Source of the DNA: Candidatus Sumerlaea chitinivorans
GTDB lineage: Bacteria; Sumerlaeota; Sumerlaeia; Sumerlaeales; Sumerlaeaceae
Assembly: GCA_003290465.1 (NCBI GenBank)
Contig: CP030759.1
Span: forward strand, 598,672-662,671
Length of the DNA stretch: 64,000 nt
Direction: 5' to 3'
This document shows positions 1 through 64,000 of this stretch, in pieces. Position numbers and translations under genes: made by a program. Each line of letters begins with the position of its first letter. Position 1 is the first letter of the stretch. The notes under the pieces were generated by a model, which saw only the letters and a program-made list of their open reading frames with translations, searched no databases and had not been told where the DNA came from.

Positions 1-518
1 ATGTCTACGTCCACTCTCGCTGCGCTCAAGTGTACAAGAATGTCCGTCTCGGTCGGTTTTCGATCACGGTAGAGGGGAGCGAGCCGCAGATTGTTGACTT
101 CAAGTTGGAACAGCAGTCGAACGCTCCGCAGCGGTTTTATGTGGGCCGATACAGTGTGGGCGACGACATGCTCGACGTAACCCTGAACACGACTACTGGG
201 AGCGCGGTCTCGATCGTGGGGTTTGAGATTGCGCCGGCGGCAGGCACTGCAACCTCACCAGCGATGCGTTTGCCAGCGCACTGGAAAAAGTCTTTGTTGC
301 GTTATGAAGCTATTGCGGCCGATCCGGGACAGGTGAAACTCGAATACCGTTGCGGCGAGGATCGAGCGGGCAGTATAGTGTGGAGCGACTGGGTAGCCGT
401 GCCACCCAGAGGCATAGAACTCCCTTGTCAGGGACGACTTCTGCAGTGGCGGGTCACCATGAAGCCGGGTGCTCTCGTGCAGCCGATTTTACGAAAGGTC
501 GAGCTCGAATGCAAATAA
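1..518 (+). CDS. C-terminal part of an unrecognised protein (5' end outside window)
   Basis: The reading frame is open from the first complete codon at position 3 to a TAA at 516-518, so this is the 3' end of a longer gene. A GTG at 30 lies in frame, but nothing suggests it is the true start. About 170 residues are visible. They alternate hydrophobic and polar residues in a beta-sandwich-like pattern and end in a segment (LLQWRVTM...QPILRKVELE) that resembles the closing domain of exported beta-propeller or glycan-binding proteins. I cannot name a family. The stop overlaps the start of the TPR gene by 10 bases, so the two are probably co-transcribed and translationally coupled. Function unknown. 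Confidence 0.7.
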   Translation, partial: VYVHSRCAQVYKNVRLGRFSITVEGSEPQIVDFKLEQQSNAPQRFYVGRYSVGDDMLDVTLNTTTGSAVSIVGFEIAPAAGTATSPAMRLPAHWKKSLLRYEAIAADPGQVKLEYRCGEDRAGSIVWSDWVAVPPRGIELPCQGRLLQWRVTMKPGALVQPILRKVELECK

Positions 519-1552
519 AGTGGCTGTGGAAGAATGGCGATTGGCAGCATTTGCGTGCGGTCATTCTGCTTTGGGCTTTTCTTTTCGGGTTTGCCGTGGT
601 GGCACTTGTCATCTTCAACGCCAACGCCTCGCGTTTAGTGAACCATATTGAGTATGTGCGCGCGGGACGTTATCCACGTGCTCTTGTTCTCTACGAGGAA
701 GCTTTTAAGTACGCCGAGAAAGCTCTGCAGAAAATTGGGGGCAAGAGTGACGGCAAAACCGCGAAGCTTTCAGCGGACGATCCAGATGTGAAACGAGCGA
801 TTGAACTCTTCGGCAAAGCCTTCGAACTCGACCCGCGAGATCCGTACGCTCCTGAAATGCGCAAGTACTACGAAGTGTTGGCACATCTCTATGCAGCCAT
901 AGGCAATGAGAACATGGTGGCCAAACTGGGTGCTCGCGGGTTCATTTGTGAGCGCAACTTTCGGGATGCTGAGATTTATGCTGAGTCGGTGACCACACGT
1001 GATCCTCAGGACTATGAGGGGTGGCTGTTGCTTGCGGATGCCCAGTTGCGGGCAAATAAGCTGAGCGAGGCAGAAATGACGATTCGTCGAATGGAGTCCG
1101 CGGGCGCTCCCGCGGCGGTCGTTCACGAGCTGCGTGGGCAGTTGTTTGAAGCCAAAAAGGAAATGAGAAAAGCGATCGCGGAATATCGTTTGTCGCTCGA
1201 AAAGCAGCCCTCCAACCTCGAATTGCGCAAGCGCCTGCAGTGGCTGTTGCAGGGGGATGGGCGTTTGGATGAGGCGCTCACTGTGCTTGAAGAAGGGTTG
1301 CGCTACGGCGGAGATCTCGACCCCAACCTTCTTCATCGAATGGGGCTTCTGTGTTTGGCTAAAGGGGATAATACCCGAGCGGCAAAACTGCTTGAGCAAG
1401 CGGCACGTTTAGAGCCACGTTCAGGCGATATTTGGTTCAATCTCGCACAAGCGTACCAACGTCTGGGAAAAGACGCTCGGGCGAACGATGCTCTTCAAGA
1501 AGCCCTGCGACTCAAACCGGAGCTTCGCCAAGCAGTACTTGGCAAAGAATAG
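509..1552 (+). CDS. Membrane-anchored TPR-repeat protein
   Basis: 347 residues from the ATG at 509, which overlaps the preceding stop. An in-frame extension upstream would run antisense-free but inside the previous gene, so I reject it. Residues about 13-36 form one transmembrane helix (AVILLWAFLFGFAVVALVIF) after a short positively charged stretch. The rest is a soluble domain of helical tetratricopeptide repeats. The last three are the clearest, with the usual pattern of an alanine or glycine and a closing proline (DPNLLHRMGLLCLAKGD, then RSGDIWFNLAQAYQRLGK). Such proteins act as scaffolds at the membrane, often for secretion or polysaccharide assembly. The partner is probably the upstream gene product. 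No enzymatic motif is visible. Confidence 0.8.
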   Translation: MQIKWLWKNGDWQHLRAVILLWAFLFGFAVVALVIFNANASRLVNHIEYVRAGRYPRALVLYEEAFKYAEKALQKIGGKSDGKTAKLSADDPDVKRAIELFGKAFELDPRDPYAPEMRKYYEVLAHLYAAIGNENMVAKLGARGFICERNFRDAEIYAESVTTRDPQDYEGWLLLADAQLRANKLSEAEMTIRRMESAGAPAAVVHELRGQLFEAKKEMRKAIAEYRLSLEKQPSNLELRKRLQWLLQGDGRLDEALTVLEEGLRYGGDLDPNLLHRMGLLCLAKGDNTRAAKLLEQAARLEPRSGDIWFNLAQAYQRLGKDARANDALQEALRLKPELRQAVLGKE

Positions 1553-1608
1553 ATAGGAACGCCCTGCCTCGGACCCACACTGGGGCCTCCACGCGCTGGG
1601 TCCCCAAC

Positions 1609-2427
1609 TTATTTTGCGCGATAGGCTTGGGCCTCGTCGACAAGTCGGCGAAAGAGCGCCAAGTGAGGCGCTTCATCTGTCAACGCCTCAGGATGCCATT
1701 GGACACATAGCCCAAAACCATAATCTTCCAACTCACAGGCTTCAATAATTCCATCCTCCGCACGCGCGCTGATTCTCATCCCTTTTCCCGGCGTCTCAAT
1801 GGCTTGGTGGTGGGAACTATTGGTTTCGAGGGTCGTCGTGCCTACGATGTCCTCGAGGACGGTGCCCGGTTCTACGTGCACAAGGTGTCGAGTGGCGCTT
1901 GGGTGTTGGCGTCGCCCGTGGACGATACTGGTGCTTGTCTGGCTCGCGATATCTTGGATTAAGGATCCCCCCAGCGCTACAGTGATCTCTTGCGCTCCGA
2001 GACAGATTGCGAGAAACGGTTTCTTTGTGGCAAGGATTCGAGAGATCAACTGGAAATCAAATTCCTCACGCTTCTGGGGCATGGGCACCTCAAGTGGATG
2101 AGGGGGCTTCCCGTAGCGCTCGGATCGGATGTCTTGCCCCCCAATAAGCACAAAGCCCTGACAAAGCGCAACATAAGCCTCAAGACTTGAAGTGGTTTCG
2201 ATGGGTGGCAATAGAATCGGGAGGCCGCCCGCCTGCTCAACAGCTCGCACGTAAGTATCGCGTGTGGCGTAGCTGGCGCCGTTCTCATTCTCGAAAACGA
2301 TACTGGTGTTTATCCCAATAATAGGACCTACAGCGCTGGGTTCATCCGCGCTCAAGTTTGTCGTGCTCATCAGTAAGCCACCAAGGAGGATCACGGACAG
2401 CCAAATGTGCAAGAACGATTTCGTCAT
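1609..2427 (-). CDS. Exported peptidase C26 / gamma-glutamyl-GABA hydrolase-like protein
   Basis: Class I glutamine amidotransferase-like hydrolase of the PuuD/C26 group, 272 residues. I chose the ATG at 2427 because it opens a signal peptide (MTKSFLHIWLSVILLGGLL, cleavage near LSA-DEP). A longer frame to 2496 adds only an unlikely hydrophilic leader. The nucleophile sits in FLAICLGAQE (Cys about 142) and the His/Glu pair in QWHPEA near the C-terminus; these form the expected triad. Family members split gamma-glutamyl amide bonds, for example gamma-glutamyl-GABA or peptidoglycan-related gamma-Glu links. The signal peptide is unusual for a PuuD-type enzyme and suggests a periplasmic substrate. 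It lies downstream of serA on the same strand, separated by a likely terminator. The exact substrate is not deducible. Confidence 0.85.
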   Translation of the reverse strand: MTKSFLHIWLSVILLGGLLMSTTNLSADEPSAVGPIIGINTSIVFENENGASYATRDTYVRAVEQAGGLPILLPPIETTSSLEAYVALCQGFVLIGGQDIRSERYGKPPHPLEVPMPQKREEFDFQLISRILATKKPFLAICLGAQEITVALGGSLIQDIASQTSTSIVHGRRQHPSATRHLVHVEPGTVLEDIVGTTTLETNSSHHQAIETPGKGMRISARAEDGIIEACELEDYGFGLCVQWHPEALTDEAPHLALFRRLVDEAQAYRAK

Positions 2428-2524
2428 CGCTCTTTGGTGCGGTTGTGATTTGATCGGGCTTACAACGCAGCGGCTAACCCGGTTATGTGCGTCCATACAG
2501 TAGAGGCCTCTTCAACACAAGTAC

Positions 2525-2564
2525 TAAAAGAGGAGCGGTGAGGAACTTGCAAGCTCCTCACCGC
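2525..2564 (-). terminator. Hairpin terminator after serA
   Basis: Positions 2535-2564 form an inverted repeat with 15-base arms, one A-C mismatch and no spacer (centre CTTGCAAG at 2546-2553). Read on the minus strand it is followed by CTCCTCTTTT, a short U tract, as expected for a rho-independent terminator of serA, whose stop is at 2594. The long fully paired arms could also act as an operator for the next gene. Confidence 0.6.
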
Positions 2565-2593
2565 CGTTATCCGTATTCGGAATCTGGCATGAC

Positions 2594-4183
2594 TCAAATC
2601 ACAATGAGTTTTGCGGTCAAGATGTTCGGTAATTTGGCGAGTTCCTCGAGGACGGATTTTGGCACATCTTGGTCCACGTTGATCACTGTGATAGCGTCGC
2701 GTCCGGGCTCGGTTCGGCCCCATGTCATTTGGGCAATGTTGATCCCGTGCTTGCCCAACAATGTGCCCACGCTTCCAACGATGCCGGGGACGTCGCGGTT
2801 TTCGATCACGATCAGGTTTCCCTCAGGCACAACGTCAAAGCTCTTGCCGTTGAGCACCACGATACGCGGACGTTCTCGTGTGAACAACGTGCCCCCGATG
2901 TAATTTTTCGCCCCGTTTTCGTTTTCGGTTTCGATGGTGATGAGGTTGGCATAACCGTGCAATTCGGTGGATTTGAGCTCGACAACCTCGATGCCGCGGT
3001 CGTGGGCGATAGTAGGCGCGTTGACGAAATTGACTGGAGCGTCGGTGATGGGTTCGAGATATCCAATGAGTGCTGCTGTAGTCACTGGCGCGACAGGGTA
3101 GTCCAACACGCTTCCACTGTAATAGACGCGCAGCGTTTTGATCGGCCCCGGAACGTATTGCGCCATAAATTTGCCCATGCGCCGAGCAAGCTCGATGTAG
3201 GGGCGAAGCTGCTCCAAAATTGCCGGGTCAACCGACGGCGCATTCACCGCGTTGCGAATCACGCGTCCGCTCAGTGCGTCCACAATTTGTTCCGCAACCT
3301 CTTTGGCGACGCCTTCTTGTGCTTCGCTCGTGGAAGCACCGAGGTGGGGTGTGAGCACTACATTGTCCAGTGAGCGGAACGGATGATCGGCCGGCAGTGG
3401 CTCTTGAGTAAACACGTCGAGGGCAGCCCCTGCGATGCGCTTGCTCTTGAGTGCCTCAAGCAATGCATCCTCGTTTATGATGCCGCCTCGAGCGCAGTTG
3501 ATGAGCCTCACCGTCGGTTTCATCATTTCGATCTGTGGACGGTCAATTAGGTTGCGTGTCTGATCGTTGAGTGGGACGTGCACTGTAATGAAATCGGCCT
3601 CTTTACAGATCTCCTCGACAGTTGCTTGGCGGATCCCAAGTTTTTTGACTGTCTCCGACGAGATATAGGGGTCGTAGCCTAACACCTGCATCCCGTAAGC
3701 GAGCGCCCGCTTTGCGACCTCGGTCCCGATGCGGCCCAGCCCGATGACGCCAAGCACCTTGCGGTACAGCTCGACTCCAACAAAGTTTTTCTTTTCCCAC
3801 TTACCCTCGTGCATCGAGCGGTCAGCCTGTGGGATCATTCGGGCAAGCGAGGTCAACATGGCCATGGTGTGCTCGGCGGTAGAAATCGTGTTGCCGCCGG
3901 GAGTGTTCATGACAATGATGCCGAGTTTCGTGGCGGTCGCGACGTCTACATTGTCTAAGCCAACGCCGGCTCGCCCAACCACTTTCAGGCGTTTTCCATT
4001 CTGAAGCACATCGGCAGTTACGTTCGTTCGGCTGCGAATAACGAGTGCATCGTACTCGGAAATCTCTTTCACTAGGTCTTCATGGCTAATCTCTGGTTTG
4101 TAGACGACCTCGAACCCACTGCCCCTGAGGATGGCCAATCCTTCATCGGAGATTTTATCGCTGACCAAGATCCGGATTGTCAT
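2594..4183 (-). CDS. serA: D-3-phosphoglycerate dehydrogenase
   Basis: 529 residues from the ATG at 4183; this start gives the canonical N-terminus MTIRILVSDKISDEGL, and the in-frame upstream extension is spurious. It catalyses NAD-dependent oxidation of 3-phosphoglycerate to 3-phosphohydroxypyruvate, the first step of serine synthesis, in the cytoplasm. Visible parts: a substrate domain; a Rossmann fold with GLGRIG at 148-153; catalytic Arg232 (ARGG), Glu261 and His280 (LTPHLGAS); then an allosteric substrate-binding domain; and a C-terminal ACT domain (VIENRDVPGIVGSVGTLL), which in this family usually mediates serine feedback. The length is typical of the long Bacillus/Mycobacterium type. 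Serine is used by the phosphatidylserine synthase encoded near 52 kb. The gene is transcribed divergently from the NamZ-like gene. Confidence 0.97.
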   Translation of the reverse strand: MTIRILVSDKISDEGLAILRGSGFEVVYKPEISHEDLVKEISEYDALVIRSRTNVTADVLQNGKRLKVVGRAGVGLDNVDVATATKLGIIVMNTPGGNTISTAEHTMAMLTSLARMIPQADRSMHEGKWEKKNFVGVELYRKVLGVIGLGRIGTEVAKRALAYGMQVLGYDPYISSETVKKLGIRQATVEEICKEADFITVHVPLNDQTRNLIDRPQIEMMKPTVRLINCARGGIINEDALLEALKSKRIAGAALDVFTQEPLPADHPFRSLDNVVLTPHLGASTSEAQEGVAKEVAEQIVDALSGRVIRNAVNAPSVDPAILEQLRPYIELARRMGKFMAQYVPGPIKTLRVYYSGSVLDYPVAPVTTAALIGYLEPITDAPVNFVNAPTIAHDRGIEVVELKSTELHGYANLITIETENENGAKNYIGGTLFTRERPRIVVLNGKSFDVVPEGNLIVIENRDVPGIVGSVGTLLGKHGINIAQMTWGRTEPGRDAITVINVDQDVPKSVLEELAKLPNILTAKLIVI

Positions 4184-4380
4184 TGATCTGCACACTCCAC
4201 GCGAAATTTTAGGTGGAAGTTGCTCCACACAATGACTTTTGACTGCACGACCTGTGCGAAGCAATGTAAAGCACAATTCGCCTTGCGCATCAAAACAACA
4301 AGGGGTTTGGTTGGATGGCAAGAAGCCGGGGTAGGAGTGACCGGCATACCGTGTGGGAGCAAATGGAAAGGGGTTCAAGG

Positions 4381-5934
4381 ATGAGCAAAAAATTCTTCCG
4401 ACGTACGATCATCGCTCTGTGTGGGGTGGTGCTTTCGCTTCCAATCTATGCACGCACACTACCGACAACGGCACCTCTCGCGCCCAACGAGGACGAACCG
4501 TATGCCCATCTATTCGGCGACACATCGGTGCCTCCTGATCGCCCGCAGGCACTCTTTTGGGATGAGCTGCCCGAGGGAACAGTAGACGAGGAAAAAGAGA
4601 CGACCGATGCCCGGACTTTCGCGGCTGCACAAGCTGCAAAGGCCGATGCTCTTTCCGCGGCAAGCAACGCAATGTGGCGAGTCCAGCATCCCCAAGCGAT
4701 GCCGTGGACTCCGCCTTCCACAAAGGCGAAAGTCAAAGTCGGGGCAGAGCGCCTTTTTGAAGAAGAGAAGTACCGCCAATTGATTCGCGGCAAGCGTATC
4801 GGACTGATTACCAACCCGACTGGGATCGACTCACGCTTCGTTTCGACGATTGATAAATTTGCAGAAGCACCGGACTGCACCCTCACTGCGCTTTTTGCTC
4901 CTGAGCATGGGGTGCGTGGAGCGCAGGCCGCAGGGGAGCGGGTGGAGACCACAACGGATCCAATCACCGGTGTGATTGTGTACAGTCTTCACGGCCGAGA
5001 TGCGAAGAAGCGGCCCCAAAACAAACCCCGCCCTTCCATGCTCCGAAACGTCGACGTGCTCGTTTACGACATCCAAGATATCGGCAACCGATCCTACACG
5101 TACGTTGGGACGATGAAGCTGTGCATGCAGGCGGCAGCCGAAAACAACAAGGAATTCATCGTACTTGACCGCCCCAATCCCATGGGGGGCAACCTCGTGA
5201 GCGGTAATGTAGCAGATCCCAAATTTGTCACGCTTGTCGGGTGGGCGCCCGTCGCCTACCTGTACGGCCTCACACCCGGCGAAACAGCGATGTGGCTCAA
5301 CGATTACTACAAGATCGGGTGCAAGCTCACCGTCGTGCCCATGAAAGGCTGGAAACGCGAGATGAAGTGGTGGGATACAGGCTTGCCATGGATCCCCACT
5401 TCCACCCACATGCAGGTTCCTGAAGCCTGCTGGTACATTGCGATCACTGGAATGCTTGGCGAGTTGCTGGCTGTCAACGTAGGGGTGGGTTACCCCTATC
5501 CGTTTGCGTATGTTGGGGCACCTTGGATGGATGCGCGACGGCTGGCCGCCGAACTTAATAGTCGGAACCTCCCCGGGCTCTATTTCCGACCAGCGTATTT
5601 CAAGCCCTTTTACTCCGTCTATAAGGACAAACTTTGTGAAGGCGTCCAAATCCATATTCTCGATTTCGACAAGGTGGAACCGGTAGAAGCCGGCATCCAT
5701 CTCATCGAAGCGATTCAGAAACTCTACCCCGAGCAGCGGATTCTTTACGCCGGTGCGGCTGCCACGCCGGCTCGCCAGCGAGCACGAGTTGGGGCATTCA
5801 ATAAGGTCATGGGCACCACTCGAGTGCGGCGCCAATTGCTTGAAGGAAAATCGGCCGAAGAGATCATCCGCGATTGGTCCAAGGAACGGGAGGAATTCCG
5901 CAAGAGCCGCGAACGTTACTTCCTCTACCGTTAG
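4381..5934 (+). CDS. DUF1343 exo-beta-N-acetylmuramidase-like protein (NamZ family)
   Basis: 517 residues, starting at the ATG at 4381 behind a purine-rich GAAAGGGG. An N-terminal signal peptide (FFRRTIIALCGVVLSLPIYA, cleavage after about residue 24) predicts export. About 100 residues of linker precede the DUF1343 domain, which starts near residue 120 at GLITNPTGID. Family signatures are all present: LFAPEHGVRG, YDIQDIGNRSYTY, VLDRPNPMGG and the C-terminal half with VNVGVGYPYPF. Characterised members (NamZ of Bacillus and Tannerella) release N-acetylmuramic acid from peptidoglycan fragments, so a role in murein recycling or scavenging is likely; that is inference from the family. No other muramic-acid catabolic gene is adjacent. 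It is convergent with moaA. Confidence 0.9.
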   Translation: MSKKFFRRTIIALCGVVLSLPIYARTLPTTAPLAPNEDEPYAHLFGDTSVPPDRPQALFWDELPEGTVDEEKETTDARTFAAAQAAKADALSAASNAMWRVQHPQAMPWTPPSTKAKVKVGAERLFEEEKYRQLIRGKRIGLITNPTGIDSRFVSTIDKFAEAPDCTLTALFAPEHGVRGAQAAGERVETTTDPITGVIVYSLHGRDAKKRPQNKPRPSMLRNVDVLVYDIQDIGNRSYTYVGTMKLCMQAAAENNKEFIVLDRPNPMGGNLVSGNVADPKFVTLVGWAPVAYLYGLTPGETAMWLNDYYKIGCKLTVVPMKGWKREMKWWDTGLPWIPTSTHMQVPEACWYIAITGMLGELLAVNVGVGYPYPFAYVGAPWMDARRLAAELNSRNLPGLYFRPAYFKPFYSVYKDKLCEGVQIHILDFDKVEPVEAGIHLIEAIQKLYPEQRILYAGAAATPARQRARVGAFNKVMGTTRVRRQLLEGKSAEEIIRDWSKEREEFRKSRERYFLYR

Positions 5935-5970
5935 CGTGAGAAGCCAACACGGCCTGCTGCTCACATCACC

Positions 5971-7005
5971 TTAACCGCCGAGCCGGTTCATGGTGTAGAA
6001 AGACGAGTACTCGAAGTCGGGCGAGTTGATAAGGTGCTTCTCCGGTTTGCGTGAAATCGCAAAACGCAAGAGATCGCGCAATTCCTCGAGAGTGGCCCCA
6101 CTGCGCAGTGGCTCGCGGAAATCAACTTCTCCGTCTCGCATCAGGCAACCGCGGAGTTTACCGTCGGAAGTTAGCCTCACGCGGTTGCAGCATGCGCAGA
6201 ACTCGTCTGACACAGGAGTGATGAAGCCAATGCAACCTTTTGCGTCGCAGAGGGCAAAGACACGTTCCGGGCCACTGTCGCATGGTCGAGATGGAATAGG
6301 CTCCAAGCGCTCGTAACGCGCAATGAGGCTCTTAATCTCCTGCCAAGGCACAACCTTTGCCCGTTCCCAGCCTTCACGATCTGCGCCAATCGGCATGTAC
6401 TCAATGAACCGAATGTGGAACGGATACGAATGCGTGAGGCGAGCAAAATCCAATAGCTCATCTTCGTTGAAGCCCTTAATAACCACGACGTTGATCTTGA
6501 TGGGAGCAAAGCCAGCGTCGAGTGCAGCTTCAATGCCTTGCCAGACCTGCGCGAACATATCGGCCCCCGTGATCTCGCGAAAGCGATCCGCACGAAGTGT
6601 ATCAAGGCTCACGTTCAGACGGCTGAGCCCAGCGGCCTTCAGTTCACGAGCATAACGTGCAAGGAGCGTCCCGTTCGTCGTCATTGCAAGGTCGCGAATA
6701 CCTTCTACGTGCGCCAGCCGTTCCACGAGTTTCACCAGATCGCGACGGACAAGTGGCTCTCCGCCTGTGATACGAATTTTCGTAATGCCCAGACTTGCTG
6801 CAGCTTGAGCAAACCGCTCAATTTCCTCGTATGTAAGCAAAGAGCTTTGTTCGAACCACTGAACGCTATCGCGTGGCATGCAATAGCTGCACCGAAGATT
6901 ACACCGATCTGTGACAGAAATACGCACATAGGTAATCCGTCTCCCAAACGGATCCACAAGCACGTTTTCTGGTCTTTGGACGTCGTTAGGTTTTGAGCTT
7001 ATCAT
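5971..7005 (-). CDS. moaA: GTP 3',8-cyclase (molybdenum cofactor synthesis)
   Basis: 344-residue radical SAM enzyme that turns GTP into (8S)-3',8-cyclo-7,8-dihydroguanosine 5'-triphosphate, the first step of molybdopterin synthesis. The first 4Fe-4S cluster motif is Cys35-x3-Cys39-x2-Cys42 (RCNLRCSYC). The second, C-terminal cluster is supplied by FCACCNRVRLT and GKLRGCL. GGEPLVRRDL (SAM binding) follows the first cluster. The protein ends in Gly-Gly (NRLGG), the conserved MoaA tail that reaches into the active site. The length is typical. No other moa or moe gene is in the window, so the rest of the pathway lies elsewhere. The gene implies that the host makes at least one molybdoenzyme. Confidence 0.97.
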   Translation of the reverse strand: MISSKPNDVQRPENVLVDPFGRRITYVRISVTDRCNLRCSYCMPRDSVQWFEQSSLLTYEEIERFAQAAASLGITKIRITGGEPLVRRDLVKLVERLAHVEGIRDLAMTTNGTLLARYARELKAAGLSRLNVSLDTLRADRFREITGADMFAQVWQGIEAALDAGFAPIKINVVVIKGFNEDELLDFARLTHSYPFHIRFIEYMPIGADREGWERAKVVPWQEIKSLIARYERLEPIPSRPCDSGPERVFALCDAKGCIGFITPVSDEFCACCNRVRLTSDGKLRGCLMRDGEVDFREPLRSGATLEELRDLLRFAISRKPEKHLINSPDFEYSSFYTMNRLGG

Positions 7006-7363
7006 GGTGGCAACTCTTGATGATCTGCCTGTTTATTGGCCCTACACATCGCAGGTACCTTGATTCGTCTCGCGTAGCCAGCTCCGTTTCAGGCACCGCC
7101 ACTTGTGGCCAACCTCGTATTTATCTGTTTCTCATCGCTCAGCAAATCTGGCTCGGTCAAGGATAATGGCAAATAACTCGCTGCGCCGTAAGGCTCTATC
7201 TGTTCCTAAGCCGCAATACCAAGTTCCCTCAGTTTCTGTAAATCACAAGTTTGCCATTGCGACATTCCGTGTGCCCCACGCGGGAGAGTTTTATGTCTAT
7301 CAGCCGTCAATCCTGATGGCGCAGCCTTAAGGAAACCTCCACGAGTTTTACCTTGCTATCTGC
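7006..7363. other. Intergenic stretch upstream of moaA, no gene recognised
   Basis: 358 bases between two minus-strand genes. I looked for a Moco riboswitch in front of moaA and do not recognise one by eye. A 75-codon TTG-initiated frame on the plus strand has no ribosome binding site and no protein-like composition. A weak purine stretch (AAGAG) precedes the moaA ATG. The rest holds nothing I can support. Confidence 0.5.
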
Positions 7364-8143
7364 CTATGGAACCTCCGCCGCATCGAAGGCGAGGATTCCC
7401 AGATCTGGACTGCCTCCCGGATTCAGCACGACCCCAAACTTCACATACCGCACAAGAGAACGCTTGCCGAGACCCCTGCGGGCGAGTTCTGCTTCTTCAA
7501 GCTCAGCCATTCTGCGAATTGCTTTGGGCGACAGCTCAAAGACATCGTACACCCCTGGTGGCACAGCCCGATTTGCATAATACCTATCCGTCGGGCCCAA
7601 GGCCGCACTGCTCAGAAATGTTTCCGGCGAAGCGGCTGCTACGTACTTGTGGACCACACGCATGTCATACCGAGTCATAATTTGTCGGACAACTTCTGGT
7701 GGGTGCCCCGAGAAGTCTAACTCTCGGACAGTTGTGGGGTTGAGCGACTTAGGCGACTGCGGAGGCATAACGGGGGGTAGATTTGTTGGCAGTTGAGCGA
7801 TGCGCTGTTCAGTGTCCTCACGAATTCGCTGAAGGGAAGCCTGAAGATTACGGCGTTCTTCCTCCAACGCGCTAAGGGTATGTGCATCCGGAACAGGCTT
7901 CGCATCTGGCGGTGTCGGCGTGGCAGGTGGAGGCGTTGGCGGCAATTCTCCTAAAAGTATTGGTGCGGTAGTTTCCGAGACAAGAACTCCGATCCGCTTT
8001 TGCCTTACTATGCGCGGTTTCTCGCTTGGATCAGGCCGGGGGGGGAGAACGACAAAGTACGCTAAGGCGCCACTAATAACACCCCCCACCAATAGAAACC
8101 GCATCGCGGTCAACAACGTGCGTCTTGTCCACCGCAAAGACAT
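7364..8143 (-). CDS. Unrecognised membrane-anchored protein with proline-rich linker
   Basis: 259 residues. It has an N-terminal transmembrane or uncleaved signal segment at residues 12-32 (MRFLLVGGVISGALAYFVVL), then a short basic stretch. A Pro/Thr-rich linker at about 65-85 (PPTPPPATPTPP) leads to a short coiled coil (ALEEERRNLQASLQRIRED) and a C-terminal domain of about 120 residues with TVRELDFSGHPPEVVRQIM and LVRYVKFGVVL. The topology suggests a periplasmic domain held at the inner membrane on a flexible stalk, as in some TonB- or secretin-associated proteins, but I do not recognise the domain. It is downstream of the FAD/Fe-S dehydrogenase on the same strand, 85 bases away. Function unknown. 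Confidence 0.7.
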   Translation of the reverse strand: MSLRWTRRTLLTAMRFLLVGGVISGALAYFVVLPPRPDPSEKPRIVRQKRIGVLVSETTAPILLGELPPTPPPATPTPPDAKPVPDAHTLSALEEERRNLQASLQRIREDTEQRIAQLPTNLPPVMPPQSPKSLNPTTVRELDFSGHPPEVVRQIMTRYDMRVVHKYVAAASPETFLSSAALGPTDRYYANRAVPPGVYDVFELSPKAIRRMAELEEAELARRGLGKRSLVRYVKFGVVLNPGGSPDLGILAFDAAEVP

Positions 8144-8228
8144 TGTACCATTACTTTACCCGCTGTGGGGCAGAATATCGTGGCTCTAACGTAATTTGTG
8201 CCCTAACGCCGGGGAGATTCCACCCCCC

Positions 8229-11132
8229 TCAGCTTCTCGCATTGTTTCTGCAGAGGGCTTCGTAACAGAGATAGACGATGGACTCATAGGTGCGGCCTGT
8301 GGCGGCACTCAGGCCGATTTCACATGCACGATTCGTCGAGTAGTATCCGTCGAATGGACGCCCAAGTACGGTCTCGCCCAGCAAGACTTCCTGTGCTTCG
8401 GGCTTCGTCGCACTGCGTGTCAGCTCGGGCACGAGGTAACCACGATCACCCGCAAAACCACAGCACCCCGAATTGAGCGGTACAGTGACGTGAGTGGCAA
8501 ACGTTTCCGCCAGCTTGCGGAAATCGTCCATGTTACCCAGTTTGGTCAGGGCGCACACTGGGTGTAAGACAATCCGGCGATCGAGTTTTGGCCACTCTGT
8601 CCGCCTTGGCAAAATCTCGCGCACGAAGAAGGATGGAAAGTCAAACAGCCGAAGAGCTTGCCAGCGCTTGAGCGCATTTCCGGAGAGTAGCTTGCCGTAG
8701 GAACGGATCAACGTGTAAGAGCACGAAGACGTGTCGCACACCACCGGCACTTCGCCCCCACGCGTGGCGTCCCAGAGGAAATCCGTCATGCGTCGTGCCG
8801 CTTGCGCAGCTGCATCAAAGAATCCCTTACTAAGGTACGGTTGGCCACAGCAGTAACGGTGAACACCGCTCGGGATGTAGGGGGAGTATCCACAGGCACG
8901 AAGCACCGTAACGACGGCTTCAGCCAAGCCAACGGAAACTCGCTCGCCATCAAGTTTTCCCATGGCACGGGTTAGGCAACTCGGGAAATACACCACTGCG
9001 TTTTCCCATGTTTCAGGTTTCGGTGCCGTGGGTAATCTCGGTGCAGGCTTGGGAAACGGAAATTCTTGTGGGATGGCCGGCAATTTTCCGCGGGTGAGCT
9101 TGTGGGCGAGAGAAGTGATCTTGCATGCAAGCCCCTGAGTTGTCGATCCACCCAGAGTGGCGATCCGCAAACCAGTGCGCACTATTCCTTCGACACACGC
9201 AAAATGCTCAACCGTCTTCTCCGCAATCTTCTTGGCAAAGGCAGGGTGTCGCTCCGCCCGTAGGTTCTTCACAAGCTCGCCCGTATCAATGTCCACCGGG
9301 CAGGCAGTGGCGCAAAGACTGTCACCGGCGCAGGTTGCCACCCCATAGTACTCGTATTCCTGTTCTAATTCTGAGGCCTCGGCGGCCGCAGCCGAATCAC
9401 TGGATGTTTTCAGACGTCGAATCTCGCGAAGCAGCGCAATGCGCTGGCGAGGGGTCAGTGTCAGTTCTCGGGATGGGCAATGGGATTCGCAATACCCGCA
9501 TTCAATGCACTTGTCCACAATTGGCGAGACGGAGGGCATGACCTTGAGCGATCGGAGATGAACCTCTGGATCGCGATTGAGGAGAACGCCGGGGTTCAGC
9601 ATATTCCATGGATCAAGCAGGCGTTTGACCTCCCACATCAGGCCGTAGATTTCGCTGCCCCATTCAAGCTCCACAAACGGCGCGACATTGCGTCCTGTCC
9701 CATGCTCAGCCTTGAGCGATCCATCGTATTTCTTCACGATAAGCGCCATTAGATCGTCCATCAGTTCCGCGTAATGGCGTTTCTGTTCGGGGTCCGAAAA
9801 GTCTGTGCAGATAACGAAATGCAAATTCCCGGCTTTCGCGTGGCCGAAAATGATGGTATCGGGAAAGGAGTGTTTTACAAAAAGATGCTGAAGGTCGCGT
9901 GCGCAATCGGCGAGTTGTTCCGGCCGGACACAGACATCTTCAATGATGACCGCTGTGCCAATCTCGCGCATCGCACCCACGCTCGGAAACAGTCCTTTTC
10001 GCATCTTCCAGTAAAGTGCCCGTTGGGCAGGGTCTCGGGTGAAGTTTAGAGGCTCGAGTAATCGGTAGGAGTTCAGGATCCGCTCTGCCTCGGCGACACG
10101 CGCGGCCAGCTCCGCTTCCTCATCTTCCTGAAACTCTACGAGAAGGGCTCCCATTTCGGATTCAATGCGGAAGCTGTAATGCATCATCTGCTCAACGGAG
10201 CGCATCGCTGCCGCATCCATGATCTCCAGGACTGCGGCACCTGCGTCTGCTAAAGGCTTCACGCTTCGATGCGCATCCACGAAGTCCGCAAAGTAGACGA
10301 GCGCCGTGGCCTTGCACGGATAGTCGCGCACGGTGTTGTAAGTTATCTCTGCAATGAAGCCGAGAGTTCCCTCGCTTCCTACCAGCAAGTGAGCTAGAAT
10401 ATCCACGGGCCGCTCGAAATCCACAAAGGCGTTCATGCTGTAGCCGCACGTGTTCTTGATCGAAAACTTCGTGCGAATGCGTTCAACCAGATCGGGCCGA
10501 GACCAAATTTTTTCGCGAATGTTCAGGAGTCCCTGATAGAGCGCGGGCCGTTGTGCCGCAAAAACTTCGTCAGCATCGGGTGCTGACGTATCGAGCTCAA
10601 AGCCATCCGCCAGCACAAACCGCATGCTGGCCATCGTGTGATACGTATTGCCTGCGACGTCGCAGCACATTCCCGACGCGTTGTTTGCTGCAATTCCCCC
10701 GATCATGCATGCGTTGATGGAGGCTGGATCCGGACCGATCTTAGCGCGGTATGGTGCCAGAATGTCGTTCACTCTCGCGCCAATCACTCCCGGCTGCACA
10801 GCTACACGTCGTCCTTCGTCGAGGACCTTCACCCCTTTCCAGTGCGTGGCAACGTCAACGAGAATGCCATCCGTGACTGCTTGCCCAGATAAAGACGTTC
10901 CCGCGGCGCGAAAGGTAAGGTAGAGTTCGTGAGTTCTACAATAGTCCAAAAGCGCTTGAACATCACGGATGTTGCGCGGAAGAACCACAACCCGGGGCAC
11001 AAGCCGGTAAATGCTTGCATCCCCTGCTCGTGCTTCTCGCTCGACCCGCTTAAAGAGGACTTGCTCCTTGCCAACTAACTTCTGCAGGTCTGAAATGATC
11101 TGCTGGTTTGTGAGCCGAAAAAATCCACTCAT
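8229..11132 (-). CDS. FAD and 4Fe-4S dependent D-2-hydroxyacid dehydrogenase (YdiJ/DLD-like)
   Basis: 967-residue fusion enzyme. Residues 1-540 are a GlcD/DLD-type flavoprotein: a PCMH FAD-binding fold with FRAAGTSLSGQ near residue 75, then the FAD-oxidase C domain with FGHAKAGNLHF. Next come two ferredoxin-like cluster motifs, CIECGYCESHC near residue 543 and CAGDSLCATACPVD near 605. The C-terminal part has two CCG-type cysteine-rich modules (VVCDTSSCSY, and HPVCALTKLGN with NSGCCGFAGDRG) like GlpC/LutA. The family oxidises D-lactate, D-2-hydroxyglutarate or similar acids and passes electrons to a quinone or another carrier. E. coli YdiJ has the same architecture. No lactate permease or regulator is adjacent, so the substrate is uncertain. 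Confidence 0.9.
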   Translation of the reverse strand: MSGFFRLTNQQIISDLQKLVGKEQVLFKRVEREARAGDASIYRLVPRVVVLPRNIRDVQALLDYCRTHELYLTFRAAGTSLSGQAVTDGILVDVATHWKGVKVLDEGRRVAVQPGVIGARVNDILAPYRAKIGPDPASINACMIGGIAANNASGMCCDVAGNTYHTMASMRFVLADGFELDTSAPDADEVFAAQRPALYQGLLNIREKIWSRPDLVERIRTKFSIKNTCGYSMNAFVDFERPVDILAHLLVGSEGTLGFIAEITYNTVRDYPCKATALVYFADFVDAHRSVKPLADAGAAVLEIMDAAAMRSVEQMMHYSFRIESEMGALLVEFQEDEEAELAARVAEAERILNSYRLLEPLNFTRDPAQRALYWKMRKGLFPSVGAMREIGTAVIIEDVCVRPEQLADCARDLQHLFVKHSFPDTIIFGHAKAGNLHFVICTDFSDPEQKRHYAELMDDLMALIVKKYDGSLKAEHGTGRNVAPFVELEWGSEIYGLMWEVKRLLDPWNMLNPGVLLNRDPEVHLRSLKVMPSVSPIVDKCIECGYCESHCPSRELTLTPRQRIALLREIRRLKTSSDSAAAAEASELEQEYEYYGVATCAGDSLCATACPVDIDTGELVKNLRAERHPAFAKKIAEKTVEHFACVEGIVRTGLRIATLGGSTTQGLACKITSLAHKLTRGKLPAIPQEFPFPKPAPRLPTAPKPETWENAVVYFPSCLTRAMGKLDGERVSVGLAEAVVTVLRACGYSPYIPSGVHRYCCGQPYLSKGFFDAAAQAARRMTDFLWDATRGGEVPVVCDTSSCSYTLIRSYGKLLSGNALKRWQALRLFDFPSFFVREILPRRTEWPKLDRRIVLHPVCALTKLGNMDDFRKLAETFATHVTVPLNSGCCGFAGDRGYLVPELTRSATKPEAQEVLLGETVLGRPFDGYYSTNRACEIGLSAATGRTYESIVYLCYEALCRNNARS

Positions 11133-11366
11133 CGTTTATTTTCCTGCGCCACCTTAGATCTTGGGATCCGAACGCGTATCCAGTTTGGTGTAGATATAGC
11201 CTGCACGTCCAATGTGGGGCTGTTGAGTTCAAGTAGGACCCCGCCAAAACCCTTTTGCAAGAGGCTTGGTAATTGAGTCAGGGAGGAGGAGCATTGAACG
11301 CAACTTTTAGCTTCGAGTTGATATCCAACCTAACAGCCGCTGTAATGAAGGATCAACGCTGCGAAA

Positions 11367-12422
11367 TCAGATCGTGTCGAATGCTTCGGGAAAACGGCAG
11401 CGGCGAATCGCCTCGTCGTAGGAAATGAGTCCCTGTTGGTACAACGTCTTGAGAGATTTGTCCATGGTCATCATCCCCAGTTCGTAGTTCATTTGGAGGA
11501 CGGTGTAGAGCTGCTCGGTCTTCGCATTGCGAATGATATTTCGCACCCCCACCGTGGCGATTAAAATTTCGGTTGCCACCACGCGCCCACGTCCCATGGG
11601 CACTGGCACGAGCTGCTGCGCGATAATTGCCTGGAGTGTCCCTGCAAGCTGGATTCTGACTTGTTGCTGCTGATAGGGAGGAAAAACATCGATGATTCGG
11701 TCCACGGTCTGAACGGCATCGGGGGTGTGAAGCGTCGCCAAAACCAAGTGACCTGTCTCCGCAGCGGTGAGTGCTGTGGCAATGGTTTCTAAGTCCCGCA
11801 TCTCGCCGATGACCACCACATCGGGGTCCTGGCGGAGAACATGTCGCAGCGCGTCAGCAAAAGATTTGGTGTCGCTTGTCACCTCGCGCTGCTTGATAAT
11901 AGATTTCCGGTTCTTGTGGATGTATTCAATTGGGTCCTCCACGCAGATGATCATCTTGTGTTGCTCATTGTTGATCTGATGGATCATGGCGGCAAGGGTA
12001 GTCGTTTTGCCGCTCCCTGTGGGACCCGTGATGAGAACAAGACCATTGTTCCGTCGAGCGATCTCTTCGGTGACAGGTGGCATGCCAAGCTCGCGCAGGG
12101 TGCGGATGTTCTCACTTACTACTCGAAACGCTGCTTCCACCGCCCCGCGTTGTTTGTGAACGTTCACACGAAAGCGCCCCACCTCAGCCACCTCAATGCT
12201 GAGGTCCAATTCCCACTTCTCCTCAAAGAGCGCCTTTTGAGCGTCGTTTAGCAACGAGTAGATCATGCGCTGGGTATCAGCTGCGGTTAGGGGAGGGAGG
12301 TCTAAGACCTCCAGCTCCCCGTCAATCCGCAAAATGGGTGGGGCGTTTTGCGTCAGATGCAGGTCGCTTGCACCTTGCTCAATTGCTTCCACAAGTAAAT
12401 GTTGGATTGTGATCGGCGGCAT
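11367..12422 (-). CDS. pilT: Type IV pilus retraction ATPase (PilT family)
   Basis: 351 residues, close to the usual PilT length. It powers pilus disassembly and twitching motility as a hexamer at the inner membrane. It has an N-terminal PAS-like domain (HLTQNAPPILRIDGEL) and a RecA-like ATPase with Walker A GPTGSGKT at 133-140. The Asp box is at CVEDPIEYIH, Walker B at VVVIGEMRDLE, and the His box at TGHLVLATLHT. The C-terminal helices carry the AIRRC segment near the end (PilT proteins typically carry an AIRNLIRE-type element; here it is shortened). The partner extension ATPase pilB is 2 kb away, separated by ferritin and RNase D genes and in the opposite orientation. No pilin or pilC gene is in the window. 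Confidence 0.93.
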   Translation of the reverse strand: MPPITIQHLLVEAIEQGASDLHLTQNAPPILRIDGELEVLDLPPLTAADTQRMIYSLLNDAQKALFEEKWELDLSIEVAEVGRFRVNVHKQRGAVEAAFRVVSENIRTLRELGMPPVTEEIARRNNGLVLITGPTGSGKTTTLAAMIHQINNEQHKMIICVEDPIEYIHKNRKSIIKQREVTSDTKSFADALRHVLRQDPDVVVIGEMRDLETIATALTAAETGHLVLATLHTPDAVQTVDRIIDVFPPYQQQQVRIQLAGTLQAIIAQQLVPVPMGRGRVVATEILIATVGVRNIIRNAKTEQLYTVLQMNYELGMMTMDKSLKTLYQQGLISYDEAIRRCRFPEAFDTI

Positions 12423-12541
12423 CCGTCACCTTTGCACTCTGCTGCTATACGCTATGACAATTCCGAGCAGGTTTCTCGGATTTAGAGCAATCCTGGGAAC
12501 GTTTATTGGGTTTGTTAGCCTGAAGCTCCGATGTCCGCAAC

Positions 12542-13045
12542 TTATGAATTCTCGGAGGTTCGGCTTCCCAGCTGTCGGTCGAACTCTATCAACGAGGGGA
12601 CGTCATCCTTTATTACCTGAAGGGTTCGCACAATGTTGCGTACGGTTTTTTCTTCTTCAATTTGTTCGGTTAGGAACCATGACAGAAGCTGGAAGGCGGA
12701 GTATGCCTTCTGCTCCATGACAGCTGCAAAAATTTCCTCGATGCTCTTCGAAACCTTCTGCTCGTGAGCGAGCGACTGCTCGAAAACCTCTAAGAGCGAC
12801 TTGGGATCGACATTCGGCGCTTCAATGGGCATCAGCGTCACTGGAACGTCGTAATCCACGAGAAACTCGAAAAAGCGCATTGCGTGCTCTTTTTCTTCGG
12901 CGGCTTGTGCGCGCAACCATTGTGCCGCCCCGCGGTAGTGGAGCTGCTCACACTTTGCAGCAAGTCCCAAATAAAGGTATGCCGAAAAAAACTCCATGTT
13001 GATTTGCTTGTTGATCATGTCTTGAAGCTGTTTCGGAAGCATCAT
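12542..13045 (-). CDS. Non-haem ferritin
   Basis: 167 residues from an ATG-ATG pair at 13045/13042, placed 8-10 bases after GGGAGAAAGGA, which decides the start. The longer in-frame extension would run into the gene upstream. It is a four-helix ferritin-like subunit: the ferroxidase ligands are spread over MEFFSAYLYLG, the AAEEKEHAMRFFEFL helix and LLSWFLTEQIEEEKT. The bacterial FtnA family oxidises Fe(II) and stores it as a ferric mineral in a 24-mer. There is no haem-binding methionine context of bacterioferritin. It is transcribed with the upstream RNase D gene (72-base gap). No Fur box was identified by eye. Confidence 0.93.
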   Translation of the reverse strand: MMLPKQLQDMINKQINMEFFSAYLYLGLAAKCEQLHYRGAAQWLRAQAAEEKEHAMRFFEFLVDYDVPVTLMPIEAPNVDPKSLLEVFEQSLAHEQKVSKSIEEIFAAVMEQKAYSAFQLLSWFLTEQIEEEKTVRNIVRTLQVIKDDVPSLIEFDRQLGSRTSENS

Positions 13046-13116
13046 AGCACGATTCCTTTCTCCCTGTGTTCTTGCAATGCTTTGGTATAAGGCTACTCTC
13101 AGCGGACGCTGAAAAC

Positions 13117-14319
13117 TCAATCGAAAAGGTTGCTGCTCGCGGGGCTCACGTCACTCGCATGTTCGTGGGCGCGAATAATGCGCAAGAAAGGCTCGCCAAT
13201 CAGTTCGACCTGCCAGTTGCACAGCTTACTCACGGCTTTCAACTCTTCACAGGTGTGGGGTCTGGCGGCTGCAATCTCGAGCAGGGCAGTACTGGGCGTG
13301 ATGAGCTGTGGCGGGACGTCATACTTAGCTGCGATCTCGTCCCGGCACGCTTTCAATTCTTCGCAGAGTGATTTTGAAGGTTTTGGAGCCTGCTTGCAGT
13401 TTACGTGCGACGGGCGCGGCCATTTTTCAGGGGGCAACGCGCGCGCATGTTCAACAGCACGCCTCAGAGATTCAAGCCGGCGCACGCTGGATGCAAGGTG
13501 AGGGGGAATAAAGTCTGGTAGAGCGTCGCCTGCGCTGGTTGCTTCGGTCCATGCTGCCAATCGGACAAGCATCTCGTTCCCCAAGATCCGAAACGGTGGT
13601 AGATCTGCGTGTTGAGCTTCACGTTCGCGCCATTGCCATAGTTCTCGAAGGATGGCGTGCGCGCGTGAGGATTTTAGAGTGTGCCAACCTTTGACTCGCC
13701 ATTGCCTCGCTTCACTCCGGGCCGTATTATGGCATTTGACGTTCTCGAGAATTCTTTGGCACATTTCCCGATGCCATTCGACTCGACCTCGAATCCGCAA
13801 CTCATGTTCCAATCGCTCGGCTACGCACAGCAGATAACGGCTATCGTTTGTAGCATATTCGATCAACTTGGGGCTAAGCGGTCGACGGGACCAGTCCGCA
13901 CGTTGACCGCTTTTACACAAAGTTACCCCACAACACCTCTTGACCAACGATGCAAGTCCCAGTTCCTCGTACCCAAGAAGTTGTGCGGCGCACATTGTGT
14001 CGAACAATTGGTGTGCCTCAAAGCCCCACTGACGCCGCAGCATACGAAGATCATAGTCGGCCCCGTGGATGACTAAGGTGCATTGAGCTAATTTTTCCAA
14101 TAACGGCTCGACGCGCACTTTCGCAAGTGGGTCCACAATGTAGTGATGAGAGCCAAAAGACAACTGGATGAGACACACCTTCTCGTAGTAATGGTGGAGG
14201 CTGTCCGCTTCAGTATCCAGCGCCACACGAATGCCCGGTTCTATGTTTTGGGCAAGTGCCTCGACTTGGGACTGCTGACTGACATAATGTAATGGGCCTT
14301 GGCAGCTGTGCACGCTCAT
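13117..14319 (-). CDS. rnd: Ribonuclease D family 3'-5' exoribonuclease
   Basis: 400 residues. It has a DEDDy exonuclease domain: Exo I with Asp35 and Glu37 (ALDTEADS), Exo II in VIHGADYDLRMLRR, and Exo III in YATNDSRYLL with the tyrosine. It is followed by an HRDC domain at about 215-300 (LRELWQWREREAQHADLPPFRILGN is split by my motif limit; the core is WREREAQ...PFRIL). The enzyme trims 3' ends of tRNA precursors and other small RNAs in the cytoplasm. The length and domain order match RNase D, although the region after the HRDC domain is divergent. The gene faces away from pilB, with a 191-base divergent promoter region between them, and precedes ferritin. Confidence 0.92.
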   Translation of the reverse strand: MSVHSCQGPLHYVSQQSQVEALAQNIEPGIRVALDTEADSLHHYYEKVCLIQLSFGSHHYIVDPLAKVRVEPLLEKLAQCTLVIHGADYDLRMLRRQWGFEAHQLFDTMCAAQLLGYEELGLASLVKRCCGVTLCKSGQRADWSRRPLSPKLIEYATNDSRYLLCVAERLEHELRIRGRVEWHREMCQRILENVKCHNTARSEARQWRVKGWHTLKSSRAHAILRELWQWREREAQHADLPPFRILGNEMLVRLAAWTEATSAGDALPDFIPPHLASSVRRLESLRRAVEHARALPPEKWPRPSHVNCKQAPKPSKSLCEELKACRDEIAAKYDVPPQLITPSTALLEIAAARPHTCEELKAVSKLCNWQVELIGEPFLRIIRAHEHASDVSPASSNLFD

Positions 14320-14510
14320 ATAGACTTCGTTTACAAATGCTTGTCTGAGTATGATTTAACAAAACACTTTACAAAAATGGGGGCGCGGTTGGTCAACCCA
14401 AGTTTTTTGGTTGCCGCAACTCCGGCGAATTTTCACTCTCTTTACGGGTGCAAATCTGTTAGTGAGCAGTCCAATTTTGGATCACTTGGACAGGAACATC
14501 GGGTTAAGCC

Positions 14511-16232
14511 ATGGCGAGTGCAATGGAAAGGCGACTAGCAGAGATGCTGGTTCGCGACAACGTCATCACGCAGGATGAATTGGAACATGCTCTCGAACTG
14601 CAAGAAAAGCAGGGAGGGAGCCTCGGCAGCATTCTCATTGATAATAAGTATGCTAACGAATGGGAAATTGCTGCCGCGATTGGCAAACAACTCAACGTGC
14701 CGTTCATCACGTTGTCGCATTACGAGATTGACCCATCCATCCTAAAGAGCATCCCTGAGGATCTCGTCCGCAAGTATCAGATCGTACCCATCGACAAAAC
14801 AGGCGATACTCTGACGGTCGCTCTCTCTGATCCCTCAAACATTTATCTACTCGACGAACTGCGCTTGCTCACAAATTGCAAAATTGTGCCGGTGATCTCT
14901 TTTGAATCTGACATCAAAGAAGCCATCGAGCGCTACTATCCCAAGAGTGAGTCTGCACTCGACGAAATGCTGAAAGAAATCAGCGATGAAGAGACCGCGG
15001 TCCTAGAGGCACTCGAGAGCGGCATGACCGAACCGGCTGAAACAGAGGTAGAAGAGGGAGAGGTCGAGGCGACAGACGCACCCGTCATCCAGCTCGTGAA
15101 CCTCATCGTCCACGATGCTATTCGAATGCGGGCAAGCGATATCCACATTGAACCCTACGAAAAGGAACTGCGCCTCCGATACCGCATCGACGGCGTACTT
15201 CATGAAATGAAGGCCCCACCAAAAAAGTTCCAAAATGCCATTGTCTCGCGCATTAAGATTATGAGCGACCTCGACATTGCAGAACGACGACTTCCTCAGG
15301 ACGGTCGCTTCAAGGTCACAGTTCAAGGGCGCTCCATCGATTTTCGTGTTTCCACCTGCCCCACAGTGTTTGGGGAAAAGGTCGTGATCCGTATTCTCGA
15401 CCGCGGCAATCTCATGCTCAATCTCACGGATCTTGGGATGGACCCCGAGGTGCTGGCCGGATTTGAAGCCCAAATCCGCGCCCCCTGGGGAATGATTCTC
15501 GTGACTGGTCCGACAGGTTCTGGTAAGTCCACTACTTTGTATTCCGCCCTCAACACCATTAACGATCCGCGCAAGAATATCATGACCATCGAAGACCCAG
15601 TCGAGTACCAACTCCGCGGCATCAACCAAGTCCAGGTTCATCCTGAAATCGGCCTAACGTTTGCGGAGGGGCTCCGTAGCTTCCTGCGCCAAGACCCGGA
15701 TATCATCATGGTCGGCGAGATTCGTGATAAGGAAACAGCTGAAATCGCTGTGAAGGCTGCCTTAACGGGTCACTTAGTGCTTTCCACACTCCATACCAAT
15801 GATGCGCCAAGCACGATCAACCGTCTGACGAACATGGGGGTCGAGGCGTTCCTTGTGACTGCATCCGTGAACTTGATTGTTGCCCAACGTCTCGTGCGGC
15901 GGATTTGCGAAAACTGCAAGCAGTTCTACGATCCTCCAGCGGAATTGCTGCGGTCTCTACAGATTCCTGAGGACGCCAAATTCGCACGAGGGGCGGGGTG
16001 TGATCGCTGTCTGAATTCGGGCTACAAAGGCCGAGTGGCGCTCTATGAGCTCTTGCATCTCTCCGACGCGATGCGCGACAAAATTATCGAGGGGATATCC
16101 ACGACTCAATTGAAGCGCATGGCGATTCAAGAGGGAATGATCACGCTACGCCGTGCTGGCCTACAAAAGGTTGCCCAGGGCGTGACCACGATTGACGAGG
16201 TTTTGAGCGTCACCGCACCTGATGAACGTTAG
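14511..16232 (+). CDS. pilB: Type IV pilus / type II secretion assembly ATPase (PilB/GspE family)
   Basis: 573 residues. The N-terminal GspE-N domain (RLAEMLVRDNVITQDEL) is typical of PilB and GspE. The ATPase core contains Walker A GPTGSGKSTT near residue 332, the Asp box MTIEDPVEYQL, Walker B IIMVGEIRDKET and the His box TGHLVLSTLHTND. A four-cysteine zinc site (CENCKQF ... CDRC) follows, as in extension ATPases and absent from PilT. The start could be the ATG at 14511 or the one at 14523; neither has a strong ribosome binding site. Between the N domain and the core is an acidic linker (TEVEEGEVEATDAP). Whether it serves a pilus or a secretion system cannot be decided, because no other assembly gene is adjacent. 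Confidence 0.92.
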   Translation: MASAMERRLAEMLVRDNVITQDELEHALELQEKQGGSLGSILIDNKYANEWEIAAAIGKQLNVPFITLSHYEIDPSILKSIPEDLVRKYQIVPIDKTGDTLTVALSDPSNIYLLDELRLLTNCKIVPVISFESDIKEAIERYYPKSESALDEMLKEISDEETAVLEALESGMTEPAETEVEEGEVEATDAPVIQLVNLIVHDAIRMRASDIHIEPYEKELRLRYRIDGVLHEMKAPPKKFQNAIVSRIKIMSDLDIAERRLPQDGRFKVTVQGRSIDFRVSTCPTVFGEKVVIRILDRGNLMLNLTDLGMDPEVLAGFEAQIRAPWGMILVTGPTGSGKSTTLYSALNTINDPRKNIMTIEDPVEYQLRGINQVQVHPEIGLTFAEGLRSFLRQDPDIIMVGEIRDKETAEIAVKAALTGHLVLSTLHTNDAPSTINRLTNMGVEAFLVTASVNLIVAQRLVRRICENCKQFYDPPAELLRSLQIPEDAKFARGAGCDRCLNSGYKGRVALYELLHLSDAMRDKIIEGISTTQLKRMAIQEGMITLRRAGLQKVAQGVTTIDEVLSVTAPDER

Positions 16233-16282
16233 CAGAGCCATCGGCTGCTCCGGACATTCATGTCCTGTCGGTGCGAAGCTTG

Positions 16283-17623
16283 TTAGCCGTCGGCTTGGGT
16301 GGTGCGTGGGGGCGTGACAGCAACAAGGTCCAAAATGGCGTCAAAAATTTCCTTCGCAATTTCGCTTTTCGGCCGGCGGGAAACAAATCGTCGCTCGCCC
16401 GTCCGCAGGTAAATGGTCACCTCATTCTCATCCCGATCAAAGCCGATCCGAGGATCCGCGACGTCGTTCGCGACAATTGCGTCGAGGTGTTTCTTAGCCA
16501 TCTTTGCCAGCGCATTGGCTTCCATTTCCTCGGTCTCTGCTGCGAATCCTACGGTAATTTGCCACGGTTTCTTGTGACATCCAATCGCTTGGGCGATGTC
16601 TGGATTCTCGATCAAATGCAGGACAAGGCTATTGCCACTGCGCTTAATTTTTTGCGGCGTGCGCTCTGCGACTCGGTAGTCGCTTACTGCAGCAGCAAAA
16701 ACGAAAATGTCCGCTTCGGCGGCAAGCCGCTGCACGGCGTGAAGCATTTGTTCCGCTGTAGTCACTTTATGGATCGTTGCGCATTCATGTGGTAGAAACG
16801 ACGGGCTTACGGGACCTGATACGAGGTGGACCTTGGCTCCGCGGCGCGCCGCTTCCCGTGCAAGTGCTGCCCCCATTTTTCCGGAAGATGGGTTGGTGAT
16901 AAATCGGACCGGATCGAGATACTCGTGGGTGGGTCCCGAGGTGATAACGACGGTCTTGCCTGCCAATGAGGTGTCCGATGGCTGGAATGATGTTTGAGCG
17001 ACCAAATGCTCAAGCGTTTGCTGTGAATGGGAACCTGCGGCAGAGTCCTGCGTACGTGCGATATTTCTCGGATCGTGCTGAGGTTCATAGTTTGTCAGAA
17101 AAGCGACAATTTCCTCAGGTGACGGAAGTTTTCCCGGTCCAACATCACCGCAGGCAAGCCGCCCCTCCGCAGGCTCGATGATCGCTACACCACGCTTGCG
17201 TAACACTTCCAGATTGTGTTGCGTGGCGGGATGGAGGAGCATTTGCGTGTTCATCGCTGGGGCGACGACCACTGGACCTGAAAACGAGAGATAAAGAGTG
17301 CTGAGCGCGTCGTCCGCAATTCCCATCGCCATTTTGGCCAAAATGTTTGCGGTGGCGGGTGCTATCAGTAGGAGCTGCCCCCACTTCGACCATGAGATGT
17401 GCTCCATTTCGAAAGCGTGCGCTCGGTCGAACAAATCTGTATAAACCGGGTGTTGCGTGAGAGTCTCAAAGCTTAGGGGAGCAATAAACTTTTGTGCGTG
17501 GGCCGTCATCACCACGCGAATCGTCGCCCCCTGTTTCTGAAGCAGTGAGCACAAATCGAGCGCACGAAACGCTGCGATCCCTCCACTCACCCCAAGCACA
17601 ATGCGAGAATCTTTTAGATCCAT
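16283..17623 (-). CDS. coaBC: Bifunctional phosphopantothenoylcysteine decarboxylase / phosphopantothenate-cysteine ligase
   Basis: 446 residues, two enzymes of coenzyme A synthesis in one chain. The N-terminal flavoprotein CoaC (about 1-185) shows GVSGGIAAF, the catalytic His in MEHISWSKWG, the APAMNTQM motif and the ACGDVGPGKL substrate clamp with its cysteine. The C-terminal CoaB half begins at VVITSGPTHEYLDPVRFI and carries NPSSGKMG, with VGFAAETEE near the end of the nucleotide site. A linker of about 40 residues (DPRNIARTQDSAAGSHSQQ) between the halves is a little longer than in E. coli. It is convergent with pilB and divergent from the C25 peptidase gene. Confidence 0.97.
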   Translation of the reverse strand: MDLKDSRIVLGVSGGIAAFRALDLCSLLQKQGATIRVVMTAHAQKFIAPLSFETLTQHPVYTDLFDRAHAFEMEHISWSKWGQLLLIAPATANILAKMAMGIADDALSTLYLSFSGPVVVAPAMNTQMLLHPATQHNLEVLRKRGVAIIEPAEGRLACGDVGPGKLPSPEEIVAFLTNYEPQHDPRNIARTQDSAAGSHSQQTLEHLVAQTSFQPSDTSLAGKTVVITSGPTHEYLDPVRFITNPSSGKMGAALAREAARRGAKVHLVSGPVSPSFLPHECATIHKVTTAEQMLHAVQRLAAEADIFVFAAAVSDYRVAERTPQKIKRSGNSLVLHLIENPDIAQAIGCHKKPWQITVGFAAETEEMEANALAKMAKKHLDAIVANDVADPRIGFDRDENEVTIYLRTGERRFVSRRPKSEIAKEIFDAILDLVAVTPPRTTQADG

Positions 17624-17710
17624 AGCGAGCTCTAGTCCTTTCGGCCGACTCCTACCAAACCATCTCCAAATAGAGTGCGCAATTCAACTGCTGAAAACTG
17701 AATAGGGCAC

Positions 17711-17738
17711 TTGCCGCGATAATTATTGTGTCTAAATT
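17711..17738 (+). promoter_or_regulatory. Possible sigma70 promoter for the C25 peptidase gene
   Basis: TTGCCG at 17711-17716 and TAAATT at 17733-17738 are separated by 16 bases in the divergent gap between coaBC and the C25 gene, about 50 bases before the ATG at 17787. This is a visual match only. Confidence 0.3.
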
Positions 17739-17786
17739 CTTGCACTTCTAAACGGAAATGAAGGCACGGACGGAATTTCTCCAGTT

Positions 17787-20123
17787 ATGCGAGCCAACGG
17801 ACTGATGCAGAAAAGCAGCCATCCTACAAGCTCCGTGCAAAGCCTCTTGCTCCTGAGCTTCATCGCCTTTCTGGCTTTGGGTATTGGTCGGAGCTCGAAC
17901 GCAAAATCTTGGGCCGATGAACGAGCCACAACCGCAACGGAAGCTGAGTTAGTGGAAACGAAGGGTTTGGCAACCGAATATGTGCGAGTGCTTGTCGCAT
18001 TCAAGGGGGTCTATCGGATCTATGGGCGCGATCTTGCAGCAGCTGGCGTGGACCTCGCAAAAATAGACCCTCGTAAGCTTACCTTGTGGAACGAGTGGAA
18101 AGAAGTTCCCATCGCAGTGAAAGTGAAGGAAGAAGGGCGTTTTGGGGCCGACGACACGATTGAGTTTGTCGGGCAGCCACCCCTCGGGACGTTTTCCACC
18201 TACAAGCCGTACAATTACTACAATGTGTATTTCCTAAGTTGGGAGGCATCGCAGCCCCTCCGTTATAGCACCACCGTGCTGCGCCGCAGTGAAGCCACCT
18301 TGACCAATTCGAGTTTTTGGGCAGTCCTTCATCTCGAGCAAGACAACTATTATCGAGAGTCGCGACTCCCGCGTGGGATTACGGACAATTTCTATTGGTG
18401 TCATTACAGTAGTGAACAGACTGGCACCTATCCCATTCGCGTAAGCTTCCCGCACTTCGACAAAAACCGTGGTGACCGCGTTCACCTCCACTTTAGGATC
18501 TTCGGCTGGTCGGATGTGCCGGGGCTCAAACCTTCGCACAAATTCTCAATCCAGTACGGAGACGACGAAGAGAAGGACAGTCCGCGTTACGACTGTGGAA
18601 CTTTTGCTTTTGATGGTGTGCAGTACTACGATTTTGTGACCTCTCTTCCCGCGTCGGTCTTAGGTTATCGACAGCGATTTATCTTCAAGACACCTCCCGA
18701 TCGAGCGAACGTTGTGGATTCGATCAGTCTCGACTGGATCCGCGTGAGCTACTGGCGAAAGCTCGATGCGGATCACAGGAATGTGTTTGAGTTTAACAGT
18801 AACGTTTACGGAGCCAAGTATCCCGCGCAATTTTCAGTCAAGAACGCCAAACCGCGTTCACGAGTGTTTTGCCCGAGTCAGGCGAAGATTTACGAGCCGT
18901 TCAACCCAGAGGCGACAGAGATCGTGGTTGCGGCCGACAATCGCGAAACCACGTATTTGCTTGTGGCGGAAAATGGCATTTTGACGCCTGACGTTCTCGA
19001 CTATCGAAAACGTGACCGCTTGTCCGATTTCGTCTCTTCCAGCACTGAGGTTTTGGTCCTCTACGATACGTATCTTCGCGATCCAGCGATGCTCTACGCG
19101 GCGTACCGCAAACAGCAGGGTTTAGAAGTCGCGGCCGTGGACGTTGTTCGCATCTTCGACGAAATGAATGCGGGATTTATCGACGACATTACGTTGAAAC
19201 GATTCATTCGCTATGCGGCTGCGAAGAGTCCGCGGCTCACCTACCTCGTATTGTTTGGTGATGGCACCTCGGACTATCGGATGTGTCAAACCTTTGACCA
19301 AGCGGATCCTCCGCGTGTGGGGATTCCCATTCATTGGATTGAGAGCCCAGCGACCGTTCGCACCGGAGGATACGTGGACGACAATTGGTATGCGAGTTTC
19401 AAGAGCGCGAACACGCCGGATTTGGCGATTGGTCGGATTCCCGCAGCAAACGAGGTTCAGGCATACGAGTACGTCCGTAAGATTATCGAGTACGAGACCT
19501 TCCAGGCGTCGAAAAACGATAAAATGGTCGTCATTTCGAGCGTGGAATCGCGTTTCCAAGACATGGCGGCTTCCGTGCGCGACCGCTACCGAGACCACTT
19601 CACGACCATTACACTTCTCTTTCCCGAGACTTCAGTGGCCACAAGGGAGGTCGAGCGGCTCCGCGAAGAAATTGATCACGGCATTCAGTTCCTCTACTAT
19701 ATTGGGCATGGGGGAGCATTTGTTTGGCGGGTGGGGCCAGTGGATTACTCTAAGCAGAAAGATCTCTTTACGCCCGCCGATGTTGCTAAGCTGCGCAATC
19801 GGCTCCATTATCCAATTATTGCCGCCTCGAGCTGTTACACGACAGCGTTTGATGCCCAGTGGAGCATTGGCGAAGCGTTTTTGCTTCAGCCGAAAGCGGG
19901 CGCAATCGCCGTGATCGGTGCACCTTGGAAAAGCTCTGCTTATGAAGATCACGCCTTTCACACGCGTTTACTGGATTTTTATTGCAGCTCCGCTTACAAA
20001 CGGCTGGGCGATGCCTATCAAGCCGCAAAAGCAGCGTTTCGCCCGAAAGATGATGACTATGTAGATGTACAAACCATGACGCTCATTGGAGATCCATGCC
20101 TCCTGTTAGCTCGAAAACATTGA
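17787..20123 (+). CDS. Exported peptidase C25 (gingipain/PorU-like) family protein
   Basis: 778 residues with a hydrophobic signal segment at about 21-37 (LLLLSFIAFLALGIG). The N-terminal half is beta-rich and resembles the PorU-type domain (GVYRIYGRDLAAAGVDL, DDTIEFVG). The C25 caspase-like domain follows from about residue 420. The catalytic dyad is visible: His641 in YYIGHGG and Cys683 in AASSCYT, with the C25 feature GAIAVIGAPW after it. Known C25 proteases act outside the cell or on the surface, and PorU acts as a sortase in type IX secretion. No type IX component or C-terminal sorting domain is seen here. The start is uncertain (ATG 17787 or 17805, neither with a clear ribosome binding site). 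It overlaps the next lipoprotein gene by 28 bases. Confidence 0.87.
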   Translation: MRANGLMQKSSHPTSSVQSLLLLSFIAFLALGIGRSSNAKSWADERATTATEAELVETKGLATEYVRVLVAFKGVYRIYGRDLAAAGVDLAKIDPRKLTLWNEWKEVPIAVKVKEEGRFGADDTIEFVGQPPLGTFSTYKPYNYYNVYFLSWEASQPLRYSTTVLRRSEATLTNSSFWAVLHLEQDNYYRESRLPRGITDNFYWCHYSSEQTGTYPIRVSFPHFDKNRGDRVHLHFRIFGWSDVPGLKPSHKFSIQYGDDEEKDSPRYDCGTFAFDGVQYYDFVTSLPASVLGYRQRFIFKTPPDRANVVDSISLDWIRVSYWRKLDADHRNVFEFNSNVYGAKYPAQFSVKNAKPRSRVFCPSQAKIYEPFNPEATEIVVAADNRETTYLLVAENGILTPDVLDYRKRDRLSDFVSSSTEVLVLYDTYLRDPAMLYAAYRKQQGLEVAAVDVVRIFDEMNAGFIDDITLKRFIRYAAAKSPRLTYLVLFGDGTSDYRMCQTFDQADPPRVGIPIHWIESPATVRTGGYVDDNWYASFKSANTPDLAIGRIPAANEVQAYEYVRKIIEYETFQASKNDKMVVISSVESRFQDMAASVRDRYRDHFTTITLLFPETSVATREVERLREEIDHGIQFLYYIGHGGAFVWRVGPVDYSKQKDLFTPADVAKLRNRLHYPIIAASSCYTTAFDAQWSIGEAFLLQPKAGAIAVIGAPWKSSAYEDHAFHTRLLDFYCSSAYKRLGDAYQAAKAAFRPKDDDYVDVQTMTLIGDPCLLLARKH

Positions 20124-20779
20124 TCAGTAACGCCAGGCTTTTCGTAATTGGTGTGCTCATTTTTTGTGGGCTCATTGTCGCTTGTGACGGGAAAAGTAGG
20201 GAGAGCAAGAAGCCCAACGATCGACGTAGTGCGACGGTTTCTCCTGGCCCCACCCAAAGCTCCGTCATGCCAGCGACGCCGGCACCGCAGGTATTGAATC
20301 GGCACACCGCACCGGAAACAACCGGGCCGCTTTTTGTCGTTCGCAAAGACGGGATCCACTTGCCTGCGTTCGATGATCGCCCTGGCTCCGCCCCGCCAGA
20401 GTTGGTGCGTTACGATTATCGTTTGTTCCTGCCCCCCGTGAACCTCTTTCGCGAGCGAGCGATCATCACTCGTCCAGAGGCACGGACCACGACTTTTACA
20501 CTTCCTGCACGCTGTCAGGAGATCGGTTTTCTGATGCGTTCAACATCTGTCGAGGATGAGTGGCCTTTTGTCACAGTAACTTTGGTCGAAGCAGCAAGAC
20601 CAAGCCACCGTGCGCCCTTGTTTCGCGGGGTTGTCGCAAATCGAGAATTGCGGTATTACTGGTGGAAAGTGCCCGAGGGATGGCAAGACAAGCTTTGTTG
20701 GCTCGAGGTGAACATCACAAACCCTCGGTACGATTTTGGCCAAATTTCTCTCGTTGTCGCTAATGTGATTTTCCGATAG
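20096..20779 (+). CDS. Lipoprotein with SV-WP motif domain, partner of the C25 protein
   Basis: 227 residues. A lipobox (GLIVAC, Cys about 30) ends the signal peptide. A charged, Ser/Pro-rich linker of about 60 residues follows. The C-terminal 130 residues look like a beta-sandwich, with STSVEDEWPFVTVTLVE and a closing strand ISLVVANVIF. The same pattern (SV-x3-WP-x-[VI]-x-V-x-L) occurs in the lipoprotein at 24407-24988, so the two probably share a domain, perhaps carbohydrate-binding. The ATG at 20096 lies inside the C25 gene; a TTG at 20120 is an alternative. The overlap suggests translational coupling and a shared task at the envelope. No family was recognised. Confidence 0.8.
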   Translation: MPPVSSKTLISNARLFVIGVLIFCGLIVACDGKSRESKKPNDRRSATVSPGPTQSSVMPATPAPQVLNRHTAPETTGPLFVVRKDGIHLPAFDDRPGSAPPELVRYDYRLFLPPVNLFRERAIITRPEARTTTFTLPARCQEIGFLMRSTSVEDEWPFVTVTLVEAARPSHRAPLFRGVVANRELRYYWWKVPEGWQDKLCWLEVNITNPRYDFGQISLVVANVIFR

Positions 20780-20909
20780 ACCACGGCTGAAACGACGGTA
20801 AGAACTTGAGTGTACACGAACGCGGAAGTGCTGCGTCGTGGGCAAGACTGGTTTTCTGAGTTTTTAAGTCAGGTAACAGAAAATTTGGAACGGGAGACTA
20901 CGTGCTCAA

Positions 20910-21932
20910 ATGTCCAGTAACTCACTAACCGTTGCAGTCATTGGCTGCGGCTACTGGGGGCCAAACCTTATTCGCAATTTTTCCTCGGTGCCTGGCTGCA
21001 AAGTGAAATACATTTGTGACCTTGATTCCCAACGCCTCGCGAAAGTTCACAGCCAATTTCCTTGGACGACGCCAATCACCGACTACCGCGTGGCCCTCGA
21101 CGATAAGGAGGTGCAGGCCGTTGCGATTGCGACGCCGGTGTCAACTCACTATCCCCTGACCATGGCGGCCCTCAATGCGGGCAAACATGTGCTGGTGGAA
21201 AAGCCTCTCGCCGCCACAGTCGCAGATGCAGAAGAAATGGTGCGTACCGCCAAAGAGCGCGGGTTGGTTTTGCTGGTAGATCACACCTTCATTTACACTC
21301 CTGCGGTTCAGAAAATAAAACAACTCGTGGAGCAGGGAGAGCTTGGCGATCTACTTTATTTTGATTCCGTTCGTGTGAATCTTGGGTTGTTTCAGCATGA
21401 CATCAACGTGATCTGGGATTTGGCCCCTCATGATTTCTCCATCATGGACTACATCTTCCCAGAAAAACCGGTGGCGGCAGCTGCACATGGCATTTGCCAC
21501 TTCGGTATGACCGAGGAGGACATCGGCTACGTGACAGCCTTCTTCGAGAAGAACATCATCGCGCACTTTCACGTGAACTGGCTCTCGCCGGTCAAAGTAC
21601 GCATGATTCTCATCGGCGGCTCAAAGAAAATGCTTGTTTACGATGATATGCAGAATTCCGAGAAAATCAAAGTCTACGACAAGGGCGTGGACATTATTGA
21701 CTCGCGCGACGGTATCTATTCCGTCTTGGTTCAGTACCGGATGGGAGACATGTACTCACCCAAGCTTGACACCAAAGAGGCATTGCGGGCCGAAGTCGAG
21801 CATTTCAAGCATTGTATCGAAACTGGGACAACGCCGCTGACCGATGGTCAGATGGGATTGCGTGTGGTGAAGTTGCTTGATGCTGCGCAGCAGTCCTTGG
21901 CACAAGACGGAAAGAAGATCAAAATCCGCTGA
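20910..21932 (+). CDS. Gfo/Idh/MocA-type sugar-nucleotide 3-dehydrogenase (WbpB/WlbA-like)
   Basis: 340 residues. The Rossmann fold opens with VAVIGCGYWGPNLIRNF, and the catalytic lysine lies in EKPLA, followed by the substrate domain (DLAPHDFSIMDYI). The WbpB/WlbA subgroup oxidises UDP-N-acetylglucosaminuronic acid at C3 with NAD. The next two genes encode the matching acetyltransferase and aminotransferase, so the trio looks like the WbpB-WbpD-WbpE block that makes UDP-2,3-diacetamido-2,3-dideoxy-glucuronic acid. The assignment rests on this context as well as the fold, since Gfo/Idh proteins act on many sugars. The UDP-GlcNAc 6-dehydrogenase (WbpA) is not in the window. First gene of a tight four-gene run. 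Confidence 0.87.
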   Translation: MSSNSLTVAVIGCGYWGPNLIRNFSSVPGCKVKYICDLDSQRLAKVHSQFPWTTPITDYRVALDDKEVQAVAIATPVSTHYPLTMAALNAGKHVLVEKPLAATVADAEEMVRTAKERGLVLLVDHTFIYTPAVQKIKQLVEQGELGDLLYFDSVRVNLGLFQHDINVIWDLAPHDFSIMDYIFPEKPVAAAAHGICHFGMTEEDIGYVTAFFEKNIIAHFHVNWLSPVKVRMILIGGSKKMLVYDDMQNSEKIKVYDKGVDIIDSRDGIYSVLVQYRMGDMYSPKLDTKEALRAEVEHFKHCIETGTTPLTDGQMGLRVVKLLDAAQQSLAQDGKKIKIR

Positions 21933-21945
21933 AAGGAAGGTAGCT

Positions 21946-22434
21946 GTGGCACCAAAGTTCCAAAATATTGCACCCGATGTGAAGCTTGGTGAAAACGTCC
22001 GTATTTTCGACTTTGTGAACCTCTACGGATGCACGATCGGTGACAATACCAAGGTCGGAGCGTTCGTCGAAATTCAAAAGAATGCAATCATTGGCAAGAA
22101 CTGCAAAATCTCAAGCCACACCTTCATCTGCGAAGGCGTCACCATCGAAGACGAGGTTTTCATTGGGCACAACGTGACTTTCATAAATGACAAGTACCCG
22201 CGTGCGACCACGGAGAGCGGTGAGCTTCAGACGGAGGCGGATTGGAAGGTTGTTCCCACAGTGGTAAAGCGGCGAGCCTCGATCGGTTCGAGTGCCACGA
22301 TTCTTTGTGGCGTCACCATCGGAGAAGGTGCCATCGTTGGCGCCGGCAGCGTGGTAACCCGCGATGTTCCACCATACACGATCGTCGCAGGCGTTCCGGC
22401 CCGCCCGAAAGGAAAGGTTCAGGAGTCGAAATAA
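21946..22434 (+). CDS. UDP-3-amino-sugar N-acetyltransferase (WbpD/WlbB-like)
   Basis: 162 residues starting at the GTG at 21946, which follows GAAAGGAAGG by a few bases; the longer frame reaches into the upstream gene and is rejected. It is a left-handed beta-helix of hexapeptide repeats (IGDNTKVGAFVEI, IGKNCKISSHTFI, GEGAIVGAGSVVTRDV) ending with VPARPKG. The loop FINDKYPRAT with the following EADWKVVPT is typical of WbpD-type acetyltransferases that transfer acetyl from acetyl-CoA to the 3-amino group of the sugar nucleotide. It is placed between the WbpB-like and WbpE-like genes. Its TAA shares one base with the next ATG. Confidence 0.88.
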   Translation: MAPKFQNIAPDVKLGENVRIFDFVNLYGCTIGDNTKVGAFVEIQKNAIIGKNCKISSHTFICEGVTIEDEVFIGHNVTFINDKYPRATTESGELQTEADWKVVPTVVKRRASIGSSATILCGVTIGEGAIVGAGSVVTRDVPPYTIVAGVPARPKGKVQESK

Positions 22435-23546
22435 TGCAAGTACCATTTCTTGATCTACAGACCCCTCACCGCGAACTTTGGCCTGAAATTCGGGACGAGT
22501 TCGAGAAGGCGTTCCATAGCGCTGCATTTATTGGTGGGCCCCAAGTCAGCGCGTTTGAGGAAGAGTTTGCGCAGTTTTGTCAAGCAGCCGCATGTGCCAG
22601 CGTCAATTCTGGTACCGATGCTCTTCGTTTGGCATTGCTTGCCCTTGGGATAGGCTCGGGCGACGAAGTGATTTGCCCAGCGCACACCTTCATCGCCACG
22701 AGCGAAGCGATCAGCCAGACCGGCGCGAAACCCGTATTCGTAGACATTGATCCTCACACGTACACGATCACAGCTGACCATATCCGGGAAAAACTCACAT
22801 CCCGCACGCGGGCGGTCATTCCCGTCCACTTATACGGTCAGTGCGCTGATATGGATCCGATTCTCGAGCTTGCGGGCAAACACAACTTGTTGGTGGTTGA
22901 GGATGCGTGCCAAGCGCACGGCGCGACCTATAAAGGGCGTCCGGCTGGAACGATGGGTCATGCAGGAGCTTTCAGCTTCTATCCCGGGAAAAACCTGGGT
23001 GCGTGCGGTGAAGCCGGTGCAGTGGTATCCAATGACTCAGGAATTATCCGTAAAGTCAAAATGCTCCGCGATCACGGGCAGAGCCAGAAGTATTACCACG
23101 ACGTGGAGGGGTATAATGCCCGTATGGACGCGCTGCAGGCAATTATCCTTCGGGCAAAGCTAAAGAGACTCTCCCAGTGGAATGCCGCTCGTCAGAAATG
23201 TGCGGCCTACTATCATAAGCGTCTCAGCACAAATCAGGCGATCCAACTTCCCTCTGTGGCGCCCTATAACACCCATGTTTTCCATTTGTATGTGATTCTG
23301 GTCGACAGTCGTGACGAAGTACAACGAAAGCTGCAAGAGCGCGGGGTTGGCACAGGGTTACATTATCCTCTGCCGCTTCATCTCCAAAAGGCTTATGCTC
23401 ACATGGGCTTGAGCAAAGGTTCGTTGCCCGTGACGGAACGCGTTGCCGCACGGTTGCTCTCTTTACCCATGTTTCCAAATCTCACACAGGAGCAGCAAGA
23501 CTACGTCTGCGATCAGCTTCTCGACATTGTGGGGCCAAGCAAATGA
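22434..23546 (+). CDS. DegT/DnrJ/EryC1 sugar aminotransferase (WbpE-like)
   Basis: 370 residues. The start ATG at 22434 overlaps the previous stop (TAATG); a longer upstream frame is spurious. It is a PLP enzyme of the DegT family: NSGTDALRLAL binds the cofactor phosphate, VVEDACQAHGA holds the PLP aspartate, and FSFYPGKNLGA contains the Schiff-base lysine. The C-terminal GVGTGLHYPLPLHLQ is also characteristic. With its neighbours, it would transaminate the 3-keto sugar nucleotide, using glutamate as in the Pseudomonas WbpE reaction. Its exact sugar is inferred from context. The stop overlaps the next glycosyltransferase start by 4 bases. Confidence 0.92.
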   Translation: MQVPFLDLQTPHRELWPEIRDEFEKAFHSAAFIGGPQVSAFEEEFAQFCQAAACASVNSGTDALRLALLALGIGSGDEVICPAHTFIATSEAISQTGAKPVFVDIDPHTYTITADHIREKLTSRTRAVIPVHLYGQCADMDPILELAGKHNLLVVEDACQAHGATYKGRPAGTMGHAGAFSFYPGKNLGACGEAGAVVSNDSGIIRKVKMLRDHGQSQKYYHDVEGYNARMDALQAIILRAKLKRLSQWNAARQKCAAYYHKRLSTNQAIQLPSVAPYNTHVFHLYVILVDSRDEVQRKLQERGVGTGLHYPLPLHLQKAYAHMGLSKGSLPVTERVAARLLSLPMFPNLTQEQQDYVCDQLLDIVGPSK

Positions 23547-24337
23547 AGGAAGGGGATCAATCGCTGACGCCAGAGTCTTCGCCTACCCACCACCAGGCGA
23601 CACGGATTCTCGTTTCGACCTTTGCGTACAACGAACACATCAAAATCGAAAAAACCATCCAACGCATTTTCGATGCCAACCTGGAGCAGGCGATACCAAA
23701 TTCCAACATCGAAGTGGTCTTGGCTGATGATGGCTCCACAGATGATTTTCCGGAACGGCTCCAAGCCCGCTATGGTTTCACTCTGTTGCGTAACGATCGC
23801 AATCGGGGCATTGGTTATTCGATTCGACGCGTCATTAAGTACGGGTGGGAGCACAACTTTGACATCCTGGTGATCATGGCAGGGAACAACAAGGACGAGC
23901 CCCGCGAAATTCCGCGGCTTGTGGAGCCCATTCTCAACGATCGGGCGGATTTTGTCCAAGGGGCTCGATATCTTCCAGGGGGCAACTATGCGGAAATGCC
24001 TCTCTATCGTAGAATTGCCACCCAGTTCATTCATCCGTGGTATGTATGGATGCTCACCGGCAAACGACTCCATGACACTACGAATGGTTTTCGGGCCATC
24101 CGGCTTTCTATTCTCAAGGATCCGAGGTTTCAGCTCGACCAAGAATGGCTCGACCGCTACGCGATGGAGTATTACATCCTCTACCACGTGCTCACCGGCG
24201 GCTTTCGGTTTACGGAAGTCCCCGTGACAAAGATTTACCCACCCAAGCAACTCGGCTACACAAAGATCCAGCCGCTAAAGGGGTGGTGGGAGATTCTTGC
24301 TCCGTTGCTGTATCTGCGTCTGGGGTTGCGAAAATAG
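23543..24337 (+). CDS. Family 2 glycosyltransferase
   Basis: 264 residues, with ATG overlapping the preceding TGA. It has a GT-A fold with LVSTFAYNE at the N-terminus and VVLADDGSTDD for the nucleotide. Where dolichol-phosphate mannosyltransferase relatives carry a D-x-D, here the sequence is VIMAGNNKDEPRE, so the metal-binding motif is altered. TTNGFRAIR is the conserved acceptor-side element. No transmembrane segment is clear, so it is probably peripheral. The gene is coupled to the diacetamido-sugar trio and likely uses or follows that sugar in a surface polysaccharide. The donor and acceptor are unknown. A terminator follows. Confidence 0.88.
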   Translation: MKEGDQSLTPESSPTHHQATRILVSTFAYNEHIKIEKTIQRIFDANLEQAIPNSNIEVVLADDGSTDDFPERLQARYGFTLLRNDRNRGIGYSIRRVIKYGWEHNFDILVIMAGNNKDEPREIPRLVEPILNDRADFVQGARYLPGGNYAEMPLYRRIATQFIHPWYVWMLTGKRLHDTTNGFRAIRLSILKDPRFQLDQEWLDRYAMEYYILYHVLTGGFRFTEVPVTKIYPPKQLGYTKIQPLKGWWEILAPLLYLRLGLRK

Positions 24338-24347
24338 CATAAAGCGA

Positions 24348-24384
24348 GCGGACGCTGCAGCAAACTTCGAGCGCCCGCCTTTTC
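24348..24384 (+). terminator. Terminator after the sugar-nucleotide gene run
   Basis: GCGGACGCT at 24348-24356 pairs with AGCGCCCGC at 24370-24378 with one mismatch, followed by CTTTTC. It lies between the glycosyltransferase stop at 24337 and the convergent lipoprotein gene. Confidence 0.5.
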
Positions 24385-24406
24385 TCTACTTCAAATCCGC
24401 CCTGGC

Positions 24407-24988
24407 TTAGAATTCTAACTCTGCAGACTTCACGTACACGTTCGGCCGAACATTGCCCCCTTTCGGCGACGTAGCGTTGTAACTAATCATAAACGTGTGG
24501 AGCCCGGGCTCAGGGATGTTGATTGCGAAACGCTTTGTCATTTCTCCTTTCACAACAAACGTTTCTTGGGGCTCCCATTTACGAACCTTCCAGTTGTAGA
24601 GGTGGACTACGATCTCAGGCCAGTAGCCGTCGACGCTCGTTCCTTCCAGCACAAGTTTGAGGGATTTCGGCGGTTTTTCTGCTTTCAACGCTCCCTTGAA
24701 GGAACCAAAACGCATGATTCGGAGCACGGTGCCGCTCACGATTTTGCATCCATCGTGAAGTTCGTACGACTCTGCAGTTGCCTTAGGACCAAGTTTTGGC
24801 TTTTGCGGAGCTGCTTTTGTTTGATTGGTTGGGGTTTCAGTCTTCTTTGCCGCGGCTGGGCTTGGTAGGGTCACCTTCTTCGTTTCCGGGGTGTTTACTT
24901 GAGAACCCGTGCTTTCGGTAGCCGGCTGCCGAGCCTCGCATCCTACAAGAGCAATAGCCAACGCACTAACATAAAGAATTGCTCTCAT
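24407..24988 (-). CDS. Lipoprotein with SV-WP motif domain
   Basis: 193 residues with a short signal peptide and lipobox (IALVGC, Cys17). A Thr/Lys/Pro-rich linker covers about 20-70. The C-terminal domain of about 120 residues appears beta-rich: IVSGTVLRIMRFGSF, LEGTSVDGYWPEIVVHLYNW, and a final strand VYVKSAELEF. The SVDGYWPEIVVHL segment matches SVEDEWPFVTVTL in the lipoprotein at 20096-20779, so both probably carry the same domain, reminiscent of calcium-dependent sugar-binding modules; that is a guess from pattern. It faces the histidine kinase gene divergently. I do not recognise a named family. Confidence 0.8.
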   Translation of the reverse strand: MRAILYVSALAIALVGCEARQPATESTGSQVNTPETKKVTLPSPAAAKKTETPTNQTKAAPQKPKLGPKATAESYELHDGCKIVSGTVLRIMRFGSFKGALKAEKPPKSLKLVLEGTSVDGYWPEIVVHLYNWKVRKWEPQETFVVKGEMTKRFAINIPEPGLHTFMISYNATSPKGGNVRPNVYVKSAELEF

Positions 24989-25183
24989 GTTTCTTTGTCC
25001 TTTCCACTCGCAGGTTTTGTCTCATCACGACGTGTTTTCCAATGGGGCTCAAGAGTTTTCTTGCAGATAATTGGCCCACAACGTGGCAATTGGCTTTGGG
25101 GATCGGTTGCTGAAGTCATTGTCCCGAATATTGATGAACTCCCGGGCAGCAATGTAAAGCGCAAGAAAGTGCAGGCGTTCGCA

Positions 25184-26932
25184 ATGGAAGGAAAACCAAC
25201 AATCACTGCGCACCGTTCCTCCCGCGATGCTCGGTACGAGCGCCTGCGCATTCTTTATCAAATTTCTAACCTCATTAATTCCACGACGAATCATCGTTTA
25301 CTTTTGCGGCGCATCCTCGACTGTGCTGTCCGCTACCTGCAAGCAAGCAGCGGAAGTCTCTCATTGATCGATGCTGCCAACCCCGAGTTCTTGCATGTCA
25401 AAGCCGCCTGTGGAGCGAGTGCCAGAAACGTTCGCAATCGTCGCATCCCGATCGGGAAAGGAATTGTTGGTCGGGTCGTAGCATTAGGCAAGCCAGTGCG
25501 AGTCAACAACGTGCTGGAATGCGAGGATTACCTGCCTCTGCGCCCCGAAGTACGCTCGGAAATGGCTGTGCCTCTCCGCATCGAAGGCCGGATTGCTGGG
25601 GTACTGAATGTGGATAGCGACCGCCTCAATGCGTTTACCCGGGAAGATCAGCAGTTGCTCGTCGCGATTGCCAATCAGGCCGCTAAAGTGATCCAGACCT
25701 CCCAACTTTACGATGCCCTGACCACTCAGGCGGCACGTCTTGAAGCGCTGATTGCCGCCGGACAGGCGCTGATTGCACCGGACTCTCTACCCAGTGTGCT
25801 TCAGCGCATCACTGAGACGGTGCAATCCATGTTAGATATTCGTCTCTGTTCCGTCATGTTGCTCAACGAAAAGGGTGAATTGGAACTCAGTGCGGTGTCG
25901 GGAGGAGGCCAGCATTATACCCAGCGCCCCACCCTCCACGTGACCAACACGTTAGTGGGGGAAGTGGTCATGGGTCGAGCTCCGTTGCAAGTTTTCGACG
26001 TTCGCAAGGCACCGCGCTATCGCTCCCGACGCATGGCGCGAAAAGAGAAACTCGCTTCCTTACTGTCCGTGCCCATTATCTACAATGACCGGCCGATTGG
26101 CATCCTGAATATCTACACTGCCAAGCCGCGGACGTTTTCCAATGAAGAGATCCAACTTCTGAATGCATTTGCTTCGCTTTGCGCCATTGCGATTGTGAAC
26201 GCGCGCCGTTATCAGGAAATGGTACGAGCGGAAGAAGGGTTGCGAAAAGCGGAAAGACTATCCACTTTGGGGATTCTTAGTGCTGAAATCGCCCATGAGA
26301 TTCGTAACCCCGTCGCAATTATTTCGATGCTTGTTCATTCCCTGATGGAGGATGGGGCGGTCGCTCCCGACCGACAAAAAGATCTTCAGATAATCGCAGA
26401 CAAGCTGGAGCGGATCAATCGCATTGTGACGCAGGTGCTCAATCTTTCCCGGCAGCAGCAGCCTCGTTTGGAGGAGGTCAATCTCAACCAAGTCATCGAA
26501 GATTTGTTGTTTTTGCTCAGTCACACGCTCAGCGCCCGGTCAATTCTCGTAAAGAAGCGATTGGCGAGAACTTTGCCAATGGTTCGTGGAGAACGGGGTC
26601 ATTTCGATCAGGTTTTACTCAACCTCATGTTGAACGCCATCGATGCGATGCCGAGGGGGGGGATCATCATTGTGGCAACTCGTCGGGCCACGCGTGCGGG
26701 GCGGCCCCATGTCGTGGTAAGCGTGCGTGATACGGGGCGTGGCATCCCAGAGGAGATCCGTGACCAAATCTTCGAACCGTTTGTAACCACCAGAAGGGAG
26801 GGTATTGGCTTAGGCCTTTTTGTGTCTCGGAAGCTTCTTAGTCAGTACGATGCGACACTGTCCATCAAGGAGACGAATGAAAAAGGAACATGCTTTGAGA
26901 TCTCAATTCCGATTGAGGTAACCCCACAATGA
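25184..26932 (+). CDS. Cytoplasmic histidine kinase with two GAF domains
   Basis: About 582 residues from the ATG at 25184; a GTG at 25169 is an alternative. The long upstream frame runs antisense to the lipoprotein gene and is not credible. There is no transmembrane segment, so it is a soluble sensor. GAF domain 1 spans about 25-165 ([33 protein letters not shown]) and GAF domain 2 about 190-340. The HisKA phospho-acceptor is in [12 protein letters not shown] (His about 372). The HATPase domain has [28 protein letters not shown] and [13 protein letters not shown]. It is coupled to the next gene, an NtrC-type regulator, by an ATGA overlap, so the two form a cognate pair. The signal is unknown. 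Confidence 0.92.
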
Positions 26933-28419
26933 CCCAAGGCAGTCCAACACTGCTTCTCGTGGACGATGAGCCGGATGTGCTGTTTTCATTACGGCGCCTT
27001 CTGGATAAGCATGACTATCGCATTTTAGAGGCGACGAACGGTGCCCAAGCACTGGCTTTGATCCGCACGCACAAACCAGACGTTGTGCTAATGGACGTGC
27101 GAATGCCGGAAATGGATGGCGTCACGGCCCTCCGAGAAATCAAAAAGATTGAACCCCGCCTGCCCGTCATTTTGATGACCGCCTACGCCACCACCCAAAG
27201 CACCATCGAGGCGATGAAGCTCGGGGCGTTCGACTACGTGATCAAGCCCTTTCAGGTTAGCGAAATCCGCGATGCCATCGCTGCTGCGGTAAAGGTAAGC
27301 CGCGACATGCGTCGTCAGGTAGCTTTTCAGACATCCGCTACTTCCGCACAAGACGAGGGCGCTGACGAAATCATCGGGTTAAGCGAACCCATGCGAGAGG
27401 TGTATAAGCTCATTGGAAGACTCGCTGCGAGCGATTTGCCTGTGCTAATCACAGGGGAGAGTGGAACAGGGAAGGAACTTGTCGCTCGTGCCATCTATCA
27501 GCATAGCCGGCGGCGAGAAAAACCGTTTTTAGCCATCAATTGTGCAGCCATTCCCGAGACGCTACTTGAGAGCGAGCTGTTTGGCTACCAACGCGGAGCT
27601 TTCACCGGAGCAACAGCGCCTAAACCCGGTAAGTTTGAAGTGTGCGACGGCGGGACCATTTTTTTGGACGAGATCGGGGAAATGCCTCTCGCCACTCAGA
27701 AGAAGCTCCTTCGGGTATTGGAAACAGGAGAAATTGAGAAGATTGGCGGTATCAGGCCGGCAAAAGTGGATGTTCGCATCCTTGCGGCCACAAATCGCGA
27801 TCTGGAAGAGCGGATTCAGGCTGGTGAGTTTCGTGCGGACCTCTATTTCCGTCTCCGAGTGGTTGAGGTTCGGATGCCGCCGTTACGCGAGCGTGTGGAG
27901 GACATCCCCCTGCTGGCGGATTACTTCTTGCGTCGAGCTGCTGGCGAGCTCGGTATTCCGAAGCCAGTTTTGACCGAGGAGGCGATTGACGCGCTACAGA
28001 ATTACAATTGGCCCGGAAATGTTCGAGAACTGGAAAACGTTATCAAGAATTGCCTTGTGCGGCTTCAAGGCAACCGGATCTATGCCAGCGATCTTGACCT
28101 TCGTCACACACCAAGTGTCGCATCCGGCACACTGGCGCAGGAAAGCCGGTCTCGTGATATCATAGACTCTACTCTCTTGGATGAACTCTTTGAAAGAATC
28201 GTCAGAGCTCAACCTTTACCGGAGGGTTTTGACGCCTTCGATGTCGTAGAGCGTTCACTTCTGGAACGGGCGCTTCGGTATTGCGGTGGGAACAAATCCA
28301 AAGCAGCCAAATTACTGGGTGTGACGCGAAATACGGTGAGAAAACGAGTCGAAAAATATGGCTTGTCCACCACAGACGAACCGAGCGCAAGCCTCCCCGA
28401 AAAGGAGGAAAAAGAATGA
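26929..28419 (+). CDS. NtrC-family sigma54-dependent response regulator
   Basis: 496 residues. The receiver domain spans 1-120 with phospho-acceptor Asp56 (LMDVRMPEMDG). The AAA+ domain (about 145-380) has Walker A GESGTGKE, the sigma54-contacting GAFTGA loop, Walker B GGTIFLDEIGE and the arginine-rich second half. A Fis-type helix-turn-helix closes the protein (SKAAKLLGVTRNTVRKRV). It therefore activates RpoN-dependent promoters after phosphorylation, presumably by the upstream kinase. Its stop overlaps the start of a glycosyltransferase gene by 4 bases, an unusual arrangement that suggests the kinase, regulator and glycosyltransferase are made together. Confidence 0.95.
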   Translation: MTQGSPTLLLVDDEPDVLFSLRRLLDKHDYRILEATNGAQALALIRTHKPDVVLMDVRMPEMDGVTALREIKKIEPRLPVILMTAYATTQSTIEAMKLGAFDYVIKPFQVSEIRDAIAAAVKVSRDMRRQVAFQTSATSAQDEGADEIIGLSEPMREVYKLIGRLAASDLPVLITGESGTGKELVARAIYQHSRRREKPFLAINCAAIPETLLESELFGYQRGAFTGATAPKPGKFEVCDGGTIFLDEIGEMPLATQKKLLRVLETGEIEKIGGIRPAKVDVRILAATNRDLEERIQAGEFRADLYFRLRVVEVRMPPLRERVEDIPLLADYFLRRAAGELGIPKPVLTEEAIDALQNYNWPGNVRELENVIKNCLVRLQGNRIYASDLDLRHTPSVASGTLAQESRSRDIIDSTLLDELFERIVRAQPLPEGFDAFDVVERSLLERALRYCGGNKSKAAKLLGVTRNTVRKRVEKYGLSTTDEPSASLPEKEEKE

Positions 28420-29639
28420 CGAATCCCCATCCTGATAACTCCGAAAGCAAAGCCCCTTTCAAGGTCATTCTGGTAATCAATGCCTTCGAGGACGATGCCC
28501 CGACGCGTGTCATGCTGAATGTAGGGGAAGCCTTGGCGAGCTCTGGCCTATACGAGTGCGCGGTTGCAGCATGGTCCCGCCGCGGTCCCCTTCGCTCCTG
28601 GGCCGAAGAAAAGGTTGGGAGGACCTACGTCCTCAGCTCTTCTGAAGAGGGATTAGGCACGTTTGCTCCTCCCGGGTTGCGATTTGTACGTTTACTTAAG
28701 CAGGTTCGTCCCACGCTTGTTCATTTTTCCCTTACGAGGCCGACCCTCTTAGGTGTCCCGATCGCCTCGGCACTTGAGGTTCCCCGGATTGTGATCACGC
28801 AGCATGGCACTCATGAGTGGGGCGAGAGCAGCGTGTACCCAGAGCCCCTTGTGCGCGGTGGATTTTTTTGGGTTGCACGAGCCGCGCATCGAATTGTGAC
28901 CGTCTCCAACGCCGTGCGCCAAGAACTGCTCGCCGCGGGAGTGCCACCCGAGCGTTTGGTGGTTATCCCAAATGGCGTAGATCCCCACTTATTCCGTCCG
29001 TTAGGAAAGGATGAGCGGCAAAATCTTCGGAAACAACTCTGTGCGGAGGGGACGCACTCGGACGTCTATCTCGTTGGAGCGGCGGGAAACTTTCGATTCA
29101 TTAAGGGCTACGATGTCTTTCTGCGTGCCGCCGCAGGGCTACGCCTGCGTTGCCCGAATGCTCGCTTTGTTTTGTGGGGTTCGGGCCCCGAGGAACCGGC
29201 GCTTCGCGCTCTCGCCGAAACGCTCCGCCTCACCCCCTATCTGCACTGGGGAGGGCGCGTAAAGTCACTTTCTGAGTGGCTTCCAGCACTGGACGTATTT
29301 GTCCAGCCTTCACGCCAGGAGTCCTTTGGCTTGGCCACCGCGGAGGCAATGAGCTGCGGGGTGCCAGTGGTCGTTTCAGCGGTCGGTGGCCTCCGGGAGT
29401 TGGTTCCAGATGGGGTCTGCGGTATTCAAGTCCCGCCTGACGATCCTGATTCGTTGGCCCGCGTTTTGGCGATGCTGCATCAAGCGCCGTCGTTGCGCGA
29501 AGCCATGGGGCAGGCCGCTCGCGAGCGCATTGTGCGGGAGTTTTCTATCCAGCAAATGCAAAAGCGTTACTTGAATCTTTACGAAGAGTTGGTGCAAGGT
29601 CTTCCCAGATATGGGGAAGTTGCTTGTTCGCATTGTTGA
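28416..29639 (+). CDS. Family 4 glycosyltransferase
   Basis: 407 residues. The ATG at 28416 follows a strong AAAGGAGG and overlaps the regulator stop (ATGA). It is a GT-B enzyme of the GT4 group. The N-terminal domain recognises the acceptor (ITQHGTHEWGESSVY). The second domain has VVIPNGVDPHLF, the donor-site GNFRFIKGYDVFL, and the conserved E-x7-E motif region PSRQESFGLATAEAMSCG followed by VVVSAVGGLRELV. It is a retaining transferase probably acting at the cytoplasmic face of the membrane in surface glycan synthesis; donor and acceptor are unknown. The 3' end overlaps the FemAB-like gene by 29 bases. Confidence 0.92.
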   Translation: MTNPHPDNSESKAPFKVILVINAFEDDAPTRVMLNVGEALASSGLYECAVAAWSRRGPLRSWAEEKVGRTYVLSSSEEGLGTFAPPGLRFVRLLKQVRPTLVHFSLTRPTLLGVPIASALEVPRIVITQHGTHEWGESSVYPEPLVRGGFFWVARAAHRIVTVSNAVRQELLAAGVPPERLVVIPNGVDPHLFRPLGKDERQNLRKQLCAEGTHSDVYLVGAAGNFRFIKGYDVFLRAAAGLRLRCPNARFVLWGSGPEEPALRALAETLRLTPYLHWGGRVKSLSEWLPALDVFVQPSRQESFGLATAEAMSCGVPVVVSAVGGLRELVPDGVCGIQVPPDDPDSLARVLAMLHQAPSLREAMGQAARERIVREFSIQQMQKRYLNLYEELVQGLPRYGEVACSHC

Positions 29640-30615
29640 GCCGCACGAGTATGATACTTGGGATGAATTTGTTGGGCGCTCACCCCAAGGCACGCTCTTC
29701 CATACATCAGTTTGGAAACGTGTCATTGATAGTTCGAGCGAAGCTGGGCACCTGAAGCTCATTGGGTGCTTTGATGACTTTGGCCTGTTGGGCGGTTGTG
29801 TGCTCTTCGAACGGGAGCGTTTTGGGCACCTCACTGGCGTAACACCGTTACTCACTCCTTACGTGGGCATTTTGCTGGATATTGATGTGGGGGAGAAGCT
29901 CTCCGATCGGATTTCTCGCGATACGGAAGTTCTCGACCATTTGATTCGGCATCTCTTGGACAACTACGAGTATGTGAATCTAATCAACCCGCCACATCTT
30001 GAAGATGTCCGCCCCCTCGTTCAAGCTGGATTTCAGTTGGTGCCACGGTTCACCTACTATCTCAATCTTCGTCTACCGGCAGAGGAACATTGGGCACGTT
30101 TTGATGGGAGTGCGCGTCGGCAAATCAAAAAAGCCCAGCGCGAGAATTTTGATCTACTTGCTCATGTTCATCCTGCGGAAGGTTATGAGCTTCTAACGCG
30201 TACCTATGCCCGGCGAGGAGAAAACTGTCCAGTTTCGAAAGAGCTGTTCGAAGCTGTTGTTGGGCACGAGGGATTGCGCGAATACCGGGAAATCATCGCC
30301 GCATATCTGAATAACCAGCTCATCGCGTACATCGTGCTACTCAAGTTTCGCCAAACCCTTTACTACGGCATTGCAGCCACGCACCCCGACTATCTTTCCA
30401 CGGGGGTGAGTTCTTTGCTCATATGGGAAATCCTGCAGCAGTACGGAAACCGGGAATGGCGTGAGTTTGATTTCGTGGGCGCGAACATTCCTTCTATCGC
30501 GCGTTTCAAAGAGAACTTTAACCCCCGGCTTCAGATGTACTTTCAAATGGAGTATTTTGGGCATGCGTACCTGAGGCTCGGCAAAACCCTTCTTGAACGT
30601 CTACGCAGCACGTAA
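29611..30615 (+). CDS. FemAB-like / GNAT-fold acyl- or aminoacyl-transferase
   Basis: 334 residues beginning inside the glycosyltransferase gene. The pattern is that of FemAB-like double GNAT-fold proteins: an N-terminal PQGTLFHTSVWKRV, the connecting FDGSARRQIKKAQREN helix, and a C-terminal half with LTRTYARRGE, then HPDYLSTGVSSLLIWEIL and FDFVGANIPSIARFKENF. In exopolysaccharide loci such proteins transfer amino acids or acyl groups to glycans or peptidoglycan precursors. The local context (glycosyltransferase, acetyltransferase, amino sugars) supports glycan modification. The substrate is unknown. Last gene of the kinase-regulator-transferase chain. Confidence 0.82.
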   Translation: MGKLLVRIVEPHEYDTWDEFVGRSPQGTLFHTSVWKRVIDSSSEAGHLKLIGCFDDFGLLGGCVLFERERFGHLTGVTPLLTPYVGILLDIDVGEKLSDRISRDTEVLDHLIRHLLDNYEYVNLINPPHLEDVRPLVQAGFQLVPRFTYYLNLRLPAEEHWARFDGSARRQIKKAQRENFDLLAHVHPAEGYELLTRTYARRGENCPVSKELFEAVVGHEGLREYREIIAAYLNNQLIAYIVLLKFRQTLYYGIAATHPDYLSTGVSSLLIWEILQQYGNREWREFDFVGANIPSIARFKENFNPRLQMYFQMEYFGHAYLRLGKTLLERLRST

Positions 30616-30663
30616 ACGCGTCCAGGGGTAGGGGTACCACCCTGCGAGTGGGGCCAAACGAAT

Positions 30664-31230
30664 TTATGCGGTATTATCAGACGACAGTCGTGGGGGAGTC
30701 GCGGAGAGGCGCTTGATGATACGCGCAGGATTGCCCGCCAACACACAGTAGCCCTCAGGAAAACTCTGGGTGACCACGCTACCAGCACCCACGATGGTGT
30801 GATCGCCGAGCTCGACCCCCGGCAGAATCACCGCATGCATGCCAACCCAGCAATAGTTGCCAATTCGGATGGGAGGTGCGGGGAGGTGGCGATCGTAGTT
30901 CTCTGGATCATGATTTGCGCTAATCAGCCCGACGCCCGGACCAAAGATACACTCATCCCCAATGATGATACCATTGATTGCCTGAATGTAACACCCGGGC
31001 ATATCGCCCGGATACGAACACCGACCAAGTCGCACTTTCTCGGGCGCCGCAACACGCGAGGTGAAATGGACCGGCCACGGCACTCTTCGGTTCACCCCGA
31101 GGACATACTTCCAAAAGAGATTTTGAACATAAAAAGCGATGTCGACTTTCTCGGGGACACGGAGAAGTGTCCGAACAACTTTTCTCAATTTGTCTCGCAT
31201 GGTATAGCTCCCAAGCTTCCCTACATCCAT
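30664..31230 (-). CDS. Left-handed beta-helix O-acetyltransferase (WcaF/maltose-acetyltransferase type)
   Basis: 188 residues. After about 60 residues with a hydrophobic, basic character, hexapeptide repeats form the beta-helix (INGIIIGDECIFGPGVGLIS, IRIGNYCWVGMHAVILPG, GDHTIVGAGSVVTQSF). The catalytic histidine is in SANHDPENYD. NPARIIKRL ends the helix, as in colanic-acid and serine acetyltransferase relatives. It probably transfers acetyl from acetyl-CoA to a sugar of a surface glycan. It is convergent with the FemAB-like gene and divergent from the pseudopilin-like gene, hence its own transcription unit. The ATG at 31230 has an alternative at 31200. Confidence 0.88.
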   Translation of the reverse strand: MDVGKLGSYTMRDKLRKVVRTLLRVPEKVDIAFYVQNLFWKYVLGVNRRVPWPVHFTSRVAAPEKVRLGRCSYPGDMPGCYIQAINGIIIGDECIFGPGVGLISANHDPENYDRHLPAPPIRIGNYCWVGMHAVILPGVELGDHTIVGAGSVVTQSFPEGYCVLAGNPARIIKRLSATPPRLSSDNTA

Positions 31231-31353
31231 GTATCCGATCTCGAAGAGTGCAAGACATCAAAATGCATTTTCATGGCTGCAGTATTGACGCACGAATGAC
31301 GAATCTGTGGACACGTAACATAAATTGGTGCGGCTGCGAAAGGCTTGGCCTGT

Positions 31354-32268
31354 ATGAGAGGGCAAAAGCGAACACCGTTAGCGAGCGCGAGCTTCCTGCT
31401 CGGCGTGGTGTTGCTCGCTCGAGCAGCGTACGCCCAAGAAATGGCAATCATCGCAGATGCCCTCAATGTTTGCGCACTCGACACGACCTATTACGTGACC
31501 CCCGAAGCTCTGAATGACACCGATGACCCGAACGCAAATCCGTTGTACGATTATATTTCTGATGGAGGGGGCACGTGGGTGGTGCCGCCCTCGGAAGGGC
31601 GCTTCCTTCCAACCCGCGTCAACCTGCTGACGAGCTATCATCGCTGGCGTGGGCCGTACCTGACTTTTCAGCCGGGGAGGACACAAGCTGGCATCCAACC
31701 GTACGACCAAGGGTCCCCGTTAGATCCGTGGGGTTCGCCCTACTACCTTTTTTCACCGCTTGGCCTGTTGCGTGGCGACAGTGGGTCGGTTACCCTTGAG
31801 CTCTATGGGGATTTCTTCGATCGCTATGCTCTTGTGTCACTTGGCCGCGATGGAGTACAAAGTTCCGACGATCTTATCTATACCTTTGGTCCGGGTGTTA
31901 CGAGCTTCGCACTTACAAGTTTGCGAGGGCCACAGGTCGAGCGGTTAGGTTCTGGGCTTCAATCTCTGTCGGCCGCTGGATCGCAGGGCAGTCCGCCCAC
32001 GCCAGATTTTCGGGTGCCTGCGGGATCCGTCCTTACGATACGTGGAGTCAATCTCGGAAGTGTGCAAGGGACAGCGCGCGTCATGTGGGGTGACATCGAG
32101 CTGACCAATATCAGCAACTGGACGAGCCGCGAGGTGACAGTCACCCTCCCGCAATCGCTGCACGGGCTTGCCCAACTTTATTTCATCCGAGATGCGCAGC
32201 AGACGAATCCAATCTTCTTGGAGATCGTTGATTACACCGCAGCAACTGATTGGTCACTTTACGAGTGA
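31354..32268 (+). CDS. Secreted protein with a GspG-pseudopilin-like core and an IPT/TIG domain
   Basis: 304 residues from the ATG at 31354. A signal peptide (SASFLLGVVLLARAAYA) replaces the usual prepilin leader and hydrophobic stalk. The next 130 residues match the soluble core of type II secretion pseudopilin GspG: IIADALNVCALDTTYYVTPEAL is split here into ADALNVCALDT and YYVTPEAL, then RWRGPYLTF, LDPWGSPYYLFSPLG and YALVSLGRDGVQSSDD, the last corresponding to the calcium-binding loop. Residues about 225-297 form an IPT/TIG immunoglobulin-like fold (VLTIRGVNLGSVQGTARVMWGD, in family terms a TIG start; REVTVTLPQ). An exported pseudopilin core without the stalk is unusual; the function is unknown. 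Confidence 0.75.
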   Translation: MRGQKRTPLASASFLLGVVLLARAAYAQEMAIIADALNVCALDTTYYVTPEALNDTDDPNANPLYDYISDGGGTWVVPPSEGRFLPTRVNLLTSYHRWRGPYLTFQPGRTQAGIQPYDQGSPLDPWGSPYYLFSPLGLLRGDSGSVTLELYGDFFDRYALVSLGRDGVQSSDDLIYTFGPGVTSFALTSLRGPQVERLGSGLQSLSAAGSQGSPPTPDFRVPAGSVLTIRGVNLGSVQGTARVMWGDIELTNISNWTSREVTVTLPQSLHGLAQLYFIRDAQQTNPIFLEIVDYTAATDWSLYE

Positions 32269-32314
32269 TGACGTTCGCGTGCCTGTGCCCGCTCACCAAC
32301 CTAATGACCGGCAC

Positions 32315-33220
32315 TCATAGAAACTCTTCGAGAATTGCTTCGATCGTCATCCGATGTTCAGCTGCGCTAAGCGCACGCTTTTGAATCTCACCAACCCGAT
32401 CGTTCAATGTTGGCTCTTCGCGACGATGGATGATTCCGAGTGGGAAATAACCCTCCGTCCGTGCTTCATGCGCCAATTTGAGCGCTGCGACGTAATCGCT
32501 TGGATCATATCCTTCTGGCAAGGGTCGGGAGTATGCCTTGAAATACTCTTTATCCATTTTCGCGTTGTACGTCAGACAAGGCGACAGGCAATTGATGAAA
32601 CTCATTCCGCGGTGCTTGAGGCCCTCAAGAATGATTTCGGTCATTTGTGCTGGCTCGTGAATGGCTGTCTGAGCGACAAAGGTTGCCCCCATCGTCAGGG
32701 CGGCCCACACTGGCTCAACGGGTGGCTCGAACGTGCCATATGGAGTAGACTTGGTTTTCATCCCCAAGGCGCTTGTTGGGGCTGCCTGACCTTTGGTCAT
32801 GCCGTAGATCTGGTTGTCCATGAGGATGTAAGTGATGTCTACATTCCGCCGCATGGTGTGGAAGAAATGGTTCCCACCGATTGCGAGCGCATCACCATCG
32901 CCACCTGTGGCAATCACTGTGAGTTCCGGACGAGCGAGTTTCAGACCTGTCGCAACTGCAAGAGCCCGGCCATGGACCGAGTGGAATCCGTAGGTATCCA
33001 TAAAGAATGGAAAACGGCTTGAACACCCAATCCCAGAAACGATGACGATCTCCCATTCTGGGCGCCCGTAGGCCAAGAGAGCCTTATCCAGCGCAGCTAA
33101 GACCCCATAATCTCCGCAGCCGGGACACCATGTTGCGCGCGTACCGCCTTTATACGTTTTGCGTTTTGCGGGGCCGGGTTGCCCTAAATCCTGAGATTTC
33201 ATCATGATCTCATCACTCAT
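32315..33220 (-). CDS. korB: 2-oxoacid:ferredoxin oxidoreductase, beta subunit
   Basis: 301 residues. The thiamine-diphosphate-binding subunit carries TWCPGCGDYG (cluster cysteines), GIGCSSRFPFF, the TPP/magnesium motif GDGDALAIGGNH and NQIYGMTKGQ. The family decarboxylates 2-oxoglutarate or pyruvate with coenzyme A and passes electrons to ferredoxin. The two-gene KorAB arrangement and the short beta subunit resemble actinobacterial and other two-subunit enzymes, most often 2-oxoglutarate-specific; specificity is inferred. It could replace 2-oxoglutarate dehydrogenase in the citric acid cycle. It overlaps the alpha gene stop by 4 bases, so the two are one operon. Confidence 0.93.
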   Translation of the reverse strand: MSDEIMMKSQDLGQPGPAKRKTYKGGTRATWCPGCGDYGVLAALDKALLAYGRPEWEIVIVSGIGCSSRFPFFMDTYGFHSVHGRALAVATGLKLARPELTVIATGGDGDALAIGGNHFFHTMRRNVDITYILMDNQIYGMTKGQAAPTSALGMKTKSTPYGTFEPPVEPVWAALTMGATFVAQTAIHEPAQMTEIILEGLKHRGMSFINCLSPCLTYNAKMDKEYFKAYSRPLPEGYDPSDYVAALKLAHEARTEGYFPLGIIHRREEPTLNDRVGEIQKRALSAAEHRMTIEAILEEFL

Positions 33221-35004
33221 TGAACTACCTCCGACACACTTTGCTTGGCGAGGTGGCTGCGGATGCTATGGCTGATTTCTGCAGGGGTGAACGGAAGCCC
33301 TTCGTCCTTCGTAATGGTCACGACCTCAATTCCGTGCTCCAAAAGCTCGCGTGTAAAGTGAGCCCTTAACATTTCTGCGAACTGAGCGGTGGCGTTCAGC
33401 TCTGCAATGAATAGCGTGCGGATGCCGCTGGCGAGGAAGCTACGAATCGCATTTTCTGGCATGGGCCACAGCACGTGAGGCAGAAGCGCTCGAATCGCGA
33501 TGCCTTCCTTCTCTAAATCACGAATCGCTTCCATTGCGACAGGCGCTGTTGCCCCCCAACTCATTAGTCCCCATGGCGTCGCCTGAGCGGTATCATAACG
33601 GTAGGTTTTGCCGCGGAACGCGTTCGCAATCGCTTCCATGCGCTTCAACCGTCGGCTTACCATTCGTCGTCGCACCGCTGGGTCAAAATCCGGATTCCCA
33701 AGCTCGTTGTGTTCCAATCCGCCACAGCGGTACATCCCGCCCGGAACCCCAGGAATACTGCGCGGGACCGGCAGGCCGTCAGGAGTGTCGGGATAGCGGA
33801 CAAACGGTGTTTTGTCACGCTCTGGATCGTAGATGGGCTCTTCAAAAATCTCCAATTTCGACATATCAGGCGGATCGATCGTCTGCATGCGATGGCTCAG
33901 GGATTGGCTGCTCAGGACGATGACGGGGATATGGAATTGATGGGCAACGTTCACTGCCCGCACCGTTTGCGTGAAGCAGTCGGCCACGGTTTGGGGGGCG
34001 ATCACCACGCGCGGGATCTCTCCGTGAGAACCATAGGCTGCCAACACCAAGTCTCCTTGGGCTTCTTTTGTTGGCATACCCGTCGAGGGGCCAGCACGTT
34101 GGACATCTACCACCACCACAGGTAACTCCGCCATGCCCGCGAGCCCTAAAAGCTCAATCATAAGGGAGAGTCCCGGCCCACTGGTGGCTGTCATTGCTTT
34201 CACCCCCCCGTAGGAGGCTCCAAGGCACATTGCCAGCGATGCGATTTCATCCTCTGCTTGGATCATCACGCCACCGACTTTTGGGAGTTGCCCGGCAAGC
34301 CACTCCATAATTTCACTTGCCGGCGTAATGGGGTAGCCGGCGAAGAAACGAACGCCAGCAGCGAGAGCGCCTAATGCCACTGCCTCATTTCCGGACAGCA
34401 GAAGCCGTGGACGCAATTCGGGCGAGGGAAACGAAAAGCGGGCGCCATGCTCAGCATACTTGGCACCCTCTTCATAGCCAGCGTCGAGCGCATTAAGGTT
34501 CGCGGTAGTGACATCTGTGCCTTTACCCCGAAATGACTCACTTACAATTTGAGCAACGGGGTCTTTCTCAAATCCCAGAATTCCCAGCAAGACTCCCAGA
34601 GCTGCGATGTTTTTGCTGCGAGCTCCCCCGGTCTCACTTTCGGAAATTTCTTTGAAGTCAATCTCAAGGACTTCCACATCAGGAGGAATTTCTTCGCACG
34701 GTGCGCCAAAGGGTGGGTGAATTACCAATGCTCCTTTTCCTAATTGGTTCGCATTTTCGGCGACGGCTTGCCGATTCAATGCAACCAGAATATGGGGGTC
34801 GCTGCCCTGGGACCAGAGGGGCGCATCGGAAATGCGCGCTTGAAAAGTAACTTGTCCTCCGCGAACGACGGCAAGGAAGGTGCTATAGGTGTAAACATGA
34901 TACCCCGTTCGCGCGGCCGCGCGCGCGAAAATCCGTCCCATTGACACAATACCGTCACCAGAGTCTCCCTCAAAACGCACCACTAAGTCTCTTTGTTGAT
35001 CCAT
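33217..35004 (-). CDS. korA: 2-oxoacid:ferredoxin oxidoreductase, fused gamma-alpha subunit
   Basis: 595 residues from the ATG at 35004; a TTG ten codons earlier lies just before GGAGGG and is less likely. The N-terminal 185 residues are the gamma domain (VVRFEGDSGDGIVSMG). The alpha part follows, with LLSGNEAVALGALAAGVRFFAGYPITPASEIMEWL (in short: GNEAVALGA and GYPITPASE), ATSGPGLSLM and, towards the end, ALLPHVLWPMPE. The PITP motif is the TPP/CoA-side signature. The gamma-alpha fusion is the KorA type. It works with korB in the cytoplasm on ferredoxin. No delta (ferredoxin) subunit gene is adjacent, as expected for this two-subunit class. Confidence 0.93.
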   Translation of the reverse strand: MDQQRDLVVRFEGDSGDGIVSMGRIFARAAARTGYHVYTYSTFLAVVRGGQVTFQARISDAPLWSQGSDPHILVALNRQAVAENANQLGKGALVIHPPFGAPCEEIPPDVEVLEIDFKEISESETGGARSKNIAALGVLLGILGFEKDPVAQIVSESFRGKGTDVTTANLNALDAGYEEGAKYAEHGARFSFPSPELRPRLLLSGNEAVALGALAAGVRFFAGYPITPASEIMEWLAGQLPKVGGVMIQAEDEIASLAMCLGASYGGVKAMTATSGPGLSLMIELLGLAGMAELPVVVVDVQRAGPSTGMPTKEAQGDLVLAAYGSHGEIPRVVIAPQTVADCFTQTVRAVNVAHQFHIPVIVLSSQSLSHRMQTIDPPDMSKLEIFEEPIYDPERDKTPFVRYPDTPDGLPVPRSIPGVPGGMYRCGGLEHNELGNPDFDPAVRRRMVSRRLKRMEAIANAFRGKTYRYDTAQATPWGLMSWGATAPVAMEAIRDLEKEGIAIRALLPHVLWPMPENAIRSFLASGIRTLFIAELNATAQFAEMLRAHFTRELLEHGIEVVTITKDEGLPFTPAEISHSIRSHLAKQSVSEVVQ

Positions 35005-35260
35005 GGCCCGCTTACTTGTTCCCTCCGGCTTCAAAATAACGATTTCTCAGAGTGTCAGCAGCCGAAACCTGATACTTTGGTCGTCAATGATCCCTTTGGA
35101 AGCCTATTTCCCAAGATGCAATGCGAAAGTTGGCATCTACGGCACAAGAAGCACGCAGCCCCTATAGCATGCGTGCACTCTTTCCTTGCCATTTGTGCGA
35201 ACTCGGTGCGCACTTTCAGGTGTTAGGACGGCAACATCTAAATGTGGGCCTGAGGTGCCA

Positions 35261-35812
35261 ATGTCGCCTTATCTGATGTACTTGGGTTTTGCGTTTCAGC
35301 TCGTGGCCACGGGCTTGTGGGTCGGAGGCTTGGTTTTCTTGATTTGGATCGCCTATCCGCTGGTGTTCCGTGAGTGCAATACCAAGATTCAGGCTTCGCA
35401 GCTCCACTCCGCGATGCTCCATCGCTTCCATACATTGGAGATTATTGCAGCATTAGCTTCGCTGAGCGGGAGCGGATTTCTCTACTTAAGCGGTCTCAAC
35501 GGCTCCATTCTGTATGGCGATGCTGCCATCGCACTACTGATGTTTCTTCTTTGTGCATATTACGCCGGTTATTTGCTACCCCGCATTGAGGACTTACGGA
35601 TCAAAGTGCGGGATGAAGAAATGTTTGCTCGAGAACCCGATCCGACGATCTTTGAACGCTTTCTCAAACTACACTCACTCCACACCCAACTTATGCGCGC
35701 AAATGTGTTCTTCGGCGCCCTTCTGCTCCTGATGGTAATTGGGTTAGCCATCGGTTGTGCAACCCAAACGGTGGAAGTGAGCACGGAGGCTTGGCTACCG
35801 GGTCTTTTATGA
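35261..35812 (+). CDS. Integral membrane protein, DUF4149/CopD-like
   Basis: 183 residues, start ATG at 35261 behind TGAGGTG. Four transmembrane helices are visible: FAFQLVATGLWVGGLVFLIW, the segment ending LEIIAALASLSGSGFLYL, AAIALLMFLLCAYYAGYL and VFFGALLLLMVIGLAIGCA. The first helix with its G-x-W-x-G pattern and the charged cytoplasmic loop (RIEDLRIKVRDEE) resemble DUF4149 proteins, whose role is unknown. The ATGA overlap with the ABC ATPase suggests cotranslation, but this protein lacks the large extracytoplasmic domain of a MacB/LolCE permease. Confidence 0.75.
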   Translation: MSPYLMYLGFAFQLVATGLWVGGLVFLIWIAYPLVFRECNTKIQASQLHSAMLHRFHTLEIIAALASLSGSGFLYLSGLNGSILYGDAAIALLMFLLCAYYAGYLLPRIEDLRIKVRDEEMFAREPDPTIFERFLKLHSLHTQLMRANVFFGALLLLMVIGLAIGCATQTVEVSTEAWLPGLL

Positions 35813-36489
35813 TTGAGGGGCGCAGCGTCACAAAAACTTATTCCTCTGCACAGAATTCGCGTCCAGTGTTGGACAACGCAGATTTTTCGATCCAAGCAAA
35901 GGACTTCATTGCATTAGTGGGTCGGAGTGGCTGCGGCAAAACGACCCTATTGAATCTTATTGGCGCGCTCGATGTGCCGACATGTGGCTCGATCCTTTTC
36001 GAAGGCACATCCTTAGAGGGGATGAGCGACGAAGAGCGATCTCACTTTCGGAACCGACACGTCGGGTTTATTTTTCAGTCATTCATGCTTCTCCCACAAC
36101 GAAGTGCTTGCGACAATGTGCTCTTGCCACTGGTGCTCGCAGGGGCCTCGCTGAGCAACGCAAGAAAGCGGGCTCTTGAGGCATTAGAGGAGGTCGGGCT
36201 GGCGCACTTTGCACATGCTCCGGCAGCAAAGCTCTCAGGTGGACAGCAGCAGAGGGTTGCGATCGCGCGCGCGATTGCAAATCGGCCCAAACTCATCCTT
36301 GCCGATGAACCAACTGGCAATCTCGATACGGACACGAGTTTGGAGATACTTGAGCTGCTCGCTGCCTACCGCGAAGCTCATGGTGTGACCATCGTGATTG
36401 TCACCCACGATCCCCTTATCGAGCGCTTTCCCATTATAAAGTGGACCATTCACGAGGGGAAAATCGTCCCTTTTGTGGGTAAGATTTAG
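35809..36489 (+). CDS. ABC transporter ATP-binding protein (LolD/MacB type)
   Basis: 226 residues. The ATG at 35809 overlaps the preceding stop. Walker [11 protein letters not shown]-loop [12 protein letters not shown], signature LSGGQQQR, Walker [13 protein letters not shown] and the H-loop IVTHD are intact. The length and the DEPTGNLD element are those of the LolD/FtsE/MacB branch, which drives lipoprotein release or mechanotransmission rather than bulk transport. No FtsX-like permease is next to it, so its membrane partner is either encoded elsewhere or is the coupled four-helix protein. Convergent with the transglutaminase gene. Confidence 0.9.
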
Positions 36490-36634
36490 CAATGTGAGCC
36501 AGTGTTGCTGGCCGGCCAGCCCGATTTGTTATCGACCACTAAGGATCTAAATTCCCACGCACGCAGAAGCGACTAGTACAGGGTGTGGCATCGCGCGTGT
36601 GCTTTTGGCTCGGCGTGCCGAATTGGGCGGGGGG

Positions 36635-39037
36635 CTACGCCGGAGCAGTATGGCGGTGGCGTTGAGCGTAACGGCGCACGCTGTTGCGAAGTTCTTGAAT
36701 CGCATGCAATTGCTCGGCCATTAATTCGTGCTCGCCATAACGGTAGCCGTAGTACCATTGTGTGACTTGTGCAAAGCTCGCAAATTCCGGAATACTCTTC
36801 GCGATTCGTTCTGCGAATTCACGTGGTGTTTCGTGAACTGCCCGATGGTATCCCAATCGCTCAAACTCTTTTAGCAGTTGCCCGTAGAACTCAGGCGGAG
36901 GTGACCAACCGCGAGCGCTTCTTTTGGTTTTCCGGCCCTTTGCTTTGGCCCAGCGACCGCGAAAGCTCAGCAAGACTAAAACCAGCGCCCCACCGACAAG
37001 CACAACGCCCGCAATCGAAGGCGCCAGTTCGCGCATGCTGTCGTCGGCAGCGTAGTTTCCGCCGCCCCATTCTGCAACTTCCTCATGATGACTTGCGAAC
37101 ATCCGTAAAAACGTTCCCGCCACGAATCGCTGATCCTCGATGGAGAAGTCGATCATGACGCGATACCATCTCAGTTTCACCGAATCCCACAGCCGCATCG
37201 CGGTCAGCAAGTAGGGATTAAACTCGATAGCGCGCCCGATGGCATCGGGGGGCGTTGGGTCAAATGTCATCCATCCGTAGCCCGGGAAAAAGACCTCAAC
37301 CCATGAATGAGCATCGCGTTGGCGAACTGTAAAAGACTTCGCAAAATTATTCCATTCGGCGCTGTAATAGCCGTTCACGATTCTCGCCGGGATATCTAAA
37401 GAGCGCAGCAACATCACCATGGCCGTGGCGAAATACTCGCAGTGGCCGCGCCTACTTTCGAAAAGGAAATCTTCGACCGGGTTTTTGGGGTTATCTGGGA
37501 TTTGTTCGAGCGTGTATTGGTAGCGACTTCTGAGGTAGGATTCGATAGCAAGCGCCTTCTCATACGCAGTTTGACGGTTTCCGACGATCTGCATGGCGAA
37601 GGCTCGAAGTTTTTGAGTGTCAAGGCTGTTCGGAATCTGCAAACAGGCCTCCACATAACGTGGCGAGGCCATTCCAAGTTGTCCTCCAAATGCGCCGCGC
37701 ATTCCCGGATTTCGACCAGCGCGTGGTCCTCGGCCTGTAAAAATGTCGTCCGGACTCAGGGGACGAGAATCTGTTCGCTCCCCGCTTGCTCTTAACGTTT
37801 CATCCGCAGCTCTCGCGAGGTGCTCAGCAAACCGGCGAGCAATTTCCAAAGGATGTGTCGTAGGGGACTCACTTCCAGAAGTTGACGTCTGGACACCCGG
37901 AATCGGGCGCTGGTAGCGTTCGGGCGGCTCTCGTTGTTCTAATGTTTCGACACGTGAAAAGACTCGGTAATGGATTTCTTTAGCCGGTACGTAGGGCAAC
38001 CAAGCGCTCGCACTATATGGGTCGGAAAGTACTACTTGATCGAGCTCCAGCACAAGTCGCTGAGGGAATGTTTCGCCAAAGATAAACCGTGTCACGTTCG
38101 GGGGTTGCACAATCGTGTTCCATCGGGCCGGTAGGGGGCGGATGGTCAATTGCGGAAATGGGGCTTGATCGGTTGTCCAAGTACTGCGTCGCCAGCGACG
38201 TCCGTCGAAGTAATCCAGGGCGACCCCACGCAGCCGGATGGCGTTGGGGCGCAACTCCGGCTGATCTGGGCGTACGTACAGCGCGACGGAGTTGTCGAGT
38301 TGAATTTTCCGATAGGATCCAAACTCGACGCTTTCCTCGAAAGCTGACACCGCGGGTGGCTCGCCCCTCGCACCAAGGGTCGCAAGTAGCCGCCGCGTGG
38401 AGAATCTTGGAGTGATAACAAAAACGGCGATGGAAATGCAGAGGATAAGCAACGTGAGAAAGAGCACGACGAGGCGTAGAGAGGGGACCCGAAGTTTGCG
38501 GATAGATTCCGGAAGATATGGCGAGCTTGAGAAAATGCGAAACTTCTTCGGTGCAGGAGCCGCCGCAGGTGCAAACTGTTGCACAGACAGCGCACCCATC
38601 AGCATGATAGTAAGCATCAAGGACCAACTTAGCAGCCCCGCATAAACAAGAAACGCAAATCCGAACACAGGCGACGTGGTTAGCACCGCAGCGGCAAGGA
38701 CCTGAAAGAAACTAATCACGTAAACTGAAAACGCGTCGCGCGGTCGCCGCATGGAAAGCACTTTCACCAGCTGAAGAAAGAGAAAGAAATATACGGTCGC
38801 GTTCAACAGGCTGGATCGGGCAATGGGCAAGATTGCAACGAATCCAATCAACGTCACGAGATCCCACAGGAATGTGGGAACGCGAGCCAACCACTTCCTG
38901 ATGAAGAAAGCAGCTCCTAAGAGAGGAAAAGCAGGGAGGATGAGGTACGGCGGAAACTCCCCTGTCAGATAAAGCATGAGAAATCCGAGCAGCGCAACCA
39001 AGGTGACCGACAAGGCAAAGGCTCGTTCCAGAGTCAT
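36635..39037 (-). CDS. TgpA-type membrane transglutaminase-like protein
   Basis: 800 residues. The N-terminal 200 hold about six membrane helices (LVALLGFLMLYLTGEFPPYL begins the first; VSFFQVLAA-like helices follow), then the DUF3488 periplasmic region. The transglutaminase core is complete: Cys about 533 in RRGHCEYFATAM, His in RDAHSWVEVFFP and Asp in MTFDPTPPD. A further membrane helix (IAGVVLVGGALVLVLLSF) and a C-terminal cytoplasmic DUF4129-like domain (PREFAERIAKSIP) complete the usual TgpA order. TgpA proteins are essential in Pseudomonas, but the reaction is not settled. The start overlaps the DUF58 stop by 4 bases; the usual partner MoxR is missing here. Confidence 0.93.
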   Translation of the reverse strand: MTLERAFALSVTLVALLGFLMLYLTGEFPPYLILPAFPLLGAAFFIRKWLARVPTFLWDLVTLIGFVAILPIARSSLLNATVYFFLFLQLVKVLSMRRPRDAFSVYVISFFQVLAAAVLTTSPVFGFAFLVYAGLLSWSLMLTIMLMGALSVQQFAPAAAPAPKKFRIFSSSPYLPESIRKLRVPSLRLVVLFLTLLILCISIAVFVITPRFSTRRLLATLGARGEPPAVSAFEESVEFGSYRKIQLDNSVALYVRPDQPELRPNAIRLRGVALDYFDGRRWRRSTWTTDQAPFPQLTIRPLPARWNTIVQPPNVTRFIFGETFPQRLVLELDQVVLSDPYSASAWLPYVPAKEIHYRVFSRVETLEQREPPERYQRPIPGVQTSTSGSESPTTHPLEIARRFAEHLARAADETLRASGERTDSRPLSPDDIFTGRGPRAGRNPGMRGAFGGQLGMASPRYVEACLQIPNSLDTQKLRAFAMQIVGNRQTAYEKALAIESYLRSRYQYTLEQIPDNPKNPVEDFLFESRRGHCEYFATAMVMLLRSLDIPARIVNGYYSAEWNNFAKSFTVRQRDAHSWVEVFFPGYGWMTFDPTPPDAIGRAIEFNPYLLTAMRLWDSVKLRWYRVMIDFSIEDQRFVAGTFLRMFASHHEEVAEWGGGNYAADDSMRELAPSIAGVVLVGGALVLVLLSFRGRWAKAKGRKTKRSARGWSPPPEFYGQLLKEFERLGYHRAVHETPREFAERIAKSIPEFASFAQVTQWYYGYRYGEHELMAEQLHAIQELRNSVRRYAQRHRHTAPA

Positions 39038-40266
39038 CGGCCCACACCTCGGACTTTGCAGAATTGCTTGCTCGCAATCAAGGGGAGCGCCACGGTCTCG
39101 CCGTCAGCGCGTGGACAGCGATCCTCTTCAACTAAGCGAATTTCCCAGTCCCTCACATCGAGAGTAGTTGTTCCAGGTGGCCACGCAAATAAGGTATCAA
39201 TAAACTGGATAACCACCACGTCCGCTTCCACTGCCGGCAGCCGGATAGAATATCCCGAGAGATCGAGTTCGATAAGGGCAAGCGCTTGAAGGATGCGGTC
39301 GAGTTGTCCTTCCTCCTCAGCACATGGAATGAATCCACGGCTGGTTAAGAGGCCGACGGGGTGACGATGCTCCAAGAAGTAGTAAGCAAGAGAAGCAGTA
39401 AAGGCCACCGCTATCTCAAAAAGGTTTGTAAGCTCCTCACTGCGTGTTACTCCTTGAGGCAGGGAGTTCGGAAGAACTAAGAGAACCGCTCGACGTTCCT
39501 CTCGCTCAAATTCCATAACCATGAGCCGCTGAGCTTTCGCGGAGCTTCTCCAGTGAATTCTCCGCATGGGTTCCCCCTGCACGTACTCGCGCAACCCGTA
39601 AATATCTATGCCCTGTCCACGCTGACTTCGGGACTCCTGCCCCAGAGTCGAGAAGGAGTCTTTTAGCGAATCGTCGAAGGCGTAAATTGGAGGGTAGACG
39701 AGTACTTCAGCAGGCCGGTGGAAATGGACGGTGCGCTCAACGGTTCCAAATGGGAAACGCGACGAAATCGTGATCTTGTCCAATGCCACGAGACCACGCC
39801 GTTGAAAAATCGGGTGCACAGTCTCGTAGGCAACGGATCGGGGAGCGCCCGGATTTACCACTTCACAAAACGTTCCACCCACTGCCTTTCCTTGCGGAGT
39901 GTGATCTTTCACCATGAGCGCGAAGCTGCGCCACCAATTGCTTTTCCAAATACGAAAGTGGATCCGCGCAGGGTGTCCTGCTATGATTCGCCTTGGCAAA
40001 ATGCGTTCGACATGGAGTCCACGTATGTTCTGGGGAGAAACGACCCCGTGCGCCACAAATATCGCGATCAGAAAACCAAAAAGAAAATACACAAGATTGG
40101 TGCCCGATTCCCAAGCGGCAAAACCGATAACAAAAATGAGTAGCAGCACCACAAAGCCAATAAGCGTGACGGAGTACGTTCGAAACTCACGGGGGTTCTG
40201 AAAGAAACCAATGCGAGACCAGTGCTTTACGCGATCCCACAAGCTGGTTGTGACGTTGATGTTCAT
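39034..40266 (-). CDS. DUF58 protein (MoxR/TgpA-associated)
   Basis: About 410 residues from the ATG at 40266; a GTG at 40296 is possible. Two N-terminal membrane helices (YSVTLIGFVVLLLIFVIGFA and NLVYFLFGFLIAIFVAHGVV) precede a cytoplasmic part. The DUF58 signature is at YVQGEPMRRIHWRSSAKA, followed by a von Willebrand A-like fold. It is the second gene of the DUF58-TgpA pair found in many bacteria, normally downstream of a MoxR AAA ATPase. Here the divergent neighbour is a sigma54-dependent AAA regulator instead, about 95 bases upstream. Function is inferred only from co-occurrence. Confidence 0.88.
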   Translation of the reverse strand: MNINVTTSLWDRVKHWSRIGFFQNPREFRTYSVTLIGFVVLLLIFVIGFAAWESGTNLVYFLFGFLIAIFVAHGVVSPQNIRGLHVERILPRRIIAGHPARIHFRIWKSNWWRSFALMVKDHTPQGKAVGGTFCEVVNPGAPRSVAYETVHPIFQRRGLVALDKITISSRFPFGTVERTVHFHRPAEVLVYPPIYAFDDSLKDSFSTLGQESRSQRGQGIDIYGLREYVQGEPMRRIHWRSSAKAQRLMVMEFEREERRAVLLVLPNSLPQGVTRSEELTNLFEIAVAFTASLAYYFLEHRHPVGLLTSRGFIPCAEEEGQLDRILQALALIELDLSGYSIRLPAVEADVVVIQFIDTLFAWPPGTTTLDVRDWEIRLVEEDRCPRADGETVALPLIASKQFCKVRGVGR

Positions 40267-40302
40267 GACCGCTTGACCGTTGAAATCAAATACCACCGTC
40301 GC

Positions 40303-40332
40303 TTGTTGTTATGGCAGCATGGAAATTATAAT
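40303..40332 (+). promoter_or_regulatory. Sigma70-type promoter for the FHA-sigma54 regulator
   Basis: TTGTTG at 40303-40308 and a perfect TATAAT at 40327-40332 with an 18-base spacer, 28 bases before the ATG at 40361. It lies in the divergent gap with the DUF58 gene. Confidence 0.5.
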
Positions 40333-40360
40333 TTGTGACTGTTAGGACTCGTTCTTACGC

Positions 40361-42304
40361 ATGGCTAAATTTGTCGTCAAAGAAGGTCCTGCAAGCGGGC
40401 AGGAAATCCCATTCCCCGGCGAGCATTTCACAATTGGTCGCAGCGAGGAGTGCGAAGTCATTATAGCCGACCCAAACGTCTCGCGCCAACATGCGCAAGT
40501 CATCGCGCGAGATGGCAGCGCGATGCTCGTCGACCTGAATAGTTCAAACGGAACTTTCGTCAACGGCAACCCCATTTCTAAGGTCTTCTTGATGGATGGC
40601 GACGAAATCCGAGTGGGGGAGACGGTTCTTATCTACGTCGAGACGAGTATTCGTGACGCTGTGCTCCCTTCAGGCATGAGTCAACGCGTTGCGTGTGCAC
40701 CGTCCCCGGCAAAGTCGAATGAGGGATTACAGCGAAGTTCCGATCCCCTCAATCAGACGCGGCTTTTCACGGTGCCTCCAGAAACGCTCCCACCCGACGC
40801 ATTGAAAGAAACCTATCTAAAACTAAAGACTCTTTACCGAATCTTCTGCGATCTTTCGCTAAGCACTTCGATCAAAGAAATCGCTGAGATCGTCTTGCGC
40901 GCAGGCATTGTCAGCACGGGAGTCGAGCGTGTTGCACTGTTTGTAAGGAAGGAAGATGATGGGGAGTGGGAATGTCTCCATCAGAAGGTAGCCTCTCGAC
41001 TCATAGGCCGCGAAGGAAAGTTGCCCATGCCGCCCGCCCCCGCGTTGGATGGAGCGGCAGAAGCTGGAGCGATAGTGCTTGGTTTTCTCGCAAAAAACGG
41101 AGAATGGCGAACGGAGACGACATCCCCAAATGCTGCGATCTTCCCTGTGTGTGCAAGCGAACGTGACGCGGCCATGCTCTACGTGGACAATCCCGACACC
41201 GAAGTGTCTGTGCACAAGGATGACTTGGATTTCTTGGCGACCTTGGCGCAGCAAATGGGGGTTCGCCTGCTTCAGATCCAGTTACTCCAGCAAGTCCGCG
41301 AAGAGAATGTGGTCCTCCGCAGACGTCTCGAACAGGACGCAACCATTGTGACCCAAAACCCTCACATGCGTCGCATCCTCGAAGACACGCAGCGGATCGC
41401 GGCGACGGAGGCGACCGTACTCATCACAGGCGAAACCGGCACCGGCAAAGAATTGATCGCGCGCACGCTCCACGAGTTTTCCCCAAGGCGGACAAAACCC
41501 TTCATCGCCGTCAACTGTGCGGCGCTGCCCGAAACGCTACTCGAGAGCGAGCTTTTTGGACACGAAAAAGGAGCCTTCACCGGAGCACTGGAAAAGAGAA
41601 TTGGGAAGTTTGAGTTAGCTCACGGAGGCACTTTGTTTCTGGATGAAATCGGGGACCTAAGCCAGAGCGCTCAGGCCAAACTTTTGCGGGTGCTTCAGGA
41701 GGGCGAGATTCAGCGCGTCGGGGGGCAAAAGATCATCAAGGTCGACGTCCGCGTGATCGCCGCCACCAACAAGGACCTAGCGGAAGAGGTGCGGAAAGGC
41801 AATTTCCGCCAAGACCTTTACTACCGAATCCGAGTGATCGAGATTTCGTTGCCACCACTGCGCGAACGAAAGGACGACATTCCTGTCCTCGCGCAATATT
41901 TTTTGCAGCAACTGCGACGGAAGTTCCCCACTCCGGTGAAACAAATCGCGCCGGAGACGATTCAGTGTCTTGTCGCCTACGAATTCCCCGGGAACGTGCG
42001 GGAACTTAAGAACATCATTGAGCGAGGCCTTGCACTGGCTCGCGGAGAGACTTTGAAACCGGAAGACCTGCCGGCAGAAGTTTTGTTAGCAGCCGGGTGC
42101 GTAAAACCTCGGGCAGCGTCCTCGACTTCGTTGGAGGAAGGCCCACTTCCCCTTGCTGAGGTGGAACGTCAACACATCCGGCGTGTTCTCAAATTTGTCC
42201 ACGGCAACAAACTGAAAGCTGCTGCTCTGCTCGGAATCAGCCGCACAACTTTATATGAGAAGCTGAAGGAACTCGGTGAACTGGAGGATTCCGATGCAGA
42301 GTGA
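40361..42304 (+). CDS. FHA-GAF sigma54-dependent transcriptional activator
   Basis: 647 residues. The N-terminal FHA domain recognises phospho-threonine (FTIGRSEEC at 23-31, SRQH at 41-44, SSNGTFVNG at 61-69). A GAF-like domain spans about 140-310 (KLKTLYRIFCDLSLSTSIKEI is its start, cut here to YRIFCDLSLSTS). The AAA+ domain has Walker A GETGTGKE, the GAFTGA loop and GGTLFLDEIGD. A Fis helix-turn-helix ends the protein (KLKAAALLGISRTTLYEKL). It probably reads a Ser/Thr kinase signal rather than a receiver phosphorylation and drives RpoN promoters. No kinase gene is adjacent. It overlaps the next membrane-protein gene by 11 bases. Confidence 0.94.
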   Translation: MAKFVVKEGPASGQEIPFPGEHFTIGRSEECEVIIADPNVSRQHAQVIARDGSAMLVDLNSSNGTFVNGNPISKVFLMDGDEIRVGETVLIYVETSIRDAVLPSGMSQRVACAPSPAKSNEGLQRSSDPLNQTRLFTVPPETLPPDALKETYLKLKTLYRIFCDLSLSTSIKEIAEIVLRAGIVSTGVERVALFVRKEDDGEWECLHQKVASRLIGREGKLPMPPAPALDGAAEAGAIVLGFLAKNGEWRTETTSPNAAIFPVCASERDAAMLYVDNPDTEVSVHKDDLDFLATLAQQMGVRLLQIQLLQQVREENVVLRRRLEQDATIVTQNPHMRRILEDTQRIAATEATVLITGETGTGKELIARTLHEFSPRRTKPFIAVNCAALPETLLESELFGHEKGAFTGALEKRIGKFELAHGGTLFLDEIGDLSQSAQAKLLRVLQEGEIQRVGGQKIIKVDVRVIAATNKDLAEEVRKGNFRQDLYYRIRVIEISLPPLRERKDDIPVLAQYFLQQLRRKFPTPVKQIAPETIQCLVAYEFPGNVRELKNIIERGLALARGETLKPEDLPAEVLLAAGCVKPRAASSTSLEEGPLPLAEVERQHIRRVLKFVHGNKLKAAALLGISRTTLYEKLKELGELEDSDAE

Positions 42305-43196
42305 AGGCAGGAATTTCACCCCCCTGCAGGAGTCATCCAAACGGCAGCCGCAGGAGAATGCCGGCATGGCAGCCTTGCTGGCTTTCTTGCATATTGCGCT
42401 GTGTGGCTATTTGGCGTTTTCGATTGTCTATCTCTTGCAAAATATCGATCCGGCACTTTTAGCAAACCCCAAACTTTCTGCGGAGCTTTTCCTGCCAGTC
42501 GCGGTTGCATTGTTCACGCAGTTTGGAACGGATCCTCTTACGCGCACCCTTGCGCGAGTGGCACGCGGTTTTGCTGGCGCCACCATCCTTACGACCGTGG
42601 TTGCCATGGTGATCGGCTCAGCCGGAACCAAAGATCCGTCGAACGCCTTGAAGCTTGTTCGTAGTTTGGGCGTCTCCGCAATTTGCGGTCTGATGATGGG
42701 TTTTTTCGTCGCCGAGCTTTTGCGAATTCCGTTTGTTCTCAGAAAGAGAGTTGCCGAAGTTCCCATCTTGCCGCTTGGGCGCACGCTTGTCTACGCGGTC
42801 GCGACTACGCTCATTACGCTCATGGTGTGGGCGCTAACCTACCCTGTAGTTTTTGATCTGCGCTTCTCTGCAGCCCCTGTGGCCGTGGCGGCGGTCCATG
42901 AACCGCTTAAGGTCTACCTTGCGGCGCTGGGTGTTTTCGTGAGTGCGGCACTCCTTCCTTTTCATCTCCGTATGTTCCGCCGTCGCACAAATTTCGCAGA
43001 GCTCAGTTATCCGCTTTCGCTTCATGCGGCGTTGGCTACCCTTGGAATTTTCGGATGGTTTGCTGCAGGGTGTGAGTGGGGAGCTCAGTCGCTTGGATAC
43101 GAACTTTTCTGCTATGCGGTTGCCTGTAGCTTGGCATTGGCTTCGCGCTCCCCTCACTGGAGCGAGCCGGGGCAAAGCTCGCTTACCACTGGCTAA
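42294..43196 (+). CDS. Polytopic membrane protein of unknown function
   Basis: 300 residues. The ATG at 42294 has GGAGG six bases upstream, inside the end of the regulator gene, so translation is coupled. About eight hydrophobic segments are visible: LAFLHIALCGYLAFSIVYLL, FLPVAVALFTQFG, ILTTVVAMVIGS, ISA-type helix with ICGLMMGFFVAELL, LVYAVATTLITLMVW, VYLAALGVFVSAALLPF, LATLGIFGWFAAGC and LFCYAVACSLALAS. I do not recognise the family. Being co-translated with an FHA-sigma54 activator suggests that it is a membrane sensor or target of that regulator; this is inference. Confidence 0.75.
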   Translation: MQSEGRNFTPLQESSKRQPQENAGMAALLAFLHIALCGYLAFSIVYLLQNIDPALLANPKLSAELFLPVAVALFTQFGTDPLTRTLARVARGFAGATILTTVVAMVIGSAGTKDPSNALKLVRSLGVSAICGLMMGFFVAELLRIPFVLRKRVAEVPILPLGRTLVYAVATTLITLMVWALTYPVVFDLRFSAAPVAVAAVHEPLKVYLAALGVFVSAALLPFHLRMFRRRTNFAELSYPLSLHAALATLGIFGWFAAGCEWGAQSLGYELFCYAVACSLALASRSPHWSEPGQSSLTTG

Positions 43197-43231
43197 CGCA
43201 ACGGTTGGCGATCATTCCTTCGCTGTTTGGC

Positions 43232-43852
43232 TCAGAACCGTAATGTGCGCGCCCACGCAGGTGGCAGATTCGGTAACACAAGCTTTTGCCGTATTTGATG
43301 GTTTTGAATGTAGTGCCCAAGAATCTCAGCAACCGCTCGCAGGCGTTCTCGTTCCTTGGAGGAAGCGAAAGGCATTTTGAGCTGCCGGATAAACACGTAT
43401 TCAAAAAAGCTTAACGTACCCCTCGGGCTTGTGAGCGAGGCCAGCTTACTGAAAATCGCGTCCACTATCGTCGGCGGGAAATTGTTGAATGGTAATCCGC
43501 AAACGGCGTGATGAAACTGCCGCTCCACCGAGAGCTCTTCAACTGGGGCGCAGATAATCTGTACTGCTGCCCTCCACGGTTTCCATTTGGGATTCGCTGC
43601 GAATTTCTCTTCAAGAACCCGGACGAAGGCAGGGTTGATCTCGCAAAGCGTCAGGGTGTCCCCAGTGCGCAGTCGGCTCAGGATCGTCCCTGTCACTGCG
43701 CCAGTTCCTGGGCCGACTTCCAAGATATGCATTGGGCCTTCTGGGCGTTCGACCAGATAGTCGGTCAACGCGCGTGCCAAAAACGCAGAACTCGGCGCGA
43801 TGGCCCCAGTGTGGTGATAATTAAGAATCGTTTCTCTAATAAAAGCAAACAT
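43232..43852 (-). CDS. SAM-dependent methyltransferase, PmtA/KsgA-like (phospholipid N-methyltransferase?)
   Basis: 206 residues. Motif I is at HILEVGPGTGAVTGTIL, and motif II ends with the acidic CEINPAFV. The motif IV equivalent, CGLPFNNFPP, is of the PmtA type (GLP-x-x-NF) rather than the NPPY of rRNA dimethylases. The N-terminal IAPSSAFLARAL fits the PmtA/KsgA family. PmtA methylates phosphatidylethanolamine towards phosphatidylcholine at the membrane face. pssA and psd, which make PE, are 9 kb away. The alternative is methylation of rRNA or another small substrate. Confidence 0.8.
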   Translation of the reverse strand: MFAFIRETILNYHHTGAIAPSSAFLARALTDYLVERPEGPMHILEVGPGTGAVTGTILSRLRTGDTLTLCEINPAFVRVLEEKFAANPKWKPWRAAVQIICAPVEELSVERQFHHAVCGLPFNNFPPTIVDAIFSKLASLTSPRGTLSFFEYVFIRQLKMPFASSKERERLRAVAEILGHYIQNHQIRQKLVLPNLPPAWARTLRF

Positions 43853-43984
43853 TCACGAAAAGCGCTCTAAGTGTAGATTGTTCAAACCCGTTGACGCTCG
43901 CAGGCGTAAGAGAAATTGCAACGACAAACTGCCAAGCCGACCCACACCGGTCGCGTGAATGAGGTTGGAGGCGTGTGGATACTT

Positions 43985-43990
43985 TATACT
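43985..43990 (+). promoter_or_regulatory. -10 element of the tmRNA promoter
   Basis: TATACT stands 10 bases before the mature tmRNA 5' end. A TTGGAG at 43965 is only 14 bases upstream, so the -35 element is not convincing. The 5' end is normally trimmed by RNase P, so the transcript may begin a few bases earlier. Confidence 0.45.
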
Positions 43991-44000
43991 GCGATCTCGT

Positions 44001-44375
44001 GGGGGCGTAACGGCTTCGACGGGGATCGTTGTGGGAGCGGCGGCAAGCCGAGGTGCACGAAACCTCGTAAATCCTCGTGCATCTGCAAATTAACTGCAGA
44101 CAATCAACTCGCACTCGCTGCCTAATTTAAGGTAGCGCGTCCCCTGCGTCGGTGCCTGCCCGATGCAGACGGGGCGTCGAACCAGCAGGCTCGCTCGGAA
44201 GTGTGGCCCGCGCTTCTGAGTTAAAACCCAGGGCTGGCCGACGGGAGCGCCTGCCGGAAGGCGGACCCGATTCGGCGAGAGAGGTGCCTCACGGCACGAA
44301 ATATTCCGGCTAAGCTTGTAGATGCCGCTCTGGCAAGATCTTCGGACGTGGGTTCGACTCCCACCGCCTCCACCA
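44001..44375 (+). ncRNA. ssrA: Transfer-messenger RNA (one-piece)
   Basis: The 5' end GGGGGCG pairs over seven bases (one G-U) with CGCCTCC before the 3' ACCA, forming the alanine-type acceptor stem. GGCTTCGACGGGG near the start is the conserved 5' element. GTGGGTTCGACTCCCAC at 44349-44365 is the T arm with a perfect stem. CCA is encoded. The mRNA part has an in-frame tail GAC-AAT-CAA-CTC-GCA-CTC-GCT-GCC-TAA, with GCA in front as the likely resume codon, so the tag would be A-DNQLALAA (plus the alanine carried by tmRNA). tmRNA with SmpB frees stalled ribosomes and marks the product for ClpXP. smpB is not in the window. Confidence 0.95.
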
Positions 44376-44814
44376 AGAATCCCCTTAACTCGAGCCCGTG
44401 CAAAGTTTCTACCCACAGACACGCACTGGGCATTTAGGCTTCGGCAATGCAAACAATCTGGGACGTTCTGTTTTGTAACCCATTAGCGTTTTAGTTGTAT
44501 CGGGGAAGCATTTCGGTAGCGTTCTCGTCCAGTCCAAGTCACGAAGCCCATCCTTGCTCACGCAGAAGTCTCACAGGATCCGTTTGTTAACTCTCTCGTT
44601 GCAACGCGCAGAAAGGTTCCTTCGTCTCGCCGGAAGCACGGTCCCCATCCATGGGGAGCGCTACTTTGATACGGGAGCTTCGGGGCTGGAGATTCTTACC
44701 GGATTTCACGAAGCGCGAAAATCCCGCGTGTTGTGTCAGAAAACTCAACTTCTTGACCCTTGCGGCCTCTGATTTCACGGAGAATTTTCAGGGCATTGAG
44801 CAATTATCAGCGAT
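44376..44814. other. 439-base gap after ssrA, no gene recognised
   Basis: No open frame in this stretch has a ribosome binding site or protein-like content. TCCCCAT-CC-ATGGGGA at 44642-44657 is a short near-palindrome that could be an operator. I see no clear promoter, terminator or structured RNA. Confidence 0.45.
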
Positions 44815-45510
44815 ATGCTACCGTTACGCGACATCAATCGAGCTCGCTCTTTCCCCGTAATGGTATGGGGCATCATCCTCGGCTGCGTGTTTGTGTTTGT
44901 TCAGCAAGTGGTGATGCCCTTGCGCGTTGAAATGCGTTTTGTCCACTTGTTCGGATTGGTTCCTCGTCGGCTTTTGGATCCGGAGTGGGCATGGCAAGTT
45001 GGCTACCCACCGGGCGCATCCCTTTCAGTTGTCACGAGCATGTTTCTACACGGCAGTTTTGCGCATTTGCTCTTCAATATGTGGACGTTGGCTGTTTTCG
45101 GTGACAATGTAGAGGATCGGATGGGGCATATCCGCTTCCTCGTCTTCTATCTGCTTTGCGGGATTGCGGCGGGTGTCACTCACATGCTGGTGAATCCGAG
45201 TTCGACTGTGCCTACGGTCGGGGCGTCGGGAGCGATCGCCGGCGTGTTAGCCGCGTATCTATTCCTCTTTCCCCATGCGCGAATCATTACATTTGTGCCG
45301 GTGCTCTTTATCCCGTACATTGTGGAAGTCCCAGCGGCGATCTTTCTGGGAATGTGGTTTCTCATCCAATTGCTGAGTGGTTGGGCATCCCTCGGGCTGC
45401 CACCCAACGTTGGGGGAGTGGCGTGGTGGGCGCACGTCGGAGGTTTTGCATTTGGTGCATTGACGTTTTCGGCGTTTGTCCCGCGAAGAGCAAGGCGCGT
45501 GGGCTGGTAA
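44815..45510 (+). CDS. Rhomboid intramembrane serine protease
   Basis: 231 residues with about six to seven membrane helices. The catalytic serine is Ser138 in GASGAIAG, and the histidine partner is His207 in WWAHVGGFAFG. The conserved LFNMWTLAVFGDNVEDRMG loop after the second helix (in short FNMWTL and EDRMG) is typical. Rhomboids cleave single-pass membrane proteins within the bilayer; the substrate here is unknown. The gene lies just before yebC (81-base gap) on the same strand. Confidence 0.94.
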   Translation: MLPLRDINRARSFPVMVWGIILGCVFVFVQQVVMPLRVEMRFVHLFGLVPRRLLDPEWAWQVGYPPGASLSVVTSMFLHGSFAHLLFNMWTLAVFGDNVEDRMGHIRFLVFYLLCGIAAGVTHMLVNPSSTVPTVGASGAIAGVLAAYLFLFPHARIITFVPVLFIPYIVEVPAAIFLGMWFLIQLLSGWASLGLPPNVGGVAWWAHVGGFAFGALTFSAFVPRRARRVGW

Positions 45511-45591
45511 GCACTTCGGACTTGAAACACATAGGTTTCGTCCCGATATAAGACTTCTGATTAGCGAGAACGGAAAAGGCGGTACCCAACG

Positions 45592-46344
45592 ATGTCAGGA
45601 CATTCCAAATGGCATTCGATCAAGCACAAGAAAGCGGCGCAGGATGCCAAACGAGGGAAAATTTTTACGCGCATAATTCGGGAAATCACCATCGCGGCCA
45701 AACTCGGCGGTGGTGACCCAGAGGCAAACCCGCGGCTTCGCACAGCAATTGCCGCTGCGAAAGACGTGAACATGCCGATGAAGAACATCGAGAATGCCAT
45801 CAAGCGCGGCACCGGAGAGATCGAAGGCGCTTCCTATGAAGAGGTCGTTTACGAAGGCTACGGCCCCGGGGGCGTGGCCATCCTTGTTGAGGCGACGACA
45901 GACAACCGCAACCGAACCACAGCAGAGATTCGTCACTTGTTCTCCAAATACAATGGAAGCCTCGGCGCGGTGGGGTGCGTCTCATACCTTTTCTCGAAGA
46001 AGGGCTCCATCACGGTAAAAGGGGAAAACGTGGACGAAGATAAGCTGCTTGAAGCTGCGCTTGAGGCTGGCGCCGAGGATGTAAAGTCCGACGATGGAAA
46101 TTTCAGCGTGCTGACAGCCCCCAACGATGTGCAGTCTGTTCGTGAGCGACTGGAATCCGCGGGATTTGTGGTCGAACGCGCAGAAGTCCTGCAAATTCCC
46201 TCAACTACCAAACGCGTAGAGGGCCGGGATGCCGAAACGCTGTTGAAGCTTCTTGATGCCCTCGAAGACCATGATGACGTTCAGTCGGTAAGCAGTAATT
46301 TTGAAATGAGCGACGAGCTCATTGAGCAATTCCAAGGGCAATGA
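45592..46344 (+). CDS. yebC: YebC/PmpR/TACO1 family protein
   Basis: 250 residues with the near-universal start [15 protein letters not shown]. The three-domain fold shows ARIIREIT-like (here [12 protein letters not shown]), [34 protein letters not shown], and the later NGSLG element ([14 protein letters not shown]). Originally considered a transcriptional regulator, it is now linked to relief of ribosome stalling at difficult sequences. It often precedes ruvC; here two DUF507 genes follow instead. Cytoplasmic. Confidence 0.97.
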
Positions 46345-46365
46345 CGGTAGCGGAAAGATAATAAC

Positions 46366-46647
46366 ATGAGGCTAAAGCCTGAAAAAGTGGAATACCTGGC
46401 TTCCCGGATTGCGAGAGAACTCCAATCGTTGCAGACGGTGACTTTTCTTGCGACCCCAGAGCAGGTCGCTGGGGCAATTCGGCGGGTTATCCTGCATGAC
46501 TTGCAACGCGAAGACGAAATCGAGCGTGAAGCCGAACAAATCCTTCAGCAGTACCGACAAAAAATCAACATGCGCAATCTGAGCTACAACACCTTGCTTG
46601 CGAAGACCAAGCAAGAACTGGCGCGAAAGCGACATATCATCCTTTAG
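46366..46647 (+). CDS. DUF507 family protein, copy 1
   Basis: 93 residues. It is small, charged and helical, with the DUF507 pattern MRLKPEKVEYLASRIAREL, split here as MRLKPEKVEYL and SRIAREL, a central VILHDLQREDEIEREAE and the C-terminal KQELARKRHIIL. It starts 22 bases after yebC with GCGGAAAG as a weak ribosome binding site. The family is of unknown function and is frequently present as two adjacent copies. It is likely cytoplasmic. Confidence 0.85.
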   Translation: MRLKPEKVEYLASRIARELQSLQTVTFLATPEQVAGAIRRVILHDLQREDEIEREAEQILQQYRQKINMRNLSYNTLLAKTKQELARKRHIIL

Positions 46648-46695
46648 CGATGAGCGCCGGAACGAATCCGTCGGAGCGAGAAAAGAGAAGAGAAA

Positions 46696-46977
46696 ATGCG
46701 GTTATCTGAAAACAGGATCAATTTCATAGCGCAACAGGTCGCGAAGGAACTTCTTGATCACCAGCTTATCAAATTTAGCGGATCACGGGTGATTCTGGAA
46801 GCCGAGATTGCCAAGGTCATTCTCGAGGACCTGCGTATCGAAGATGAAATTGACCGAGAAGTCACCGAAATGATTAGCAAGATGAAACGCAAGATTCCAC
46901 CGGGAAGCGCCGAGTGGGATGCAATCTATCAGCAGAAGAAAGAAGAGATTGCCCGACGGAGAAATTACATTTACTAA
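46696..46977 (+). CDS. DUF507 family protein, copy 2
   Basis: 93 residues, the same length as the preceding gene and clearly paralogous: MRLSENRINFIAQQVAKEL, with VILEDLRIEDEIDREV in the middle and KEEIARRRNYIY at the end. The purine-rich AGAAAAGAGAAGAGAAA precedes the ATG by a few bases. The divergence between copies (identity perhaps a third) suggests an old duplication and perhaps a heterodimer. Function unknown. Confidence 0.85.
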   Translation: MRLSENRINFIAQQVAKELLDHQLIKFSGSRVILEAEIAKVILEDLRIEDEIDREVTEMISKMKRKIPPGSAEWDAIYQQKKEEIARRRNYIY

Positions 46978-47242
46978 CCCAAGCTAAGTTGGTTTGCGTC
47001 AACAATCGAGCGACAAACAATCGACTCTCGTCGTGATCTCCAAATTTTCTTGTGGGGCAACCTTCACCAGAGGAGGAGCGCAAACTGGGTGTGCGACCTG
47101 ATGGTCGTCGGCACTTACTTCAGCAAGCCCTTTTAGGTGCTTCCTACTTGACCAGAAAGGGTTCAATGTAGCCGTTTGCTTCCACAAGAACACCCACCAG
47201 TTTTCAAACATAGGTACAATGCGAAAGGAGCAGTGAACGATC

Positions 47243-48229
47243 GTGCGAGAAGTTAAGCATGTCGCTGTGCTGGGGGCGGGTGGTTTAGGGCGCAATATGG
47301 CCCGGTTGCTGGGCTATAAGCGAGAATTCAAGCTTGTTGCAATATGCGACAAGGGGGGCTATGCGTTTGACGAAGCAGGCATTTCTGCGGACCTCATCAG
47401 CTCCCTTCCTGCTGGGACTTCGGTAGCAACCCTCCCGAAGATCGGTGTTCCCAGCAGCGACGCCATTGGCGATCTCATGGCCAAGCGCGATGCTATCGAC
47501 GGCATTTTCGTCGCCCTCCCGAATCTCCCCAATGAAGCGATCCCGCAAACCGTGGAGCGCATTGCTGCCAGCGGGTTTCGTGGCGTGATGGTGGACGCCC
47601 TAAAACGTACCCGGGCGGTCGAGCTCATGCTCGCCCTAAGAGACAAGCTTGCCGCAGCTCAGATCACCTACATCACCGGGGCGGGAGCTACGCCGGGTCT
47701 CCTCACCGCGGCAGCGGCGTTAGCAGCACAGTCGTTTGTTGAGATCGAAAGCGTGGAAATCTACTTTGGGGTGGGAATCGCGAATTGGGACGCCTATCGC
47801 GCGACGATCCGCGAGGACATTGCCCACCTTGAAGGCTTCTCTGTGGAAAAGGTCGCCCAAATGACCGACGAGGAGATCGAGCAGGAACTCGAAAAGCGCA
47901 ACGGCATCCTTGAACTCGTGAACATGGAGCATGCCGATGACGTGATGCTGGAAGTGGCGGGCGTTGTGGATCGCTCAAAGGTGAAGGTTGGCGGCATCGT
48001 CGACACTCGCAACCCCAAGAAGCCGGTCAGTACTAATGTGAAAATCACCGGCATTACTTTTGAGGGGAAGCGCAGTACGCACACCTTCATTTTAGGTGAT
48101 GAAACCAGCATGGCGGCAAACGTCAACGGGCCGGCACTTGGCTACATGAAAACAGGATTCTGGCTACAGGAACACGGCATTTACGGCCTTTTCACAAGTG
48201 CAGAGCTCATGCCACGGTTCCCACGATAA
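47243..48229 (+). CDS. Saccharopine-dehydrogenase-like NAD(P) oxidoreductase
   Basis: 328 residues from a GTG at 47243, with AAAGGAG in front. The Rossmann start is HVAVLGAGGLGRNMARLL. YITGAGATPGLLTAAAALAA is the catalytic-side helix (short forms GAGATPG and AAALAAQS), and ANWDAYRATIREDIAHL and DTRNPKKPVSTNV follow. The whole layout matches the group called saccharopine-dehydrogenase-like in cyanobacterial annotation; the match is from memory and would be worth a search. It lacks the features of true lysine-pathway enzymes. The substrate is unknown. Confidence 0.75.
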   Translation: MREVKHVAVLGAGGLGRNMARLLGYKREFKLVAICDKGGYAFDEAGISADLISSLPAGTSVATLPKIGVPSSDAIGDLMAKRDAIDGIFVALPNLPNEAIPQTVERIAASGFRGVMVDALKRTRAVELMLALRDKLAAAQITYITGAGATPGLLTAAAALAAQSFVEIESVEIYFGVGIANWDAYRATIREDIAHLEGFSVEKVAQMTDEEIEQELEKRNGILELVNMEHADDVMLEVAGVVDRSKVKVGGIVDTRNPKKPVSTNVKITGITFEGKRSTHTFILGDETSMAANVNGPALGYMKTGFWLQEHGIYGLFTSAELMPRFPR

Positions 48230-48267
48230 CACCAGACAACCGTGTAGTCGACGTCAGAGTCCGCTAC

Positions 48268-49572
48268 TTACTCGATTCGCACGACTGTCATCAAAGGTAG
48301 GAGAGGTAAAAAGCCGTCGTGGGCCCATCCCAACGACGGCTTTTGCATTTGGCCAATCTTGCACAGTCGGCCGGCGCGGACACTTAGCGCGAGCTCTGCC
48401 CATTGGGCGTTCGTGTGAGCGACTCCAATTGTACTGACTTGCCCGCGAAGCTTCTGTAGAACTCGAAATACGGTCTCGTAACTCGAAGCCCACCAAACAT
48501 GCGCGGTGCGGAGCCCACATCCCACCGTGAAATCTTGGGCAGGTTGCAGCAGAAGAAGGAATGGGTCATCTTCGCGCGAAATGATCTTCGTTGTACACAG
48601 TTGCTTGTGGTGCTTTGCCAACGCGAGAGCAGCCCCAATTCTTGCTTCCTCCCGAATCGCAGCAACCGTCGCCTGTTCCTCCAGAGTGAAGGGCCATCCG
48701 GGGAAACGCCGAGCGATTTTGCGAAACGACTGGCAAAGCATTTCGCAGAATTGTTCTACAGGCCCCACAGTCCTGCTTACGACGAAGACGCCCAGTGGCG
48801 ACATACAGCCTCGTTGATCGTAGATGAGGAAGTCGTAGGCCAAGTTACTACACAGTCGAGCCAACCGCTTAGGTTGAAGGTCGGTCTCGTCCAGCAGTGC
48901 AAAACTCACTCGGTTCCCGTGGCCGATGAACCGACACTCGGAAGGCGCAAGATTTCGTAACGTGCGGATGGTTTCGTCCTCGCCATAAGCCAGGACTGCG
49001 TGGGCGTGCTCCATGGCCGTGCGGGTGATCTCAAGTGCGGAGTGCTCCCACCAGCCAACGAAAATGGTTTTGCCCACCGCCTCGTCAATACTGTTTACGG
49101 CTTCTTGCCAGATACGCGGAAAAGAGCGATCCGAGTTCGAGCACCGTACGAGGTTTGCTCCCCCGGCCAACATTCCCAGAATGATGGATTCAAGACCGGA
49201 CAAAAAAAGATTCCCCGCGAGATTGTGAAAAACCAGTGTAGGTGGGTAAAGGGTGTAGCCACGTGCTACGGCAAGTTCTCGCTGCCGAAAAGCGCGGAGT
49301 CTCTGAATTGTCACACCACGAAAAAGGTTGCGAAGAGCTTCTCGGGTCATTTGTGGGGTCATGCGGTTGCGCTCACCCGCAAGAAGTGCACGTTTGTGGA
49401 GCGGATGATTCGGATCAAGCAAGAGGCGGCCTGCGCGCGTAATGACGTCGGGCACACGTTCCACGATTTTTTCTCCCAGCCGTTCGCGTGCCAGCACGAG
49501 CCGCTGAAGCACTTTGGCCAGGGTACGCGCGTTGCTCACAATCGGAGCTTCCAAATCTGCGTGTTTGACCAT
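48268..49572 (-). CDS. LuxC-family acyl-CoA / acyl-protein reductase
   Basis: About 434 residues from the ATG at 49572; a TTG at 49680 adds 36 residues and is less likely. LuxC members use NADPH to reduce an acyl thioester to a fatty aldehyde. The aldehyde-dehydrogenase-like fold includes FHNLAGNLFLSGLES, split as FHNLAGN and FLSGLES. The nucleophile Cys256 is in YDQRGCMSP, with FIGHGNRVSF upstream. The C-terminal KPSLGWAHDGFLPLL is typical of the family. The LuxE-like gene at 56688 would supply the acyl group. No luciferase genes are present. Its last codons hold a terminator hairpin. Confidence 0.85.
   Translation of the reverse strand: MVKHADLEAPIVSNARTLAKVLQRLVLARERLGEKIVERVPDVITRAGRLLLDPNHPLHKRALLAGERNRMTPQMTREALRNLFRGVTIQRLRAFRQRELAVARGYTLYPPTLVFHNLAGNLFLSGLESIILGMLAGGANLVRCSNSDRSFPRIWQEAVNSIDEAVGKTIFVGWWEHSALEITRTAMEHAHAVLAYGEDETIRTLRNLAPSECRFIGHGNRVSFALLDETDLQPKRLARLCSNLAYDFLIYDQRGCMSPLGVFVVSRTVGPVEQFCEMLCQSFRKIARRFPGWPFTLEEQATVAAIREEARIGAALALAKHHKQLCTTKIISREDDPFLLLLQPAQDFTVGCGLRTAHVWWASSYETVFRVLQKLRGQVSTIGVAHTNAQWAELALSVRAGRLCKIGQMQKPSLGWAHDGFLPLLPLMTVVRIE
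48309..48344. terminator. Bidirectional terminator hairpin inside the 3' end of luxC
   Basis: Perfect 12-base arms AAAAGCCGTCGT (48309-48320) and ACGACGGCTTTT (48333-48344) with a 12-base loop. The T runs on both strands suit termination in both directions, serving the plus-strand oxidoreductase (stop at 48229) and the minus-strand luxC (stop at 48268). It encodes residues of luxC, so the stem is also coding. Confidence 0.7.
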
Positions 49573-49748
49573 TCTTCTGTTCTCGTTTTCAGAGATTTGA
49601 CGTTGTTGGAAAAAGGAAAACCCTTGAACGCCGTTTTCTGCAAGGTCGCTATTGAGTTCGAGATCTACGCATCGTGGCAAAAAACTTTCAATCTTAGGCC
49701 ACCTTGCGAGGTAGACGGATAGACCTATCTTTAGAAGGCTGACGACGC

Positions 49749-50360
49749 ATGTTTACTGGAATTATCGAAGAAATGGGGATTGTGAAGCGCATCGTTCCCC
49801 TCAATGAAGCCATAGACTTGACCGTGCAATGCCAGCAGACCCGCCAAGGCATGAAATTAGGTGATAGCGTCGCTGTGGATGGGGTGTGCCTCACGGTCAC
49901 CTCGCTCGATACCGATTCGTTCACCGCATTGGTTTCCGCCGAAACCCTTCGCAAGACGACGTTGGGCGAGCGCAAAGTCGGGGACCGCGTGAACCTCGAA
50001 GCGCCTGTTACTTTAGCCACAAAACTGAGTGGGCATCTTGTGCAAGGGCATGTAGACGGGACAGCAACGGTGGAGCGTGTGGTCCCAGAAGGGGAGTCCC
50101 AAATGTGGTATTTTCGGCTTTCTTCCGACCTTGTACGCTACCTTGTGCCGAAGGGGTCCGTCGCTGTGGACGGCATTAGCCTTACTGTTGTGGACGTGTG
50201 GAACGAGGGATTCAGTGTCGCCATCATCCCGAAAACGCTTGCCCTCACGACTTTGCAATTCCGCAAAGTGGGCGATCGGGTGAACATCGAAACCGATATT
50301 ATCGGGAAATATGTGTATCATTATATGAATGCGGATAAAAGTGCCGGGCTTGCATCTTGA
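49749..50360 (+). CDS. ribE: Riboflavin synthase, alpha subunit
   Basis: 203 residues with the canonical MFTGIIEEMG start. Two lumazine-binding repeats are visible: GDSVAVDGVCLTV in the first half and KGSVAVDGISLTVV in the second. It joins two molecules of 6,7-dimethyl-8-ribityllumazine into riboflavin plus a pyrimidine. It lies 34 bases before ribBA in the same direction. Other rib genes (ribD, ribH) are not adjacent. There is no visible FMN riboswitch in the 176-base divergent gap to luxC. Confidence 0.97.
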   Translation: MFTGIIEEMGIVKRIVPLNEAIDLTVQCQQTRQGMKLGDSVAVDGVCLTVTSLDTDSFTALVSAETLRKTTLGERKVGDRVNLEAPVTLATKLSGHLVQGHVDGTATVERVVPEGESQMWYFRLSSDLVRYLVPKGSVAVDGISLTVVDVWNEGFSVAIIPKTLALTTLQFRKVGDRVNIETDIIGKYVYHYMNADKSAGLAS

Positions 50361-50393
50361 GTTGCGGCTGTAACCGCTCAGACGTGAAGGGCG

Positions 50394-51668
50394 ATGATCG
50401 ACACAAGAACGAGTGTGAGTATGCAGGATCCAACAAAAGCGCAGCCAACTGAGTCCGAAGCCAATCCACATGTGTTTGCAACCGTCGAGGAAGCGATCGA
50501 ACTTTTTCGCCGTGGGGAAATGCTGATTCTCGTGGACGACGAAGATCGAGAAAATGAAGGGGACTTGGTGTTTGCGGCCCAGCACGTCACCCCTGAAAAG
50601 ATCAATTTCATGGCTAAGCATGGGCGTGGGCTCATTTGCTTGGCCACGACACGTGAACGACTGGAAGCGCTCGGACTAAAACCACTCGTTCGGCAAAACA
50701 CATCACGGTTTGGCACAAATTTCTACGAGCCCGTCGACGCTGTTGAGGGCACCACTACGGGCATTTCTGCATCCGATCGGGCAACCACAATTCGGCTCTG
50801 TGTTGACCCAAATACGCGTCCGCAAGACCTCGCCCGGCCGGGACATTTGCAGACTTTGGGGGCCCGCGACGGCGGGGTTTTGGAGCGAGCAGGACAGACG
50901 GAAGGGGTCGTGGATCTTGCGAAGCTGGCCGGTCTATTCCCCGCCGGTGTTCTGTGCGAAATCATGAATGACGATGGGACCATGGCTCGGATGCCGCAGC
51001 TTGAGCGCTTTGCTCTCGAACACGGCCTCAAGATTGTCACTGTCCGGGACATCATCGAATATCGCCTGCGCACAGAACGGCTCGTGAAGCCAGTGGTAAC
51101 CGTTCCCCTGCGCAATGACTATGGAGAGTGGCAGCTCACCTACTACGTGGCTTGGAACGGCGAGGGACACTTGGCGTTGGTCATGGGAGATTTGGAGGAA
51201 CACCGCGAGCGCGGGGTCCTTGTACGCGTTCACTCGCAGTGCTTTACCGGGGATACGTTAGGTTCCTATCGTTGCGATTGCGGTCCCCAGCTGCACTCCG
51301 CCATGCGTCAAATCGCAGAAGAGGGGTGTGGCGTCGTGCTCTATCTCCACCAGGAAGGCCGTGGGATTGGCCTCAAGAATAAGCTTCTGGCCTACAAAAT
51401 GCAGGATGAAGGCTTGGATACGGTCGAAGCAAACGAAGCTTTAGGCTTTAAGCCCGATCTTCGCGAATACGGGGTGGGCGCTCAGATTCTCCGAGACCTT
51501 GGGCTCACGCGCATTCGTCTTCTCACCAACAACCCCAAGAAGATCGTTGGGATCAGTGGATATGGCCTTGAAATCGTTGAGCGGGTGCCGCTTGTCGCGG
51601 GTATCCATAAGTTCAATCAAGGGTACATGCTGACCAAGCGCGACAAACTTGGCCACATCCTTGACTGA
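50394..51668 (+). CDS. ribBA: Bifunctional 3,4-dihydroxy-2-butanone-4-phosphate synthase / GTP cyclohydrolase II
   Basis: 424 residues. The N-terminal RibB domain has DDEDRENEGDLV, HGRGLICLA and SDRATTI, all catalytic, and makes the four-carbon riboflavin precursor from ribulose 5-phosphate. The C-terminal RibA domain (from about 230) has the zinc site CFTGDTLGSYRCDCG and HQEGRGIGL, opening the GTP ring. A nine-residue leader is in frame with a second ATG at 50421; I keep 50394 because AAGGGCG precedes it. Co-directional with ribE. Confidence 0.97.
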   Translation: MIDTRTSVSMQDPTKAQPTESEANPHVFATVEEAIELFRRGEMLILVDDEDRENEGDLVFAAQHVTPEKINFMAKHGRGLICLATTRERLEALGLKPLVRQNTSRFGTNFYEPVDAVEGTTTGISASDRATTIRLCVDPNTRPQDLARPGHLQTLGARDGGVLERAGQTEGVVDLAKLAGLFPAGVLCEIMNDDGTMARMPQLERFALEHGLKIVTVRDIIEYRLRTERLVKPVVTVPLRNDYGEWQLTYYVAWNGEGHLALVMGDLEEHRERGVLVRVHSQCFTGDTLGSYRCDCGPQLHSAMRQIAEEGCGVVLYLHQEGRGIGLKNKLLAYKMQDEGLDTVEANEALGFKPDLREYGVGAQILRDLGLTRIRLLTNNPKKIVGISGYGLEIVERVPLVAGIHKFNQGYMLTKRDKLGHILD

Positions 51669-51769
51669 ACGGACGTTGAGGTAGTGTGGCGAGCAGCGCT
51701 TTGACTGGATGCGCTGAAATTCTGAATTCCCCTATCACGCTGCTGAGACGACAGACCGGCTTCTTTTGG

Positions 51770-52549
51770 TTAACGTGGTTCTGTTTCGCTTGTGTGAGAA
51801 GCTTTCGCATCTCGTTTACCGAGATTCAGAAGGTGCATGACAATTCCCCAACCCACATATCCTGCAAACCCGCAGAAGATAAGCGCATACAAGTAGTTTT
51901 TCAGTAAGTAGATGATTGCTAACATCACCATGATGAGAGGGAGAACCTCAAACTGCCTTCTACGTTCTAATCGCAAGTTCTTGAGACTTGGGTAAGGAAT
52001 TGTGCTTACCATCAGGTAAGACACAACGATCATGATGACCGGCAGAATGCGCAGCACCAGCTCATGATTCCACTCGGGATCAATAATCTGGAGAAAAAGG
52101 AATCCCGAGACCACGACTCCTGCTGCTGCAGGAATTGGGAGGCCGGTGAAACTAAGTTTCTCAATTCGTGATTTCTGTACATTGAAACGGGCTAACCGCA
52201 GCGCCCCACAAACTACATAAATCGCAGCGATGACCTCAGCCGCATTGCGATTCTCCATTTCGATGAGGCGGGTGTAAATGAGAACGGCCGGAGCAACGCC
52301 GAAGGCGACAAGATCCGAAAGCGAGTCGTACTGAACTCCGAATGCGCTTTCCGTCTGCGTCATGCGTGCCACCCACCCGTCAAAAAAGTCCAGTACCGCC
52401 GCGGCAAGAATGAGCCAACACGACAGTTCGTAGCGATACGATTCGAGCTCACCAGCTTCTGCCACATTGAACACGTTCAGAATTGCAAATAGGCCGCAGA
52501 ACAGGCTGGCCGTCGTGAAAAGATTGGGTAAAACGTAAATCTTCCTCAT
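51770..52549 (-). CDS. pssA: CDP-diacylglycerol-serine O-phosphatidyltransferase
   Basis: 259 residues. The CDP-alcohol phosphatidyltransferase motif D-G-x2-A-R-x8-G-x3-D-x3-D is exact in FDGWVARMTQTESAFGVQYDS (shortened) and SLSDLVAF. About eight membrane helices follow the family pattern. The N-terminal YVLPNLFTTASLFCGLFAI identifies the bacterial PssA branch. It makes phosphatidylserine from CDP-diacylglycerol and serine. psd lies 6 bases upstream on the same strand, so synthesis and decarboxylation of PS are encoded together. Convergent with ribBA. Confidence 0.95.
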   Translation of the reverse strand: MRKIYVLPNLFTTASLFCGLFAILNVFNVAEAGELESYRYELSCWLILAAAVLDFFDGWVARMTQTESAFGVQYDSLSDLVAFGVAPAVLIYTRLIEMENRNAAEVIAAIYVVCGALRLARFNVQKSRIEKLSFTGLPIPAAAGVVVSGFLFLQIIDPEWNHELVLRILPVIMIVVSYLMVSTIPYPSLKNLRLERRRQFEVLPLIMVMLAIIYLLKNYLYALIFCGFAGYVGWGIVMHLLNLGKRDAKASHTSETEPR

Positions 52550-52555
52550 TTTCGG

Positions 52556-53236
52556 CTAATCCTTAGCTTGCTTCGTGCCTTGGGGGGGCTCCGGACGGGA
52601 CGCCAGCACTGTTACCCCACCTCGAGTCTTATCTCCCACGCGCACGCAGAGCTTACACTGGGCGGGTACCAAAAGTTCCACGCGCGACCCAAAACGAATT
52701 AAGCCAATCTTCTCCCCCTGAGCGATGCAATCGCCCTTCTCGAGGGGTGAGACAATTCGTCGGGCAATCATTCCCGCAACAAGTTTCACAACAACGATTT
52801 CACCGGTAGCGTCGCGCAGAGTCAGGATTTTCCTCTCGTTTTCCTCGCTGGATTTGTCCTCCATGGCGTTGAGGAACTTTCCGGGGTAGTATTCCACATT
52901 CTCCACCGTTGCGTCGCATGGCGCCCAGTTCATATGAACGTTGAACAAGGACATAAAAATGGCGATTCGCAAGGCCTGCTGATTTGGAAATGCAGGATGT
53001 TCCACAATCCCGGTGGCAACAACTGTCCCATCAGCGGGGGCAAGAAAGTGAGCTTGGTTTCTCGGCGTGGGGCGATTCGGATTGCGAAAGAACCAGAGCG
53101 TGTAGGTTAGACAGGCGAGGAAGGGAACTGCCCCAGCGATGCCGAATGCTGAAGCTCCGATACCTGCGAGAATCCCAAAAGCTGCCGCAAAGGGGAGTGC
53201 TTCTTTGGCAATCGGTTGAGTCGTCCAATACTTCAC
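52556..53236 (-). CDS. psd: Phosphatidylserine decarboxylase proenzyme (short type)
   Basis: 226 residues. It has two N-terminal membrane helices (FAAAFGILAGIGASAFGIAG and AVPFLACLTYTLWF). The conserved FLAPADGTVVATG and FMSLFNVHMNWAP of short Psd are present. RFGSRVELLVP contains the Gly-Ser site of self-cleavage that yields the pyruvoyl group. It decarboxylates phosphatidylserine to phosphatidylethanolamine. Its start lies 3 bases before the mltG stop, between mltG and pssA in one operon. Confidence 0.96.
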   Translation of the reverse strand: MKYWTTQPIAKEALPFAAAFGILAGIGASAFGIAGAVPFLACLTYTLWFFRNPNRPTPRNQAHFLAPADGTVVATGIVEHPAFPNQQALRIAIFMSLFNVHMNWAPCDATVENVEYYPGKFLNAMEDKSSEENERKILTLRDATGEIVVVKLVAGMIARRIVSPLEKGDCIAQGEKIGLIRFGSRVELLVPAQCKLCVRVGDKTRGGVTVLASRPEPPQGTKQAKD

Positions 53237-53239
53237 TTC

Positions 53240-55354
53240 TTATCTCCGACTCCGAGATTTCGTGTTTCCGTTTTTGGTCTTTGAGTTCTTCGAAAGCTTG
53301 TTGTCATTTTCTCCTGCGGAAGCGGTGCCAGAGTTCTTTCCTGCCAAATTGCTTTCTGCGTCAGGAACAACTCCGGAAGTCGCAGCGTCATTCGCCGACT
53401 CGGCGGAGAAGTCTGCCGGCAACTCGCTCGCGTTTATCAAAGGATCGTTGGGCGATGGCTCGCGCGTTCCCTTCGCCACACGAGTGCCAAGTTGAGATTG
53501 TCCCCCCTTGCGGTAGAGGCGGATATTGGTCAGATGTTCCTCGTAGGTCTTCGCAAACGCGTGCGATCCATCGCCTTTGTAGACATAGTAGAGATAGTCG
53601 GTTTGTGCTGGCTGAAAGGTTGCCACAAGCGATGCAATCCGCGGGTTGCAAATCGGTCCCGGAGGCAGCCCCTTATTGAGATACGTATTATACGGATGCG
53701 AAGTTTTGAGGTCGTCGAGCGAGAGGGGTCGGGACCAGTCGCCGATCGCATAGTGCACGGACGCATCAATCTCCAACCGCATGCCCTTTTTGAGGCGGTT
53801 GAAAATTACCGAGGCAATAAGCGGCCGCTCTGAATCTATGCGCGCTTCGCGCTCGATGAGCGAGGCCATAATCACGTGTTCATGAAAGCTTAGGTTGTCC
53901 GTTCGTACAATGCCTTCAAGGTGTGTTTGTGCCATCTTCTTGAACGTCTCAACCATCATAGTAATCAGCTCTTCCTCTTTCATCCCCGGGCCAAAAAAGT
54001 AGGTGCTGGGATAAAGATAACCCTCTAACGAAGGCACGTCGAGGTTGAGTTTGCGTATGAAAGTCTGGTCCTCGACGAGCGACAAAAATCGCTCTTCGCT
54101 GAAAAGCTCGTTCTTCCGCTTAACGATTGCTGCAATTTCACGAGCAGTTTTGCCTTCTGGAATCGTGATTTTAAAATCTTGCGAGCCTTCTACGAGCTTA
54201 TTGTAGATCTCGCTCAGACTCATCGTCGCGTTGAGCTTATAGGCGCCGGACTTGATCTTGTGCGCATTGTTATTGAGCCACGCCAGATAACGCAGAAGGT
54301 AGGCATCATCCACGCCCAAATAAGAACCCAGCAGGTTCGCGTTTCGCAGGCGTTCGATGATCTGTGGGAGCCGATCTCCCGGATTTACGTTCAGGATCAC
54401 GGTGCGTTCAGGGACAAACTGCGTATTGTACAACCGGTCCGAAGCGTACCGGTAATAGATCAGGGCAACAATGACCACCGTAAAGACAATAAGTAGAATT
54501 GCCCAACTGATGAGATTGAGAAGTGTCCCTATAAGCGAGCGTTTCTTTCTGGGTTTGCGTCGTTGGGAGGGGATTTCTGCCGTCTCTTCGTGTTCAAGGT
54601 GAGGAACGGCTTCTCCGTATGGGAAAAGTACTTCAGCCGAAGTGGCTGCGGAGGTGCTGGGCTGTGAACCTTCGCTATTCTGAGACTCGGCTGGCTCGGT
54701 GACGGTAGAGCCTGATTGCTGCGATTGTTCTGCCGCATCTTCGGGGGCGCCTATTGCTTGAGAGGCTGCTGAATTGGTTCCGTCTGGCTCCACGGAGGCC
54801 TGAAGAGGAACGTCTGATGCCTGAATGGTGGAGTCTATTGAAGTTGGCTCCACTGCTGGCGCCTCTGCAATACGTCCCTCAACGGAATCGCTCGCTTCTG
54901 TGGGCTGATCTGCACCCGATAAGGCAGGAGGCACGCCACCAGCTTGCTCTAAGGCCAGAGCAAAAATAGGTGTTTCACTGGGTTGGTCGGATTGAGCAGC
55001 GGCTTCGTCACGGGGTGCCGAGATCCTCGAAGGACTTTCTGTGCTCTCACTCTTCTCAGCGAGGAGCGTCTGGGGAGGTGGTTCATGGGTGACTTTGTTA
55101 TCTTGGTGGGCAGGCTGAAGTGAACTACCCTGAGATAAGGCTACAGTGTCCGGTGTCGGCTGAGTCGGCGATGGCTGAGGTGTGGTTCCTGCCGTATCCT
55201 CGTCCCATACCTCGACGTAAAAGTCTGCGGACGGGTCTTCTTCTGAGTCACCCTGCGGCCGGCTCGGTGCAGTTCTATTAGTCGCCGCATTTTCAGCAGA
55301 GCTTTCTCCGCCTGGGTTGTTATCAAAATTTTCTTTCTCTTTGAAATCTGCCAT
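53240..55354 (-). CDS. mltG: Endolytic transglycosylase MltG with long N-terminal extension
   Basis: 704 residues, about twice the usual MltG. Residues 1-270 are low-complexity, acidic and rich in Pro, Ser, Gln, Ala and Glu. One membrane helix follows at about 280-303 (AILLIVFTVVIVALIYY), then a LysM-like region, and the YceG catalytic domain. That domain contains LEGYLYPSTYFF, the catalytic glutamate (about 502) in ASLIEREARID, FNRLKKGMRLEID and LPPGPICNPR. A second disordered Ser/Asn-rich tail closes the protein. MltG cuts nascent glycan strands and terminates their extension. Upstream of psd and pssA on the same strand. Confidence 0.94.
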   Translation of the reverse strand: MADFKEKENFDNNPGGESSAENAATNRTAPSRPQGDSEEDPSADFYVEVWDEDTAGTTPQPSPTQPTPDTVALSQGSSLQPAHQDNKVTHEPPPQTLLAEKSESTESPSRISAPRDEAAAQSDQPSETPIFALALEQAGGVPPALSGADQPTEASDSVEGRIAEAPAVEPTSIDSTIQASDVPLQASVEPDGTNSAASQAIGAPEDAAEQSQQSGSTVTEPAESQNSEGSQPSTSAATSAEVLFPYGEAVPHLEHEETAEIPSQRRKPRKKRSLIGTLLNLISWAILLIVFTVVIVALIYYRYASDRLYNTQFVPERTVILNVNPGDRLPQIIERLRNANLLGSYLGVDDAYLLRYLAWLNNNAHKIKSGAYKLNATMSLSEIYNKLVEGSQDFKITIPEGKTAREIAAIVKRKNELFSEERFLSLVEDQTFIRKLNLDVPSLEGYLYPSTYFFGPGMKEEELITMMVETFKKMAQTHLEGIVRTDNLSFHEHVIMASLIEREARIDSERPLIASVIFNRLKKGMRLEIDASVHYAIGDWSRPLSLDDLKTSHPYNTYLNKGLPPGPICNPRIASLVATFQPAQTDYLYYVYKGDGSHAFAKTYEEHLTNIRLYRKGGQSQLGTRVAKGTREPSPNDPLINASELPADFSAESANDAATSGVVPDAESNLAGKNSGTASAGENDNKLSKNSKTKNGNTKSRSRR

Positions 55355-55498
55355 TTATCTTTCCGAAACCCTTTGCGCGTTCGCAATCGGCTTCACTGGA
55401 CACACAAATTCGTCGACTGTAAACACACAAAGCAATTGACGCTTCTTTTAAGATGCTGACATCAATGATGTCTTCAGGAATTCACATGGAGCGTGGAC

Positions 55499-56659
55499 AT
55501 GTTACGACGCACGGATTTAGAACGCCTCGAATTTGAAACTCTTGCCTCCTATGCCGTAAAGAGTGCCGAGACACGCGGTCGCGATTATCCCATCGAGCCA
55601 GACGAATTCCGTACTGAATTTCAACGTGACCGCGATCGCATCATCCACTCAACGGCTTTTCGCAAATTGGAATACAAGACCCAGGTGTACATGGTTCATT
55701 ATGGAGATTACTTTCGAACCCGACTTACCCACACCATGGAAGTGGCTCAAATTGCCAGAACGCTCGCGCGCAACCTCCGCCTGAATCCGGATCTCACCGA
55801 GGCAATTGCACTTGCGCACGATTTGGGGCACACACCCTTTGGCCATAGCGGAGAAATTGCACTTAAGCGCTTGCTAAAAGACGAAGGGGGATTCGAGCAC
55901 AATGAACAAGGGCTTAGGGTGGTCGAGTACTTGGAGGAACGTTACCCCGATGTTCCGGGTCTCAACCTCACGTGGGAGGTCCGCGAGGGAATCATCAAGC
56001 ACGACACCGAGTACGACTCGCCAAGTGTCCCAGAGCGGTTCAAGCCGGAATGGGCACCGACTCTCGAAAGTCAGGTTTGCGACGTCGCTGATGAAATTGC
56101 ATACAATAACCACGACATCGACGACGCGCTGAAAATGGGGCTGATCTCGATCAAAGATCTGCGCGAAGTCGACTGGGTATACGAAATATTTGAAACCGCC
56201 AGGAAAGAGCTGCCCGAGGACATTCCTGAGAAATTTATCAAATATCGTGCAATCGGCACTCTGATTGATATGCAAGTCGCCGACACGCTACGCACCACGG
56301 AAGAGAATCTAAAAAAGTACAACATCGCTTCGGTAGAAGACGTCCGAAAATGTCAGCATCGCATCGTCACCATGAGCGACGAGATGCTCGCAAAAAACCG
56401 CGTCCTTAAGAATTTCCTCATGCGTCGGGTCTATCGGCACCCGTACGTTGTGAGGATGGCGACAAAAGCTGAGCGCTTCATCGAAAGAATGTTCCGCCTC
56501 TACGTGGAAACACCTGAACAGCTTCCTTTGAAGTATCAGGCGCGCATCGAACGGGATGGTCTCGTTCGTGTGGTTGTCGACTACTTAAGTGGGATGACCG
56601 ACCGTTACCTGCTCGATGAGTATATCAAAGCATTCGAACCGATTGGCAAAGTCCTGTAA
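55499..56659 (+). CDS. dGTPase-like deoxynucleotide triphosphohydrolase (HD domain)
   Basis: 386 residues from the ATG at 55499, which has GGAG 7 bases upstream; a GTG at 55493 is in frame. The HD metal site is in RLTHTMEVAQ and AHDLGHTPFGHSGE, with VADEIAYNNHDIDDAL further on. Family members hydrolyse dGTP or other dNTPs to nucleoside and tripolyphosphate and affect DNA precursor pools. The start FRTEFQRDRDRIIHSTAFRKLEYKTQV (in short RDRDRIIHSTAFRKLE) is the typical dGTPase signature. Divergent from mltG; luxE follows closely. Confidence 0.94.
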   Translation: MLRRTDLERLEFETLASYAVKSAETRGRDYPIEPDEFRTEFQRDRDRIIHSTAFRKLEYKTQVYMVHYGDYFRTRLTHTMEVAQIARTLARNLRLNPDLTEAIALAHDLGHTPFGHSGEIALKRLLKDEGGFEHNEQGLRVVEYLEERYPDVPGLNLTWEVREGIIKHDTEYDSPSVPERFKPEWAPTLESQVCDVADEIAYNNHDIDDALKMGLISIKDLREVDWVYEIFETARKELPEDIPEKFIKYRAIGTLIDMQVADTLRTTEENLKKYNIASVEDVRKCQHRIVTMSDEMLAKNRVLKNFLMRRVYRHPYVVRMATKAERFIERMFRLYVETPEQLPLKYQARIERDGLVRVVVDYLSGMTDRYLLDEYIKAFEPIGKVL

Positions 56660-56687
56660 CGCCAAAACGGACGCAGATTTGAGGATC

Positions 56688-57848
56688 ATGAGCCGAGGAA
56701 CGTGGCGTTGTGCTTACGAGGCTTTGCAAAGCGAGCTGATTTCATTGATTGAATCTGCCGCAGACTCCCCAGAGGGGTGGTCGCGTCATCCTTTGTGGGA
56801 CGACGCCTGCTTCGGTGAGCTGGCTCGGAGAATTTTCCAGTTCCAGCGTCGCTTCAACCCGTATTATTCCGCGTACTGCGGAGTGAGCGGGGGGCAATCT
56901 CCAGCGAGATGGCAGGATGTGCCAGCAGTCTGGACGCGAGCTTTCAAACGCGCGGAGGTGGCGGTTTTTCCCAAGCGCGCTGCCCAAACGTGGTTTCAGA
57001 CCAGCGGGACGACCGAGGGCGAACCGGGATTCCACTACTTTGCCTCTTTAGCTCTTTATGAGGCCTCGGTGGCGGCCACATTCCCCCGTTTCCTGCTCCC
57101 GGACTTGCCTCGAATACGCATGCTGATCTTGACGCCTGAGCCGGTTGAAGCACCTCATTCGTCACTCATCCACATGCTGGGAGTTGTGAAAGAACGGTTT
57201 GGAACGGAGAACAGTGGTTTCTTCATGCGAGCCGGCGAACTTGATCAGCAGGGCTTGATCAGGGCACTTGAAGAGTCCACCCACTCGCGAGAACCAGTGC
57301 TTCTCATGGGGACCGCCTTTGCCTTCGCGTACTTTCTTGAATATGCGCGTTGCAATGGGTTGCGATTCCGGCTTCCACCCAGAAGCCGAATCATGGAAAC
57401 GGGTGGCTTCAAAGGACGCGTCCGCGAAATTCCGCGTTCTGAATTCTACCAATTGCTGCAGGACACGCTGGGCATCCCGCAATCGGCGATTGTGAACGAA
57501 TACAGCATGACCGAGCTGTCATCGCAGTTTTATGACCGAAGCTTACTCGAGTTCCTGAAAAAGCGGACGGCACCATCAGAGCCCCGGATCAAGAGCGGCC
57601 CCCCTTGGGCACGTGTACGCATTGTTAACCCGTTGACAGGCCAAGAGGTGGGCATCGGCGAACGTGGCTTGATCCGGATTTATGATCTTGCGAACTTGGG
57701 AAGCGTACTGTCCATTCAGACAGAAGATGTGGGAATCCGTCACAGTGACGGTTTTGAAATTGTTGGGCGCGTTGGGTCTGCACCGCCTCGCGGCTGCTCA
57801 CTGGAAGCGGAACCACTACTTAATTCTGTAGGGGAGAAAACATTATGA
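56688..57848 (+). CDS. LuxE-family acyl-protein synthetase
   Basis: 386 residues. The ATG at 56688 has GAGG upstream; a frame extending into the dGTPase gene is rejected. An adenylate-forming fold like PaaK is shown by QTSGTTEGEPGF and, in the C-terminal half, NEYSMTELSSQF. Cys370 near the C-terminus, in RGCSLEAE, is at the place of the acylated cysteine of LuxE. LuxE activates a fatty acid with ATP and hands the acyl group to LuxC, which is encoded 7 kb away. The ATGA overlap with an aminotransferase gene is not explained by any known pathway. Confidence 0.84.
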   Translation: MSRGTWRCAYEALQSELISLIESAADSPEGWSRHPLWDDACFGELARRIFQFQRRFNPYYSAYCGVSGGQSPARWQDVPAVWTRAFKRAEVAVFPKRAAQTWFQTSGTTEGEPGFHYFASLALYEASVAATFPRFLLPDLPRIRMLILTPEPVEAPHSSLIHMLGVVKERFGTENSGFFMRAGELDQQGLIRALEESTHSREPVLLMGTAFAFAYFLEYARCNGLRFRLPPRSRIMETGGFKGRVREIPRSEFYQLLQDTLGIPQSAIVNEYSMTELSSQFYDRSLLEFLKKRTAPSEPRIKSGPPWARVRIVNPLTGQEVGIGERGLIRIYDLANLGSVLSIQTEDVGIRHSDGFEIVGRVGSAPPRGCSLEAEPLLNSVGEKTL

Positions 57849-59053
57849 GTTGTTCGCCATTTCAAAATATCGAACTTGCACCACCTGATCCCATTCTGGG
57901 GCTGACCGAAGCCTTCAACGCCGACACTAATCCGAAAAAAGTGAACCTTGGTGTCGGCGTCTATCAGGATGAAAACGGGAAAGTGCCCGTTTTGAAAAGC
58001 GTACGCGAGGCGGAAAAACGCTGGTACGAACGCGAGGACTCGAAGAGCTATCTACCCATTGATGGCGTTCCTGCTTACAACAAAGCTGTCCAAAGCCTAC
58101 TTTTTGGGGCCGATTCCAATCTCATAGCTGAGCAACGATTGGTTACTGTACAAACGCTGGGGGGAACAGGCGCATTGCGTTTGGGTGCCGACTTCTTGAA
58201 GCGGTTCTTTCCAAACTCGGCGGTTTACATTAGCAATCCCAGCTGGGAGAATCATCGTGGGATTTTCGAAGCATGCGGCTTTGAAGTGCGCACGTATCCG
58301 TATTACGACTCGAACACCTCATCGCTGGACTTTTCCGCGATGGCAGATGCTTTTTCGAAACTCCCCGAGCACAGCATCGTGCTAATGCACGCATCGTGCC
58401 ACAATCCCACGGGAGTAGACCTATCGGAAGAACAGTGGGAGCAAGTTGTGCCCCTGCTGGTCGAACGCCACGCCATTGTCTTTTTGGATTTTGCCTATCA
58501 AGGCTTTGCAAAGGACATTGAGGCGGATACCCTTGCTCTTCAGGCATTTGCGAAACGTGGCGTGCCATTCCTTGTTGCAAGCTCCTTCTCAAAGAATTTC
58601 TCACTTTATCGAGAAAGAGTGGGGGCACTAACTTTCGTTACCGCGAACGCGGACGAAGCCAAACGCGTTTTGAGTCAGGCGAAACGCGTGGTACGAACGA
58701 ACTGGTCAAATCCTCCGTCTCACGGCGCTCAAGTGGTGGCCCTAATTCTGAACGATCCAGAGCTTCGCGAAATGTGGCGCGGAGAGGTCGCGGCGATGCG
58801 CGAGCGCATTCGAAAAATGCGCTCATTGTTTGTAGTTAAGCTGCGCGAATTGGGCGTAAAACGCGACTTTAGTTTCATTGAGCGACAGAACGGAATGTTT
58901 TCCTTCTCCGGCCTCACCCCGGATGTGGTCGAGCGCCTGCGTAATGAGTATAGCCTCTATATCGTTCGAAGTGGGCGAATCTGTGTTGCGGCAATGAACG
59001 AACGCAACATTGACTATATCTGCTCGGCAATTGCGGCGGTTCTTGAGAAGTAA
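57845..59053 (+). CDS. Class I aspartate/aromatic aminotransferase
   Basis: 402 residues; the ATG overlaps the luxE stop and follows TAGGGGAGAAAA. The N-terminus NLGVGVYQDENGKVPVL and the PLP lysine Lys250 in SSFSKNFSLY place it in the AspC/TyrB (I-alpha) branch, with YIVRSGRICVAAMN near the C-terminus binding the substrate carboxylate. HASCHNPTGVDLS is the cofactor-contacting loop. It moves the amino group between aspartate (or aromatic amino acids) and 2-oxoglutarate. Substrate preference cannot be read from sequence. glnE lies downstream. Confidence 0.94.
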   Translation: MSCSPFQNIELAPPDPILGLTEAFNADTNPKKVNLGVGVYQDENGKVPVLKSVREAEKRWYEREDSKSYLPIDGVPAYNKAVQSLLFGADSNLIAEQRLVTVQTLGGTGALRLGADFLKRFFPNSAVYISNPSWENHRGIFEACGFEVRTYPYYDSNTSSLDFSAMADAFSKLPEHSIVLMHASCHNPTGVDLSEEQWEQVVPLLVERHAIVFLDFAYQGFAKDIEADTLALQAFAKRGVPFLVASSFSKNFSLYRERVGALTFVTANADEAKRVLSQAKRVVRTNWSNPPSHGAQVVALILNDPELREMWRGEVAAMRERIRKMRSLFVVKLRELGVKRDFSFIERQNGMFSFSGLTPDVVERLRNEYSLYIVRSGRICVAAMNERNIDYICSAIAAVLEK

Positions 59054-59125
59054 GACGGCCGTCGGGGCTGAGCCGAACTATACACAAGTCTTGCGCCACA
59101 CCGAAGCGCCTGCTAATGCGAGGTT

Positions 59126-62100
59126 ATGACCATTAAGGCACTGGCGCAGCGTCTTGTCGCCAACCTGATCAGAAAAAGGCCGGCGGTGAGGGATGTCTAC
59201 ACCGAGGAGTCGCTCGAAAAGAGGGTTGGCGCGCTTGCCGCGCTTTTGCGTCTTGAAAGTAGCGCTTATGCCGAGGGGCTTCAGGGCATCATCGAAGCGT
59301 GTCTCGAAACCCCAGAGCCTATCGCAGCGCTTACCAATTTTGAGCGATTCTTTGAAAGTCTGGAAGCGCCGCGGGAGTGTTACGAGCGCTTGGCAAGAGA
59401 TGCCCAGGCGCTCCGCTGTGTGAGCGTCCTGTTTGGTTACTCTCAATTTCTTTCGGATGTGCTGATACGCTATCCTGAGTTTTTCGATTGGCTCTGCGCC
59501 CCTTCTCGTTTAGAAGCTCCTAAGGGAACTGCCGAATACCGAGAAGAAGCACTCGGCATTGTGCAGGCTGAAGAAGACAGCTCCACAGCGCGCAACATGC
59601 TGGCCCGTTGGCGCCGCCGTGAAATATTAAGGATTGGGGCGCGCGACCTTCTGCGTCATGCAAGCATTGAAATCATCACACATGAGATTTCCGACTTGGC
59701 ACAGGCCTGCATAACGGCAGCTGCGGACGTAGCGTGGCGAGAAATGGTGAATCGCTACGGCGAGCCACAGGCGGAATCTGAACTTCAGCCTCGGCATACC
59801 GCCGGCATGTGTGTCATCGGCATGGGCAAGCTCGGTGGGCGCGAACTGAATTTCTCGTCGGACATTGACCTGATTTTCATATATGAAGCCGAAGGGGAGA
59901 CGAGTGGCCTTCTGCCAGATGGCCGGCGAGTCCAACCGACATCCAATCATCAGTTTTTTAACAAAATGGGGGAGGCGATAGTTCGCTTTTTGTCCGAGCC
60001 CGGAGAGCATGGGAATCTGTTCCGCGTCGATATGCGCCTTCGTCCTGAAGGCAAAGCAGGCCCCCTTGCGCGTTCCCTTGAGTCCTTCGCAAACTATCTT
60101 GGGCAACAAGCGCGTGACTGGGAGAAGCTCGCCTACCTGAAGGCCCGTGTGATGTGTGGGCCCGCGCAACTGGCTGAGAGGATTTATCGGTTCACCCAAG
60201 AGTTCGTTTTCGATGCCACGGAACCCGAACAAATCATCCGAGAAATTGAGAAACTGAAGTTGATGATCGACCGGGAGGTCCACCTGAGCGATCTATACCA
60301 TCGGGAGGTCAAGCGGGGCTATGGCGGAATACGCGAAATTGAGTTTGTGATTGCCGCCATGCAGATCGTCTACGGGCGGACACATCGTGCGCTGCGGGTG
60401 CGCAATATCTTCGTCGCGATCGAACGACTTCGCGAGGTGAATCTCCTCACCGCTGACGAAGCGGAATTCTACTTAGATGCGTACAGCTTCCTGCGGCTCG
60501 TTGAACACCGTTTACAGATGGCCGCAGAGCATCAAACGCACACGTTGCCTGCTCAACCCAACCAACGTGCGATTCTGGCTGCCCGTTGCCACTTTGCATC
60601 CCCGGAGGAATTCGAGGCTAAGCTATCGTCCGTTACAAACGGCGTCCACGAGCGTTTTGTGCGGTTTTTCCAGCAAGATGTCACTGAGGCCAGCAGGGAA
60701 CTTAGCGATGTGCTTGTGATTCTCGATCAAGATGCAGATGAGTCCGCTGCAATAGACGTTTTAGCCCGCTATCATCTTGGGAACAAGGAGTGCCTCCGTC
60801 TCATCCGGGACTTATGCTATGGGACGAGAGAAGTTTTTGTCAGCGCCGAAGGTCAGCGGTATTTCGAGCAGATGGTACCCTCGCTGCTTCGGCTCACAAT
60901 GAGAATGCCCGATCCGCCGGCCGTAATCCGCAATCTTCACTCGTTCATGCTCTCGATTAAAGGCATCACCTACTACTATGAACTGATCGCCCAACATACG
61001 GACATATTGAAATTACTCGTGCTTTTGTTTGGTACTTCGGACTGCTTTTCGGAATATCTGATTAGCCATCCGGAATACTTTGATACTTTGTTAACAAGTC
61101 GAGTACTTTACGACAATATCAATATCGATAGTGTCCGCGACCGAGTCGAGCAAGCTTTGCGTGGAGCGCGATCGCTTGACCGGCAGCTAATCCTTCTCCG
61201 GCGAGCGGTTAAGTTTGAACTGCTACTGGCAGCTTTGAGGCGTATTTTGAACTTATGCTCCCTTAGCGCCACATTGCGAGAGCTGAGTGAAATTGCAGAC
61301 GCCAGCCTTGGGTTCGCGTTTGATCTGGCAGCGCGCCGCATGCTTGCCCGAATCGCAGGATGTGCACCTCACGAAGTCGAACCAACCGAATTGGAGAAAC
61401 TTCAGTCTGAAGCAGCTACCTCATTCGCAGTGTTTGCTCTTGGAAAGTACGGTGGACGCGAAATCAATTTTGGCAGCGACTTGGACGTGGTGTACGTCTT
61501 TGATGAGACGAACGCAGCCGGGCAAATCTATTTGAACAGCTTGCAGCGAGCGATCCAGTTCGCTGACCACATAGCGTTTGTGTTGAGTGAACCACTTGCG
61601 GAAGGGCGAGTCTTCTCGCTGGATGTTCGTTTACGCCCACACGGTAAGAACGCTCCGGTAGTGACGCCGTTCTCTCTATACAAGACCTACCTCGAACAGA
61701 CTGCTGAGGTGTGGGAATTCCTGGCACTCACACGTGCTCGTCACATTGCTGGCAATGTTGAGATAACGCGTGAGGTGCTTGCTACGGCACAACGGGAGGT
61801 TGCCCGCCGTTTCGAGCACTCCGTGATTCTTGAGGAAACGCTGGCGATGCGCAGGCGTTTGGAACAAAGCATTTCCGCTGACGAGTCAGCTGGGCTTGAG
61901 TTCAAGCGCTCAGCAGGAGGGCTTGTGGATATTGAGTTCCTCATCCAATACTACATGCTGGTGGGGCGGCTCACGTGGTCGCTGCATTCAGGTCAGTCCT
62001 ACTTTGAAGTTCTGGAGGCAGCAGCGGCTCAGCCACCTTGCGATAGAAACGATTGGGAAATCCTACGCGCCACCTACTCCTATTATCGTCATGTAGAAAC

Positions 62101-62278
62101 AGCTGTGCGTCTCGCGTGTGGAGAGCGGGGAACGACCCTGCCGAAAGACCCCACGAAACAGCGCAACGTTGCGATCCAATGCGGAAAAGAGAATGCCGAG
62201 GAACTTGTGAGGGAGCTCACTGAGAGGATGCATGAGGTCAGAGAAGTCTTCCAGCGGTGCATGGCCCACGAATCGTGA
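59126..62278 (+). CDS. glnE: Glutamine synthetase adenylyltransferase / deadenylase
   Basis: 1050 residues, about 100 longer than E. coli GlnE. Both nucleotidyltransferase domains are intact: MGKLGGRELNFSSDIDLIF near residue 230 and LGKYGGREINFGSDLDVVY near 772. Each is followed by its helical partner (GGIREIEFVIAAMQI and GGLVDIEFLIQYYML). GlnE adds AMP to or removes it from glutamine synthetase according to PII and glutamine. glnA and glnB are not in the window. The gene is best known in Proteobacteria and Actinobacteria, so its presence is informative about the host. ATG at 59126 has no clear ribosome binding site. Confidence 0.96.
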   Translation: MTIKALAQRLVANLIRKRPAVRDVYTEESLEKRVGALAALLRLESSAYAEGLQGIIEACLETPEPIAALTNFERFFESLEAPRECYERLARDAQALRCVSVLFGYSQFLSDVLIRYPEFFDWLCAPSRLEAPKGTAEYREEALGIVQAEEDSSTARNMLARWRRREILRIGARDLLRHASIEIITHEISDLAQACITAAADVAWREMVNRYGEPQAESELQPRHTAGMCVIGMGKLGGRELNFSSDIDLIFIYEAEGETSGLLPDGRRVQPTSNHQFFNKMGEAIVRFLSEPGEHGNLFRVDMRLRPEGKAGPLARSLESFANYLGQQARDWEKLAYLKARVMCGPAQLAERIYRFTQEFVFDATEPEQIIREIEKLKLMIDREVHLSDLYHREVKRGYGGIREIEFVIAAMQIVYGRTHRALRVRNIFVAIERLREVNLLTADEAEFYLDAYSFLRLVEHRLQMAAEHQTHTLPAQPNQRAILAARCHFASPEEFEAKLSSVTNGVHERFVRFFQQDVTEASRELSDVLVILDQDADESAAIDVLARYHLGNKECLRLIRDLCYGTREVFVSAEGQRYFEQMVPSLLRLTMRMPDPPAVIRNLHSFMLSIKGITYYYELIAQHTDILKLLVLLFGTSDCFSEYLISHPEYFDTLLTSRVLYDNINIDSVRDRVEQALRGARSLDRQLILLRRAVKFELLLAALRRILNLCSLSATLRELSEIADASLGFAFDLAARRMLARIAGCAPHEVEPTELEKLQSEAATSFAVFALGKYGGREINFGSDLDVVYVFDETNAAGQIYLNSLQRAIQFADHIAFVLSEPLAEGRVFSLDVRLRPHGKNAPVVTPFSLYKTYLEQTAEVWEFLALTRARHIAGNVEITREVLATAQREVARRFEHSVILEETLAMRRRLEQSISADESAGLEFKRSAGGLVDIEFLIQYYMLVGRLTWSLHSGQSYFEVLEAAAAQPPCDRNDWEILRATYSYYRHVETAVRLACGERGTTLPKDPTKQRNVAIQCGKENAEELVRELTERMHEVREVFQRCMAHES

Positions 62279-62366
62279 TACTCTCGACGGATGGGTAAGA
62301 TCCAACAAAGTGCTAATGTGTTTTCGCTTGATGAGATGCTCGAGAATCTAAGTATTTACTAACATT

Positions 62367-63074
62367 ATGAGTGACGCAAAAGTGACTTACAGCGAGTTTG
62401 TTTTACGCCGACTGCATTCTCTGACGGGGGTTATTCCCCTCACATTTTTTATTTTCTTCCACTTCTTTGCAAATTCATATTCGACGAAGGGACCAGAAGC
62501 ATTCAATGCAACGGTGGCAACGTTAAGAGGACTGCCGTATTTGCACGCGATTGAGTGGGGATTGCTATTTGCTCCTTTTCTTTTCCACATGATCTACGGT
62601 CTCTGGGTCGTCTACACGGGAAAGCCAAATCCCCTCCGTTATAAGTACCCCAGAAACTGGGCCTACTTATTTCAGCGAGTCACTGCCATCGTTCTCTTCG
62701 TGTTCATCCTTTACCATGTCATTTCGTTGCGGTTTATGGATTATCGAGCGATCAACCCCGCCACGGGGAAGCTCGACTTTTACAACCACCTCCATCATGA
62801 GTTCCAGAATCCGTTGATTTACTGGTGGTACGTGGTGGGCATTGCGTGCACAGCTTTCCATTTGGCGAATGGTCTGTGCACATTTTGCATGACGTGGGGG
62901 ATTACCGTCGGTCGGACCTCGCAACGGTATTTTGCTTATGCCATGACAGGTTTAGGCATCCTGCTTTTTGTGGTAGGCGTGAGCGCAATCCATGGATTCC
63001 TGAATCCCCCCAAGGACGCAGTAAAGACAGCACAAGAAGTTTCAGTGCAGGCCGCAACCGTGCAAAACCCCTAA
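62367..63074 (+). CDS. sdhC: Succinate dehydrogenase / fumarate reductase cytochrome b558 subunit
   Basis: 235 residues with five membrane helices, as in Bacillus SdhC. Haem-ligand histidines are expected in LRRLHSLTG, FFHFFANS, LFHMIYG, LYHVISL and AFHLANGL, all present. The C-terminal tail is longer than usual (about 25 polar residues). It anchors the flavoprotein and iron-sulfur subunits and passes electrons to quinone. The sdhA and sdhB genes do not follow: a terminator ends the unit right after this gene, so they must lie elsewhere. Nothing upstream is functionally related. Confidence 0.93.
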   Translation: MSDAKVTYSEFVLRRLHSLTGVIPLTFFIFFHFFANSYSTKGPEAFNATVATLRGLPYLHAIEWGLLFAPFLFHMIYGLWVVYTGKPNPLRYKYPRNWAYLFQRVTAIVLFVFILYHVISLRFMDYRAINPATGKLDFYNHLHHEFQNPLIYWWYVVGIACTAFHLANGLCTFCMTWGITVGRTSQRYFAYAMTGLGILLFVVGVSAIHGFLNPPKDAVKTAQEVSVQAATVQNP

Positions 63075-63099
63075 CAATTTCTGTGGATGCTTAGAAACT

Positions 63100-63142
63100 A
63101 CGGGCGAGCATGGACTATGTCGAAGCCTGCTCGCCCGTTTTC
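63100..63142 (+). terminator. Rho-independent terminator after sdhC
   Basis: ACGGGCGAGCA at 63100-63110 pairs perfectly with TGCTCGCCCGT at 63128-63138, with a 17-base loop, followed by TTTC. Placed between sdhC and the convergent Nfu gene. Confidence 0.8.
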
Positions 63143-63175
63143 TTTGAAGCAAAGCCGAGAGTCATTTCAAAGGCC

Positions 63176-63493
63176 TCAGATCATTTCTACCGAAACGACC
63201 TCTGGAACCATTTCGACAATGCGTGCTTCGACACCCATCTTTAAGGTGTAAATTGAGCTTGGGCATCCAACGCAGGCTCCCTGAAGCCGTACGTAGACCA
63301 CACGATTTTCCACCCGCACGAGCTCGATGTCGCCACCGTCTGCTTGAATGTACGGACGGATTTGCGCAATCAACGGTTCGACCTTCGCGAAGATGGCTGT
63401 ATCCACTGGACTGCCAGTACTTTGCTCCTGAGGAGATGCGTCCGAGCTCGAGGCCTGCTCCTGCTGCTTGCGAATTGGATCGAAAATACCCAT
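63176..63493 (-). CDS. NifU C-terminal domain (Nfu-type) Fe-S carrier
   Basis: 105 residues from the ATG at 63493; an upstream frame of 40 codons is implausible. The first 30 residues are Gln/Ser-rich. The Nfu domain follows with PYIQADGGDIELV and the cluster cysteines Cys74-x2-Cys77 (GACVGCPSS). Such proteins deliver 4Fe-4S clusters to apo-enzymes. Many Fe-S proteins in this window (MoaA, KorB, the hydroxyacid dehydrogenase) could be clients. It lacks the NifU N-terminal scaffold. It lies 50 bases after a glycosyltransferase gene on the same strand. Confidence 0.93.
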   Translation of the reverse strand: MGIFDPIRKQQEQASSSDASPQEQSTGSPVDTAIFAKVEPLIAQIRPYIQADGGDIELVRVENRVVYVRLQGACVGCPSSIYTLKMGVEARIVEMVPEVVSVEMI

Positions 63494-63543
63494 CGTTGCG
63501 GTTCTCCCATCTGTTTTCCTATGCGTAACAGAATGAACGGCTC

Positions 63544-64000
63544 CTATTCGTTCCTGAATCCGGATCCGCTCTCCTGCAAGACTTCCCAATACACCGCCTT
63601 TAAGCGGGCGCACATCCTCTCGGCGCTAAACTCCTGCTGTGCTTGTTCCGAGGCGGCACGCGAAAATCGCTCGCGTAGGGCCGGGTCAGACAGCAATCGG
63701 TTCAATGCTTCAGCAAGTGCGGTGGGATTGCCCGGCTCGACCACGAGGCCCGTTTCGCCATGCCGATTTACATACGGCACCCCGGTCGCGAGGGCAGTGC
63801 TGACAACCGGGAGGCCACAGGCCATGGCTTCAATCTGACAAATACCGAAGGCTTCGCTTCGCAGGTGTGAGGGCAGACAAAAAACTCGGGAGGCATGAAG
63901 ATAAGCCACCACATCTTGGTCGTCCAGCTCCCCCAGAAAGACACAGCGTTCGGCGAGATCCCAATCGCGAACCATTCGCTTTAGCTTCGATTCTTCGGGG
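63544..64000 (-). CDS. C-terminal part of a family 4 glycosyltransferase (5' end outside window)
   Basis: About 150 residues of the donor-binding domain; the frame is open to the window edge at 64000. FLGELDDQDVVAYLHAS and the E-x7-E region SEAFGICQIEAMACGLPVV, followed by GETGLVVEPGNPTALAEAL, are standard GT4 elements. It is probably involved in surface glycan or glycolipid synthesis. The acceptor is unknown. Confidence 0.9.
   Translation of the reverse strand, partial: PEESKLKRMVRDWDLAERCVFLGELDDQDVVAYLHASRVFCLPSHLRSEAFGICQIEAMACGLPVVSTALATGVPYVNRHGETGLVVEPGNPTALAEALNRLLSDPALRERFSRAASEQAQQEFSAERMCARLKAVYWEVLQESGSGFRNE

Follow-up and report, generated by a model that had tools for sequence, protein, structure and literature searches.

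The gene at positions 31354-32268 (+) of the analysed window, a stretch of 64,000 nucleotides from Candidatus Sumerlaea chitinivorans (Candidatus Sumerlaeota), encodes a protein of 304 amino acids, in which a Sec-type signal peptide is followed by a GspG-type pseudopilin core, an IPT/TIG domain and, at the very C-terminus, a conserved WxLY tail. The reading frame and its coordinates were confirmed exactly. To judge from sequence comparisons, the gene encodes a phylum-conserved pseudopilin head that has no stalk and is combined with a TIG domain and a C-terminal tag. Each of the landmarks quoted in a preliminary description is present exactly in the reading frame, and its account of a soluble pseudopilin-like protein, with a signal peptide replacing the prepilin leader and with an IPT/TIG domain, is supported and extends to a family conserved class-wide. 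Full-length orthologues obtained in the search for relatives belong to Candidatus Sumerlaeota (BRC1), and their alignment (A1) contains 20 invariant columns, with the signal peptide, the core, the TIG domain and the C-terminal tryptophan common to the aligned sequences. A natural stalkless pseudopilin head of phylum-wide occurrence directly poses the question whether such heads serve beyond polymerisation, and, being soluble, it lends itself to structural studies and binding assays.

The predicted signal peptide comprises residues 1-27 (31354..31434, +), with a hydrophobic region and an AxA site, and cleavage would fall between MRGQKRTPLASASFLLGVVLLARAAYA and the following QE. Neither a class III prepilin leader nor Glu5 was found at the N-terminus of the query, and the Pfam N_methyl model matches 0/21 orthologues vs 10/10 related pseudopilins. 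Matches to a prepilin-leader regular expression fall behind the hydrophobic region, and an AxA site, computed together with the hydrophobic region, is present in 16/21, in agreement with the cleavable signal peptide described earlier. What is kept of the pilin helix is the C-terminal half of alpha-1 (residues 28-44, QEMAIIADALNVCALDT, 31435..31485, +), as placed by the start of the HHalign alignment and by the AlphaFold helix. Due to the absence of a prepilin leader, of hydrophobic alpha-1N and of Glu5, the family is best filed outside functional pseudopilins. The AlphaFold model has a single helix over residues 9-44, as would suit a degenerate pilin helix that escapes cleavage and continues to serve as an anchor in the filament or membrane. 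This is very improbable, given the prevalence of the AxA site, the complete lack of N_methyl matches and the proline-rich or long spacers that separate the hydrophobic segment from the core in several orthologues.

The pseudopilin core (residues 28-186, 31435..31911, +; profile comparisons, alignments A1 and A2) is not significant when the query alone is compared with Pfam T2SSG (E=0.58, 10.7 bits, cut-off 21), and the query is likewise below the cut-off of TIGR01710, therefore the claim of a GspG-like core was tested through relatives. T2SSG is matched by 9/21 orthologues at E<=0.1 (best 1.5e-6, Pfam), and the orthologue profile A1 aligns with p4, a prepilin-type pseudopilin of the phylum, over 170 columns with a probability of 99.9 and E=1.5e-33 (HHalign), this alignment starting directly after the membrane helix of p4. 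Profile-profile comparison of the family with the canonical GspG of the same genome gave a probability of 94 and E=1.2e-7, and the solved GspG structures 5wda (5e-4) and 1t92 (5.5e-3) are matched by the family profile. Hence, the proposed core is upheld by the orthologues and by profile comparisons, but not by the query sequence taken singly.

The order of elements is that of GspG, the major pseudopilin of type II secretion (T2SSG, TIGR01710), namely alpha-1C, W-GPY, the LDPWG-PY hairpin and the S-G-DG---DD calcium loop, whereas the prepilin leader and alpha-1N are missing and long insertions, the TIG domain and the C-terminal tag are added. The hairpin LDPWGSPYYLFSPLGLL, a pseudopilin hallmark (31720..31770, +), is conserved in A1 with D124, P135, G137 and L138 invariant and W126, G127, P129 and Y130 nearly invariant, and the residues of alpha-1C and of the calcium loop are also kept. 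The loop SLGRDGVQSSDD (31837..31872, +; D166, D172 and D173) is the equivalent of the GspG calcium loop, is conserved in A1 and corresponds to the loop of 3G20 less one residue. In this E. coli pseudopilin, the loop coordinates Ca2+ through the side chains of D117, T122 and D125 (PMC3396595), and the core of the present family is probably calcium-bound. Conservation of the hairpin and the calcium loop across the class suggests selection acting on more than the fold.

In a tree of 99 cores, the 21 stalkless sequences form one clade (SH-aLRT 98), which joins p1-p4 of the tandem pseudopilin operon in a group (98) that leaves out p5 and canonical GspG; as the tree was built quickly and its GspG branch is long, the relationship is given to the p1-p4 group and not to one sister. 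The GspG-type identity proposed earlier is thus retained as to the pseudopilin core and refined as to descent, the gene being a paralogue of the tandem operon located elsewhere in the genome rather than canonical GspG. The p1-p4 proteins of this Sumerlaeota operon are the closest relatives by both tree and profile, but they have the N_methyl leader together with a complete alpha-1 helix, and no TIG domain, from which the stalkless protein differs on each count. In the same genome, the tandem GspG-like set is located at C1:1955-1958 kb (p1-p4 at C1:1954.8-1957.9 kb), and canonical GspG is an orphan gene whose neighbours at C1:1061 kb are dnaA and an lpxA-like gene. The gene could have originated from a duplicated pseudopilin of this operon, the duplicate having dropped the prepilin leader along with the half of helix alpha-1 that lies in the membrane, and having acquired a conventional signal peptide and, at its C-terminal side, an IPT/TIG domain, so as to become an exported soluble protein. 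Profile A1 finds some match in 40/40 genomes of the phylum; strong, mostly full-length matches (E below 1e-60) occur in 26/40, and the remaining ones are partial matches to other pseudopilins. The 14/40 genomes in which a full-length orthologue is missing keep related pseudopilins, and some of these assemblies are incomplete.

A cluster of GspH/I/J/K-like prepilins and five GspG-like pseudopilins is phylum-wide and is located at C1:1952.5-1958.6 kb in the same genome, where its GspK-like member carries a Lamin Tail Domain. In other genomes (L084, L085, L088, L089), GspH-, GspI- and GspJ-like prepilins and a GspK-like gene are followed by the tandem GspG-like set, the H/I/J/K naming being our own reading by motif. 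The whole genome of 3.3 Mb contains 46 N_methyl prepilin matches, 39 of them over the cut-off, and hence a large pilin repertoire.

The IPT/TIG domain (residues 219-293, 32008..32232, +) was located by Pfam PF01833, PDB profile matches and Foldseek. As described earlier, it is recognised in the query itself (PF01833, residues 223-275, E=4.7e-6, 26.9 bits, cut-off 20.9), and 17/21 orthologues match at E<=0.1 (best 1.8e-12, Pfam). AlphaFold prediction from the single sequence was unusable (pLDDT 41), and the model built from a 24-sequence alignment was used instead (pLDDT 89.5, pTM 0.84). Following the N-terminal helix, this model contains a small sheet with the D166-D173 loop and a TIG sandwich; its order of helices and strands matches GspG, and the last ten residues are of low confidence. 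Foldseek matches include a CGTase domain, EBF3 and 8co1, all of them TIG domains. With the whole model, GspG is absent from the best 50 matches, a list dominated by TIG domains, so that this search did not confirm the core fold. The likeness to 8co1, a type II secretion structure, is limited to the TIG domain (TMt 0.68 by Foldseek, E=5.1e-6 by profile). A literature search on TIG domains combined with pseudopilins found nothing relevant.

Geobacter PilA-C / Spc (GSU1497), which we take to be a stalkless secreted pilin head, is alike in this respect and would suggest a split pilin of the PilA-N/PilA-C kind, in which the head would be built into the filament together with a short pilin stub made as a separate protein. 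We regard such an arrangement as most doubtful, since the alpha-1C half stays on the head; the added TIG domain is a further difference from PilA-C. When a short pilin stub was sought in the genome, none was found, the shortest N_methyl reading frame having 129 aa from stop to stop, and the Geobacter-type split pilin was rejected for absence of the partner (PilA-N and PilA-C are so named in PMC9207759). An extra non-pilin domain on a pilin head is also known from modular pilins such as PilB and PilC of S. sanguinis, which keep the prepilin leader and stalk (PMC10191384), whereas the stalkless protein has neither.

The preliminary description overlooked the C-terminal tag TAATDWSLYE (32236..32265, +), which is common to other exported proteins. 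The W..[YF] ending occurs in 21/21 orthologues, with W300 invariant and Y303 nearly invariant. The DNA pattern for WxLYE-stop has 6 matches in the same genome vs 0 for the reversed-pattern control, and the five further matches (C1:327782, 1489690, 2863359, 2909099 and 3233165), with C-termini of the [DE]WxLYE type, end larger ORFs including FG-GAP, LTD and alpha/beta-hydrolase-like proteins. Over 40 genomes of the phylum, [DE]WxLYE-stop gave 44 matches vs 0 reversed controls, but only 5 vs 4 controls in 116 other genomes, which is chance level. Replacing W by F in the pattern left 2 matches, neither with a real stop codon, and a looser pattern without the final E is about two-fold enriched. 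Among 51 tagged loci examined, 46 end ORFs of at least 120 aa, and where these ORFs are closed a signal peptide can be read in most; there is also a preference for A, S or T at -10 and for A or V at -8. The tagged exported proteins are of mixed kinds (FG-GAP, PQQ, alpha/beta hydrolase-like). Since the signal-peptide score was too permissive as a statistic (27/29 tagged vs 124/184 background ORFs), tag counts and inspected N-termini were relied on instead. No C-terminal sorting model of NCBIfam matched the query or six tagged proteins, a search of the genome for SprA_N (type IX) gave no match, its control likewise matching nowhere, and a literature search on Sumerlaeota sorting signals or pili found nothing relevant.

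Genomes G003, G005 and G012 contain several tags and no full-length orthologue, hence the stalkless protein is probably a client, not a component, of a route for export or anchoring that reads the tag. Somewhat short of an even call, we propose that in Sumerlaeota a C-terminal tag of about ten residues ending in [DE]-W-x-L-Y-E, without a membrane segment or known sorting domain, may send proteins outside the cell or hold them there, and that the stalkless pseudopilin head may be a client linking this route with the pseudopilus. If confirmed, the tag would be a linear C-terminal signal for export or anchoring in a phylum whose secretion biology is little studied. We know of no common linear signal for T2SS cargo.

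As to genomic neighbourhood, the gene is an orphan: in the matches listed, synteny is confined to the closest genera, and no conserved operon partner was found beyond close relatives among those matches. The ATPases that the preliminary description had placed nearby are indeed in the window, as a PilT/T2SSE-like gene (11367-12422) and a PilB-like MshEN+T2SSE gene (14511-16232), but at 15-20 kb they are only loosely near and unlinked; the suggested link to a pilB/pilT machine is not supported, as there is no conserved neighbourhood among the matches listed. The orphan gene, its patchy presence in the phylum and a tag shared with unrelated exported proteins are all consistent with repurposed cargo, that is a commonplace exported or surface-located protein, in which the head inherited from a pseudopilin now serves for binding or structure and plays no part in the machine. 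TIG domains are common in extracellular proteins, which also fits. Repurposed cargo is a real possibility, weakened by how strongly the pseudopilin-specific hairpin and the calcium loop are conserved across the class.

The reading tentatively preferred, placed only slightly over repurposed cargo, is that of an exported, non-polymerising pseudopilin head which docks on an exposed filament as cap or adaptor. The protein would cross the inner membrane by Sec and lose its signal peptide to signal peptidase I, the core, probably with calcium, would fold in the periplasm, and the route reading the [DE]WxLY tag would carry the protein outward or anchor it. It would not polymerise from the membrane; since the head would retain the pseudopilin-pseudopilin contact surfaces, it would most likely dock on the filament of the operon, at its exposed end or flank, thereby presenting the TIG domain. 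That a head without its stalk is in principle able to bind partners has a precedent in soluble, truncated XcpU, which lacks Glu5 and nevertheless assembles into the pseudopilus tip complex (PMC6211770). The tip of the filament is made of minor pilins, and grafted domains are known from modular pilins (PMC10191384). Counter to docking are the orphan gene and the genomes without a full-length match, and the core may simply have kept its fold for a use unconnected with the machine. A stalkless head is also how a competitive inhibitor would be expected to look, acting in the periplasm as a decoy or terminator that would restrict growth of the filament by binding to pseudopilin heads; this is improbable, as a decoy needs neither the TIG domain nor the tag, and a tag common to many exported proteins makes confinement to the periplasm less likely.

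Two further loci of the window can be mentioned. A Peptidase C25 protein (17787-20123) resembles PorU, the type IX sortase (NF052324 3e-57 and NF033707 3e-53, both below cut-off), and by this resemblance could be a candidate processor of the tag. At 36635-40296, a TgpA-like transglutaminase (800 aa) adjoins a DUF58 protein.
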